A stretch of DNA of 44,757 nt from Acidimicrobiia bacterium (GTDB taxonomy: Bacteria > Actinomycetota > Acidimicrobiia > IMCC26256 > JAGPDB01), in NCBI GenBank assembly GCA_018057765.1, contig JAGPDB010000016.1, positions 1-44,757 of the forward strand, in the 5' to 3' direction. Positions 1-44,757 of the stretch are shown piece after piece (positions within the stretch are counted from its first letter, which is position 1; each line of letters begins with the position of its first letter). The notes beneath the pieces were generated by a model that was given only the letters and a program-made list of their open reading frames with translations, had not been told where the DNA came from and did not search any database. A program made the position numbers and the translations under genes.

Positions 1-1008
1 GATATTGGACAATATCCTTTATTGTCAAAAGAAGACGAAGTAAAACTAGCAAAATCAATTGAAGAAGGCGCCCAAGCTCGTGGCATGTTAGGAGAACGCA
101 AACGTCTTGCAGACTTGATTGAAGAAGAAGAAGCAGAAGAAGACGGTGAAGATGGCCAAGCACCAAAATTAAGTGCTGCTGCTAAAGCAAAGATCATGGC
201 TAAAAAAGAAGCACAGGAAGCAAAAATTGTTACTGTTTCTCCAGCTGAAAAACGCAGACTACGCAGAGTGATAAGAACAGCTGATGCTGCAGAAATGAAA
301 TTCGTACAATGCAACTTGCGTCTTGTTGTTTCTATTGCTAAAAAATATCAAGCATCAGGATTACCATTACTTGACCTTATTCAAGAAGGCAACCTAGGTC
401 TTATGCACGCAGTTGAAAAATTCGACTGGCGTAAAGGTTTCAAATTCTCAACATATGCAACATGGTGGATCCGTCAAGCGATCACACGTGGTATTGCTAA
501 TACAGGACGCACAATCCGGCTCCCAGTTCACGCTGGTGATACATTAGCCCGTCTACAAAAAGCACGCTCACGTTTAGAACTTAAGTATGGTCGTCCAGCA
601 ACTATTAAAGAACTTTCAATTGAAGTGGAAATGCCTGAAGATAAAGTTACTGAAGCATTACGTTTCGCAGCTGAACCACTTTCATTAAGTGAACCACTTC
701 GTGAAGATGGCGACGCAGAATTGGGCGATATTGTTCAAGACCGTGGTGCTGAATCACCATTCGAAACAGCTGCAACTGCTTTATTGCCAGACGAAATAGC
801 AGTTTTACTTTCACCTCTTGACGAGCGTGAACGTGAAATTTTGAAATTGCGTTTTGGTCTAGATCGTGGAGAAGCACGTACGCTTGAAGAAGTTGGAGAA
901 CACTTCAACCTTACTCGTGAACGTATTCGTCAAATCGAAGCACGCGCAATGAGCAAACTTCGTCACCCATCAGCTGATACTGGTGCTCGCGACTTACTTG
1001 CTGTTTAA
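1..1008 (+). CDS. Primary-type (RpoD/SigA family) RNA polymerase sigma factor, 5' truncated by window edge
   Basis: The reading frame is open from base 1. The first residues (DIGQYPLLSKEDEVKLAKSI) already lie in sigma region 1.2, so the true start is upstream, and the TTG at 22 is only an internal codon. Region 2 (about residues 105-168, counting from the window edge) contains NLRLVVSIAKKYQ, DLIQEGNLGLMHAVEKFD and FSTYATWWIRQAITR, the core-binding and -10 recognition helices. Region 3 follows (IRLPVH), then region 4 with the -35 helix-turn-helix LTRERIRQIEARAMSKLRHP. The family is certain; housekeeping SigA/HrdB versus a group 2 paralogue cannot be decided without the N-terminus. Between regions 1.2 and 2 there is an acidic then lysine-rich insert (about residues 38-82), longer than in a minimal SigA. 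Confidence 0.93.
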   Translation, partial: DIGQYPLLSKEDEVKLAKSIEEGAQARGMLGERKRLADLIEEEEAEEDGEDGQAPKLSAAAKAKIMAKKEAQEAKIVTVSPAEKRRLRRVIRTADAAEMKFVQCNLRLVVSIAKKYQASGLPLLDLIQEGNLGLMHAVEKFDWRKGFKFSTYATWWIRQAITRGIANTGRTIRLPVHAGDTLARLQKARSRLELKYGRPATIKELSIEVEMPEDKVTEALRFAAEPLSLSEPLREDGDAELGDIVQDRGAESPFETAATALLPDEIAVLLSPLDEREREILKLRFGLDRGEARTLEEVGEHFNLTRERIRQIEARAMSKLRHPSADTGARDLLAV

Positions 1009-1054
1009 ATAATTAACACGAAATATATACACGAAATACGAAAAGGAAAGTTAA

Positions 1055-1222
1055 ATGTCATTATATATACACGACGATGTAGAAGTTGAAAGAGAAGTGA
1101 TCGCGCTTGAAGATTATCTTTATGATGCTAAGTTTAAACTTATCATAGAACCATACGCAGAAAATGATCCACAGTCAGAAGAAAGTTTTAACGCACTTTT
1201 TAAACAACTGTTTATGTCATAA
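1055..1222 (+). CDS. Small 55-residue hypothetical protein
   Basis: An ATG at 1055 follows the Shine-Dalgarno-like AAAAGGAAAG (1041-1050) and opens 55 codons to TAA at 1220-1222. The gene lies 46 bases after the sigma factor stop and ends just before a strong terminator-like hairpin, so it is probably the last gene of the sigma transcript. The product is acidic, starts MSLYIHDDVEVEREV and ends FKQLFMS, and has no signal peptide, membrane segment or cysteines. I do not recognise the family. The ribosome-binding site and its bounded position between stop and terminator argue that it is real. A role tied to the sigma factor is only a guess from position. Confidence 0.6.
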   Translation: MSLYIHDDVEVEREVIALEDYLYDAKFKLIIEPYAENDPQSEESFNALFKQLFMS

Positions 1223-1236
1223 TCATTTAGCACTAT

Positions 1237-1305
1237 AAAAACTGCAGCTAGCCAAAAGTAATTTTGAATAATTCAAGAAGAATTACAAGTATAGCTGCAG
1301 TTTTT
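1237..1305 (+). terminator. Rho-independent-type terminator, possibly bidirectional
   Basis: Arms at 1237-1250 (AAAAACTGCAGCTA) and 1292-1305 (TAGCTGCAGTTTTT) are perfect inverted repeats of 14 bp, followed by more T residues to 1307. The loop is unusually long (41 nt) and holds its own short palindrome around TTGAATAATTCAA. The A-run on the left means the element would also end with a T-run if read from the other strand. It would close the sigma factor/small protein transcript. Confidence 0.75.
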
Positions 1306-1333
1306 TTATTCAAAATACAGGGATGAAATTGAG

Positions 1334-2665
1334 ATGAAACCTATACCAAGTATTGATTTGGTAGGCGCAGGTATTACAGGGCTTATGATCGCTTGGTTTA
1401 TTAATCAAGCAGATCCAAATATTGATATTGTTATTTATGATGCTCAACCGGATCCTAGAAAAAGTTTGCGTTCTAAAGATAATTCCCCAACATTTGGCGG
1501 TGACCCACTTGCTAATTGTATACGTCAAATTACCGGCACCGAAGGACTTGTCCTGCCAAGAGCAGATGCTATGCACTTTGAAGCACTTCCTGGCAATCCA
1601 TTCGTTGACAAGTTGGTCATTGCCCCAGATAATGGACAGAATGTAAGACGCGATACATTTGTTCAAATCGATGGAGCAATGAATTATTTTGAACCTGTGT
1701 ATGATGTTGAAAAAAATAGTTTACATTCACAAATCAATTATGCAAGTCTAGAATTGTGGCTAGCTCTATCAAATGCGAATTTATCTAAATTCTTATTTTC
1801 TTGCAAAACAGTAGATATATTTCACATAAATAAAGAAAATTTTGATGCCGATCTATTAACAGAAGAACAACTTTATTGGCATGGAACTAATAGTGAAACA
1901 ATTTCTAGTTCAAATACTGGACAGCCATTTTTTCTAAGATCAGTGTATGACAATCATCTAGTGCTGCCCGGAGCCTCAGTTGACTCACGATCTTTTGCGT
2001 TGGCATTATTAAACGAATTATCTAGAAAAGAAAATGTAACAATTAATTTTAATAGGCGAATATCCAAAATTAAAAATACTCAGGGATTAGTCATACTTGC
2101 AAATAATGGAGTTCATAGAAACATCGGCCAACAACGATTAACAAGCCTTGGAGGCTATTGGGCAAGTGTAGATAATACGAAACTTGGAATTACAAAGCCA
2201 TTCAAACTTGCACTAGATCCTCCAATTGGATATGTAAATGTAACGCCAAACTCAAATGGCAGATTATCAATATCTGGAGGGTTAAACCAGATAGGCTATT
2301 TTGGAGCAATGGGCGATGCTATGTTACAAGCAGGCAAACAAGCCTTTTTGGATGCAATAAAAGAATACTTCGACATTGATGAAATACAAAGAATGGGTAT
2401 TGATGATATCTCAGGATGTTTACGCCCATATTCAGACAATGGTTTATCTACTTTTAAATTTAAAGAAAATTTAGTTGATATAACAGGCGCAGGAAAAGCA
2501 GGTACAACCCAACTGCCATTGATTTCAATGGCGATATTGCAACACTTAGGGTTCGATGTAGAAGCAGTATTTGCAAAAAGCTGGGGAGATATAAAGGATT
2601 TAACACTTTATAACACTGCAATAAGCACAATTTTCAATTATGGGATAGAACCAATAGGTTTATAG
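1334..2665 (+). CDS. FAD-dependent oxidoreductase, DAO (D-amino acid oxidase-like) family
   Basis: The 443-residue product opens with a Rossmann dinucleotide-binding motif, VGAGITGLMIAW (about residues 10-21), followed by the acidic end of the second strand. The C-terminal third has the DAO-type second FAD contact: a GCLRPYSDNG stretch, then LVDITGAGKAGTTQLPL, similar in layout to the GxRPxTPDG...NxGHGxxG region of DadA-like enzymes. There is no signal peptide, so it is cytoplasmic. It stands alone between a terminator and a convergent HAD gene 7 bases away, so context does not reveal the substrate. The family is likely; the reaction (oxidative deamination or another amine or hydroxy-acid oxidation) is unknown. 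The ATG at 1334 is preceded by a weak purine-rich stretch. Confidence 0.72.
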   Translation: MKPIPSIDLVGAGITGLMIAWFINQADPNIDIVIYDAQPDPRKSLRSKDNSPTFGGDPLANCIRQITGTEGLVLPRADAMHFEALPGNPFVDKLVIAPDNGQNVRRDTFVQIDGAMNYFEPVYDVEKNSLHSQINYASLELWLALSNANLSKFLFSCKTVDIFHINKENFDADLLTEEQLYWHGTNSETISSSNTGQPFFLRSVYDNHLVLPGASVDSRSFALALLNELSRKENVTINFNRRISKIKNTQGLVILANNGVHRNIGQQRLTSLGGYWASVDNTKLGITKPFKLALDPPIGYVNVTPNSNGRLSISGGLNQIGYFGAMGDAMLQAGKQAFLDAIKEYFDIDEIQRMGIDDISGCLRPYSDNGLSTFKFKENLVDITGAGKAGTTQLPLISMAILQHLGFDVEAVFAKSWGDIKDLTLYNTAISTIFNYGIEPIGL

Positions 2666-2672
2666 TAATAAA

Positions 2673-3491
2673 TTATTTTTTCTTAATAATAGATTTTGGC
2701 ATTAGCAATACGCTTATACCTAAAGTAAAAATTGTTCCCGAGATAATTCGTACCCAACCATTTTGGAAAAATCTAACTGGGAGTCTATCCCACAATGAAA
2801 CAGTCCTTGAAAAATACTTTATTTCCCAGCCGCGCTCTTTTGCGACTCTATATAATTCTTTATCAGGGTTAACAGCAATAGGATTACCAACGCATTCAAG
2901 TAAAGGTACATCTGTAATTGAGTCACTATAAGCAAATGAATGTTCTAAATCTAGATCATATTCTTTAGCAAGACGCAATACCGCTTGTGGCTTATAACTT
3001 CCGTAGGAATAGAAATCTAATTCACCTGAATAATTTCCATTTTCATCTAGTCGAGCTGTAGTAGCAATAAAATCTGTAACACCTAAATGAGAAGCAATGG
3101 GTTCTACGACTTCTATTGGCGCACTAGAAACAATAAATACTAGGTGGCCTTCACTTTTATGTTTATCAATGAGCTCAATTGCATCTTCATAAATAATTGG
3201 TACAACAACATCATGGATTGTTTCATTAACTAGATCTTTCACATGATCATGATTCCAGCCTTTAGTCAACTCTAAAGCTATTCCTCGAAGTCGTTCCATT
3301 TTATTTTCATTTGCACCAACTAACTGAAATACTACTTGAGCATAAGCAGCTTGAACTAGGGCTCTTCGGCTCAATAATCCATTTTTTCTAAACGTTTTTG
3401 AAAATGCCAACATAGACGATTTAGCAATAATGGTCTTGTCTAAATCAAAGAAAGCTCCAGATATTAATTTGTTATCAATTTTTTTTGTCAT
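2673..3491 (-). CDS. HAD-IB family phosphatase with C-terminal membrane anchor
   Basis: This 272-residue HAD-superfamily hydrolase carries motif I FFDLDKT (nucleophile Asp plus the general-acid Asp), motif II in FIVSSAP, the motif III lysine in SYKPQAVLRLAKE, and motif IV YSDSITDVPLLE. This places it with the subclass IB SerB-like enzymes (HAD-IB). The last about 25 residues form one hydrophobic segment (IISGTIFTLGISVLLM) and a KKK end, so the enzyme is probably tethered to the membrane with its catalytic domain in the cytoplasm. It is divergent from the Tad operon, the same arrangement as Rv3661 next to Rv3660c-Rv3654c in mycobacteria. The substrate is unknown; phosphoserine or an envelope-lipid phosphate are both possible. 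Confidence 0.85.
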   Translation of the reverse strand: MTKKIDNKLISGAFFDLDKTIIAKSSMLAFSKTFRKNGLLSRRALVQAAYAQVVFQLVGANENKMERLRGIALELTKGWNHDHVKDLVNETIHDVVVPIIYEDAIELIDKHKSEGHLVFIVSSAPIEVVEPIASHLGVTDFIATTARLDENGNYSGELDFYSYGSYKPQAVLRLAKEYDLDLEHSFAYSDSITDVPLLECVGNPIAVNPDKELYRVAKERGWEIKYFSRTVSLWDRLPVRFFQNGWVRIISGTIFTLGISVLLMPKSIIKKK

Positions 3492-3506
3492 TTATTATTC
3501 AATCTC

Positions 3507-3535
3507 TTGACTAATGTTTTAATTTGTATTAATTT
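3507..3535 (+). promoter_or_regulatory. Candidate sigma-70 promoter for the Tad operon
   Basis: TTGACT at 3507-3512 followed after 17 bases by TAATTT at 3530-3535 resembles a -35/-10 pair. It lies in the 145-base divergent gap about 100 bases before the chosen start of the Ssd-like gene. The -10 hexamer matches only half of the consensus, so this is a weak call. Confidence 0.3.
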
Positions 3536-3636
3536 TAGTTTTGTTGGTTACTAAATGTCTAGTAGATCAATTATCCTTCCCTTTAAATAAGCGTATATGC
3601 ATCTCTTGCTACGTTACTGATATAAAGGGTTATACG

Positions 3637-4647
3637 ATGCTCATTACAGTTTTTTCACCAAAAGGTGGTTCAGGTACTTCAACATGTGCGGCCTTGTTAG
3701 CGAAAAGTTGCTCTATGATACTAGCTAAGCAAACAGTTCTTATAGATGCAGCAAATGGTGATATTGAGACCATTGTTGGATTCAATTCAGAATCTAAATA
3801 TGGCTTCATTCAGTGGCTAGAATCTGCAACACCGACATCACATAGTCTAGAAAAGATCTCAAATTTTATTGAAGATAATTTTTCATATGTAAGTTACAGT
3901 TCAATAAAAGAGAATTGTTACATAGATAAATGTGTGCAAAGCGATGGAAATAATAAGTTTAAAATCCAAGAAATCATTTCCACTTTATCAACAAGTGAAT
4001 CTAATTATATTATTGATATTGGAACCAATATTAATGAGCTCAATAATGCACTAATAGAAAGTTCTGATTTTGTATTTATGGTGCTTAGAGGATGCTATAT
4101 CACACTTAGCAGGGCAACAAAGCACCCATACTTAGAGCAAAGTGATGTCGCTATTTATATTGCAGAATCTGGCCGATCAATAACAGCCAAACAAATGGGT
4201 ACTGTGTTAAAACTCAAATGTATTATAGAGATAGAAGCCAGAAGAGATTTTGCAAAAGTTATCGATGCGGGTGTTTTGCTTTTTAGAACACCAAAATACA
4301 TGATAAGTGCAATTGATAAATTTATGCACGACGTTAATAAATATTTTGAAACAATGTTGACAAATTTTAATGATCAAAATGTAAGCAAAGCAAAAAATAA
4401 AAACTATAACAGGATTCAAAGCTTATCAAACGATACATTCGATATTTTTAATGATGCAGAAGAACATAATAATCGAAATTTCTGGGATGTCCTAGAAACC
4501 GAATCTCGAAATAGAGATGGGGTCGATATAATTAGCGAAAAATCTCTAAACACAAAAAATAAGATTCAAACTAGAGCAATAAATGATTCTTACACTTCTC
4601 ACTTACACGACGTATTTGATGGTATTAAAGACAAAGGAAGGAGTTGA
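3637..4647 (+). CDS. Ssd/TadZ/CpaE-like Tad-system MinD-family protein
   Basis: I start at the ATG at 3637 (336 aa) because the MinD-type fold begins at once (MLITVFSPKGGSGTSTCAAL) and AAAGGG sits 7 bases before it; a longer frame from a TTG at 3541 adds only 32 unstructured residues. The deviant Walker A is degenerate: KGGSGT keeps the signature first lysine but has Thr where the nucleotide-binding Lys of MinD stands, as usual in CpaE/TadZ and mycobacterial Ssd proteins. The C-terminal about 80 residues are polar and probably disordered. These proteins are thought to localise the Tad machine, and Rv3660c (Ssd) also affects septum placement. First gene of the operon; its stop overlaps the tadA start by one base. 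Confidence 0.82.
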   Translation: MLITVFSPKGGSGTSTCAALLAKSCSMILAKQTVLIDAANGDIETIVGFNSESKYGFIQWLESATPTSHSLEKISNFIEDNFSYVSYSSIKENCYIDKCVQSDGNNKFKIQEIISTLSTSESNYIIDIGTNINELNNALIESSDFVFMVLRGCYITLSRATKHPYLEQSDVAIYIAESGRSITAKQMGTVLKLKCIIEIEARRDFAKVIDAGVLLFRTPKYMISAIDKFMHDVNKYFETMLTNFNDQNVSKAKNKNYNRIQSLSNDTFDIFNDAEEHNNRNFWDVLETESRNRDGVDIISEKSLNTKNKIQTRAINDSYTSHLHDVFDGIKDKGRS

Positions 4648-5768
4648 TGTCAAATTTAATTTCGGATGCTAAGAAAACATTACATGAAAGGGTTGTATCT
4701 CGAGTGCAAAATCATCAAAATGATCTTGATGGTCAAATGTCAATACGAGATATTGTAAAATCCGAAATTGATTTAGGATTCCCACTACTAGATAAGAAAG
4801 CTAGCGAACTGCTATACGAATCAATGATGAGTGATGTTAGTGGCTATGGATTATTAGACATATACATTGGAGATGAAACGATTAACGAAATAATGATTAA
4901 TTCACCAACAAAAATGTTCATAGACAGAAAAGGAAAAATTGATGAAGTAGCTATTGAAACAACGAGTGACGAATTAATTCGAATAATTCAAAAAATAGCG
5001 GCTGGTGTGGGTGCCAGATTTGATACAGCATCACCAATTGTAGATGCATGGCTTGATAATGGCTCGCGATTCCATGGTGTGATGGCACCTATTGCAGCCG
5101 ATGGCCCATACTTAACAATAAGAAAATTTATAGAACAATCATTAGACCTAGATCAATTTTATCCAACTAGAATTCAAAAAGAAATACTTATAGATGCAAT
5201 AAAAAAATCTAAAAATATTGTAGTTGCCGGTGGCACTAGTAGTGGAAAGACCACATTATTAAATACTCTTATACATTTAATACCTTCAAGTGAGCGTATA
5301 GTTTCAATAGAGGAGACAGCTGAACTTGCTACATCACACGAACATTTTGTTCGTCTAATAGCTCGAACTTCTAATAGTGAAGGAGTAGGTACTATAACAA
5401 TGGGTGATTTAGTTAAAGCAAGTATGCGAATGAGACCAGATAGAATTATTGTCGGTGAAGTACGTTCTGGTGAAGCCTTAGATCTATTACAAGCACTAAA
5501 TACTGGCCATGATGGATCATTATGTAGTGTGCATGCAAATGGACCCAATGAGGTAATACAACGTATTGCGACTCTTGCCTTATTTTCAGGTGCTCAAATT
5601 CCATTCGAAGCATTAGTCACACAAGTATATTTTGGTGTTGATTTAATAGTTTATGTAAAACGTTTAAATAATGGAAATAGGATAATCGAATCAATCAGTC
5701 AAATTAATCGCGATAATGGTAAAAGAGAAATAATTCAAATTGATATAGAGAAAACAAATGTTGGTTAA
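4647..5768 (+). CDS. tadA: TadA/CpaF-type secretion ATPase
   Basis: The 373-residue product is a type II/IV secretion ATPase of the CpaF branch, powering assembly of Tad (Flp) pili from the cytoplasmic face. The Walker A is VVAGGTSSGKTTLLN; the Asp box/Walker B area reads SIEETAEL and MRPDRIIVGEVRSGEALDLL; a conserved SVHANG stretch follows. The N-terminal part holds the usual MINSPTKMFIDRKGKI domain. I prefer the ATG at 4647 over a TTG at 4644 because the strong AAGGAAGGAG (4634-4643) ends only a few bases upstream and the TGATG junction couples it to the Ssd-like gene. It overlaps tadB by 11 bases. Length is close to the Rv3659c type. Confidence 0.95.
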   Translation: MSNLISDAKKTLHERVVSRVQNHQNDLDGQMSIRDIVKSEIDLGFPLLDKKASELLYESMMSDVSGYGLLDIYIGDETINEIMINSPTKMFIDRKGKIDEVAIETTSDELIRIIQKIAAGVGARFDTASPIVDAWLDNGSRFHGVMAPIAADGPYLTIRKFIEQSLDLDQFYPTRIQKEILIDAIKKSKNIVVAGGTSSGKTTLLNTLIHLIPSSERIVSIEETAELATSHEHFVRLIARTSNSEGVGTITMGDLVKASMRMRPDRIIVGEVRSGEALDLLQALNTGHDGSLCSVHANGPNEVIQRIATLALFSGAQIPFEALVTQVYFGVDLIVYVKRLNNGNRIIESISQINRDNGKREIIQIDIEKTNVG

Positions 5769-6630
5769 TACTATAAATTTATTACTCTCGTTGATATTGT
5801 TATTTTCACTTATATTTTTCTTAATGAATTTAGATAATAAAAAAGTTAGAAAATTAAAAAGTTCTAACAATGTCCTTTGGAAAAATATTTTCGTCAAAGT
5901 AAAAGCCGCTGGCTTCGAATATGAAGATCCAAAAATTCGACAACTTGTGCTTTACTATATCGTTGTAGCTGGCATGATTGGATTTAGCATTAATCCTTTG
6001 GGTGTATTTATTTCCCCAGTGTTCGCAATCATAGGGTTATATGCATATTTATTATATAAGGAACGATTATTATCTATTTCGTTACAACAAATTAATGATG
6101 AGCTTTGTTACTCAATTGCACGAAGACTTAGAAGCGGGGAATCATTGATTGATGCTTTAAAAAATGTTCAAAAACAATATAAAAAAATTAAATTAGTACG
6201 ATATATAAATAAATATATAGATAATGGCTATTCTGTAGAACTTGCTATAGAAAAAACAATCACAAATAATACAATCATTAAGAATGAATCAGAAAAAATG
6301 TTATGTGGCACAATAGTTCTAGCTCATCAAATGGGAGGAAATTCTGCAAGAATATTTGAAAGAATCGGTGACTGTTTTCACCACACATACGAACTTCTAG
6401 GTGATACCAAATCAACAATAGCCCAAGTGAAAATGTCAGCAATGGTGATAAGTATTTTACCAATAGGATTTTTAGGACTTTCTACAATAATGGGTTTAGG
6501 TGGTAGTACTTTTCTATTTGATAACCCATTAGGAATCATGTGTCTAATAACAGGTATCGGCATGGAAGTAATAGGAATAATGTGGATGAGAAGGATGATA
6601 AGAAAAGGTATAGGGATATGGATATCATAG
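5758..6630 (+). CDS. tadB: TadB-type inner-membrane platform protein (T2SSF)
   Basis: The 290-residue membrane protein starts at an ATG inside the end of tadA. It has an N-terminal hydrophobic segment, a hydrophobic pair around residues 60-105, a cytoplasmic T2SSF region (LQQINDELCYSIARRLRSGE, then a MGGNSARIFERIGD stretch), and two or more C-terminal membrane segments. Together with TadC it would form the platform on which TadA acts. Identity rests on topology, the T2SSF-like motifs and position. It overlaps tadC by 13 bases. Confidence 0.87.
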   Translation: MLVNTINLLLSLILLFSLIFFLMNLDNKKVRKLKSSNNVLWKNIFVKVKAAGFEYEDPKIRQLVLYYIVVAGMIGFSINPLGVFISPVFAIIGLYAYLLYKERLLSISLQQINDELCYSIARRLRSGESLIDALKNVQKQYKKIKLVRYINKYIDNGYSVELAIEKTITNNTIIKNESEKMLCGTIVLAHQMGGNSARIFERIGDCFHHTYELLGDTKSTIAQVKMSAMVISILPIGFLGLSTIMGLGGSTFLFDNPLGIMCLITGIGMEVIGIMWMRRMIRKGIGIWIS

Positions 6631-7142
6631 AAAAACAAAAAACAATTTTAAAAGATTTAAAATTACGAGCAAAAGTAGAAAAAGAAAATAAATTAAAAAG
6701 ACAAATATTAATTAGAGACCTTCCAATGGTTTATGGTCTATTTAGTGTAGGAATTTCATCGGGGATGCCAATATTAAACGTGATGTGCAAAATTGCTCGA
6801 TATTGTCCTGAGTCATGTAAAGAAGATATTAATAATGTAATAAAAGAAATAGATGCCGGTAGATCATTACAAAATTCTTTGATTAACTTAGAAAACAATC
6901 CGCAATTTAGAATTTTTGCACATGTGATTTCTGAATCATGTGATTGTGGAACAGATGTATTACCCACGTTAGATTCACTTCACAAAGATTCAATGAACAA
7001 GATCAGACGTGAAGCAGAATCTGCGATAAAAAAACTACCTATTTCAATGTTATTTCCCTTGGTTATATGTATATTACCCGCATTCATGCTGTTAAGTGTG
7101 ATTCCTACATTGGCTAATGGAATATTCAATATTGGAATTTAA
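6618..7142 (+). CDS. tadC: TadC-type inner-membrane platform protein, short form
   Basis: The chosen ATG at 6618 (174 aa) follows AAAAGGTATAGGG and begins MDIIEKQKTILKDLK; an open frame extends back to 6540 but would overlap tadB by 91 bases. The product has a charged N-terminal helix, a T2SSF-like core (LPMVYGLFSVGISSGMPIL, DAGRSLQNSLINLE, SESCDCGTDVLPTLDSL) and a final membrane hairpin (LFPLVICILPAFMLLSVIP). It is much shorter than proteobacterial TadC (about 300 aa) but similar to mycobacterial Rv3657c. It is the second platform subunit of the Tad machine. Confidence 0.82.
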   Translation: MDIIEKQKTILKDLKLRAKVEKENKLKRQILIRDLPMVYGLFSVGISSGMPILNVMCKIARYCPESCKEDINNVIKEIDAGRSLQNSLINLENNPQFRIFAHVISESCDCGTDVLPTLDSLHKDSMNKIRREAESAIKKLPISMLFPLVICILPAFMLLSVIPTLANGIFNIGI

Positions 7143-7202
7143 AATTAAATTTCCCTGCACTTCCCTTAAAACAAGTTAATCAATAAATTAAGAAGGAACA
7201 TG

Positions 7203-7403
7203 ATGAAATTTCTCAGAAAATTACACTCGAAATTAAACTCTAGGTTTTTAGGTCTGGATGAAAAAGGGCAATCAACGGCAGAATATGGATTAGTTATAGT
7301 TGGTGCAGCAGCATTAGCCGGAATATTCATCTCATTTGCTGGTGGTGGTGCAATAACTTCAGTTTTTAACAAAGTAATACAAACCGTAATGAGCCACATA
7401 TAG
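7203..7403 (+). CDS. Flp/Tad major pilin (DUF4244-type prepilin)
   Basis: The 66-residue prepilin has a 22-residue positively charged leader and the class III cleavage context EKG|QSTAEYGL; mature Glu5 and Tyr6 (E27, Y28) are the Flp signature. The hydrophobic spine LVIVGAAALAGIFISFAGGG follows. Cleavage would give a 44-residue pilin exported and polymerised by TadA/TadB/TadC. I chose the second ATG (7203) because AAGAAGGAA then lies at a better spacing than for the ATG at 7200. The gap before it (60 nt) and the hairpin after it suggest the pilin is expressed at its own level. It corresponds to Rv3656c in the mycobacterial cluster. No prepilin peptidase gene is in this window. Confidence 0.92.
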   Translation: MKFLRKLHSKLNSRFLGLDEKGQSTAEYGLVIVGAAALAGIFISFAGGGAITSVFNKVIQTVMSHI

Positions 7404-7410
7404 TCAAAAC

Positions 7411-7448
7411 ATGTTTGAGGCCAATACCCCTATATAGGTCTCAAACAT
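7411..7448 (+). terminator. Hairpin after the pilin gene, probable attenuator or mRNA stabiliser
   Basis: Arms 7411-7422 (ATGTTTGAGGCC) and 7437-7448 (GGTCTCAAACAT) form a 12-bp stem with one G-U pair and a 14-nt loop. It begins 7 bases after the pilin stop and is followed by only TTATTA, so termination is likely to be partial. Such an element could protect the pilin message and lower expression of the downstream TadE genes. Confidence 0.55.
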
Positions 7449-7464
7449 TTATTAAAGGATTGAA

Positions 7465-7830
7465 ATGTTAATAAAATATGATGAAAAAGGGCAGGCGACT
7501 GTTGAGTTCGCTCTTGTAATACCTGTGATCGCAATATTTCTATTGCTTATTGTACAAGTAGGATTAGTGGTTGAAAAAAAGATATTGGTTACAAACTCTT
7601 CACGTGAAGCCGCAAGGATTCTAAGTGTTGAGAATAATTCAGAAAGAGCAGTCGCAAAAGCACAAGAGATTTTAAAAGATGCAAATGTTAGTATTTCTAG
7701 ACCAAGTACACAAGGCGAATATTTAACAGTAACAGTTTCAAAAGTAGTTAAATCAAATATGCCAATATTGGGTGTTATATTTCCCGATGTTACCGTTAGC
7801 TCAAAAACCTCTATGAGAATTGAAAAATGA
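7465..7830 (+). CDS. TadE-family pseudopilin
   Basis: The 121-residue product begins MLIKYDEKG|QATVEFALVIPVI: a short leader, the prepilin peptidase site after Gly9, mature Glu5-Phe6, and a hydrophobic helix to about residue 31. The rest (LVTNSSREAARILSVENN and a beta-rich tail) is the typical exported TadE domain. TadE-like pseudopilins are minor components needed for pilus biogenesis. AAAGGA lies about 5 bases before the ATG. The stop overlaps the next ATG by four bases (ATGA), so the two are coupled. It corresponds to Rv3655c. Confidence 0.88.
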   Translation: MLIKYDEKGQATVEFALVIPVIAIFLLLIVQVGLVVEKKILVTNSSREAARILSVENNSERAVAKAQEILKDANVSISRPSTQGEYLTVTVSKVVKSNMPILGVIFPDVTVSSKTSMRIEK

Positions 7831-8168
7831 AAACTCAAAACTTTAATGAAAATGGAAGTATAACAATTGTTGGGTTAGGACTTTGTTCAATAGCATTAGT
7901 TTTAGCAATGGGCTTAATAAGATTGGGTGGAGTGGTCAGCGTAAAAGGAAAAGCTCAGAATGCAGCTGACGCAGCTTCTTTAAGTGCAGCATATGAAATA
8001 GCTCATTTTTCAATATCTAAGGCTTGTAGTTCAGCAAGGATAGCTGCACAAAAAAATGGCGCAGTGTTGGAATCGTGTAAATATACAAACAATGATGTAG
8101 AAGTTATTGTTTCGATAGATCAAGATGGGGAGATAATTAAAGCAATAGCTAAAGCAGATATTAAATAA
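7827..8168 (+). CDS. TadE-like/TadG-like small secreted membrane protein (Rv3654c type)
   Basis: The 113-residue last gene of the Tad operon starts at ATG 7827 within the TadE stop. It has a short polar leader with NENGSITIVGLG, then a membrane helix (LCSIALVLAMGLIRLGGVV), then KGKAQNAADAASLSAAYEIA, the Ala-rich motif found in TadG/pilus-assembly Flp-associated proteins and in the mycobacterial 'helicase/secretion neighbourhood TadE-like' family. The remainder is a small exported domain with two Cys (SKACSS and LESCKY) that could form a disulfide. It ends directly against the convergent LCP gene. Confidence 0.78.
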   Translation: MKTQNFNENGSITIVGLGLCSIALVLAMGLIRLGGVVSVKGKAQNAADAASLSAAYEIAHFSISKACSSARIAAQKNGAVLESCKYTNNDVEVIVSIDQDGEIIKAIAKADIK

Positions 8169-9122
8169 TTATGGAACGTAAGTATCAATAATTGCATTAT
8201 CTTTAAAATCATTAAATAGATCACTAGCTCTTGGAGCCAAAGTATTTGAACCTTGCCAAGGAACTGTAATATTTGAAATATTGTCAATGTTAATCTCTGT
8301 TGCTAACTCCATCATAAAAAATATATCACTTAATGAGAGATTTTTTAATTGTATATGTTGGGTAATGGCAAATGCAGACTCAAATTTATTTGGAGTGCTA
8401 TTTTTAACATTCTGCATCTCTCTTAATGCATATATTAATAATTGACCTTGGTTTTGGGACCTTTGTAGATCACCATTAGAAAATGAATGTCTATCACGCG
8501 AAAAAGCTAAAGCTGATGCACCACCCATCCTTATAGTACCTGGAGAAAAATCTGTTCCCGAATTTTTATCATGCATTTCTTTATCTACTGTAACTTCAAG
8601 TCCACCAAGTGAGTCAATTAGTGAAGTGAAACCAGCAAAATCTGCCTCTAGTGTATAACTAATTGATACTCCGGTTAATTGTTCTATAGTTTGTGCAGTT
8701 AATTCAGAGCCACCAAATGCATTTGCAGCATTAATTTTATTAGTGCCATGACCGGGTATTGCAACATTGGTATCTCTGGGGAAATTTATCATCGATACTT
8801 TCTTTTCTCCAGGGTTTATTCCAAGCAAATGTAAAGAATCAGCACGCTTGCCTTCAACACCAGGACGGTAGTCATTACCAATAACTAATAAATAGAACAC
8901 ATCAGATCTAACTGGGAGTACAATACTATTTTTTGCGAGGTTTCTATTTGATTGAAGGTGCCTAGCAGTGATTATTAGTTTTCCTTTTGGGCTTGCTAAA
9001 TTTATTTGACCAGTTGTAACTGCGCTTAGGAAACCAATGCTTAATAGTGACAATGTCACTATGCAGATAATTAATCCAGAGAAAAGACTTGCAATTCTTT
9101 TTACTGGAAATACAATACTCAT
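8169..9122 (-). CDS. LytR-CpsA-Psr (LCP) family cell-wall glycopolymer transferase
   Basis: The 317-residue product has a cytoplasmic N-terminus, one membrane anchor (about residues 13-35) and an extracellular LCP domain. Diagnostic features are the arginine/aspartate pair in GKRADSLHLLGINP, the SMINFPRDTNVAIPG block, the KINAANAFGG stretch, and the later SRDRHSFSNGDLQRSQNQG block, whose arginines bind the polyprenyl pyrophosphate in known LCP structures. The family attaches secondary polymers (arabinogalactan, teichoic acid or capsule) to peptidoglycan. It is downstream of, and overlaps by 4 bases, the lipoprotein gene. The domain is complete, with no C-terminal LytR_C extension. Confidence 0.93.
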   Translation of the reverse strand: MSIVFPVKRIASLFSGLIICIVTLSLLSIGFLSAVTTGQINLASPKGKLIITARHLQSNRNLAKNSIVLPVRSDVFYLLVIGNDYRPGVEGKRADSLHLLGINPGEKKVSMINFPRDTNVAIPGHGTNKINAANAFGGSELTAQTIEQLTGVSISYTLEADFAGFTSLIDSLGGLEVTVDKEMHDKNSGTDFSPGTIRMGGASALAFSRDRHSFSNGDLQRSQNQGQLLIYALREMQNVKNSTPNKFESAFAITQHIQLKNLSLSDIFFMMELATEINIDNISNITVPWQGSNTLAPRASDLFNDFKDNAIIDTYVP

Positions 9123-9661
9123 GATTTTTCAACTTTCGAATCGGTTGTTGTGGCAATTGGAAATAAATCTAATTTATAGCCTATAACAATACCTTCATTG
9201 TTAAAATAAATAGTACCGCTTCTTTCGATTGCCTTACCTGCTTCAGTTTTGGACTGTTTGATATGCGCAACACCAATATTGTCAGTGGCAGTTTCACTTT
9301 TCAATATATTTAAATCTACATTTACATTCTCTTTGGTTGCATTTTTAGGCGGTTCGAAAATAGATTGTGCTTGAGTAAAGATTTCTGATTTAAACAATGC
9401 TGGTATTCTAGAACCTTTTGAGAATACATCAGACAATGCTTTAGTGTATTTATCTAAAGAAGCTTTTTCGATATTATCAACTGTTTTACCATTTTCGGTT
9501 GTAGTTTTAGAATTAAATCTTATTGTTATCGAATTGTTGCTATTGCTAGATTTACTTTTTTTATCCTTTAAGTTTTGAGAATTAGAACAACTTGCTAAAG
9601 AAAGCAAAGGTATAATAGCCAAAATACAGATAAACGTTTTAAATATTCTTGGTTTTGTCAC
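9119..9661 (-). CDS. Predicted lipoprotein of unknown function
   Basis: The 180-residue product has an n-region (MTKPRIFKTF), a hydrophobic h-region and a lipobox LASC with Cys25 as the predicted lipidation site. A Ser/Asn/Lys-rich linker follows (about residues 26-48). The exported domain (about residues 55-175) is mixed alpha/beta with no motif I recognise; its layout (DKYTKALSDVFSKGSRI, then two beta-rich stretches) loosely resembles LppX/LprG-like or YceI-like carriers, but I cannot assign it. It is the first gene of a two-gene operon with the LCP protein, so a role in envelope polymer or lipid handling is plausible inference. Confidence 0.72.
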   Translation of the reverse strand: MTKPRIFKTFICILAIIPLLSLASCSNSQNLKDKKSKSSNSNNSITIRFNSKTTTENGKTVDNIEKASLDKYTKALSDVFSKGSRIPALFKSEIFTQAQSIFEPPKNATKENVNVDLNILKSETATDNIGVAHIKQSKTEAGKAIERSGTIYFNNEGIVIGYKLDLFPIATTTDSKVEKS

Positions 9662-9717
9662 CTAGACATTTTTGCAGAAAACCAGCATTCATTCAGTGAT
9701 GCACTTAAAATGTAGAT

Positions 9718-10077
9718 ATGATTCCATTCTTTAAACGTAAAACGAATAATAGCAACCCGAATTATGAGGTTGTTACAGCAGGTCCAACTTTAACGACAGC
9801 CAAAATGAGATTTGATGCTATTGATATATCGAAAGTAGAAAATAGGACAAAAGTTATTGTTGTTGGCAACGTAGTTTCCACAAGAATTGTTCCTAAGGCT
9901 AATAGCTATTGGTACGAAGTTATCATCGACGATGGGACTGGGAAAATGGATGGATGGTTTTTTGGACGTAAGGAAATTAAGGGTATATCGTTAGGCTGTT
10001 TGGTGCTTATGAAGGGATTAGCTCAAATTGATGAAGGTGAATTGACTATTGCAAATCCTCACTATCAAATACTTTGA
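9718..10077 (+). CDS. OB-fold nucleic-acid-binding-like protein
   Basis: The 119-residue protein starts with a basic tail (MIPFFKRKTNN) and then has an OB-fold strand pattern: KVIVVGNVVSTRIVP, SYWYEVIIDDGTGKMDGWFFG, LGCLVLMKGLAQIDEGELTIANPHY. The DDGTG turn and the ending NPHYQIL are typical of actinobacterial OB-fold proteins encoded next to the TrkA genes (Rv2694c type). It is divergent from the lipoprotein gene (56-nt gap) and convergent with the RCK pair. No clear ribosome-binding site precedes the ATG, so it may be leaderless. Whether it binds DNA or RNA is not evident. Confidence 0.75.
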   Translation: MIPFFKRKTNNSNPNYEVVTAGPTLTTAKMRFDAIDISKVENRTKVIVVGNVVSTRIVPKANSYWYEVIIDDGTGKMDGWFFGRKEIKGISLGCLVLMKGLAQIDEGELTIANPHYQIL

Positions 10078-10100
10078 TTTTTTCACATTGACTGCCATAG

Positions 10101-10116
10101 ATGTTCATATGAACAT
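10101..10116. repeat. Perfect 16-bp palindrome in a convergent gap
   Basis: ATGTTCATATGAACAT reads the same on both strands. It lies in the 124-nt gap between the convergent OB-fold and RCK genes. It has no loop, so it looks more like a protein-binding site than a transcript hairpin, but its position after two stops is unusual for an operator. Confidence 0.45.
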
Positions 10117-10163
10117 GTATCAATGCAAATGTTTTGAATGCTTGCTGTAATAGCGTCAATGAG

Positions 10164-10177
10164 TGTTAGTGCTAACA
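10164..10177. repeat. Short inverted repeat TGTTAG-TG-CTAACA
   Basis: Six-base perfect arms are separated by two bases, in the same convergent gap as the 16-bp palindrome. There is no T-run on either side, so it does not look like a terminator. Its function is unknown. Confidence 0.35.
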
Positions 10178-10201
10178 GCTCTGACAGCCAACATGGAAAT
10201 G

Positions 10202-10879
10202 TTAAAGTGAAGCCTCAAAAATTTCACGAACTTCTTCACTCGCAACTGTATTAGTTAGGATAATAATTTCATCATCCTTATAAAGAGTTGTATCATCTCT
10301 TGAGTAAACAACATGTCCATTACGCAGAATAGCAACTATAGAACATTCTTTTGGAAGTTCGATATCTGATAATTGCTTATTTACAAGAGCTGATGTTTGC
10401 GAGATTCTAATTTCAACTAGTTCGACTTTGCCATCATCAAAACTTAATAAACCAACTATATGATCGCTAGTTAATTCTTCCTCAACTAATGAAGTTAAAA
10501 TATGGGTCCCACTAACACCCCGATCTACTCCCCAGTGGTCGTTAAATAGCCATTTGTTTTCGGGGTTATTAATGCGAGCTAATACCTTAGGTACTCCAAA
10601 TTCTTGTTTAGCGAGTAATGAGACAACTAAATTATCCTCGTCATCACCTGTGCAAGAAAAAACGACATCTGCAGAATCACATCCTGCTCTTTCTAGTATG
10701 TCGTAGTCACAACCGTCGCCGATGATCACATCAAGGTTGACATGAGGGTTCGAAGCAAAAGATAATAACTCTTCGGCTTTAAAATCTCTATCAATAACAG
10801 TTACAAAGTTATCGTCATTAGCTAAAGTTCTTGCAATAAATTTTCCTTGTGTTCCAGCACCTATTATAAGAATTTTCAT
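10202..10879 (-). CDS. TrkA-family (RCK) potassium transport regulator, second of a pair
   Basis: The 225-residue protein comprises a single RCK_N Rossmann domain (MKILIIGAGTQGKFIARTLA, then VTVIDRD with the acidic residue of an NAD(H)-binding site, and DVIIGDGCDYDILERAGCD) followed by an RCK_C/TrkA_C domain (about residues 140-225: VELVEIRISQTSALVNKQL and KDDEIIILTN). It corresponds to CeoC/TrkB of actinobacteria. Its start overlaps the stop of the upstream RCK gene by four bases (ATGA), so the two are expected to be made together and to act as a hetero-oligomeric gating ring in the cytoplasm for a K+ transporter. No trkH/trkG is in the window. Confidence 0.9.
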   Translation of the reverse strand: MKILIIGAGTQGKFIARTLANDDNFVTVIDRDFKAEELLSFASNPHVNLDVIIGDGCDYDILERAGCDSADVVFSCTGDDEDNLVVSLLAKQEFGVPKVLARINNPENKWLFNDHWGVDRGVSGTHILTSLVEEELTSDHIVGLLSFDDGKVELVEIRISQTSALVNKQLSDIELPKECSIVAILRNGHVVYSRDDTTLYKDDEIIILTNTVASEEVREIFEASL

Positions 10880-11550
10880 TTAATCTCACCCGCAGTATAC
10901 TCGGGATTTGCTAATTTTTCGTTCAGCTCATCTATTTTTGATTTAATGCAAGAAAAATAGATTCTTGCATCTTCTTGACCTTTAGTTCCTGGTTTAATTA
11001 TTTTTGTTTCACCAAGGTGACTCCAAGCTATTGGAACATAATCTTCAGATTCAAACAATGGATTCAAAGATTTACCTGCCCAAATATTTGGCAATAGCTT
11101 TTCTATTATAACTATTTCGCCTGTGCCATCAACCCAATCTTGATTATCATTATCAGGCGTTAGCTTTTTGATAAATTCTTTTGATGCCCAGGAAACTGTA
11201 GCAACGGTAGAAATACCCAAACGATGATATAAACTTGCTCTACGTGGGTCATATATTCGTGCAGCTACATGATCAACATGAAAAATTTCTTTGGCAATTC
11301 GTGCAATTACTATATTGCTATTATCGCCGTTCGTTACGGCAGCTAAGCCATGTGTATCCTCAATATGGGCTGCTTCTAAAACCTGTCTATCAAAACCTAC
11401 CCCCGTAACTGTCGATAAGTTTGGGTGTTCAGATATCCTTGCAAAGGATGTTGGGTCTTTATCAATCAAACAAACAGTGTTATCTCTTTTTAAGAGTTCT
11501 TTGGTTAGTTCTCGACCAACTCGTCCTGCTCCAACAATTAAATAATGCAT
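10876..11550 (-). CDS. TrkA-family (RCK) potassium transport regulator, first of a pair
   Basis: The 224-residue paralogue of the following gene has RCK_N MHYLIVGAGRVGRELTKELL, VCLIDKD, and VTGVGFDRQVLEAAHIED, then a C-terminal domain (GTGEIVIIEKLLPNIWAGKSL...). It matches the CeoB type of the mycobacterial Rv2691/Rv2692 pair. It is transcribed away from the KimA-type permease across a 102-nt divergent gap, an arrangement that would let one regulator control both directions. The nucleotide-binding glycines are intact in both RCK proteins, so neither looks degenerate. Confidence 0.9.
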   Translation of the reverse strand: MHYLIVGAGRVGRELTKELLKRDNTVCLIDKDPTSFARISEHPNLSTVTGVGFDRQVLEAAHIEDTHGLAAVTNGDNSNIVIARIAKEIFHVDHVAARIYDPRRASLYHRLGISTVATVSWASKEFIKKLTPDNDNQDWVDGTGEIVIIEKLLPNIWAGKSLNPLFESEDYVPIAWSHLGETKIIKPGTKGQEDARIYFSCIKSKIDELNEKLANPEYTAGEIK

Positions 11551-11652
11551 AGAGAAATTTTACCCTATATTCAATATTATACTTAGCTCAAAAAGAAGAA
11601 TTAATGCTTCTAAATACTTGAGTCGGCACTAAATAAAGATAAGACTGTTCTA

Positions 11653-13518
11653 ATGACTATTATAAAACGAGTATTTTTAGGCAAACCAATCGCGAGTAAT
11701 GAAGCGGAACATCAAACATTAAACAAAACTACTGCACTTGCAGTATTTTCTAGTGATGCCATTTCATCAACTGCGTATGCTACACAGGAGATACTTCTAG
11801 TAACAGCACTCTTTGGTTCATCGCTAGCTATAGGGTTAAATAAATTAGTTCCACTGGCAATAGTTGTTGCGCTACTACTAGCTATTGTTGTTACATCATA
11901 TCGAAAAACTATATATGCATATCCACATGGTGGTGGTAGTTATATCGTTTCAAAAGAAAACCTTGGAGAGAACGCATCGCTAGTTGCAGCAGCATCAATA
12001 CTTACAGATTACGTACTTACAGTAGCAGTTTCTATTTGTGCGGGCGTTAGAGCAGTTACATCAATACCTGCTTTTGCCACTTGGGCCGATCACCGAGTTG
12101 CTATGTGTATAGGAGCAATAGTATTTATATCAATAATGAATTTAAGAGGGGTTAAGGAAAGTGGCAGAATTTTTGCAGTACCAACATATGTATATATAGC
12201 AGTTGTTTCCGCACTTATTTTTTATGGTTTAACAAAAAGTTACTTCGATTGGTTTGGAGGTATTTCAAAAATTGATTTTGCTCAATTTTCTGCTGAGTCT
12301 GCAAAGGAAGGTTTAAAAGAATCAGGAGGTGGATTAGCGGTAATAGTATTGCTTAGAGGGTTTGCTTCAGGTGCTGTAGCTCTAACTGGAGTTGAAGCTA
12401 TTTGTGATGGTGTTCCAGCATTTAAGAAACCTTCACCAAGAAATGCTAGTCGTACTTTAATAATGATGGCTGTAATATTAGGTACATTATTTTTCGGTGT
12501 CTCTCTACTGGCATCAAGGTTACATCCTGTCCCATTAGAACAAGGCGAAAGTGTTTTCTCTCAAATGGGACGTCAAGTTTTTGGTGAAGGAATCATCTAT
12601 TTTTTACTACAAATTTTTACAGCTCTAATTTTAATGCTTGCAGCAAACACTGCATATGCAGATTTTCCAAGACTTAGTTCAATTGTAGCTAAAGATGGGT
12701 TTTTACCGCGCCAATTTACAAATAGGGGAGATCGACTGGTTTTCTCTAACGGCGTTATAGTCCTTGGACTAGCTGCAATATTCTTAGTTTGGATATTTGG
12801 TGGTGTAGAAACTGCGCTAATGCCACTCTATGCTGTTGGTGTATTTACCTCATTCACATTGTCGCAACTCGGTATGGTTATGTATCAGAAGAAAGCAGAA
12901 AATCGATCTATTAGTGGAATGATCATTTCGTCAATCGGAACCCTTGCTACATTTGTTGTTCTGCTTGTTGTTGCCATAACAAAATTTACTCGCGGCGCAT
13001 GGGTTTCAATCCTTGTAGTCCTTGTTGTTTATTCACTTTTTAAATCTGTACATAGACATTATAAACATGTTCAAAGTTCCATAGCAGTTCCTAGTGACTA
13101 TAAACCTCAACGTATGAACCATACAGTAATGGTATTAGTCGGTCGTATGCATCGTGGTACATTACAAGCCATTGAATACGCGAGTTCGCTTACACCTGAT
13201 CATCTTGTGGCAATTACAGTTGTGAGCGATGAAGAAGAACGTGAGAAGGTTCTAGCTCAATGGAATAGCTTCAAAATGGATATTCCTATTGAGATTATAT
13301 ATTCCCCATATAGAGAGCTTTTGCGACCAATTCTTAGTGCTGTTGAAGATTTAGATAAACGCTATGACAATGACATCGTTACTGTAGTGATCCCGGAATT
13401 TGTTGTACATCATTGGTGGGAACATTTGCTTCATAACCAAAGTGCTTTGATGTTAAAGGGTCGTCTACTATTTAGGAAAAATACAGTCGTAACTTCTGTT
13501 CCTTATCAAATAGACTAA
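11653..13518 (+). CDS. KimA-type APC-family potassium importer with C-terminal USP-like domain
   Basis: The 621-residue protein has an APC-type membrane core (about residues 25-470, roughly 12 helices) and a cytoplasmic C-terminal domain (about 480-621). It aligns by eye along its whole length with Bacillus subtilis KimA, a high-affinity K+/H+ symporter: GKPIASNEAEHQTLNKTTAL, VFSSDAISSTAYATQE, AYPHGGGSYIVSKENLGE, ALTGVEAI, RNASRTLIMM, GDRLVFSNGV, YAVGVFTSFTLSQLGM and the end LHNQSALMLKGRLLF. Asp35 sits where KimA has Asp36, a residue I recall as part of the ion pathway. KimA is shut by c-di-AMP on its C-terminal domain; the same control here is inference. Being divergent from two RCK genes supports a potassium role. 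The mycobacterial equivalent by position is Rv2690c. Confidence 0.82.
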   Translation: MTIIKRVFLGKPIASNEAEHQTLNKTTALAVFSSDAISSTAYATQEILLVTALFGSSLAIGLNKLVPLAIVVALLLAIVVTSYRKTIYAYPHGGGSYIVSKENLGENASLVAAASILTDYVLTVAVSICAGVRAVTSIPAFATWADHRVAMCIGAIVFISIMNLRGVKESGRIFAVPTYVYIAVVSALIFYGLTKSYFDWFGGISKIDFAQFSAESAKEGLKESGGGLAVIVLLRGFASGAVALTGVEAICDGVPAFKKPSPRNASRTLIMMAVILGTLFFGVSLLASRLHPVPLEQGESVFSQMGRQVFGEGIIYFLLQIFTALILMLAANTAYADFPRLSSIVAKDGFLPRQFTNRGDRLVFSNGVIVLGLAAIFLVWIFGGVETALMPLYAVGVFTSFTLSQLGMVMYQKKAENRSISGMIISSIGTLATFVVLLVVAITKFTRGAWVSILVVLVVYSLFKSVHRHYKHVQSSIAVPSDYKPQRMNHTVMVLVGRMHRGTLQAIEYASSLTPDHLVAITVVSDEEEREKVLAQWNSFKMDIPIEIIYSPYRELLRPILSAVEDLDKRYDNDIVTVVIPEFVVHHWWEHLLHNQSALMLKGRLLFRKNTVVTSVPYQID

Positions 13519-13581
13519 ATCTCTTTTAAGGTCCGTCCTTGCAGAGGGCTTTATCCGCAGCCAATTTGTTAGAATTGCATC

Positions 13582-14862
13582 GTGGTAAAACTCCCTCGAT
13601 CTTTATATGCGTTAAAAAATCGTAATTATCAAAAAGTTTTTGCTGCATCGTTAATCTCTAATGTTGGCTCTTGGGTTGAGACTGTCGTAATCGGGATTTT
13701 CATGCAGGTGCTAACCCATAGCGCTATATATGTTGGTATTGCTTTTGCTATGAGGTTTGGCGCAAACGTTTTTATTGCTCCTCTAGGTGGCTGGTGTGCA
13801 GACAGGTTTAATCGTAAAAAATTATTGATCTTAACAAATTTTGCTTCATCTTTAATAGCTATTTCGATAGGTGTATTAGTATCGTTTGGATCAATTAAAC
13901 CATGGATGTTAATTGTATTCGTTGGATTAACCGGTGTTGTGGACTCAATTAGTTTTCCTACTTATCAAGCATTTCTGTCAGAACTTGTTCCTTCAAAAAT
14001 ATACTCTGCTGCTATGAGCTTAATGTTCTCTCAATGGAATATGGCTCGAATTATTGGTCCTGTAGTTGCAGGTTTATTAGTCGGGAATGACCATTTTGAA
14101 TTTGCATTCTATGTTAATGCTGCAAGTTTTTGGGCCGTAATTGTCACCTTACTATCGATAAAAACACTTTCACATCCTAGAGAATCTACTTCGAGGTTAA
14201 CTTGGGCTGATGGAGTACGTTGGATGTTCAAAGAGAAAAAGCTTTCACGTGTTGTTGCAACTCATAGTGCTTCGGTATTTTTTGCTGGAGGGCTTATTGC
14301 AGCTATTCCTAATGTTGCAGATGAGGTATACCATTCACGCGTTTTTGGAACATCTGCATTTAATGTTTCGATGGCTATTGGCGCAATTCTAATTACTGTT
14401 TTGTATTCTTCGCTTACACATAAATACGGAAAGAATAAAACTATTTTGCTACTTGCACGCATGGTTCCCTTCACTGTTTTTGCATATGGATTTGCCCCTA
14501 ATTTATTTTGGGCTTGTATTGCTATTGGTTTTTATGGATGGGCGCATCTAGGAACGTTAACTGGAATACTTACTGAAATACAAATGATTGCACCACCTGA
14601 TTTAAAAGGAAAGGTTGCGTCTGTCTTCTCTGGTATTCTAGGACTGTTTTTTCTTATGGCAACTTTAATTTCTGGTTATGCTATAGATGCATATGGCTCA
14701 AAAATCGCTTTTAGTGTTCTAGCCATTTGCCATATTCTTACCCAAATCATTATTGGTCTCTATTCATCAAAATGGAAAATACCGGATGTAATAGAAACTG
14801 TTGTAGAACCAGATCTAAGTGAATCTTTAGACACACTCCTTGAACCGATCCCAGATATGTAA
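13582..14862 (+). CDS. Major facilitator superfamily transporter, DHA3-like (EntS type)
   Basis: The 426-residue 12-helix MFS protein starts MVKLPRSLYALKNRNYQKVF and continues ISNVGSWVETVVIGIF, the beginning typical of the EntS/MefA-like drug or siderophore exporters. The loop 2-3 motif is GGWCADRFNRKKLLIL. The start codon is GTG with no evident ribosome-binding site. The last about 30 residues form an acidic cytoplasmic tail. It stands alone between kimA and hppA, so the substrate cannot be inferred. Confidence 0.85.
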   Translation: MVKLPRSLYALKNRNYQKVFAASLISNVGSWVETVVIGIFMQVLTHSAIYVGIAFAMRFGANVFIAPLGGWCADRFNRKKLLILTNFASSLIAISIGVLVSFGSIKPWMLIVFVGLTGVVDSISFPTYQAFLSELVPSKIYSAAMSLMFSQWNMARIIGPVVAGLLVGNDHFEFAFYVNAASFWAVIVTLLSIKTLSHPRESTSRLTWADGVRWMFKEKKLSRVVATHSASVFFAGGLIAAIPNVADEVYHSRVFGTSAFNVSMAIGAILITVLYSSLTHKYGKNKTILLLARMVPFTVFAYGFAPNLFWACIAIGFYGWAHLGTLTGILTEIQMIAPPDLKGKVASVFSGILGLFFLMATLISGYAIDAYGSKIAFSVLAICHILTQIIIGLYSSKWKIPDVIETVVEPDLSESLDTLLEPIPDM

Positions 14863-14917
14863 GTATATTTCTTAAAATTTCTAAATTTCATCAAATCCCA
14901 TGTAGTATTTGCCATTA

Positions 14918-14935
14918 CGATTTATTATTAAATCG
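14918..14935 (+). promoter_or_regulatory. Inverted repeat immediately upstream of hppA
   Basis: CGATTT (14918-14923) and AAATCG (14930-14935) are separated by ATTATT and end 21 bases before the hppA ATG, just upstream of its GAGGAAAG ribosome-binding site. It could be a small operator or a 5'-leader hairpin; it is short and AT-rich enough to arise by chance. Confidence 0.3.
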
Positions 14936-14956
14936 CAGATTATGAAATGAGGAAAG

Positions 14957-17326
14957 ATGATTATTGCAGCTGAGGGGGGTTACCAAAACTTCGTTTTGAG
15001 TAATTCAGACTGGAAATGGTTATGGTTTGCATTCGCAACAGCAATAGTTGCTTTAGTAGTAGGTACACTGCTGACTAAAACTGTACTTAAAGTAGAAACC
15101 GGTACAGAAAAAATGCAAGAGATAGCAAAAGCTATTCAAGATGGTGCAATGGCATATATCATGCGACAATTTAAAACTATTGCAACAATTGTTGTTCCAG
15201 TAGGAGCAATTGTATTTTTCACTTCTAAAGCTATATCGAAAGATTCAGGTATTGCAGCGCTAAGTTTTGCTCAAAGCGGAACTTTTAGAACTGCAGCATT
15301 TGTTGTTGGTGCTCTATGTTCTGGTGGTATTGGTTTTCTTGGAATGTGGTTATCAACTCGTGCGAATGTTCGTACTGCACATTGTGCAACTAAAGGTTCA
15401 ATGAATAATGCATTAGGCGTAGCTTTTAAAGCTGGTGGTGTTTGTGGTCTCTTTACTGCTGGTCTTGGACTTCTTGGCGCAACAACTATTGTTATGATCT
15501 TTCAAAATAGTGCGTCAGCAATTCTTGTTGGTTTTGGTTTTGGTGGTTCACTACTAGCTCTTTTCTTGCGTGTTGGTGGAGGTATCTTTACTAAAGCAGC
15601 TGACGTTGGTGCTGACCTTGTTGGTAAAGTTGAACAGGGAATTCCCGAAGATGATCCTCGTAACCCTGCAACTATTGCAGATAACGTTGGCGACAATGTT
15701 GGTGACTGTGCTGGTATGGCATCAGATCTTTTCGAAAGTTTTGGTGTGACACTTGTTGCTTCTATCATCTTAGGTGTGAGCGCTTTTGCTGGAATTGGAT
15801 TAGAAGGTTCATCATCTAAAGGACTTATTTTTCCTATAGCAATTATGGCTGTTGGTCTATTAGCTTCAATGATTTCTATCTTTTTAGTTAAAGCTAAAGA
15901 AGGGGAAAAAGATGCTCTGAAGCCAATAAACCGAGGACTCACTTACGCTTCAATACTCACTCTTATAGGTGCAGCTATTGTCTCATTTGGCTACATTGGA
16001 AACAAAACTGGAAGTGGACCACAAGCTCTTAGTCTTCCTGGAACAAGATTATTCTTCGCAATTTTTGCTGGAGTAGTTTTAGGACAAGTTGCCTCTCGAA
16101 TAACTCAATATTATACATCTAGTGAATTCAAACCAGTTTTAAGTATTGCGGAATCTGGAAAAACTGGTCCTGCAACAGTTGTGCTTAGCGGTATCTCATC
16201 GGGGCTTGAATCTGCTGTTTGGGCTTTGTTTGCTATCTGTGGCGCTATTGGTGTTGCAATTTCTTTAGGTGGAGGAAACACTTCCTTTTCTTTTTACCTA
16301 GTTGCACTTACAGGTATAGGAATATTAAGCACTACAGCAATAGTTGTTGCTGAAGATACATTCGGTCCTGTTGCCGATAATGCTCAAGGTATTGCAGAAA
16401 TGTCCGGAGTTTTTGAAGGTGAAACAGAAGAAATTCTTGATGGTCTCGACACAGTAGGTAATACTACAAAAGCTGTTACTAAAGGTTTTGCTATTGGTTC
16501 AGCTGTAATTGCAGCGGTAGCTCTTTTTGCTTCATTTGTTGAAACTATTTTCAATGACGGTGCAGATAAATATCCAATTGTTGCTGCAGGAATTAAATCT
16601 GGAAAATCAGCATTTGAAACAGTCGCGTTTAACGTTGCCGATCCAAAAACATTTATTGGATTACTAATCGGTGGATCTGTAGTGTTCATGTTCTCATCGT
16701 TAGCTATTTTGGCAGTGTCTCGTACTGCAGGAACTATAGTTCAAGCTGTTCGTAAACAATTTCATGACAAGCCAGGTATTATGGAAGGTACTGAAAAGCC
16801 TGACTATAAAGAAGTTATCGATATTTGTACTGGAGCCTCTCTACGCGAACTTGCAACTCCAGCATTGTTAGCTGTGCTGACACCAGTAGCTGTTGGTTTT
16901 GGTCTCGGGGCATTTGCACTTGGAGCTTATTTGGCATCAGCAATTGTTGTTGGTCAATTGATGGCTAACTTTTTATCTAACTCTGGTGGTGCTTGGGATA
17001 ATGCAAAGAAATTTGTTGAATCTGGAAACCATGGTGGTAAAGGTTCAGACACTCATAAAGCTGTAGTTATTGGTGACACTGTTGGTGATCCTTTTAAAGA
17101 TACAGCAGGACCAGCTATAAACCCATTGATCAAAGTGATGAACTTAGTTTCACTTCTTGTTCTTCCAGCTGTAATTTCAATGAGTGATAACAATGCTCGC
17201 TATATAGTTGCAGGTATTGCTATTGTGATTATTTTAAGTGCAATAACATATTCAAAAACAAGACCTTCAGGTTTTGGCGATGATTTGGTAGAAGAGTTAT
17301 CTGCTAAATCTGATACAAAAGGATAA
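14957..17326 (+). CDS. hppA: Membrane-bound H+-translocating pyrophosphatase, K+-independent type
   Basis: The 789-residue integral membrane enzyme couples PPi hydrolysis to proton export. The signature catalytic loop [20 protein letters not shown] is followed by [20 protein letters not shown], and the later [19 protein letters not shown] block completes the metal-PPi site. The subtype marker reads [10 protein letters not shown]: Lys in place of the K+-requiring Ala, with Thr three residues on, is the signature of K+-independent H+-PPases. The length (about 790) and 16-helix layout fit. GAGGAAAG lies just before the ATG. It would recover energy from PPi and support the proton gradient that a KimA-type symporter would use. 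Confidence 0.96.
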
Positions 17327-17377
17327 GACAATATACAAACTGGAAAATATTATGCTTAGTAAAAATAAAATTGGGCA

Positions 17378-17540
17378 AACCTAAGCCCTGCGGTTCGCAA
17401 AAACCCAGGGCTTGACTAAAGAGATCATCTCATGAGACTCCCATAAAGTCAAGACATTTCTTTCCTAGGTCGAACCCGCGAAGCTATTCCCTTTTTCCTC
17501 AAAGGTATAATCTCAACAGGGCTAAACCTTGGAGCTATAA
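17378..17540. other. GC-richer structured intergenic block, possible leader RNA or small ncRNA
   Basis: The 236-nt gap between hppA and the EamA gene holds a core visibly richer in G+C than other gaps in this AT-rich DNA. It contains AAGCCCTG (17383-17390) pairing with CAGGGCTT (17406-17413), CTTGACT (17411-17417) pairing with AGTCAAG (17447-17453), a GAGA-TCA-TCTC mini-hairpin between them, and CAGGGCT again at 17517-17523, which could pair with the first arm instead. Mutually exclusive pairings of that kind suit a switch in the EamA leader. Read on the minus strand it would end near GGGC...GCCC (17374-17389) followed by a T-rich run, which suits a small RNA. It matches no riboswitch or RNA family I can recall. 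Confidence 0.4.
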
Positions 17541-17562
17541 AAAGATAATCTAGAATTATTAA

Positions 17563-18441
17563 ATGCTTGCAGTGCTCGATTCAACTTATGTATTTGGGAT
17601 TGGTGCTGGTATTTTCGCTGCAATACTATTTGGTTCAGGTGACTTTTATGTCGGTCATGTAGCTAGCAAGAGTTCGGTATTTGCTTCAACTGCAGTTGCA
17701 TATATATTTGAATTCTGTTTGCTCGGAACTTTATTATTTTTTCAAAAAGATTATGGAACAATAGGCGAGAATAATAAAACTTTATTAGTTGCAATTTCTG
17801 GAAATATTGGATTTTTAACTTTTGTTTATGGTTTGGCAAAAGGAAGAATTTCTATTGTCGCGCCGCTTGCCGCAATATTACAGTTAGTTTTTCCTCTAAT
17901 CTTTTCAATATTTGTAGACAATAAAACGCTTTCGAGACTTACTTGGTTGGGGATAATGGTTTCTATAATCGCAATCATATTTATAACAATTACTAAAGAA
18001 CCAGAAGATTCTAAAATAAAAAATTCAACGAAACTTTCAATATTCGCTGGAACAATTTCAGGGTTATGTTTTAGTCTTTGGTTAACAGGCATTAGTAAAG
18101 TAGAAACTCCAATAATTACACGCATATTTATACTTTCCATCCCAGCCTGTATTGTCGGTACTATCTATCTATTGGTGAAGCGAGACACCATTAAACCAGT
18201 ATTAAAGTATGTTCACATAATAGTAATATCAAGTACCGGTTATATGTGCGGAATTTGGTTCTTTAATTTTTCAGAAAGAAGAGTTTCTTTAATAATATCT
18301 GCACTATTAATAGGCTTGGTACCAGCTGTTACCATTATTCTTGCAAAGATTAAGAATGATGAACATATATCAAAGAATCAATACTACGGATTCATACTTG
18401 CAATTATTGGTATTGGAGTCATTGCTTTAGGTTCTACATAA
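17563..18441 (+). CDS. EamA/DMT-family membrane transporter
   Basis: The 292-residue, about ten-helix protein is built from two five-helix repeats, the drug/metabolite transporter (EamA) layout. The first repeat contains FGSGDFYVGHVASK and KGRISIVAPLAAILQLVFPL; the second runs from about residue 150, with SALLIGLVPAVTIILAKI near its end. Such proteins export or import small metabolites; the substrate is unknown. The unusual 236-nt leader with possible alternative structures may regulate it. It is convergent with the DedA gene, 32 bases away. Confidence 0.85.
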   Translation: MLAVLDSTYVFGIGAGIFAAILFGSGDFYVGHVASKSSVFASTAVAYIFEFCLLGTLLFFQKDYGTIGENNKTLLVAISGNIGFLTFVYGLAKGRISIVAPLAAILQLVFPLIFSIFVDNKTLSRLTWLGIMVSIIAIIFITITKEPEDSKIKNSTKLSIFAGTISGLCFSLWLTGISKVETPIITRIFILSIPACIVGTIYLLVKRDTIKPVLKYVHIIVISSTGYMCGIWFFNFSERRVSLIISALLIGLVPAVTIILAKIKNDEHISKNQYYGFILAIIGIGVIALGST

Positions 18442-18473
18442 TCTTTCTAAAGACCAAACCTAGACAGAAAATA

Positions 18474-19190
18474 TCAAGCTTTAGTATCAGTATTTAATTC
18501 TTCTGTTTTTATTTTAGGATCGACAGAATTTAAATCATCTGACTGTTCTTTTTTATGCTTTATAAATTCTATTACTGGTGGAATAAACGAGATAACAAAT
18601 ATCAATGCAATAATTGGTAATAAATATTTATCAATATTCTTTTCTCCGATAGCAGAACCTAAGAAATATCCAAGCAGTGAAATACCTACACCCCAAAGAG
18701 CTGCACCAACAGCATTGAATTTTACAAAGGTCTTGTAACTCATCTTGGCAGTACCAGCCATAGTAGGTGCGATTGTCCTCACTATTGGAACAAACCTAGC
18801 TAGTAAAATAGTTTTGGGACCGTGTTTTTCAAAGAATGCATGAGTCTTGTCGATATGTGATTTCTTTAGTATTTTTGCATTTTCTTTTTTAAAAAGTCTT
18901 TCACCAAGTTTGTTTCCAACCAAATATCCAGTTTGGTCACCAACAAATGCGGCTATAAAGAAAAGTGGCACAAGAACCCAAATGTTTAAATCCCCTTTAA
19001 ACGCCAAGAATCCTGCTGTAAAAAGTAAAGTATCGCCAGGCAAGAATATGCCTATTAAAAGCCCTGATTCGGCAAATATAATAGCAAAAAGTACAATATA
19101 CTGCCATGGGCTTAGGTTATCCAATAAAGTACCGAGTTTAGAAGGGTCTAAGAGATCTTTAAAGAATGAAATTATAGAAGCTATATACAT
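18474..19190 (-). CDS. DedA-family (SNARE-associated/VTT domain) membrane protein
   Basis: The 238-residue membrane protein has the DedA/VTT-domain signatures FLPGDTLLFTAGFLA, GDQTGYLVGNKLGERLF (with the conserved G-x-x-x-G pattern) and HGPKTILLARFVPIVRTIAP followed by MAGTAKMSYKTF. The arginines in the last block are essential in E. coli DedA members. The family includes undecaprenyl-phosphate and phospholipid flippases, so recycling of the envelope lipid carrier is the best-supported role, but the assignment is by family only. A hydrophilic tail of about 30 residues ends the protein. It is divergent from topA. Confidence 0.9.
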   Translation of the reverse strand: MYIASIISFFKDLLDPSKLGTLLDNLSPWQYIVLFAIIFAESGLLIGIFLPGDTLLFTAGFLAFKGDLNIWVLVPLFFIAAFVGDQTGYLVGNKLGERLFKKENAKILKKSHIDKTHAFFEKHGPKTILLARFVPIVRTIAPTMAGTAKMSYKTFVKFNAVGAALWGVGISLLGYFLGSAIGEKNIDKYLLPIIALIFVISFIPPVIEFIKHKKEQSDDLNSVDPKIKTEELNTDTKA

Positions 19191-19262
19191 AAATATTGAT
19201 TCTAGTCAGTTATTTTTCTAAATATTACGTTCAGGTAGTACGAGAGAGTAAAGTACATGTCT

Positions 19263-19281
19263 CGCATAATGCAAATATGCG
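19263..19281 (+). promoter_or_regulatory. Inverted repeat in the topA/dedA divergent gap
   Basis: CGCATA (19263-19268) and TATGCG (19276-19281) are separated by ATGCAAA, about 40 bases before the topA start. The position suits an operator or a supercoiling-sensitive promoter element, but there is no direct evidence. Confidence 0.3.
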
Positions 19282-19321
19282 TTGCTACATAGGCTAAAGC
19301 CAAAAGATTAATAGAAGAGAG

Positions 19322-22156
19322 ATGTCCGTGGGCAAACCATTAATAATCGTTGAATCACCTGCAAAAGCCAGGACAATAACACAATTCTTAGAAGGTAAAT
19401 ACACTGTAGAATCAAGTGTTGGTCATATTAGAGATCTGCCAAGAACAGCAGCTGACATTCCAGAACAATTTAAAAAAACACCTGCAGGACGTTTGGGGAT
19501 TGATGTAGAAAATAATTTTACACCTATATATATAGTTCCAGCAGAAAAGAAAAAAGTTGTTGCAGAATTAAAGAGAAAATTAAAAGATGCAAGTGAATTA
19601 TATCTCGCAACCGATGAAGATCGTGAAGGTGAAGCAATTGCTTGGCATGTACTACAAATTTTGAAACCAAAAATCCCTGTAAAGCGAATGGTTTTTCATG
19701 AAATAACAAAAGACGCAATTAATGAGGCTATAACTAATGCCCGCGAACTCGATACAAAATTAGTTGCTGCTCAGGAAGGTAGACGAATATTAGATCGATT
19801 AGTAGGCTATGAGACATCACCAATTTTGTGGCGCAAAGTTATGCCAAAACTCAGCGCAGGTAGAGTACAAAGTGTTGCAACGCGTCTAGTAGTTGATCGT
19901 GAGCGCGCTCGAATGGCTTTTGTTAGCGCAAAATATTTTGATGTTGTTGCTGAACTCAAGCACGAAAAGACAAAGATTGAATTTGAATCTACACTTACAC
20001 ATGTTGACGACAAAAGGATTTCTTCCTCAAAAGACTTTGACGAAAAAACAGGTAAATTAAATAAAACAACTGTAGTTACTATAGGTGAAGTCGCAGCATC
20101 AAAAATTGCAGAAAGTGTTTCTGGAAAAGATTTTGAAGTCGGCTCTTCTGAAGAAAATGACTGGAAGCAATCTCCATATCCTCCATTTATAACTTCAACT
20201 TTGCAACAAGAGGCTGGACGTAAATTACGGTTTTCTTCAGCACGTACAATGGCGATTGCACAAAGGTTATATGAACGCGGTTATATAACCTACATGCGTA
20301 CCGATTCTACTTCTCTATCTGACCAGGCCATTAAAGCTTCAAGAAAAAGAATTGAGTCACTCTATGGCAAAGAATATGTTCCTGATGCGCCTCGTCAATA
20401 TAAGAGAAAAGTGAAAAATGCTCAGGAAGCTCATGAAGCTATACGTCCTGCTGGTGATGACATGAGAATACCTGATTCTCTATCTAGCGAGTTAGATACA
20501 GATGAAACTAAGTTATATGAACTCATTTGGAAGCGAACTATTGCTTCACAAATGTGTGATGCACGTGGCAAGAGAGTAACAGTTAAATTTAATATTGCGC
20601 TTAAAGACGTCGTTGATGAAAATAAGGCATCTTTAAACAATGCAACATTTACTTCTCATGGTCGAACAATTGTTTTTCCAGGTTTTTTACGAGCATATGT
20701 TCAAGGCTCTGATGATCCTGATTCAGATTTAGAAGACCGAGAATCTATTTTGCCACCGTTAGCTGTTGGAGATAAAACCAAATGTAAAAGCGTTGAAGCT
20801 AAAGAACATTCAACACTTCCACCAGCACGTTACACAGAAGCTTCTTTGGTTAAAGAGCTAGAAGCACGAGGTATTGGCCGTCCTTCTACTTATGCTGCAG
20901 TAATGCAAACCATTCAAGATCGTGGATATGTTTGGAAAAAATCAAGTGCGATGGTACCAAGCTGGACTGCTTTTGCTGTTGTTGGATTACTAGAAAAACA
21001 CTTCCCGCATTTAGTTGATTATGAATTTACCGCAAAAATGGAAGAAGATTTAGATGCAATTGCTCTTGGTGAAAAAGATTCTATTGCTTGGCTTAATAAA
21101 TTTTATTTCGATCCTGAAGAAGGTCTAAAGTTTTTAGTTGGCGATGAACGTGTTGCGGAAATTGATGCACGTGCCATTAACTCTATTGTTATTGGCCAAG
21201 ATGATAAAAAGCGAGACATAGTTGTCCGTGTAGGTCGCTATGGTGCTTACTTGGAACGTGATATTAATGGCGAACCACAACGTGCAAATATTCCAGATGG
21301 AACAACACCAGATGAATTAAACCCAGTAATAGCGGAAGAATTTTTTGAAAGCGCATCACAAGATGGACGAGAACTTGGTATCTATCCTGAAAACGATCAG
21401 ATGATAGTTGTAAAAGATGGGCGATTTGGTCCTTATGTTACTTGTGTTTTACCCGAAGATGTAGAGAAAGATAAAAAAGGTAAACCATTAGAAAAACCTA
21501 AGACTGCATCACTTTTAAAATATATGAATATTGCAGATATCACATTTGAGGATGCAATAAAACTTTTTTCTTTACCGCGCATAGTTGGTAAGGATGAAAA
21601 TGGAAATGAAATTTCAGTACAGAATGGCCGCTATGGTCCATATATTTCACGAACAGTTGATGGTAAAGGCGATTCTCGTACTCTTGCTGAAGAGACTCAA
21701 TTATTTGATCTCACTTTAGAACAAGCACTTGAACTTTTTTCACAGCCACGCCGTAGGGGAGCTGCGACAGCTAAAGGACCATTACTTGATTTAGGAGCAC
21801 ATCCAGATTCAGGGAAATCCATCCTTGTAAAGGATGGTCGATTCGGAGCATATGTAACTGATGGTGAAATTAATGCCTCCATTCCTAGAGGTAAAACTCC
21901 AGAGACATTGACTATGGATGAAGCAGTGGAACTTTTGATCGCTAGAGCAGAGAAAATCGCTTTAAATGGTGGCGTAACAAAGAAAGCGAAAAAAAAGCCA
22001 GTAGCGAAAAAAAAGCCAGTAGCGAAAAAGAAGCCAGTAGCGAAAGTATTAAAGAAGCCTAAGGTTACTGACTCAAAACGTCCTACTTCCGATAAGCAGA
22101 ACGCAGCGGAAAAGAAAACTACTACTAAAAAAGCTAAAGACGGCGAAAAAAGTTAA
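19322..22156 (+). CDS. topA: DNA topoisomerase I (type IA)
   Basis: The 944-residue enzyme relaxes negative supercoils by transient single-strand breakage. The Toprim domain starts at PLIIVESPAKARTI and holds the metal site LATDEDREGEAIAWH; KLSAGRVQSVATRLVVDRE follows; the catalytic tyrosine is Tyr324 in YITYMRTDS. The C-terminal half has no zinc fingers but several actinobacterial TopoI_C repeats (each with VKDGRFGPYVT-like text), then a basic tail rich in KKPVAK repeats. Such lysine-rich tails raise processivity in mycobacterial and streptomycete TopA. The ATG at 19322 follows AGAAGAGAG. It starts a run with an MFS gene, tmk and holB. Confidence 0.97.
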   Translation: MSVGKPLIIVESPAKARTITQFLEGKYTVESSVGHIRDLPRTAADIPEQFKKTPAGRLGIDVENNFTPIYIVPAEKKKVVAELKRKLKDASELYLATDEDREGEAIAWHVLQILKPKIPVKRMVFHEITKDAINEAITNARELDTKLVAAQEGRRILDRLVGYETSPILWRKVMPKLSAGRVQSVATRLVVDRERARMAFVSAKYFDVVAELKHEKTKIEFESTLTHVDDKRISSSKDFDEKTGKLNKTTVVTIGEVAASKIAESVSGKDFEVGSSEENDWKQSPYPPFITSTLQQEAGRKLRFSSARTMAIAQRLYERGYITYMRTDSTSLSDQAIKASRKRIESLYGKEYVPDAPRQYKRKVKNAQEAHEAIRPAGDDMRIPDSLSSELDTDETKLYELIWKRTIASQMCDARGKRVTVKFNIALKDVVDENKASLNNATFTSHGRTIVFPGFLRAYVQGSDDPDSDLEDRESILPPLAVGDKTKCKSVEAKEHSTLPPARYTEASLVKELEARGIGRPSTYAAVMQTIQDRGYVWKKSSAMVPSWTAFAVVGLLEKHFPHLVDYEFTAKMEEDLDAIALGEKDSIAWLNKFYFDPEEGLKFLVGDERVAEIDARAINSIVIGQDDKKRDIVVRVGRYGAYLERDINGEPQRANIPDGTTPDELNPVIAEEFFESASQDGRELGIYPENDQMIVVKDGRFGPYVTCVLPEDVEKDKKGKPLEKPKTASLLKYMNIADITFEDAIKLFSLPRIVGKDENGNEISVQNGRYGPYISRTVDGKGDSRTLAEETQLFDLTLEQALELFSQPRRRGAATAKGPLLDLGAHPDSGKSILVKDGRFGAYVTDGEINASIPRGKTPETLTMDEAVELLIARAEKIALNGGVTKKAKKKPVAKKKPVAKKKPVAKVLKKPKVTDSKRPTSDKQNAAEKKTTTKKAKDGEKS
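21991..22046 (+). repeat. Three 18-bp tandem repeats in the topA tail
   Basis: The core AGCCAGTAGCGA recurs at 21996, 22014 and 22032 with an exact 18-base period. Each unit encodes KKPVAK. The repeats keep frame and lie in the lysine-rich tail of topoisomerase I; they probably vary in number between strains by slippage. Confidence 0.85.
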
Positions 22157-22182
22157 GAAGATTAATACTAAGATATTGTATT

Positions 22183-23814
22183 ATGAATAAAGAGGCACCG
22201 TTTGTACCTATACAAGTGACAGATGATCCAATTCCTAAGAATATTTGGGCGGCATTTCGCCAATATGGATACTGGAGAGTCTTCATAGCTCAATTCGTTT
22301 CATCTTTAGGGGACTGGATCGGGATATTTGCAATTATTGCAATCGCATCACGTGTATCTAATAATTCAGGTTATGCGGTTGCTTTACCCATGCTTGTGAG
22401 AATTGTTCCTGGTCTTTTTCTAGCTTCTATTGGCGGACTGATCGTAGATCGTCTAGACAGACGAAAGATAATGGTTATTTGTGATTTATCTAGAGCTGCT
22501 CTTTTATTCATGCTTCCATTCTGGAATTCACTTATCGGGCTTATTGTAATATCTTTTTTCTTGGAAATGTTCACGTTATTATGGGGTCCTGCAAAAGATT
22601 CTTCTATTCCTTATTTAATTACACCAAACCATTTAGATACAGCTAATTCTCTTGGTCTCGCATGTGCCTATGGAACTTTTCCTATTGGGGCAATGGTATT
22701 TGGTGCAATGGCGAGTGTCGCAGTATTCATAAATTCAAAAAACTTTTTTGGTGGAAATATTGATCAAGAGTTCGTTGCTCTTTGGGCTGACGGGCTTACT
22801 TACATTATTTCTGCGATTGCAATATTTAGTTTGACTCGCGTATTTCGAGATATACGTTCCTCTCAGTTAGAAAGAATGGAAAAGGAGAAATTAGAAAAAG
22901 AAAACAATTCTGATTCTGCTTTATCGGAAAAGCGCATAGACATTGCTGCTACGTTTGCAGAAATAAAAAATGGCTATAAATTTATTGCAAAAGAACGTTT
23001 GGTTCGTGGAGTGATGCTGGGTCTAGGTGTTGGTATTATCGGTGGAGGCGTTTTAGTACCACTAGGTAATATTTATGCATCTACAGTTCTGGGTGGTGGC
23101 TCGGGCACCTATTCATTATTAATGATTGGTTTGGGAACTGGAGCTGCTGTTGGAATTATTACCTTGTTGTTCATACAAAAATATCTTAAACGAGGAACAG
23201 TATTTTGGAGCGCGATAGTACTTTGCGGAGTGTCATTAGTATTAGTAGCGCTTTCCAGCTATACTTGGATTTCTGTTATTGCTATTGGCGGAGTTGGCGC
23301 ATTTGCAGGTAGTGGATATGTGACAGGGTTTACTGTATTACAAGAAGAAGTTGAAGATAACTTACGCGGACGAACATTTGCTGCACTTTATACAATAGTG
23401 AGAATATGTATGATTTTTGCCTTGGCCGTTTCTCCATTATTCTCTGATTTTTATGATTGGATTTTAATAAAAATTTTTGGCACAACAAAACTTTCTATTG
23501 GTGCTTTCTCATATAATTTTCCAGGTGTAAGGGTTACATTATTAATGGGTGGATTAGTGATTGTTGTAGGTGGATTCTTAGCCCGTTCACAAGTAGTACA
23601 CAAAGCCGTTCGTAAAAATGAAGATATCATCAATGCTAATTTATCTAACACTGAATCTGAAAGCAAGGCTGAAGGTTCTGACATCTTGGAACGATCGCGA
23701 AGCGCTGAAAAAATGTCAGATACCGAAATCGAGAATTCAAATGTAGCGAACCCAGTCGCAGACGTTACTAATAAGTTGGAATTACCTAATGAAGACAGAA
23801 CAGAAGTTAAATAA
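22183..23814 (+). CDS. MFS transporter, DHA3-like, with charged C-terminal tail
   Basis: The 543-residue protein begins in the cytoplasm with about 25 polar residues and has 12 predicted helices, with an early FVSSLGDWIGIFAIIAIASR and the loop 2-3 motif GGLIVDRLDRRKIMVICDL. A charged central loop (about residues 225-255, KEKLEKENNSD) separates the halves. The last about 70 residues (from VHKAVRKNEDI) are acidic and probably disordered, making it longer than the usual 400-430 residues. Position between topA and tmk is found in other actinobacteria and suggests a housekeeping export function, but the substrate is unknown. Its stop abuts the tmk start codon directly. Confidence 0.85.
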   Translation: MNKEAPFVPIQVTDDPIPKNIWAAFRQYGYWRVFIAQFVSSLGDWIGIFAIIAIASRVSNNSGYAVALPMLVRIVPGLFLASIGGLIVDRLDRRKIMVICDLSRAALLFMLPFWNSLIGLIVISFFLEMFTLLWGPAKDSSIPYLITPNHLDTANSLGLACAYGTFPIGAMVFGAMASVAVFINSKNFFGGNIDQEFVALWADGLTYIISAIAIFSLTRVFRDIRSSQLERMEKEKLEKENNSDSALSEKRIDIAATFAEIKNGYKFIAKERLVRGVMLGLGVGIIGGGVLVPLGNIYASTVLGGGSGTYSLLMIGLGTGAAVGIITLLFIQKYLKRGTVFWSAIVLCGVSLVLVALSSYTWISVIAIGGVGAFAGSGYVTGFTVLQEEVEDNLRGRTFAALYTIVRICMIFALAVSPLFSDFYDWILIKIFGTTKLSIGAFSYNFPGVRVTLLMGGLVIVVGGFLARSQVVHKAVRKNEDIINANLSNTESESKAEGSDILERSRSAEKMSDTEIENSNVANPVADVTNKLELPNEDRTEVK

Positions 23815-24432
23815 ATGAGTAACGGTGTGCATATAGTATTTGAAGGACCTGATGCTGTAGGGAAATCAACTCAAATTGCATTAACAAAAAAATATCTTGA
23901 AGAGCTAGGCCACAAAGTAGTTTTAACTCGTGAACCTGGTGGCACTGAAGTAGGTTTAATGTTGCGTAAAATATTATTGGAAACAAATTTAAATATAGAT
24001 CCACACGCTGAGGCATTAATGATGGCTAGCGACCGTGCTCAAGACGTACATGAAATTATCATGCCCGCAATCGAACGTGGAGATATTGTTCTTAGCGATA
24101 GATTTATTCCATCGTCACTTGTATATCAAGGTATTGTACGCAGACTTGGGATTGAGCAAGTTTTTGAATTAAGTAAATTTGCATTAGGAAGACATACTCC
24201 AGATATAACACTATGCTTTGATATTTTAGATGAAAAAGCAATTGCGCGTGCTGATAAAAATCCCGATCGAATAGAGCGTGAAGGTACAGATTTTCACCAA
24301 GAAGTTCGTGATGCTTATAGGATGCTGACTGGAAAATATAATTGGGAAAAAATAGATGCAAACGGTTCAGTAGATGAAGTATTTGATCGTATAAAAAAAA
24401 TTATTGATATCAAGATTGTGTCTAATTCATGA
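23815..24432 (+). CDS. tmk: Thymidylate kinase
   Basis: The 205-residue kinase phosphorylates dTMP to dTDP in dTTP synthesis. It has the P-loop FEGPDAVGKSTQ, the TREPGGTEVG motif that positions dTMP, and the DR(F/Y) motif in LSDRFIPSSLVYQG. The length is standard. The frame begins immediately after the MFS stop (TAAATG) and overlaps holB by four bases (ATGA), so translation is coupled with the clamp-loader subunit, a frequent tmk-holB pairing. Confidence 0.95.
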   Translation: MSNGVHIVFEGPDAVGKSTQIALTKKYLEELGHKVVLTREPGGTEVGLMLRKILLETNLNIDPHAEALMMASDRAQDVHEIIMPAIERGDIVLSDRFIPSSLVYQGIVRRLGIEQVFELSKFALGRHTPDITLCFDILDEKAIARADKNPDRIEREGTDFHQEVRDAYRMLTGKYNWEKIDANGSVDEVFDRIKKIIDIKIVSNS

Positions 24433-25463
24433 ATGGTTTTGGAAGTATCAAAGGACAAGAAAAAGCAATTGTTCAATTAGAGAATGCATTAAAGCAGCCA
24501 GTCAACAGTTACATCTTTTATGGAAATCGTGGTACCAATATTGAAGAATGTGCACGAATATTTGCTTCACGAATTATCGAAAACAATGGTGTCTTAGACC
24601 AGCGAATACAAGATCGATTATATCCCGATGTAATTGAATTTGAGCCTGTTGGTGTTAGCTATCGTATTAAGGAAGATGTACGCGAATCAATGTTGGTTGA
24701 ACTTTTTAAATCACCAATAGAAAGTTCAAAAAAAGTTTTAATTATTCATGATGCTCACAGATTACGCTCAGATAGTGCAAATTCCTTGTTGAAATCACTT
24801 GAAGAGCCTCCAGAAAATTTAGTTTGGATATTAATTGCACCGGAGCGTGACTTAGTCTTGCCTACAATTCATTCTCGCTGTTTTCCAATACAGTTCTCTA
24901 CCTTGCCAAGCGAATTAGTCTTTGACTATTTGATAAAAAATAATGTTAATGAAGAACTTGCAAAGTCGGTTGCAAACAATAGTGGAGGTAGGTTAGACCG
25001 TGCTCTAAATATGTCCAAACGAAATAGGGCTTTGGTAAAAAAAGCACAAAAATTGGCCTCAACTCTAACTTTGAATGCAAGCATTGTAAGTAATTCCACG
25101 TCGCAAGTTTTAGAGATTTTTGATGAGATATCAAATAGTTTGATCACTGAAAATAAATCAAAGTTAGATTTGATAAAAAAAGAAATGAAAGATTCAGGAT
25201 ATTCAGAAAAGGTTCAAAAATCTGTTTTGTCAGCATCAAAAGTTAGATTTGATTCAATAGAGAAAAGATTGAAATCTGAACTTATAGAAGACTTTCTAGA
25301 TTACTTTCAGACAGAACTTTTTGAACTATCGAAATTAAATACAGGGATAATTCAATATCAGCTATCGATAATCGATGAATTCCGAGAAAAGTTGATTTAT
25401 AACCCTAATGAAACACTCTTTTTGGAATCATTATTCGCAACACTTTTAATGTCTAAAGTATAA
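24429..25463 (+). CDS. holB: DNA polymerase III delta' subunit (clamp loader)
   Basis: The 344-residue AAA+-like protein begins with GQEKAIVQLENAL. The Walker A position is degenerate (YGNRGTNIEECARIF, no GKT), which is normal for delta', which does not hydrolyse ATP. The SRC motif with the trans-acting arginine is present in LPTIHSRCFPIQF, preceded by ANSLLKSLEEPPENLVWIL. The C-terminal part (about residues 215-344) is a divergent helical collar domain. It lies after tmk in the same transcript, the usual location. Confidence 0.9.
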   Translation: MNGFGSIKGQEKAIVQLENALKQPVNSYIFYGNRGTNIEECARIFASRIIENNGVLDQRIQDRLYPDVIEFEPVGVSYRIKEDVRESMLVELFKSPIESSKKVLIIHDAHRLRSDSANSLLKSLEEPPENLVWILIAPERDLVLPTIHSRCFPIQFSTLPSELVFDYLIKNNVNEELAKSVANNSGGRLDRALNMSKRNRALVKKAQKLASTLTLNASIVSNSTSQVLEIFDEISNSLITENKSKLDLIKKEMKDSGYSEKVQKSVLSASKVRFDSIEKRLKSELIEDFLDYFQTELFELSKLNTGIIQYQLSIIDEFREKLIYNPNETLFLESLFATLLMSKV

Positions 25464-25501
25464 GTAAACTTATTTGTCAAAGATGACGAAACAGTTCAAA
25501 A

Positions 25502-25574
25502 GCCGAGATAGCTCAGTTGGCAGAGCAACGCACTCGTAACGCGTAGGTCGTGGGTTCAATTCCCATTCTCGGCT
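25502..25574 (+). tRNA. tRNA-Thr (anticodon CGT)
   Basis: A full cloverleaf can be drawn: acceptor GCCGAGA/TCTCGGC (7 bp), D-arm GCTC/GAGC, anticodon loop CTCGTAA with CGT at 25535-25537, variable AGGTC, T-arm GTGGG/CCCAT with loop TTCAATT, discriminator T at 25574. CCA is not encoded. The anticodon stem has an A-C mismatch at its last pair (A31 at 25532, C39 at 25540). The anticodon reads the ACG threonine codon. A protein-coding start follows only three bases after the discriminator base. Confidence 0.96.
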
Positions 25575-25577
25575 CTT

Positions 25578-27020
25578 ATGACAATATACATAGCAATAAT
25601 GATAGTTATAGGTTTTGTGTGTTTTGTTGCATGCTTTTATACTTCTAAGAGGATTTGGGACATGCTTGACACACCAAGTGTTTCGCCGTCAGGTGCAATA
25701 GTAGGCATGTGTGAAATTATTGGTAAAGCATCGACTGAGTTAGATGCCTTTGCAAAATTGAAACCATTGATAAAAAGTCCAATCATGAATACTGATTGTG
25801 TATGGTACGAAGTAATTGTTGAAGAGTATGTACAAAAAGATGATTCAAAAGAATGGAAAAAAATATTCGAAAAGAAGCCATCAGATGGTTTTAGAATTGT
25901 TGATGGATATGGCGGCATATTTATTAACGCATCTCATGCAAAGAAATATTTGACTAAATCCACTGAAAAAAATAAATCAGTTGAAGCTATCAGCAAAGCA
26001 AAATATTTAATGGATGGCCCAGTTCTATCTTCCATAGAGCAGGAAGTGAAAAAATGGCAAACTTCTCCTGATGGATTTTATATGTATCATGTCAATGTCG
26101 GAAAATATATTCCAACTACCTATGTTTCCCCAGACAAGACACAATTTTTCGATGACACGAAACAAGTATGGACAAGCATAGATATCTCATCAAAATCCGA
26201 ATCGTTCATTAGTGGTATAAAATCTGTATTTGATAAATTAACTCAAAATGATTTAAGAGTAACTGAAACAATTGTTACCCCTATGCAGGATATTTATGCA
26301 CATGGTTATGTAAGTTTTCCAATTGGGAATATATCTTCAAATGAATTAAAAATTGACAAAGGTAATAAATTTGGTGGGTTATTCGTTTCTTCGACTGGAG
26401 AAAAAACTGCATTAACTAGTCAAAAAAGGATCAGGGCTGTTTTAGCTATTGTCGGAATGATTGTGGGTGCATTGCTAATCATTTTAAATAACGCAACAAT
26501 CAAGCCTAGTAGCGAATCAGACAAATACGAAATTTCATCTTTCAACTTAACAATTTGGCCGTATATTTGGCTTGCTTTAGCGTATTGTTTAAGTTTTTTT
26601 ATTTTAAAATTCGGACGTACTTTTAATCGGTTTATAAGATTAAAACAACAGGTAAATCTTTCTAAATCTACAATTGATACTGTGCTTAAACGGCGCAGTG
26701 ATTTAATACCACAATTAAAAGATATTGTTGATGGGGCAGCTGGTCACGAAGCTAATTTGCAACAGGCTGCAGCTGAACTTAGATCAAAAAATGATGACGA
26801 GTTCACAAAGACTATTTTTGCTTTAGGTGAAGCATATCCAAGTTTAAAAGTATCAGTAAATTTCATGCAACTACAATTCGAATTAGGCCGAACTGAAGAA
26901 AAGATTGCAATGGCCCGATCATTTTTGAATGATTCAGTATTAAATTATAATAATTTACGAGCTACCTTCGTTGGAATATTGTATTCACCATTTTTCAAAA
27001 AGATTGATAGAGAAAAGTAA
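25578..27020 (+). CDS. GIDE-domain plus LemA-domain membrane protein
   Basis: The 480-residue protein has an N-terminal membrane segment (about residues 3-22), then a long soluble region resembling the GIDE family (SGAIVGMCEIIGKAS..., SPIMNTDCVWYEVIVEE, an extended middle, PMQDIYAHGYVSF), two membrane helices (about 288-306 and 325-345), and a C-terminal LemA-type helical domain (QQVNLSKSTIDTVLKRRSDLIPQLKDIVDG...), with the RR-x-DLIPxL pattern diagnostic of LemA. LemA functions are poorly known, and GIDE was named from a mitochondrial E3 ligase membrane domain; there is no RING here. The ATG is three bases after the tRNA and the tRNA T-arm occupies the usual Shine-Dalgarno position. The next in-frame ATG, codon 8 (25599), would shorten the first helix; codon 28 would remove it. 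Confidence 0.8.
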   Translation: MTIYIAIMIVIGFVCFVACFYTSKRIWDMLDTPSVSPSGAIVGMCEIIGKASTELDAFAKLKPLIKSPIMNTDCVWYEVIVEEYVQKDDSKEWKKIFEKKPSDGFRIVDGYGGIFINASHAKKYLTKSTEKNKSVEAISKAKYLMDGPVLSSIEQEVKKWQTSPDGFYMYHVNVGKYIPTTYVSPDKTQFFDDTKQVWTSIDISSKSESFISGIKSVFDKLTQNDLRVTETIVTPMQDIYAHGYVSFPIGNISSNELKIDKGNKFGGLFVSSTGEKTALTSQKRIRAVLAIVGMIVGALLIILNNATIKPSSESDKYEISSFNLTIWPYIWLALAYCLSFFILKFGRTFNRFIRLKQQVNLSKSTIDTVLKRRSDLIPQLKDIVDGAAGHEANLQQAAAELRSKNDDEFTKTIFALGEAYPSLKVSVNFMQLQFELGRTEEKIAMARSFLNDSVLNYNNLRATFVGILYSPFFKKIDREK

Positions 27021-27135
27021 TTCCATATCATTTTTATATGTTTATAGTGTTTTAGATGCAAGATATTCATGAATTATAAGAAATAGTTAGCAAAAGTTAG
27101 AAAAACTCACATCTATTACAGTATCTAGACTCGTA

Positions 27136-27153
27136 TTAACTAAAATTAGTTAA
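27136..27153 (+). promoter_or_regulatory. Inverted repeat just upstream of the ECF sigma gene
   Basis: TTAACTA (27136-27142) and TAGTTAA (27147-27153) are perfect 7-base arms around AAAT, ending 2 bases before the TAAAGGA ribosome-binding region. AGTTAATTA is also repeated directly at 27148 and 27165. An operator, or a hairpin that masks the ribosome site, is possible. I did not find a convincing GGAAT...GTT autoregulatory promoter at the right distance. Confidence 0.35.
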
Positions 27154-27172
27154 TTAAAGGAATCAGTTAATT

Positions 27173-27808
27173 ATGGCATCACAAGAAACATTTATGGCAG
27201 ATGTTGATCCGTACCTGAACTCTTTGTATTCAACAGCATTGCGTTTAACGAAGAAACCTGCTGATGCACAAGACCTAGTACAAGAAACATTGTTAAAGGC
27301 GTATAAGGCATACGACAGATTTGAAGCTGGGACTAATTTAAAAGCTTGGATTTTTCGTATATTGACTAATTCCTATATAAATATCTATCGATATAAATCT
27401 CGTAGACCAAAAGAAGTGGATATTGAGAATACAGAACAAATGTTTATGTATCACAAATTAAGAGGTTCAACAGCAACTGATGTTTCAAAAAGTGTTGAGG
27501 ACGAATTCTTGAATTCAATTACTGACATTGAAATTTCTAAAGCTATTGAAGACCTTCCAGAGCAATTTAGAGAAGTTGTATTATTATTTGACGTAGAGGG
27601 CCTAAGTTATGCTGAAATTGCTGAAATGTTAAAGATTCCAGCTGGAACAGTGATGTCAAGGCTCCATAGGGGAAGAAAATCATTACAAAAAGCGTTAATT
27701 GATTATGCGAACGAAAATGGCATATACCCGTTAAGTTCAAAAACTGAAAATAGTGAATTAGTTAAGGCAGAAATGTCTGGCTCTGAAGGTACTGGGGAAA
27801 AGTCGTGA
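27173..27808 (+). CDS. ECF sigma factor of the SigR/SigH (redox stress) type
   Basis: The 211-residue ECF sigma factor has only regions 2 and 4. Region 2: FMADVDPYLNSLYSTALRLT, PADAQDLVQETLLKAYKAYD and NLKAWIFRILTNSYINIYR. Region 4: DLPEQFREVVLLFDVEGLSY and AEIAEMLKIPAGTVMSRLHR. The GTNLKAWIFRILTNSYIN text is characteristic of the SigR/SigH/RpoE group, and the next gene is a zinc anti-sigma factor of the RsrA type, which makes the assignment strong. These sigma factors control thiol-oxidative stress genes and usually their own operon. AAAGGA lies 11 bases before the ATG, slightly far. The stop overlaps the next GTG start (GTGA). Confidence 0.9.
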   Translation: MASQETFMADVDPYLNSLYSTALRLTKKPADAQDLVQETLLKAYKAYDRFEAGTNLKAWIFRILTNSYINIYRYKSRRPKEVDIENTEQMFMYHKLRGSTATDVSKSVEDEFLNSITDIEISKAIEDLPEQFREVVLLFDVEGLSYAEIAEMLKIPAGTVMSRLHRGRKSLQKALIDYANENGIYPLSSKTENSELVKAEMSGSEGTGEKS

Positions 27809-28167
27809 ACTTTGATATAAAGGGAATTGAAGATGATCCATGTGGGCCCGGCTCTGATTGTGAAAAGATTCTAGAAATTGTAAACAAATACATTGATGGA
27901 TGTGCCGATGACGATGAAACGTTATTAATAACTACGCACACACAAGATTGTATTGTTTGTAGGGATGGAATTGTGTTCGAGGAAAAATTTCGAGCAAGAA
28001 TTAAGTCCGTTAAGCCAGAATGTATGCCACAAGACTTGAAGAATAAAATGCTGATGTCTTTCGGATTTCCAGGGATGAATGAGCTTCCATCTGCCTTATC
28101 TAACGAAAAACATAATAATAAGCATCATTTTTTCAAATTTTTTCGCAAAAATGATCATACTGGCTAA
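27805..28167 (+). CDS. Zinc-binding redox anti-sigma factor (RsrA/RshA-like)
   Basis: The 120-residue protein carries the ZAS signature H45-x3-C49-x2-C52 (THTQDCIVC) and an upstream Cys19 in SDCEKILEIVNKYIDG. The spacing Cys-26-His-4-Cys-3-Cys is the same as in Streptomyces RsrA (C11, H37, C41, C44), where these residues bind zinc and form the disulfide that releases SigR under oxidation. Extra cysteines are C13, C33 and C74. The start is GTG in the four-base overlap GTGA with the sigma gene, preceded by GGGGAAA. The C-terminal about 35 residues are His/Lys/Phe-rich with no family resemblance I can name. It is soluble, with no membrane helix. Confidence 0.88.
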   Translation: MNFDIKGIEDDPCGPGSDCEKILEIVNKYIDGCADDDETLLITTHTQDCIVCRDGIVFEEKFRARIKSVKPECMPQDLKNKMLMSFGFPGMNELPSALSNEKHNNKHHFFKFFRKNDHTG

Positions 28168-28203
28168 GATTTTTGTGTTCAAGCCGACTAATATTTATTT
28201 GCT

Positions 28204-28458
28204 ATGAAAAAACAAATCTCAAAATCGTTTTACGTTATTTCAATATTTCTAATTATGATATTTAGTAATATAACCTCTGCTTTTGCTGTCGATGAGGTAG
28301 TAACAAATGATGTTACGAAAGAAAAAGGCATCTTTAGATGGTTCTTTTGGCCAGGTTGGGCTTTTGGTGGTCTAGTAATTTCGGTTATAGCTTTAATGTC
28401 GTATTATTATTGGAAAAATGTTCTAGGCCCAAAAAAACGTGGCCGTAAAATTTCATAG
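28204..28458 (+). CDS. Small exported single-pass membrane protein, unknown
   Basis: The 84-residue product has a signal peptide (MKKQISKSFYVISIFLIMIF) with a likely cleavage after Ala in TSAFA, about 20 outside residues (VDEVVTNDVTKEKGIFRWFF), one membrane helix (WAFGGLVISVIALMSYYYW) and a basic cytoplasmic end (GPKKRGRKIS). I do not recognise the family. Its stop overlaps the tilS GTG by one base (TAGTG), so it is read with tilS and the purine/folate run, although its features point to the envelope. Confidence 0.65.
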   Translation: MKKQISKSFYVISIFLIMIFSNITSAFAVDEVVTNDVTKEKGIFRWFFWPGWAFGGLVISVIALMSYYYWKNVLGPKKRGRKIS

Positions 28459-29450
28459 TGATCAATTTTAAAGAATTAACATCACAAGTTATTTCTTTAT
28501 TAGATGCTAACGAAGAAGAAACATTTAGGAATTTTGCCAGATTACAAAACAAAAAGATTCTCATTGCATGTTCGGGTGGGGCAGACTCAATAGCTTTAGC
28601 ATTAATTTCATATAGTCAAAATATTGATTTCGCTCTTGTATATATAGAACATAATATTAATCCAACTACTCGCGAATGCGAAACAATAATTAGTGACTTG
28701 GCTAAAAAATTAAAAGTTGAATTTTTTGTTGAACATGTTGATCTTGATCTTAAAAATAATAAATCTAATATAGAGTCTCGTGCACGTGATGCTAGATATC
28801 AAGCATTAGAAAAGGTACGTATAGAAAATAATTACGATTTTATTTTAACCGCACATCATCTAGACGATTATGTAGAAACATTCTTTATAAATCTTATGAG
28901 AGGTTCGGGATCTGGCGTTGCTGCACTTAGCTCTGCAAGAGGAAATCTTGTTCGACCATTATTAAATTGGCGGAAAATCCAACTCGAAGAAATCGTTCAG
29001 AAGTGTGAAATCGAGTATTTTTCTGATCCATCAAATGACCTTGATTGCTTTGTAAGAAATAGGGTAAGAAATGAATTAATCCCGCTCATGGATGATATTT
29101 CGAATCGTGATGTTGCCCCATTAGTATCAAAAGCGGGTAATCATATAGCTAGAGATCAAAAATTTATTTCTAGTTTAGGGGCACGTTCATGGCCACTTGA
29201 CGGTAATACAAGCACTCGAACTTTAAGGGCACTTGATATTTCGCTTCAAAATCATGCCTTACGTTCTTGGATCATAGGAGATAAACCATCCGACAAAGAG
29301 ATGTCCAATATTCTCGATGTTGTAAATCATGAAATTACAAAAACTCAAATCTCTGGAAATAGAACTATTTGGCGTAAAGATGCAAAGATATATCAGAGTG
29401 AAACAACAAAATTATTAGAAGACCTAAAGAACAAGAAGCTGGAGAATTAA
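28458..29450 (+). CDS. tilS: tRNA(Ile)-lysidine synthase
   Basis: The 330-residue enzyme converts the wobble C of tRNA-Ile(CAU) to lysidine, so that it reads AUA. The N-type ATP pyrophosphatase motif is ILIACSGGADSIALAL; further conserved text includes YIEHNINPTTRECE, RDARYQALEKV, TAHHLDDYVETFFINLMRGS and DPSNDLDCFVRNRVRNELIP. It starts at GTG 28458 within the previous stop and its own stop shares one base with the hpt ATG (TAATG). The tilS-hpt order is widely conserved. The C-terminal part is short, as in other actinobacteria. Confidence 0.94.
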   Translation: MINFKELTSQVISLLDANEEETFRNFARLQNKKILIACSGGADSIALALISYSQNIDFALVYIEHNINPTTRECETIISDLAKKLKVEFFVEHVDLDLKNNKSNIESRARDARYQALEKVRIENNYDFILTAHHLDDYVETFFINLMRGSGSGVAALSSARGNLVRPLLNWRKIQLEEIVQKCEIEYFSDPSNDLDCFVRNRVRNELIPLMDDISNRDVAPLVSKAGNHIARDQKFISSLGARSWPLDGNTSTRTLRALDISLQNHALRSWIIGDKPSDKEMSNILDVVNHEITKTQISGNRTIWRKDAKIYQSETTKLLEDLKNKKLEN

Positions 29451-29983
29451 TGAAAGATTCAAATGGAAAGATTGGAAATATTTTAGTTGCCGAAGAGGAA
29501 ATAAAAGCCAAACTCATCGAAATGGGAAATGCTATAGCAACTGACTATGAAGGTAAATCTCCTTTAATGATAGGTGTACTTAAGGGTGCATTCATTTTTA
29601 TGGCAGATTTAATTCGCGCAATACCTATTGATTGTGAAGTTGACTTTATGGCAGTTAGTTCTTATGGGGCTGCAACAAAGAGTTCTGGAGTTGTGCGAAT
29701 TATAAAAGATTTAGATACCGATTTAACAGATCGTCATGTTATTTTGGTCGAAGATATAATAGATTCTGGTCTTACGCTTTCTTATTTAAGAAAGAACCTA
29801 TTAGCCCGAAAACCTGCATCTTTAGAAATTTGTGCGATGTTTATTAAGAAAGATTTACAAAAAGCAAAAATAGAATGTAAATATGAAGGTTTCTTCATTC
29901 CACCAGATTTTGTTGTCGGCTATGGTTTAGATGCACGTGAAAATCTTCGTGGTCTAAAATATTTAGCTGAATATAAAGACTAA
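29450..29983 (+). CDS. hpt: Hypoxanthine(-guanine) phosphoribosyltransferase
   Basis: The 177-residue purine salvage enzyme makes IMP/GMP from the base and PRPP. The PRPP-binding motif is HVILVEDIIDSGLTLSYL; upstream are VLKGAFIFMADLIRAI and DFMAVSSYG; FVVGYGLDARENLRGLKYLA closes the protein. Length and motifs are standard. It sits between tilS and folP; ftsH and folE, often found between hpt and folP in actinobacteria, are absent here. Confidence 0.95.
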   Translation: MKDSNGKIGNILVAEEEIKAKLIEMGNAIATDYEGKSPLMIGVLKGAFIFMADLIRAIPIDCEVDFMAVSSYGAATKSSGVVRIIKDLDTDLTDRHVILVEDIIDSGLTLSYLRKNLLARKPASLEICAMFIKKDLQKAKIECKYEGFFIPPDFVVGYGLDARENLRGLKYLAEYKD

Positions 29984-29988
29984 AATAT

Positions 29989-30858
29989 ATGACTATGGCC
30001 GAAAGTCTAACTTGGCAAAAGCTATTACTTAAAGACCGTCCATTAATATTTGGTGTTTTAAATTGCACGCCAGATTCATTTTCTGACGGTGGACAATATT
30101 TAAAAGAAAAAACAATTTTCGAGAAATTAGAATTATTAATTTCCAATGGTGCAGATGTAATAGATATTGGTGCAGAGTCAACCCGACCTGGAGCAAAAGA
30201 AATATCATATGAAGATCAGATGAAACGACTCAAACCTGCATTTAAATATTTGGAGAATATCTCAACTTCATATAATGGAAATTTTTCTATAGATACTAGG
30301 AATTCAAATGTGGCAAAAGAATGTTTATCTTCTGGGATAAATATTATCAATGATGTCTCAGGTGGTAATCACGATGAAAAGATGTTTGAAGTTATCTCTA
30401 ATTCTAAATCTCTTTGTGTATTAATGCATATGAGGGGCAATCCAAAGATTATGCAAACTTTAACTAAATATGAAAATATTGTTGATGATGTATGTGAAGA
30501 ATTAAATGTCACTATTGATTACGCAATTAAAGCTGGTATTCATGAATCGAAAATTATGGTCGACCCTGGTATAGGCTTCGCTAAGACACCACAAGATTGT
30601 ATAAATATTATAAAAAATATTGATGTTATTAAAAATAGATTAGGATTTCCAGTGCTTGTTGGTTTGAGTAGGAAGAGCTTTATCTCCAAATATATTATCT
30701 CTATTCAAAACATGGACGAATCGGACATGGTAGAGTGGGCAACTCACTACATGAGCATCTATCTTTATGAGCATGGGGTTGATGCATTAAGAGTTCATGA
30801 GCCAGGTTTTACAATTAATGCGATAAGATTTGCAAAAAACTTTTCAGACAAATGGTAA
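29989..30858 (+). CDS. folP: Dihydropteroate synthase
   Basis: The 289-residue TIM-barrel enzyme joins p-aminobenzoate to the pterin pyrophosphate in folate synthesis and is the sulfonamide target. Signature one is LIFGVLNCTPDSFSDGG; signature two is GADVIDIGAESTRPGA; then SIDTRNSNVAKE, INDVSGG, LMHMRG, VDPGIGFAKTPQDC, and PVLVGLSRKSFI near the end, all expected pterin/phosphate residues. An alternative ATG lies two codons in. It is 5 bases after hpt, with no obvious ribosome-binding site. Confidence 0.95.
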   Translation: MTMAESLTWQKLLLKDRPLIFGVLNCTPDSFSDGGQYLKEKTIFEKLELLISNGADVIDIGAESTRPGAKEISYEDQMKRLKPAFKYLENISTSYNGNFSIDTRNSNVAKECLSSGINIINDVSGGNHDEKMFEVISNSKSLCVLMHMRGNPKIMQTLTKYENIVDDVCEELNVTIDYAIKAGIHESKIMVDPGIGFAKTPQDCINIIKNIDVIKNRLGFPVLVGLSRKSFISKYIISIQNMDESDMVEWATHYMSIYLYEHGVDALRVHEPGFTINAIRFAKNFSDKW

Positions 30859-30893
30859 AATACTGCTTAAAATATCATAAAAAATCATGACTT

Positions 30894-32330
30894 ATGCAGG
30901 TCATGAATTTCAAAATTCCTGTACAATCTATGGTTATGGTAAAAGGCAGGTGGGCACAAGGATTGATGCCCAGAAATTTCATTTGGATAATTAAAGATAG
31001 AATCGCTGTTTCTGAGCGACCTGGTGGATTTGCGAGAAATCATCGAAAAATTCGCCGTCAAGAAGAGCTTATTTGGTTGGATATCCACGGATTTACCCGT
31101 GTTGTATCATTATTGGAATCACCACATAATTTACATGCATACAATGATGCAAAGTTACATTTCGAACATATACCCTTAAGTCGACCAGATGAATACCCTG
31201 ACCGACTTTTATTTGTTTATATGCAACTAGACAGGTTCATATCTGATTCTCGCCACAAAATTTTGGTACATCATGAAGAATTTGGTGATAGAATACTTGG
31301 ATTAATGGGTGGTTATTTAATCTACTCAGGTTTAGCCTCAAGCGGTCCTGAAGCAATCCAAATTATTGAATCGATTACTTCTAGGGAATTGCAAGCTGAA
31401 GGACGAGAAATTATTTCGATAACAATTGAAAATCGATTGATGAAAGATTTCGCAAAAGAACATTTTGAAAAACGAGAGAATCATGCTGAAGTACAACGTT
31501 TGGCAAGAATTGATTTGGTTCGTAAACAACAATTAGATGCTCAAAAACGTGCGCAAGTTGAAGCTGCAAGAAAACGTGCACAGACTTTGGCAGCAGCAGA
31601 AATTGCAAGAGTTGCATTTGTAGCAGAAAAGAAGAAAGCTGCCGAAGAGAAAAAACGATTAAATAAACTTAGGATAATCCAAGCGAAAAAAGATGCAATA
31701 AAAAAAGCTGCTCAAGAGAAAAAGGAGGCTGCTCAAAAAGTTCGCGAAGCAAAAATAGAGGCACAACAAAAAGCTAAGGAAGCTGCAAAAGCTGCGATAT
31801 TAAAAGCTAAAGAAGCTGCGAAGATTGCTAAAGAAAAAGAACGTGAAGCTAAACAAGTGGCTACAGAAAAAGCGAAGATTGCTAAAGAAAAAGAACGATT
31901 ACGAGCAGTAAAAGCTAAAGAGAAAGCTAAAGAGAAAGCACGTCTTGCAAAAGAAAAAATAGCATTGAAAAAGGCGACAGATCTTAAAGCAAAATCTAAG
32001 AAGACTCCTACTAAAAAAGCTGTAGCTAAAAAAGTGGCATCTAAAAAGATGCCAGTTAAGAAAACTAGCGTGAAGAATAAACCCCTTCCTAAGAAAGCTA
32101 CTGCTAAGAAAGCTACTGCTAAGAAAGCTGCTGCTAAGAAAACTCCAGTAAAAAAAGCTCCAGTAAAAAAAGCTCCGGTAAAAAAAGCTCCTGCTAAGAA
32201 AACTGCAGCTAAAAATACTACTGCTAAGAAAACTCCAGTTAAAAAGACAGATTCTAAACAAAGTAAATTAACTACTTCTACGAAGCGCGCAACTAAGGCA
32301 AAACCAAAAGCCAAAGCAAAGAAGAAATAA
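30894..32330 (+). CDS. Tyrosine/dual-specificity phosphatase-like domain (catalytic Cys replaced by His) fused to a histone H1-like Lys/Ala tail
   Basis: This is a 478-residue fusion. Residues about 20-175 follow a cysteine-phosphatase pattern: [70 protein letters not shown]. The P-loop should read HCxxxxxR; here it is H126-H127-EEFGD-R133, so the nucleophilic Cys is His (CAT at 31272-31274) while Arg remains. Dephosphorylation by the usual route is therefore not expected. Residues about 185-368 are a charged Ala/Glu/Lys coiled coil; 369-478 are KKxPVKK/KKATAKK repeats like histone H1 or AlgP, expected to bind DNA or RNA. It sits between folP (35 bases) and folB (5 bases). The start may instead be ATG 30903, which has AGG nearby. 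Confidence 0.72.
31998..32330 (+). repeat. Low-complexity Lys/Ala/Pro-coding repeats
   Basis: The 3' third of the preceding gene is built from imperfect short repeats; near-identical AAAGCTACTGCTAAG units (from 32095) and AAAAAAGCTCCAGT units (32152-32190) give KKATA and KKAPV peptides. The reading frame is maintained throughout, but the repeats are prone to copy-number change and to assembly error. Confidence 0.8.
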
Positions 32331-32335
32331 TTTAA

Positions 32336-32701
32336 ATGCCCGACCAAGTTCAATTAAGAGGCTTAAAGATACTTGCTCATTGTGGAGCTTATGAAGTTGA
32401 GCGTGTAAAGCTTCAACCTTTTGAAATAGATCTTGACATAGAGTCAGACCAAACTAATGCAGGCCAAAGCGATTCTTTAATTGATGCTATAGATTATGAG
32501 TTAATATGTGAAGCAATACTTTCATTGGCGAACAAAGAAGAATTCTCGTTGCTTGAAAGAATGGCACAAAGAATATTAGACATACTTTTTGAAACTGATA
32601 AAAAAATAGATGGCATCTCGATCACATTAAAAAAAGTTCGTCCACCTCTACAAGCTGATATAACTACTGCTGGTGTATGTATATATCGTTCGCGTAAATA
32701 A
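32336..32701 (+). CDS. folB: Dihydroneopterin aldolase
   Basis: The 121-residue enzyme cleaves dihydroneopterin to hydroxymethyl-dihydropterin in folate synthesis. It shows LRGLKILAHCGAYEVERVKL with the active-site Glu in YEVER, the DAIDYELICEAI stretch, EFSLLERMAQRILDILFE, and the catalytic-lysine region ITLKKVRPPLQADI. The length is standard. It is 5 bases after the fusion gene and convergent with pyk, so this half of the folate run ends here and folK restarts beyond pyk. Confidence 0.9.
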   Translation: MPDQVQLRGLKILAHCGAYEVERVKLQPFEIDLDIESDQTNAGQSDSLIDAIDYELICEAILSLANKEEFSLLERMAQRILDILFETDKKIDGISITLKKVRPPLQADITTAGVCIYRSRK

Positions 32702-32757
32702 AAAGTATTTTCAAAATTTAATAATAGTTTATAGTAAAAATAGTCAGAACTATATCG

Positions 32758-34161
32758 CTATGCGCGCACTATTCTAATCGCGTCAGTTCCACCTGCACGT
32801 TTACCTGGCGAACCGGACGCTACAGCTACTAGATCTCCACTATTTATATAACCTGCAGAAATACTCAGCTTAACTATTTGGTCTACTTCATGTTCTTGAT
32901 CAACTTTATCTTCCATTAATAAGGGGGCAACACCCCAATTTAATGAAAGTCGGCTCAATACACCTTCATGTTTTGAAATCCCAATGATTTTTGTAGAAGG
33001 ACGATAAGCAGCAATTCTTTGTGCTGTGGCGCCAGTTCTTGTAGGACATAATATTGCTGCAACATTTAAATCTTGAGCTGCTTGAACAACAGCGTGTGCA
33101 ACAGCCCATGCAACTGGGTCTTCTCCTAGTACGCAAACATCAGGAACGCGGCGCTTGCGCCATTCTTCAGCACTCATAGCAACCTCAGCCATTGTCTCTA
33201 CAGTCTCTTGAGCGTAAAGTCCTACTGCAGTTTCGCCAGAAAGCATAACGGCATCAGTTCCGTCTAAAACAGCGTTGGCAACGTCACCAACTTCTGCTCT
33301 GGTTGGTACTGGCGATGTAGTCATAGAATCAAGCATCTCTGTTGCAGTGATTACTGGGCGTCCAGCTTGATTACATGCTCGAATAATCTCTTTTTGCAAT
33401 AAAGGAACACGTGCAACTTCCATTTGTATTCCTAAGTCGCCACGAGCAACCATTATGGCATCAGATTCTGCAAGAATTGATGATAATTCCTCAACAGCGC
33501 TTTTAGTTTCAATCTTTGAAATTAAGTGAATATAACAATTCTTTGGTAGACGATCACGAATTTCTTTTACGTCACTTCCTCTTCTCACAAAACTTAATCC
33601 AAGAAAATCAACTTTATGTTTAATTGCAATATCAATAATCTTGTGATCTTTTTCAGAATATGGAGATATTTTATTTTCGCCATTAGGAAGAAAGAATCCT
33701 TTTTTAGATTTTAAAGAACCACCGATTGTAATTTTTATAATAATATCAGTATCTTTAATGTCGACAACTACACCACGTATTTGTCCATCCGCCAAAATTA
33801 TTGGATCATCAATATCCATCATTGTATATAAATCTCGAACAGATGTAGAAATAGTTTCACATGTTCCCAAAACCTGATCATTTTTTATAGTTAAAAGATC
33901 GCCAGCATGTAAAACAACTAAACCGTCTTCAACATCGCCATTTCTCATTTTTGGTCCTGGTAAATCAATCAGAATACCTACAGCTTTACTTAGCTTTTTT
34001 GATACTTCTCTAACTAATTCAATTCTGCCTGGAATCTCTTCAATATCACCATGAGCGCCATTAATGCGGATAACGTCTACACCTGCATGGACAATATTGG
34101 TCAAGGTCTCTATGTTGTCAGTGGCGGGTCCTATTGTTGCAACAATTTTTACTCTTCTCAT
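32758..34161 (-). CDS. pyk: Pyruvate kinase, K+-independent type
   Basis: The enzyme converts phosphoenolpyruvate and ADP to pyruvate and ATP. I start at ATG 34161 (467 aa, MRRVKIVATIGPATDN) because family members begin there; upstream ATGs at 34173 and 34203 exist and no start has a good ribosome site. LISKIETKSAVEEL holds the catalytic Lys, MVARGDLGIQMEVARVPLLQ the metal site, and PVITATEMLDSM follows. The K+ site text DLPGPKMR has Leu67 and Lys71, the pattern of K+-independent kinases. The usual RxNFSHG is RINGAHG here (residues 32-38), losing the Ser that contacts K+ in K+-dependent enzymes. The C-terminal regulatory domain is complete. It is embedded on the opposite strand between folB and folK. 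Confidence 0.93.
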   Translation of the reverse strand: MRRVKIVATIGPATDNIETLTNIVHAGVDVIRINGAHGDIEEIPGRIELVREVSKKLSKAVGILIDLPGPKMRNGDVEDGLVVLHAGDLLTIKNDQVLGTCETISTSVRDLYTMMDIDDPIILADGQIRGVVVDIKDTDIIIKITIGGSLKSKKGFFLPNGENKISPYSEKDHKIIDIAIKHKVDFLGLSFVRRGSDVKEIRDRLPKNCYIHLISKIETKSAVEELSSILAESDAIMVARGDLGIQMEVARVPLLQKEIIRACNQAGRPVITATEMLDSMTTSPVPTRAEVGDVANAVLDGTDAVMLSGETAVGLYAQETVETMAEVAMSAEEWRKRRVPDVCVLGEDPVAWAVAHAVVQAAQDLNVAAILCPTRTGATAQRIAAYRPSTKIIGISKHEGVLSRLSLNWGVAPLLMEDKVDQEHEVDQIVKLSISAGYINSGDLVAVASGSPGKRAGGTDAIRIVRA

Positions 34162-34249
34162 TACTAAAATCATAGGCGAGATAGGCCTTGGCATGTGAAT
34201 CAACTGCTAACTATTAACTAATATTGTTCTTTAGCAATTAAAGGGTGTT

Positions 34250-34810
34250 ATGTCGATTTCAGAAAAGTTTAATATAGCATATTTAGCTCTGGGTGCTAAT
34301 GTCGATAATGCATTTAAAACTAGATTTGAATTTCTGTGTTTTGCTATTAAACAATTAGAAGAAAATGAGGATATCCATGTCCTAAAATGTTCGAAAGTAT
34401 ATGAAACATTGCCAGTTGGATATCTTGATCAAACTAATTTTCTTAATTGTGTTATAGAAATTCAAACAACATTAACAGCCATAGAACTTTTGCGTTTCTG
34501 TAAATTAGACATAGAGTTAAAAAGTGGAAGAACAAAGATTATCGAAAATGGTCCTAGAACCATAGATATAGATATTTTATTTTATAATGATGAAGAAATA
34601 TATACCAATGAACTAGTTATACCCCATCCAAGAATATATGAAAGAGCTTTTGTATTAGTTCCATTGAATGATATAGCAACAAAAAAAGTTGGAAATATTA
34701 TGCAATATGAATTGGTCGATACGATTGAAGGTGTTTCATTGACAAAATATGATTTAGATCAGTATTTACAAGATCTAGTAATAAAAAACCATCAGAAAAG
34801 TAGCACATGA
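34250..34810 (+). CDS. folK: 6-hydroxymethyl-7,8-dihydropterin pyrophosphokinase
   Basis: The 186-residue HPPK activates the pterin for folP. It begins AYLALGANVDN (the family's LGSNxGD variant), then CSKVYETLPVGYLDQTNFLN, GPRTIDIDILFYND (ATP/Mg site) and IPHPRIYERAFVLVPL, all standard. The length is slightly above the usual 160 because of a polar tail. It is divergent from pyk and overlaps panC by 4 bases (ATGA), starting the cofactor operon folK-panC-nadB-nadC-coaX. Confidence 0.95.
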   Translation: MSISEKFNIAYLALGANVDNAFKTRFEFLCFAIKQLEENEDIHVLKCSKVYETLPVGYLDQTNFLNCVIEIQTTLTAIELLRFCKLDIELKSGRTKIIENGPRTIDIDILFYNDEEIYTNELVIPHPRIYERAFVLVPLNDIATKKVGNIMQYELVDTIEGVSLTKYDLDQYLQDLVIKNHQKSST

Positions 34811-35712
34811 TGGAAATAGTGAAAGATCCAGTATCATTAGCTTCTATATTAAATGAAGTTCGATCTACGAATCTTGAAGTTGGTTTTGTACCAACAATGG
34901 GTTATTTGCATCAAGGTCATGGTTCATTAATTGAAGCTGCAAAAAATGACAGTGATTTTTGTGTGGTTTCAATATTTGTTAATCCAACCCAATTTTCCCC
35001 AACTGAAGATTTAGAAATTTATCCTCGTGATATTGTTTCTGACACAAAATATTGTGAATCACTTGGTGTAGATATTCTTTTTCTACCAGAAGAAGAATAT
35101 CTCTATGGTTTAGACAATACTCATACAACGACTGTAAGTGTCCAGGGTCTAAAGAGTAAACTGGATGGTGAATTTAGGCCTACTCACTTCGATGGTGTGA
35201 GTACTATTGTTGCAAAGTTATTAAATATTGTGGGACCGTCTCGTTGTTTTTTAGGAATGAAAGATGCTCAACAAGTTTCGATAATATATCGCATGGTTAG
35301 AGAACTTTTTATGAATAACACAATCGTTCCATGTCCTATAATACGTGAAGCATCGCATTTAGCAATGTCATCGAGAAATTCATATCTATCAAAAGAAGAT
35401 AAAGAAAATGCAAAAGCTATTTACGAAACCTTAGATATTATTGGCAGTGAGATAGAAAACGGAAATCAAGAATATAGCAATCTTATTTCTAATGGGAAAA
35501 TTAAACTACAATCTTCAAATTTAGAAGTACAATATTTAAAAATTATTGATTTTGAAACTATTGATGAGGTATATGAATTAACAACTGGCCAATATGTTTT
35601 AGTAGTTGCTGTTAAATGTGGATCAAAAAGATTAATAGATAATTTTTTTATATATGTAGATGATAATGATGAAATATTTATTGATCGTGGAAAAGTTTGT
35701 GAGACTATATGA
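34807..35712 (+). CDS. panC: Pantoate--beta-alanine ligase (pantothenate synthetase)
   Basis: The 301-residue enzyme joins pantoate and beta-alanine with ATP. It contains VGFVPTMGYLHQGHGSLIEA with the HxGH nucleotidyl-transferase motif, SIFVNPTQFSPTEDLEIYPR, GMKDAQQVSIIYRMV and the KMSKS-equivalent HLAMSSRNSYLSKEDK. The C-terminal part (about residues 185-301) is a little longer and more divergent than usual. ATGA overlaps couple it to folK and nadB. panD, often next to panC in actinobacteria, is not present; coaX at the operon end keeps the coenzyme A theme. Confidence 0.95.
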   Translation: MMEIVKDPVSLASILNEVRSTNLEVGFVPTMGYLHQGHGSLIEAAKNDSDFCVVSIFVNPTQFSPTEDLEIYPRDIVSDTKYCESLGVDILFLPEEEYLYGLDNTHTTTVSVQGLKSKLDGEFRPTHFDGVSTIVAKLLNIVGPSRCFLGMKDAQQVSIIYRMVRELFMNNTIVPCPIIREASHLAMSSRNSYLSKEDKENAKAIYETLDIIGSEIENGNQEYSNLISNGKIKLQSSNLEVQYLKIIDFETIDEVYELTTGQYVLVVAVKCGSKRLIDNFFIYVDDNDEIFIDRGKVCETI

Positions 35713-37364
35713 GTGATGTAGTTGTTATAGGATCAGGTGTTGCTGGAATTAGTTGTGCACTCACACTGTTAGAAAATGGTCATAGTGTAACGATGATTAC
35801 AAAAGCTAGAGCTATTGATAGCGCAACATGGTATGCGCAAGGTGGAGTTGCCTCAGCTATGTTTACCGACGATAGTATTGAATCTCACTTTGAAGATACA
35901 ATTATTGCAGGAGTAGGGCTATGCAATGGTGATGCGGTAAAAACACTTGTTACTGAAGGTGCTAGCGCATTACAAAGATTAATCTCTCGCGGTGCGCAAT
36001 TTGATCGTTTGGACAATGGTAGCTATGCACGAACTAGAGAAGGTGGGCATCATAATCCTCGAATTATCCATGCTGGTGGAGATAAAACAGGCGAGGAAAT
36101 TGAACGAGCTTTGGTGAAAAAAGCGGAGAATATTTCTATTGATCAACTAGAAATCATTGAACACCACATGGCAACAAAAATAATTGTTGAGAATAATGTT
36201 TGTAAGGGAATAGAATTTTGTGATACAGAAGGCGACATTTTTACCAAGTCATGCAATTTTGTTGTTTTAGCAACTGGTGGAGCTGGTCAAATTTTTGCAA
36301 CTACAACTAACCCAGTTTTGGCTACAGCTGATGGGCTAGCCCTAGCACTAGAGGCTGGTGCAATTTGTGCAGACTTAGAGTTTATGCAATTTCATCCAAC
36401 AGCACTCCATGTGCCTTTGATGCCCAGACCGCTGATCTCTGAAGCTGTTAGGGGTGAAGGCGCAATTCTTAGAGATGAAAAAGGGATTGCATTTATGTTT
36501 GGTAGCCATGAACTTGCAGACTTGGCTCCTCGTGATGTTGTTTCAAAGGAAATCGCAAAAATACAAGCTATGAATAATATTGAGTATGTATTTTTAGATG
36601 CAACAATGATCGAGGATTTTGAAAATCGTTTTCCAACAATTTTTGATGCTTGTAAATCAGCCGGTCTTAACCCTTCAATAGATTATTTACCCGTTTCTCC
36701 TGCCGCACATTATTATTGTGGTGGTGTTGTGACAGATCTTGATGGAATTACTTCAATTGATGGACTCTATGCTGCTGGCGAAGTTGCATGTACTGGTATA
36801 CATGGTGCAAATCGTTTGGCTAGTAATTCTTTATTAGAAGGTTTAGTCTTCGGTGAAAGGGTTGCTCAATCAATTATCTCTTCCAAAAAAAATTATACCA
36901 AGTCTGGAATTTTTGCGGAGTTTGTATCTGAAGCTGTGGATAACTTGTCGTGCAAGGACAGACCCTACAAAGTAATTTATCCACATGTGGATAAATTGGG
37001 TTCAGAGCTTCAACCTAATCATGTCACAATCAGTCAAGCACGTAAGTTATTGCAAAAAACAATGACTTTAAATTTCGGCGTTGTTCGATCGCGTGAATCC
37101 ATAGAATTAGCAAGGAAAGAGCTTGAAGTAATCTCCAATAGCATAAATCTAGATGATGATAGTTCAGTATTTTCAAAATACGAATTTGAACATCTTTTGA
37201 TTTTGGCAAATGCAATGATAAAAGCTGGTTTTATTAGAGAAGAATCTAGGGGATGTCATGTACGATCAGATTACACTGAAGAATTAGATGAATTTTTAGG
37301 CCGTGTAATATTTTTTAGTAGAGAAAATGTAAAGTTTATGAAATTTTTAGAAGTGGAAAAATGA
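35709..37364 (+). CDS. nadB: L-aspartate oxidase
   Basis: The 551-residue FAD enzyme oxidises L-aspartate to iminoaspartate for NAD synthesis. It shows the FAD fold VVIGSGVAGISCALTLLENG, STWYAQGGVASAM-like text, REGGHHNPRIIHAGGDKTG, FMQFHPTAL, SEAVRGEGAILRD, AAHYYCGGVVTDLDG and GLYAAGEVACTGIHGANRLA, the fumarate reductase/NadB family pattern. It begins within the panC stop and ends within the nadC start. nadA, its normal partner, is not in the window. Confidence 0.95.
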   Translation: MSDVVVIGSGVAGISCALTLLENGHSVTMITKARAIDSATWYAQGGVASAMFTDDSIESHFEDTIIAGVGLCNGDAVKTLVTEGASALQRLISRGAQFDRLDNGSYARTREGGHHNPRIIHAGGDKTGEEIERALVKKAENISIDQLEIIEHHMATKIIVENNVCKGIEFCDTEGDIFTKSCNFVVLATGGAGQIFATTTNPVLATADGLALALEAGAICADLEFMQFHPTALHVPLMPRPLISEAVRGEGAILRDEKGIAFMFGSHELADLAPRDVVSKEIAKIQAMNNIEYVFLDATMIEDFENRFPTIFDACKSAGLNPSIDYLPVSPAAHYYCGGVVTDLDGITSIDGLYAAGEVACTGIHGANRLASNSLLEGLVFGERVAQSIISSKKNYTKSGIFAEFVSEAVDNLSCKDRPYKVIYPHVDKLGSELQPNHVTISQARKLLQKTMTLNFGVVRSRESIELARKELEVISNSINLDDDSSVFSKYEFEHLLILANAMIKAGFIREESRGCHVRSDYTEELDEFLGRVIFFSRENVKFMKFLEVEK

Positions 37365-38188
37365 TTGATATTATAGAAAATTTAGTTGAGTTGGCGCTTG
37401 CAGAGGATTTCAATGATTTAGGTGACGTTACTTCGCTTGCTTTATTTGATCAAACCAAATCTGGAGAGATAGCAATAGTATCAAGATCAAATGGAGTGTT
37501 GTCTGGTTGTACTTTGGCCAAATTAGTTCTCGAAAAAGTTGATCCTTCAGTAAACATTAAATGGCATATAGATGATGGCCAGCATTGTGTGTCAGGTCAA
37601 AGACTTGCAACTATTGACGGTCCCTTAGCTTCGATATTAAAAGCTGAAAGAACAGTTCTTAATTTTTTGTGTCATCTTAGTGGGGTCGCAACTTATACTA
37701 ATTGTTTTGTTTCTAAGCTTGACTATATTGGCTCAGTAACTAAAATTCGTGATACGAGAAAAACAACTCCAGGATATAGAGCTCTAGAAAAAGCTGCTGT
37801 TGTTCACGGCGGTGGTGTCAATCATCGGATGGGATTATATGATGCATTCCTAGTGAAAGACAATCATCTCGCAGGTTCAACCATAGATTCTGTTGTCGAA
37901 AAATGTAGAGAATATAATAGCGATCTTCCTTTAGAAGTTGAAGTTGATTCACTTGAACAATTAAAAATTGTTGCATTAGCCAAACCTGATCTGATACTTT
38001 TAGATAATTTCACTCCAGAAATGGTTACTGAAGCTCTGGCATTAAAAATAGATATACCCTTTGAAGTTTCTGGTGGTATAAATATCTCTAATATTTCACT
38101 CTACGGAAAAACGAATGTAAAATACATTGCTATAGGTGCATTAACTCACAGTGCACCTATTTTGGATATAGGATTTGATTTAATATGA
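37361..38188 (+). CDS. nadC: Quinolinate phosphoribosyltransferase (nicotinate-nucleotide pyrophosphorylase, carboxylating)
   Basis: The 275-residue enzyme converts quinolinate and PRPP to nicotinate mononucleotide. Key text includes ALAEDFNDLGDVTS, RTVLNFLCHLSGVAT, IRDTRKTTPGYRALEKAAV, HGGGVNHRMGLYDAFLVKDN, LEVEVDSLEQL and FEVSGGINISNI; the Arg, Lys and His residues of the substrate site are all present. It is coupled by ATGA overlaps to nadB and coaX. Confidence 0.96.
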   Translation: MIDIIENLVELALAEDFNDLGDVTSLALFDQTKSGEIAIVSRSNGVLSGCTLAKLVLEKVDPSVNIKWHIDDGQHCVSGQRLATIDGPLASILKAERTVLNFLCHLSGVATYTNCFVSKLDYIGSVTKIRDTRKTTPGYRALEKAAVVHGGGVNHRMGLYDAFLVKDNHLAGSTIDSVVEKCREYNSDLPLEVEVDSLEQLKIVALAKPDLILLDNFTPEMVTEALALKIDIPFEVSGGINISNISLYGKTNVKYIAIGALTHSAPILDIGFDLI

Positions 38189-38925
38189 GACTCGTTTTTG
38201 ATATAGGTAATACAACAATTAGTTATTCGCTCTATGATGACGGCTTGGTTAACCCGAAAAGAATACGAAGCAATGAAATAAAAACCACACAAGATATTAC
38301 TGAATTAGTTATTAGTGCTCTTAAAGAAAGCAATAATGAACTTGATGAGATTGTTGTGTGTGCTGGTGTATCAAGAATTCGAGCGCTTGTTTATGACTAC
38401 GCTTCAGTTAGCACTATTCCTGTGCATTTTGTATACGGTTCAAATTTGTGTGGTGCAAAGATTTCTTATGAAACACCAGAAACTATAGGTCCAGATCGTG
38501 TAGCTAATTCAATTGCAGCACAAGTGATTTATAAAAAAAATGTTATTGTTGTTGATTGTGGAACTGCAATTACAATCGATGCAATAGATGAAAACGGTAT
38601 TTTTGTTGGTGGAGTTATTGCTCCGGGTATTGAAACACAACGTAATTCTTTGACTCAATCAGCTCCTGCATTACCTGAAGTAGAGTTATCAGTCCCTGAT
38701 GATATTTTGGGTTCTAACACTATCGACTGTATTAAAAGTGGAGTGATTTTTGGATCTAGTTCAATGATAGATTCTGTTGTAGGGAAAATTTCGGCAAAAA
38801 ATGGATATAATACTTTTGTCTTAACGGGTGGAAATTCTCACATTTTGAAATCTATTTTAGAAACAGATTTTATTCATGATGATTTTTTTACTTTAAAAGG
38901 TTTAGGCTTGGCTAAAGTTATTTAG
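38185..38925 (+). CDS. coaX: Type III pantothenate kinase
   Basis: The 246-residue ASKHA-fold kinase performs the first step of coenzyme A synthesis. It has the phosphate-1 motif LVFDIGNTTISYSLY, the GPDRVANSIAA motif of type III kinases, the catalytic VVDCGTAITIDAI and GGVIAPGIETQ, and TGGNSHIL near the end. K+-dependence is known in this family. It is the last gene of the folK-coaX operon and overlaps the convergent DUF2505 gene by 8 bases. Confidence 0.94.
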   Translation: MRLVFDIGNTTISYSLYDDGLVNPKRIRSNEIKTTQDITELVISALKESNNELDEIVVCAGVSRIRALVYDYASVSTIPVHFVYGSNLCGAKISYETPETIGPDRVANSIAAQVIYKKNVIVVDCGTAITIDAIDENGIFVGGVIAPGIETQRNSLTQSAPALPEVELSVPDDILGSNTIDCIKSGVIFGSSSMIDSVVGKISAKNGYNTFVLTGGNSHILKSILETDFIHDDFFTLKGLGLAKVI

Positions 38926-39412
38926 ACTTTAAGTATGCATCTAGTGCATCTGCTTCACTAGCAAATCTATTTTCTAGTCCCTCTACTAATCTTTTTTCAA
39001 TAGTTGGTCCAGCCATCATTATTTTTACAAAAATGGAACCTTTTAGTTCTCGAGTGCACGTTCCATCTTCATTATCAGTAAATGTTAATGTAGCCGAACA
39101 ATTGCTTGGAATTTTACCACCCATATAAACGACTTCAATGGTGCCTGTTTTTGTGTCCTTGTCGATCTCGATTGTTTGTACCCAAGTTAGAGGTTTCCCC
39201 ATTAATAAAGCATTGGCAATAGCGTCAAGCTTCCCAGAAAATTGCCATGATGTCTTGCAGCTGATTTTAGTATCCTCACTGGAGTGTTCTTGAAGTTCAG
39301 GAACTAAAACATCTTCGATTGTGTCTAACTGCTCTATGAATTCTTTTGAATAGTTTGTCTCTACTACTTTTTCGAAACTTGCAGGGTATGTGTGTGTATT
39401 AGAAAAGTCCAT
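38918..39412 (-). CDS. DUF2505 family (START-like fold) protein
   Basis: The 164-residue protein matches the actinobacterial DUF2505 pattern: an N-terminal Y-P-A-SFEKV (helix-grip start), SWQFSGKLDAIANALLMGKP, an alternating beta sheet (TGTIEVVYMGG, NCSATLTFTDNEDGT, CTRELKGSIFVKI) and a long C-terminal helix ending FASEADALDAYL. It is soluble, with a likely hydrophobic ligand pocket. Function is unknown. It is probably in one transcript with the upstream polyprenyl synthase gene (18 bases between them), so a role in isoprenoid or lipid handling is conceivable inference. Confidence 0.7.
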   Translation of the reverse strand: MDFSNTHTYPASFEKVVETNYSKEFIEQLDTIEDVLVPELQEHSSEDTKISCKTSWQFSGKLDAIANALLMGKPLTWVQTIEIDKDTKTGTIEVVYMGGKIPSNCSATLTFTDNEDGTCTRELKGSIFVKIMMAGPTIEKRLVEGLENRFASEADALDAYLKSK

Positions 39413-39430
39413 TTATCTATTCTAGCTTTA

Positions 39431-40390
39431 CTATGTAGTGCGTTGTGTCAATCCTTTGAGTAGTTTTAGAAAAGACTGTTTTACTTCCCTGTTTATCTCA
39501 GATCTATTGAGAAAATCGGTTGCTAAATTCACATGTTCTAAAGCTATTTCTTTTGTTGGATCTACATATTTTTTATGTTTAACTATCTTTAAAATATCAT
39601 TCAAATGAATTGGATCTTGGAGCATTTCTCTAATTTCAGAATTATCTTGAAGCGAAAATATTACCGGCAATGTATAGTTTCCTTCATTAATGTCATTACC
39701 TGCAGGTTTTCCTAATATTTTACTTGTTGAAGTCAGATCTAATAAGTCATCAATTATTTGGAACGTCATACCTAAGTGAAAACCAAATTTTTCTAATGCT
39801 TCTATAGTTTGTATGGCCGCACCACTCAATGATGCTCCAATTTTGCATGTGCTTGCAAATAGTGAAGCTGTTTTTCCTTCAATTGCTTTTAAATATTGTT
39901 CTACAGTTCTATTTGTATCAAAAAGATTCTGTTGTTCAATTATTTGTCCAACACATAATTCCATTATTGTTTCTGCAAGTATTTTTGCAATATCTGAACC
40001 GAGTTCTGCACTTAATATTGATGCTTGGCCAAGTAGATAGTCGCCACTTAGTATTGCTGTTGTATTTGAAAATTGAACATTAATACTTTTTAGGTTTCGT
40101 CTTGTCGTCGCGTTGTCAATTACATCATCATGATGAAGAGAACCTGCGTGAACCAATTCAATTGCACATGCACCATTTAAAATTTCTTGACTAACAGGTT
40201 CTAGTCCATTGATTGCATAAGAACAAGCGATTGCTAGAGCAGGTCGTAGTCTTTTTCCTCCTGCCAATAAAGTGTATCGAGATGCACTCTCCATTAATTT
40301 ATGTTCACTATTAACATTTTTTGACAGTACATCTTCAAAACGTTCCAAATCACCTTTAAGTGGTGCAAGTTTTAAATCAGTCGGTTTCAT
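39431..40390 (-). CDS. trans-Polyprenyl diphosphate synthase
   Basis: The 319-residue all-helical enzyme condenses isopentenyl diphosphate units onto an allylic primer. The first aspartate-rich motif lies in LVHAGSLHHDDVIDNATTRR (DDVID), the second in TFQIIDDLLDLTS (DDLLD), with GGKRLRPALAIAC and GNDINEGNYTLPVIF around them. Small residues (Ser-Leu) before the first DDxxD, rather than bulky ones, suggest a long-chain product such as a menaquinone side chain (heptaprenyl to nonaprenyl), but chain length cannot be read with certainty. It lies between a PP2C-like gene upstream and DUF2505 downstream. Confidence 0.93.
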   Translation of the reverse strand: MKPTDLKLAPLKGDLERFEDVLSKNVNSEHKLMESASRYTLLAGGKRLRPALAIACSYAINGLEPVSQEILNGACAIELVHAGSLHHDDVIDNATTRRNLKSINVQFSNTTAILSGDYLLGQASILSAELGSDIAKILAETIMELCVGQIIEQQNLFDTNRTVEQYLKAIEGKTASLFASTCKIGASLSGAAIQTIEALEKFGFHLGMTFQIIDDLLDLTSTSKILGKPAGNDINEGNYTLPVIFSLQDNSEIREMLQDPIHLNDILKIVKHKKYVDPTKEIALEHVNLATDFLNRSEINREVKQSFLKLLKGLTQRTT

Positions 40391-40446
40391 AGCTAATATT
40401 CTAAGTTAAATATTAAATTAGTGTGCAATTGGAAAATCATTTAACT

Positions 40447-41484
40447 TCAATAAAGTGTAACAACTGCGAGGTCAGCACCCGAATGAGCTTGCTCAAAAAG
40501 TTCTATAGGCACTATACCTCTAGGTCTGTTGGCTGCAATATTTCTTGTGGTCTGATCATTCAAAATATCAGTATCAACTTTTACTCCATCGGTACATAAA
40601 ACAACAGCTTCAAATCCGGAAACATGTGGTCCAGTTTGTTCAGTATTTGTAAGGGAGACGAGTTTGAATCCATCTGAAGATAATTCTTCATTTGTATAAC
40701 GTCCAAGCGGTGGTGATACATATGAATCTCGATTAGCAGTTATTTGTTCTTCGCGTGGAATTAACATTGCTTCTGTAATTCTTTTTTTAATAAGACCTAG
40801 TTTTGTATAGTTGTTTTTTCCTGCAAGTATGTCGTAGAGTCCATTAAGAATCGGAAATTCATTTACATTATTTCTCACTAAATCGTTTACAAATTCGTCT
40901 AGTGAATCATTTTTAAAGGCTTCGTCAGCGCCATCCCAAAAGACTCGAACTTCTTCTAATAAAATATTAAATTCTTTTTGAGCCTCGATCGACAGCATCT
41001 GTTTCCCATGTAACATTTCCCACCCATTAGGCTTGAGCACATAAATTTCGCTGTCGCCTGATGCATAAAATTCACCGACTAATTCGAATTGGTCACAGTT
41101 TGGATCTACATAAATATCCCCAATTACAAGCATTGATTGTGGGCTAAAAGTTTTCCAGTCAAAGTTATGAAGTCTATTGTTTACTCGCAATAACGCCTCT
41201 GGAATATTTGCGCTTTGTACTAATCCATTTTTTGTGACAGCAGAGGCAAATGTAGCTAAATCGTAAGGAGCGAGACTACTATCTCGTGGCGTAACTCCAT
41301 CAATTGCTATCAAGCGTCTTAAAGGTATATTTTCAGTGAGTTTTCTTGGTGCATTTGGGATTTTGACTGAGGCTAATTCATCTGCCATAGAAGCTCTGTG
41401 GCCACTTTTTAGATGTGTACTTATAGTATATTCTTCATCCCCAATTTTAAATACTTTTGGATTTATTCTTTTGCTTGTCGGCAT
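40447..41484 (-). CDS. Divergent PP2C-like (PPM-family) phosphatase
   Basis: I did not recognise this 345-residue protein at first; its motif order then fits a divergent PPM phosphatase. SGHRASMADELASV (Asp35) stands for the first motif, LRRLIAIDGV (Asp62-Gly63) for the DG metal motif, FYASGDSEIYVLKPNG (Gly143-Asp144-Ser145) for GDSR-Y, AVVLCTDGVKV (Asp299-Gly300) for the SDG motif, and the C-terminal GADLAVVTLY (Asp338) for the final DDxTVVxV, in which the first Asp is Ala. It is soluble and has an extra helical stretch (about residues 165-245). Metal-binding Asp residues are mostly kept, so activity is possible. It is upstream of, and likely co-transcribed with, the polyprenyl synthase; no Ser/Thr kinase lies in the window. 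Confidence 0.58.
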   Translation of the reverse strand: MPTSKRINPKVFKIGDEEYTISTHLKSGHRASMADELASVKIPNAPRKLTENIPLRRLIAIDGVTPRDSSLAPYDLATFASAVTKNGLVQSANIPEALLRVNNRLHNFDWKTFSPQSMLVIGDIYVDPNCDQFELVGEFYASGDSEIYVLKPNGWEMLHGKQMLSIEAQKEFNILLEEVRVFWDGADEAFKNDSLDEFVNDLVRNNVNEFPILNGLYDILAGKNNYTKLGLIKKRITEAMLIPREEQITANRDSYVSPPLGRYTNEELSSDGFKLVSLTNTEQTGPHVSGFEAVVLCTDGVKVDTDILNDQTTRNIAANRPRGIVPIELFEQAHSGADLAVVTLY

Positions 41485-41667
41485 GAATCATCTTTCAACT
41501 AACTTTTAATAAATTTTAGTCGTATTGTCCTATATGTGCAAATAGACCATGATGTGTAAACATATTGTGTGGAATATTGCTTTCACTCAGGGTGTTATCT
41601 CATTTAATGATCTTTAGTTATCATGTGTTTTTACCGAAATTATTAACTAAGATCAGAGATAACTTTT

Positions 41668-41687
41668 TGAGATTGATAGAAATCTCA
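41668..41687 (+). promoter_or_regulatory. Inverted repeat upstream of clpC
   Basis: TGAGATT (41668-41674) and AATCTCA (41681-41687) flank GATAGA, and the right arm ends 12 bases before the AAAGGTAAGGA ribosome-binding site of clpC. It resembles HspR (HAIR), CIRCE or CtsR sites only superficially; spacing and sequence do not match any of them. It could be an operator or a hairpin in the 5' leader. Confidence 0.4.
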
Positions 41688-41716
41688 TAAGATTCTTCGA
41701 AAGGTAAGGAATCACA

Positions 41717-44374
41717 GTGTTTGAGCGTTTTACAGATAGAGCCCGTCGTGTTGTTGTGCTGGCACAAGAGGAAGCCAGACTATTAAACCATAATTATATT
41801 GGGACAGAACATATTTTATTAGGACTAATTCATGAGGGTGAAGGTGTCGCTGCGAAAGCTCTAGAGTCATTAGGCATATCTTTAGACGCTGTGCGTGGTC
41901 AAGTAGAAGAAATTATTGGTCAAGGTGGATCAGCTCCTAGCGGTCACATACCTTTTACGCCTAGAGCCAAAAAAGTACTCGAACTATCACTGCGTGAAGC
42001 ACTTCAATTAGGACATAATTATATTGGTACAGAGCATATTTTGCTCGGATTAATCCGTGAAGGCGAAGGTGTGGCTGCTCAAGTTCTTGTAAAGCTTGGT
42101 GCTGATCTCTCAAGGGTTAGACAACAGGTTATTCAATTGCTCAGTGGCTATGGCCAAGGTGGTGGAGCACAAGCTGGTCGTGAACCGGGTGCTGGAGCTA
42201 CTAGTCGTGGTGAAGAGCAAGGTGGAACTGCTGCTGGTTCACAAGTGCTTGATCAGTTTGGTAGAAATCTAACCCAACTCGCGCGTGAAAAACAATTGGA
42301 CCCTGTTATTGGTAGAGCTAAAGAGATCGAACGCATTATGCAAGTTTTATCTCGACGTACAAAAAATAATCCAGTATTAGTTGGTGAACCTGGTGTTGGT
42401 AAGACAGCCGTTGTTGAAGGTCTGGCACAACAAATTGTTGCTGGTGATGTTCCAGAAACATTGGAAGGTAAACAACTTTATACTCTTGATCTTGGTGCTT
42501 TGGTTGCAGGTTCGCGATATCGTGGTGACTTTGAAGAACGTTTGAAAAAAGTTCTAAAAGAAATTAAAACTCGTGGTGACATAATTTTATTTATCGATGA
42601 GATGCATACTCTTGTAGGAGCTGGTGCTGCAGAAGGAGCTATTGATGCTGCTTCTATATTAAAGCCAATGCTAGCACGTGGTGAATTACAAACAATTGGT
42701 GCTACAACTCTTGATGAATATAGAAAACATATTGAAAAAGATCCTGCATTAGAGAGACGTTTTCAGCCTGTAAAAGTTGAAGAACCTTCAGTTGGTGAAA
42801 CAATAGAAATCCTTAAAGGTCTACGCGACCGTTATGAAACTCACCATAAGGTAACAATTACCGACCAAGCTGTTGTTGCTGCTGCAAACTTGGCGGATCG
42901 TTACATTTCTGATCGCTTCTTGCCAGATAAGGCTATTGACTTAATTGATGAAGCTGGTTCTCGTATGCGTATCCATAGAATGCAAACTCCTGGTGATTAT
43001 AAAGAGCTTGAAGATGAAATTGCGAAAATTCGTACGGAAAAAGAACAAGCAATTGAAGGTCAACAATTTGAACGTGCAGCCCAAATGCGCGACAAAGAAA
43101 AAGAATTACTTGCTTCTAAAAAAGAAAAAGAAGTCAAATGGAAAGAAGAAGGGGTCGATCTTTTCAATGAAGTAACTGAAGAATCTATCGCAGAGGTTCT
43201 TGCAATGTGGACTGGTATTCCTGTCTATAAATTGACAGAAGAAGAAACAGCGAAACTACTTCGTATGGAAGATGAGCTTCATCACAGAATTATTGGTCAA
43301 TATGCAGCTGTAGAAGCCGTCTCTAAAGCAATGCGTCGTACGCGTGCAGGTATAAAAGATCCTAAACGTCCTAGCGCTTCATTTATTTTCTTAGGTCCTT
43401 CTGGTGTTGGTAAAACTGAATTAGCTAAAACTTTGGCTGAATTTTTATTCGGTGATGAAAATGCACTGATCACTCTAGATATGTCTGAGTATATGGATTC
43501 ACATACTGTTTCTCGTTTATTCGGTTCGCCTCCTGGTTTCGTAGGATACGATGAAGGTGGACAATTGACTGAAGCTGTAAGACGTAAACCATTTAGTGTT
43601 GTATTGCTCGATGAAATTGAAAAAGCTCACCCACAGGTATTTAATACTTTCTTGCAGGTTCTAGAAGATGGTCATTTAACAGATGCTCAAGGTCGTAAAG
43701 TTGACTTTAAAAATACTGTCATCATTATGACTTCTAACTTGGGTACTGCAGACTTGCGTAAATCCAATGTAGGTTTCGGTGGTGGTGATGCTAACTATTC
43801 TTACGAGAAAATGAAGGATAAGGCTATGGATGCACTGAAAGGCCATTTCCGTCCTGAATTCCTTAACCGTGTCGATGAAGTTATTGTATTTGCTGAGCTT
43901 TCTAAAGATGAAGTTATACAAATTGTTGACTTGTTCTTAGACCGTCTTCGTGTGCAACTACTTTCTCAAGGTCTAGGCTTAGAGTTAACTCAAGAAGCTA
44001 AACTTTATGTTGCGGAAAAAGGTTATGATCCTACTATGGGTGCACGTCCGTTACGTCGTGAAATTCAAAAACTTGTAGAAAATCCTATGTCAGAAATGAT
44101 TCTTAAAAAGGATTTTCATGCTGGAGAAACGATTCTTGTTGATGTGACAGACAAGCTTGGTGAAGATGGAAATGTTATTGTTGGTGAAAAAACGATTACG
44201 TTTAAATCCATGCCAACTATAACGACTGAAGAAGCACCTTCTTTAAAAGCACATGAAGAAGACATAGAAACACAAAGCCCAAAAGCTAGTAGCGGTATTT
44301 CTAAAGCTGCAGGAACTAAAAAACCTAAAGCCGGTGGAACAGGTACTGCGACCACTGATCCAATAACTGAGTAA
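41717..44374 (+). CDS. clpC: ATP-dependent Clp protease ATP-binding subunit ClpC
   Basis: The 885-residue Hsp100 unfoldase feeds substrates to ClpP. Two N-terminal Clp repeats (about residues 1-145, each with [16 protein letters not shown]-like text) are followed by a Gly-rich linker, AAA-1 (Walker [32 protein letters not shown]), a UVR/M-type coiled segment ([20 protein letters not shown]) that identifies ClpC rather than ClpA, AAA-2 (Walker [47 protein letters not shown]) and the C-terminal D2 small domain. The tail (about 50 residues, [18 protein letters not shown] on) is low complexity. Start is GTG at 41717, 6 bases after AAGGTAAGGA. The stop codon lies inside a 26-bp tandem duplication. 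Confidence 0.97.
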
Positions 44375-44411
44375 TTCGTAAAGGTCCAATATCTGAGTAA
44401 TTCGTAAAGGA
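44360..44411 (+). repeat. 26-bp tandem duplication spanning the clpC stop codon
   Basis: Units 44360-44385 and 44386-44411 (each CCAATA-A/T-CTGAGTAATTC then GTAAAGG) differ at two of 26 positions. The first copy holds the clpC C-terminal codons and its TAA; the second repeats them out of use and supplies GTAAAGGA as the ribosome-binding site of the following gene. Confidence 0.9.
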
Positions 44412-44418
44412 TTGATAT

Positions 44419-44757
44419 TTGCTGAAGAAAAGACGTTATCCAAGTCTTAGAACTAACCTCATTTATAATCTGGTTCTTCTTCCAGTGCTCGTGTTATTGT
44501 TTTTGCTTGTACGATCTGAACCAGATAGCGGTGCAATATACGTATTATTTTTAATAGTTATTTTTCTTTTGATTCCTATTGAGTACTTTTCGAGTACGTA
44601 TATAGATTTCGAAAAAAATCGAGTTTTTGTCAGATGTCGGTGCTGGAACATCGCCAACAATAAGTGTTGTTGGAACAGACACAGCAGGTACAATCACTCT
44701 TACAACTGGTGGCACGCCAAGCGTATCAGCAGATGTGTTAACACTGACATTTGCAAA
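44419..44757 (+). CDS. Small membrane protein (bacterial PH-like?), 3' end lost or chimeric
   Basis: A TTG at 44419 lies 7 bases after AAAGGA and opens a frame that runs off the window. Residues 1-72 look genuine: a basic start (MLKKRRYPSLRTN), two membrane helices (LIYNLVLLPVLVLLFLLV and AIYVLFLIVIFLLIPIEYF), then SSTYIDFEKNRVFVR, reminiscent of bacterial PH-domain membrane proteins. From about 44627 onward the same frame becomes Cys/Trp/His-rich text (CRCWNIANNKCCW) that is not protein-like, while a different frame becomes strongly protein-like (see next feature). The gene is probably broken or the sequence is a misjoin near 44620-44635. Confidence 0.55.
   Translation, partial: MLKKRRYPSLRTNLIYNLVLLPVLVLLFLLVRSEPDSGAIYVLFLIVIFLLIPIEYFSSTYIDFEKNRVFVRCRCWNIANNKCCWNRHSRYNHSYNWWHAKRISRCVNTDICK
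44606..44757 (+). other. Phage/virion structural-protein-like fragment in a different frame, truncated by window edge
   Basis: The frame opens after a TAG at 44603-44605; from 44627 it reads LSDVGAGTSPTISVVGTDTA and then GTITLTTGGTPSVSADVLTL. This Gly/Thr/Ser-rich text resembles, from memory, repeats in marine phage tail or structural proteins (VGTGTSPTxSVxGTDxAGTITxTTGTSPS). The stretch is also richer in G+C than its surroundings. It has no start codon with a ribosome site and no 3' end here. Foreign sequence joined to the end of the contig or a true insertion are both possible. Confidence 0.55.

Follow-up and report, generated by a model that had tools for sequence, protein, structure and literature searches.

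A single-copy protein family of predicted PTP/DSP fold but without the PTP catalytic pair, usually encoded beside folate genes in Acidimicrobiia: a possible rebuilt binding module

The window, that is, the whole stretch of 44,757 nucleotides that we analysed (Acidimicrobiia bacterium, assembly GCA_018057765.1, contig JAGPDB010000016.1), contains an open reading frame, here called X, lodged between folP and folB at distances of 35 and 5 bases, respectively, as had been described in an earlier reading made from the DNA letters without database searches (hereafter, the sequence-only reading). The features of the locus are listed below, with the residues numbered along the frame as annotated.

28458–29450, + strand: tilS (PF01171), part of the same run, further upstream; adjoins X directly in the f20 clade
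29989–30858, + strand: folP, upstream neighbour (PF00809, E 4e-69)
30894–32330, + strand: X, the pseudophosphatase-tail ORF, 478 aa as annotated
30936–31445, + strand: conserved part of X, pseudophosphatase domain of predicted PTP/DSP fold (window residues 15–184; AF2, Foldseek, profile match)
31014–31076, + strand: family-specific motif E41-R42-P-G-G-x4-H50-R51-x2-R54-R55-x-E57-E58-x2-W61 (class alignment; mostly shared with family f74)
31269–31292, + strand: degenerate P-loop H126-H127-EEFG-D132-R133 (VHHEEFGDR; residue counts, alignment to HCRAGYGR of 25xa)
31446–31946, + strand: predicted long, charged, Ala/Lys/Glu-rich helix, genus-specific (window residues 185–351; AF2, congener alignment)
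31947–32330, + strand: tail of histone H1/HU type, predicted to be disordered, bearing KKAPVKK/KKATAKK repeats, stop codon included, genus-specific (HC2 score, disorder)
32336–32701, + strand: folB, downstream neighbour (PF02152, E 4e-26)

The translation of X probably starts at residue 15 (ATG at 30936, MVKGRWAQG), which start would give a protein of 464 aa, because in both remaining species of the genus no start codon precedes that position. In the surroundings, the stretch 27173–28167, upstream of tilS, encodes an ECF-type sigma factor—a sigma gene being near tilS in many relatives, too—and, with an overlap of 4 bases, a small protein with several Cys and His, possibly a zinc anti-sigma. 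A membrane protein of 480 aa, whose LemA domain is confined to the C-terminus (residues 364–474), is encoded at 25578–27020, beside the tRNA at 25502–25574, which was the sole RNA family found near the operon, riboswitches included in the search. Between folB and folK a pyruvate-kinase-like gene (32758–34203) lies in reverse orientation and splits the folate run, which arrangement is also present in several relatives.

A search of the PDB with the single sequence of X gave one match, the DSP 25xa (E 1e-3), and an order-level profile of the relatives of X matched that same structure at E 3.8e-6, with HHEEFGDR opposite HCRAGYGR. AF2, upon a 39-row class-wide alignment of the domain, returned a model with a mean pLDDT of 91.3 and a pTM of 0.88, for which Foldseek found DUSP23/VHZ as the best match in the PDB (TM-score 0.65–0.75), with a probability of 1.00 to DSPs and further matches to CDC14, KAP, PIR1, Siw14, Tk-PTP, and the baculovirus RNA 5'-phosphatase. 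The PTP/DSP pattern recognised in the core by the sequence-only reading is therefore borne out by profile and prediction alike, and we hold it as virtually certain that residues ~15–184 would adopt this fold. No Pfam model matched the X domain in a scan of 39 class members, while one further member gave a weak, sub-threshold match to DSPc; neither NCBIfam nor PHROGs contained a named family for the domain, and the literature searches made returned no bacterial pseudophosphatase or folate-operon phosphatase resembling X. The X domain is an undescribed single-copy family, in agreement with the initial remark that no described family was known to have such an architecture.

Searches for relatives of X succeeded in 57 of the 61 near relatives and, on a wider scale, in 362 of the 395 genomes sampled across Acidimicrobiia (256 of 268 among those of good quality), almost always with one copy per genome and even in genomes of ~1 Mb. 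The named records that bear X fall within Acidimicrobiia, for example Actinobacteria bacterium IMCC26256; three MAG records (L070, L072, L083) have this folate locus of Acidimicrobiia under the title Bifidobacterium breve, which is probably a wrong label. Outside the class, 296 genomes drawn from the phylum gave matches in one family only, f74, another actinobacterial family, where 29 of 42 genomes encode a sister family of X. In a tree of 129 sequences f74 came out as a single long branch, and those of the class clustered largely by family. The dN/dS of X was 0.014–0.10 in the usable close pairs, congeners included; X is therefore under strong purifying selection, which values rule out a decaying relic. 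A role as the regulator of an active DSPc paralogue was likewise discarded, no such paralogue having been found in G000 or in its congener G001.

The residues of the former active site were counted over 109 class members. Position 127, where the nucleophile would be expected, was occupied by H in 37, R in 23, Q in 15, G in 11, N in 5, and A in 4, and more rarely by E (3), M (3), Y (2), S (2), I (1), and C (1); ranking 136 of 170 by entropy, it belongs among the most variable columns of the alignment. The sole member with Cys lacks the loop Arg, which residue (Arg133) is retained in 65 members and lost in 44, so that not one Cys-x5-Arg pair occurs in the 109 sequences and the H-C-x5-R catalytic loop of the active Cys-based phosphatases is absent from the family. 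The sequence-only reading had correctly placed His127 at the nucleophile position of the window protein, with Arg133 present, and since the Cys is missing in the homologues as well, a sequencing error or a lone mutation is ruled out; nevertheless, His does not replace Cys across the clade, the position being freely variable. For the same reason His127 itself is excluded as a nucleophile, R, Q, G, N, A, E, or M being found there in other members. His127 and Arg133 are features of the order and not of the X family: an otherwise intact phosphate-binding loop with Arg occurs in the order to which the window protein belongs, that protein included, but not class-wide, which restriction also applies to the Asp at alignment position 84, a candidate general acid by sequence that is invariant in the order. 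On these grounds we consider it highly probable that the PTP chemistry has been lost in the family, and the retention of a phosphate-binding P-loop appears unlikely, given the free variation at position 127 and the frequent loss of Arg133.

A different set of residues is conserved. Within the class G23, P26, W31, G44, G45, R51, R54, E58, W61, and G136 are invariant and R42, H50, R55, E57, N79, and Y83 nearly so, whereas at the P-loop H126 is retained in 108 of the 109 members and position 132 is Asp or Glu in all of them; the near-invariant replacement set thus comprises W31, E41-R42-x-G44-G45, H50-R51, R54-R55, E58, W61, H126, and the acid at 132. In the 20 sequences that were counted of the f74 sister family (L190–L193, L203–L222), W31, E41, R42, G44, R55, W61, H126, and E132 are likewise invariant and H50, R51, and E58 each occur in 19, while the P-loop has a Cys in 17 and a Trp in place of the loop Arg in all 20 (pattern H[CV][DN]R-x-x-EW). 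Accordingly, neither family has the Cys-Arg pair, and the set that is conserved instead is for the most part common to the two. The family-specific motif occupies the loop that connects strand 2 to helix 1, together with the beginning of helix 1. In the structure of PTEN that same loop borders the active-site pocket, which location makes a rebuilt pocket in X a reasonable inference.

The extension of ~280 residues was present in every genome of the window's genus (3/3) and found nowhere else; most other members end shortly after the domain, and the open frame at L153 is longer. The first part is conserved among the three congeners and the remainder is of low complexity; the tail has 29–31% Lys and 23–26% Ala in all three species. 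In the full-length AF2 model the domain is followed by one continuous helix and then by a disordered tail, and what had been called a long coiled coil is predicted as a single, uninterrupted helix of about 167 residues (171–337 of the 464-aa form). The Lys-rich tail fused to the domain is real, though not kept through the clade, and its confinement to one genus indicates an add-on rather than the functional core. The tail matches the HC2 histone-H1-like model (PF07382) at E 3.8e-6 with 27.6 bits, under the Pfam cut-off of 40, and this likeness rests on composition and repeats. The same genome also encodes an HU with a KKAPAKK tail (C14) and, beside a second HU (C28), a separate KKAVAKKAPAKK H1-like frame broken by an assembly gap (N run), the coordinates being L224 1303–1827 and L227 1118–1728. 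The simplest origin of the extension would be the capture of such an HU/H1-like tail, and to judge by its composition the tail quite likely binds nucleic acid.

The position of X would suggest a participation in folate synthesis, either by the binding or processing of a pterin phosphate between FolE and FolB—the step meant being that of dihydroneopterin tri- or monophosphate—or as a scaffold for FolP and FolB. The order folP-X-folB-folK, with short gaps or overlapping frames, was found in 84 of 111 loci, so that the neighbourhood signalled in the sequence-only reading is widely kept; FolE is encoded elsewhere in the window's genome, and the steps between FolE and FolB are without an assigned gene in most bacteria (PMC1971073). 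The linkage is not constant, however. In the large f20 clade and in the f51 locus read, where the folate genes have moved, X lies directly downstream of tilS, with no folate genes found near it; FolB was detected in 10 of the 18 f20/f51 genomes, elsewhere and without X beside it, while the other 8 keep X although no FolB was detected. Conversely, f27 has folP, folB, and folK adjacent without X; and the f74 loci read correspond to an exopolysaccharide region with Bac_transf, GT4, and glycosyl hydrolase, and a search of four loci of this sister family found no folate gene. X can thus be separated from folate synthesis in both directions, since f20/f51 keep X apart and f27 omits it. Seven genomes of g36, a genus of ~1 Mb genomes, lack both X and FolB, which joint absence may result from assembly gaps, since X and folB lie side by side. 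As a separate observation, FolB and FolK of f20/f51 (L229–L238) mostly share a single open frame, which is probably a folB-folK fusion and often has a divergent folP next to it. Though the folP-X-folB order, kept in most of the class, could reflect a functional tie, the f20/f51 and f27 outcomes lower the likelihood of a folate function, a specific role in that pathway becoming rather improbable, and the position of X is most likely an inherited neighbourhood and not a sign of pathway membership.

On the basis of the fold, the loss of Cys-x5-Arg, the single-copy conservation, the selection, and the shared invariant set, we favour the interpretation—at a probability of about 0.5—that X is a PTP-fold protein without PTP chemistry that was remodelled into a binding module typical of Acidimicrobiia, with its folate site as an inherited neighbourhood. 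The basic strand 2–helix 1 loop would sit at the old active-site pocket and, together with H126 and the acidic P-loop, might bind, with no hydrolysis of the PTP type, either a partner protein or an anionic ligand (a nucleotide, a phosphometabolite, or an RNA end); that the rebuilt pocket binds a ligand we consider somewhat more probable than the interpretation in full, the clustering of those residues being deduced from knowledge of the fold. X would have inherited its place from an ancestral run sigma-tilS-hpt-folP-X-folB-folK and, in the window's genus, the domain was extended with the long helix and the HU/H1-like tail, which tail probably holds it on DNA or RNA.

Alternatively, X might be an enzyme with a re-invented active site, in which H50 and H126 and the conserved Arg and Glu/Asp residues would form a new catalytic or metal centre. 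The charged residues and the His are strictly conserved in both families, and H126 and the acid at 132 were kept while the Cys and the Arg were discarded; this conservation, however, is also to be expected of ligand binding, and no PTP-fold protein with a re-invented centre of either kind is known to us, so that we regard this possibility as doubtful. We would look with a similar reserve upon the broader proposal that the set ER-x-GG-x4-HR-x2-RR-x2-E, with H126 and the acid at 132, constitutes a new invariant active site with an undescribed role, in a reaction or in signalling, on which almost all Acidimicrobiia would depend, which site one genus would fix on nucleic acid by means of its H1-like tail. 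The STYX-like phospho-residue reader tethered to nucleic acid, put forward by the sequence-only reading, is consistent with the fold, the Cys loss, the loop Arg kept in the order, and the Lys-rich tail of the genus, but becomes very improbable when the Arg is lost in 44/109, the P-loop is acidic, residue 127 is unconstrained, and the tail is not seen outside one genus; it would be conceivable for only the window's genus.

To our knowledge, pseudophosphatases have been described almost wholly from eukaryotes. X is a near-universal bacterial pseudophosphatase within one class, strongly selected and with a fixed replacement set of residues, which family would offer a clean system for asking what role the PTP fold plays after its chemistry has been lost. 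The locus also illustrates a limit of operon-based inference, in that gene order, with X packed closely between folP and folB, points to a folate role, against which the clades with rearranged loci speak.

As to known systems, five class-wide proteins of unknown function with 99–226 aa were described as conserved signatures of Acidimicrobiia (PMC5962788); the X domain fits their distribution and size, the lengths of 185 and 194 aa being compatible, though the comparison is by description, the main text mentions neither folate nor phosphatase, and X, in view of the f74 sister, is not strictly class-specific. The tail resembles the KKAPAKK-type repeats of the actinobacterial histone H1-like and HU C-terminal tails, the HU of the same genome included, but in X a long helix connects it to a PTP-fold domain, and its score is below the HC2 cut-off. 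The eukaryotic pseudophosphatases of the STYX type likewise have a PTP/DSP fold with the nucleophile replaced; STYX, however, keeps the rest of its P-loop and a single change can make it active (PMC10211241), whereas in X several P-loop positions have diverged and another set of residues is conserved. Finally, DUSP23/VHZ and the bacterial and archaeal DSPs (25xa, Tk-PTP) are alike to X in fold, in the order of strands and helices, in the position of the P-loop, and in the His that precedes the nucleophile position; unlike them, X is without Cys-x5-Arg, has an acidic P-loop, and possesses an extra conserved segment, GG-x4-HR-x2-RR-x2-E, between strand 2 and helix 1.

Follow-up and report, generated by a model that had tools for sequence, protein, structure and literature searches.

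Does the abrupt change of coding frame at the end of a contig mark captured DNA, the edge of a prophage or a fault of assembly? The question is raised by the genome of an Acidimicrobiia bacterium, in which a frame for a plausible membrane protein, located just after clpC, gives way to text that reads like the tip of a fibre. The window analysed here is the entire contig C16 (44,757 nucleotides), one of the 51 contigs of a 1.76 Mb genome, and the end of the window is the end of the contig. A first-pass annotation made from the letters alone had seen the change and had proposed a chimeric join, a prophage or a gene-capture boundary to account for it.

Two reading frames at the end of the window

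The membrane frame, open from 44419, reads ...DFEKNRVFVR and then, by eye, loses its protein character near 44630. A second frame, which opens at 44606, gives ISKKIEF-LSDVGAGTSPTISVVGTDTAG, with text that is clearly tip-like (again by eye) from GAGTSP onward. The T-rich stretch GAGTTTTTG, which the first-pass annotation had put forward as a possible microhomology of a misjoin, lies at 44621–44629; a further sequence that could have been its partner was not found. On the membrane side, the last clear identities to a 141-aa membrane protein of a genome of the same genus (G001) are V71–R72, at about 44634. The alignments of the tip begin at position 3 of the neighbouring contig C15 because the query begins there, i.e., the position of the junction is not set by them. 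It was bracketed (Table 1), and the start of the overlap with C15, 44631, falls inside this bracket of about 30 bases, a coincidence that is approximate. Around 44630 the contig is unbranched, a point in favour of the fusion as the main path. Inverted or direct repeats of at least 10 bp able to drive site-specific switching were absent from 44380–44757, no second copy of the junction was found in the genome with a 28-base pattern allowing up to three mismatches, and there was no tRNA at the junction.

Table 1. Coordinates of the features at the clpC end of the window and of their continuation on C15
Feature	Position	Strand	Evidence
clpC (885 aa), left anchor of the clpC–radA interval	41717–44374	+	ORF; ClpC 88% identical in G001 and G002
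26-bp tandem duplication, two copies, over the clpC stop codon	44359–44410	+	Tandem Repeats Finder, 96% matches
Small membrane-protein gene, 5′ part, ~71 codons, TTG start, cut off	44419–44630	+	ORF
Junction bracket; the membrane gene and the fibre tip are in different frames	44609–44639	+	Missing GxxP; last membrane-side identities
Terminal overlap with the start of C15 (assembly k-mer)	44631–44757	+	127 bases, 100% identity to C15:1–127
Fibre-tip domain, C-terminal, first 41 codons	44633–44755, on to C15:302, stop 303–305	+	Translation; homologues

The frame change, the letters and the coordinates were thus as the first-pass annotation had described them, and the discontinuity is real and beyond chance in composition and codon usage. 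The GC content of the tip (C15:1–305) is 45.6%, versus a mean of 35.7% (sd 4.0) for 1,278 windows of 305 bp taken from C16 and from C15:306–20000, 1.2% of which equalled or exceeded the tip. Its codon usage scored below all 201 host windows of 100 codons, and equally atypical usage arose in 2 of 2,000 simulations that kept its amino acids unchanged. The codon scores were −1.25 for the tip, −1.20 for the membrane part and −0.98 for the host mean; since the membrane part also scores low, the low score is not special to the tip.

The architecture of the tip was followed by comparison with its relatives. A GxxP motif is present in all six of the relatives printed (of ten compared), preceded by GH in five of them, and lies 7–14 residues upstream of an aGT-like motif; the window copy reads ISKKIEF at that place. 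In the relatives the domain ends with the protein. C15 begins inside the tip, and on C16 the tip does not form the C-terminal end of a longer, shaft-like protein: the frame open from 44606 supplies seven codons before LSDVGAG, with neither a shaft nor a signal sequence in them, and its only start codon on C16 is a TTG at 44627. The membrane part ends at about codon 71, versus 141 residues in the weakly alike G001 protein. Judged from these features of the sequence, i.e., the missing GxxP, the lack of shaft and signal, the sole TTG start and the cut membrane part, the direct fusion of membrane gene and tip is probably not a working gene. The similarity of the membrane fragment to the G001 protein is itself weak (12 identities in 44 residues; E 0.020, single comparison); a search of the other 60 genomes with the fragment gave nothing, and the G001 protein searched in this genome gave no match at E up to 10.

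Elsewhere in the window, the tandem duplication over the clpC stop also covers an AAAGG motif and lies just upstream of the start of the membrane gene, a 345-aa protein encoded upstream of clpC (40447–41484) had no Pfam match at E up to 0.01, and positions 3541–7142 hold, by eye, a small TadA/TadB-like gene cluster of the Flp pilus type.

The contig overlap and the clpC–radA interval

A fixed-length overlap between contig ends is the trace of de Bruijn assembly, here with k = 127. Exact dovetails of 127 bases were found between 13 pairs of contig tips, involving 26 different tips among the 102 tips of the 51 contigs, and no exact dovetail of at least 20 bases had any other length. In this count two tips of one contig read N and were uninformative, and the false dovetails there were set aside. 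Seven further pairs of tips have common stretches of at least 40 bases with an inexact dovetail. A third copy of the overlap between C16 and C15 was not found in the genome, part of whose sequence is N. A 127-base duplication of biological origin was ruled out, as the repeat is the assembly overlap, whose exact length is shared by all 13 pairs. Sets of k ending in 127 are common usage with SPAdes, according to a published account (PMC8172020). A search of the literature for k-mer overlaps at contig ends found no paper.

In eight of the twelve other joins the longest ORF runs across the overlap, as does the sigma-factor frame between C7 and C16, and in four it does not. At the join of C16 and C15 the longest ORF crosses the overlap only mechanically, as the membrane frame carried on into foreign DNA. 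The start of the window (1–1008) cuts, by eye, a sigma-factor-like gene, and the end of C7 shares 127 bases with it and carries the frame on.

C15 probably adjoins C16, because it carries the genes that come after clpC in two genomes of the same genus. On C15 the tip frame runs to its stop and is followed by an ATP-grasp-like gene (433–1917, with a Pfam match below the cut-off), an aquaporin-like gene and then radA at 4555; these genes were named by eye, and ClpC and RadA were additionally searched in the relatives. The two adjoin in both same-genus genomes. In G002, 144 bp separate clpC from the ATP-grasp-like gene, which is followed by the aquaporin-like gene and then by radA. In G001 the 141-aa membrane gene comes after clpC and before the ATP-grasp-like gene; about 5 kb of other genes then intervene before the aquaporin-like gene, beyond which the contig ends with the start of radA. 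The slot between clpC and the ATP-grasp-like gene therefore holds nothing in G002 and a membrane gene in G001. The gene after clpC in related genomes had been named by the first-pass annotation as a point of comparison; here it shows that the slot varies, with no tip in it in either relative. The further genes of G001 (contig C174, L022:4990–9815) lie on the minus strand and, to judge by eye, encode a pair of EamA-like transporters as well as Clp-N-like proteins. The presence of these extra genes suggests that the clpC–radA interval is a hypervariable region.

Host-like DNA resumes soon after the tip, with a non-coding stretch of 54 bp that begins 55 bases past the end of the tip stop (C15:305). 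This stretch (C15:361–414) aligned without gaps to the DNA upstream of the same gene in G001, with 34 of 54 bases identical (63%), a match equalled in none of 2,000 shuffles. Under a stricter scoring the match was not significant (176 of 500 shuffles), and the scoring was altered after that run to suit a long match of no more than 63% identity. G002 gave no match to the element under either scoring. Because the tip has its own stop and host-like DNA follows no more than 55 bases later, a misjoin would have had to strike a clean boundary by chance.

Relatives, distribution and fold of the tip

The threonine- and glycine-rich text at the window end had been called typical of phage structural repeats, and this was borne out in so far as it is fibre-like and foreign in composition and resembles proteins of viral contigs and of uncultured Caudovirales. 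When the translation was searched against viral proteins, matches were obtained on three IMG/VR contigs. As a single sequence the tip was found in 1 of 61 genomes, its own. The group searches were made with a three-row profile that includes a Nomurabacteria MAG, and each of the three groups searched is a sample of a larger one. The profile matched 1 of 395 genomes of the same class and 1 of 396 of the same phylum (its own genome in each case); in the phylum to which the Nomurabacteria MAG belongs it matched 25 of 379 genomes, a count that includes the MAG itself. A Rathayibacter protein is related to the tip (36% identity) and weakly matches a pectate-lyase-like profile; if Rathayibacter belongs to the same phylum, it shows that the sampled genomes miss carriers. 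No match was found in public phage and plasmid records (tblastn, E up to 0.01), exact tip DNA was not found in viral contigs with two patterns, and among the PHROGs one family was reached at E 0.099. No paper was found on tail fibres or surface proteins of Patescibacteria. As donors of the tip, a phage and a member of the Patescibacteria cannot be told apart.

The tip of the Nomurabacteria protein was modelled as an all-beta structure (mean pLDDT 70). Compared with BFVD, the model resembled two proteins of uncultured Caudovirales, one at E 5.1e-6 with 46% identity and the other at E 7.5e-6 with 40%, and it also resembled a giant-virus protein annotated as a putative tail fibre (E 5.8e-4). Nothing in the PDB was found by fold at E 0.001 or better, the best being R2 pyocin tail fibres (E 0.02 and 0.05, rmsd about 14), and a sequence-profile search of the PDB gave no match at E up to 1. 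A weak profile match links the tip to the H-type lectin family PF09458 (E 0.016, 15.8 bits, below the Pfam cut-off of 24), and there is a weak fold resemblance to the Helix pomatia agglutinin (Foldseek E 0.2, rmsd about 10).

Origin of the junction and comparison with known systems

The reading favoured here, with a rough probability of 0.47, is that a foreign fibre-like gene was captured in a variable slot, that its tip has a second upstream context, and that the fusion on C16 is either a deletion allele or a misjoin in the assembly graph. The stretch from clpC to the ATP-grasp-like gene that precedes radA would be a variable slot in the genus, and in this species it would have taken up the gene of a fibre-like surface protein with a C-terminal tip of the Patescibacteria or phage-fibre kind. 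In the assembly, C15 carries the tip, which ends in its own stop, and right after it the host ATP-grasp-like gene. The second upstream context would be the rest of the fibre gene, which was not found in the bin; such a context could explain both why the contigs broke at the tip and why the shared 127-mer starts at the junction. The out-of-frame fusion of about 71 membrane codons to the tip may be a deletion allele present in part of the population, or else a misjoin. An intact copy would probably encode a surface fibre with a carbohydrate-binding, lectin-like tip, as the weak fold resemblance hints. Several points speak against the favoured reading, among them the lack of a branch near 44630 and the approximate placing of the junction relative to the overlap start. 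The tip DNA was found in the bin on C15 and C16 only, and part of the genome is N. The homology of the membrane gene is weak, with the G001 protein unmatched in this genome, and four of the twelve other joins have a longest ORF that fails to cross the overlap. The upstream match to G001 was lost under stricter scoring and has no counterpart in G002.

It is somewhat doubtful that the locus is instead a fixed remnant, i.e., clpC, a truncated membrane gene, a bare tip and the ATP-grasp-like gene, left by an insertion and a later deletion, with both halves pseudogenes and the contig break due to an unrelated cause. C16 crosses the junction unbroken and continues into C15 through the k-mer overlap, the host genes on both flanks are in the expected order, and the tip lacks the GxxP motif and the shaft, all of which speak for such a remnant. 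It would leave unexplained, however, why the overlap starts inside the junction bracket. Assemblers normally join across unique DNA with a single continuation, and a break in such DNA would not be expected.

A plain misjoin, in which the assembly flanked tip DNA of a phage or of Patescibacteria from the same sample with host sequence on both sides, is unlikely. It would suit the foreign composition and distribution of the tip, and assemblers run with a large k can produce misassemblies, as the source cited above states (PMC8172020). It would, however, require that one syntenic slot was hit by two misjoins independently, once just past the tip stop and no more than 55 bases from an upstream element conserved in the host, and C15 is unbroken at the end of the tip. 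The earlier suggestion of a chimeric join is upheld in that the join lies at an end of the assembly graph, where a misjoin is possible, but two unrelated genomes are unlikely to have been joined, since C15 carries the genes expected after clpC. The suggestion of a gene-capture boundary fits, a foreign tip standing beside host genes in a variable slot. That the tip is the edge of an integrated phage is highly improbable: its domain resembles proteins of viral contigs and phages, but no integrase, terminase, capsid, tail or other phage gene was seen when the ORFs of C15:1–20000 (on a 45-kb contig; minimum 120 aa) and of the window (minimum 150 aa) were inspected by eye, the junction has no tRNA, and host-like sequence returns 55 bases past the tip. 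The proposal of a prophage boundary accordingly went unsupported.

If the capture took place as proposed, a suspicious contig end would be explained without a prophage, with k-mer overlap and synteny together helping to separate a real locus from an artefact. The genus would have, beside clpC, a variable slot that seems to have received foreign fibre-type DNA, and a fibre gene intact in some cells would be a candidate for what governs their contact with epibionts or phages. A bolder version is quite unlikely: a surface-fibre gene would have moved between Patescibacteria or phage and an actinobacterium-like cell into the hypervariable clpC slot, the population switching or losing it by deletion or recombination at the tip, and the tip's two upstream contexts would then represent alternative alleles of a single surface structure.

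Among known proteins, the closest likeness is to a 396-aa protein of Ca. Nomurabacteria UBA5155 (L028), to which the tip is 54–55% identical over about 95–100 residues with the same C-terminal end; unlike the Patescibacteria proteins, the copy here lacks the upstream GxxP and the shaft on C16 and sits in a genome of another phylum. The proteins of the IMG/VR contigs (L026, L027 and L122) share the C-terminal motif GTDTAG.IT..(T/S)G...LTFA with the tip, and their best segments are 44–50% identical to it, whereas no other phage gene was seen beside the copy here. The exact 127-base dovetail of C16 and C15, one of 13, is like the contig ends left by de Bruijn assembly of the SPAdes type with k = 127; compared with the other twelve, it is by eye the sole join at which two gene-like frames on the same strand meet near the start of the overlap.
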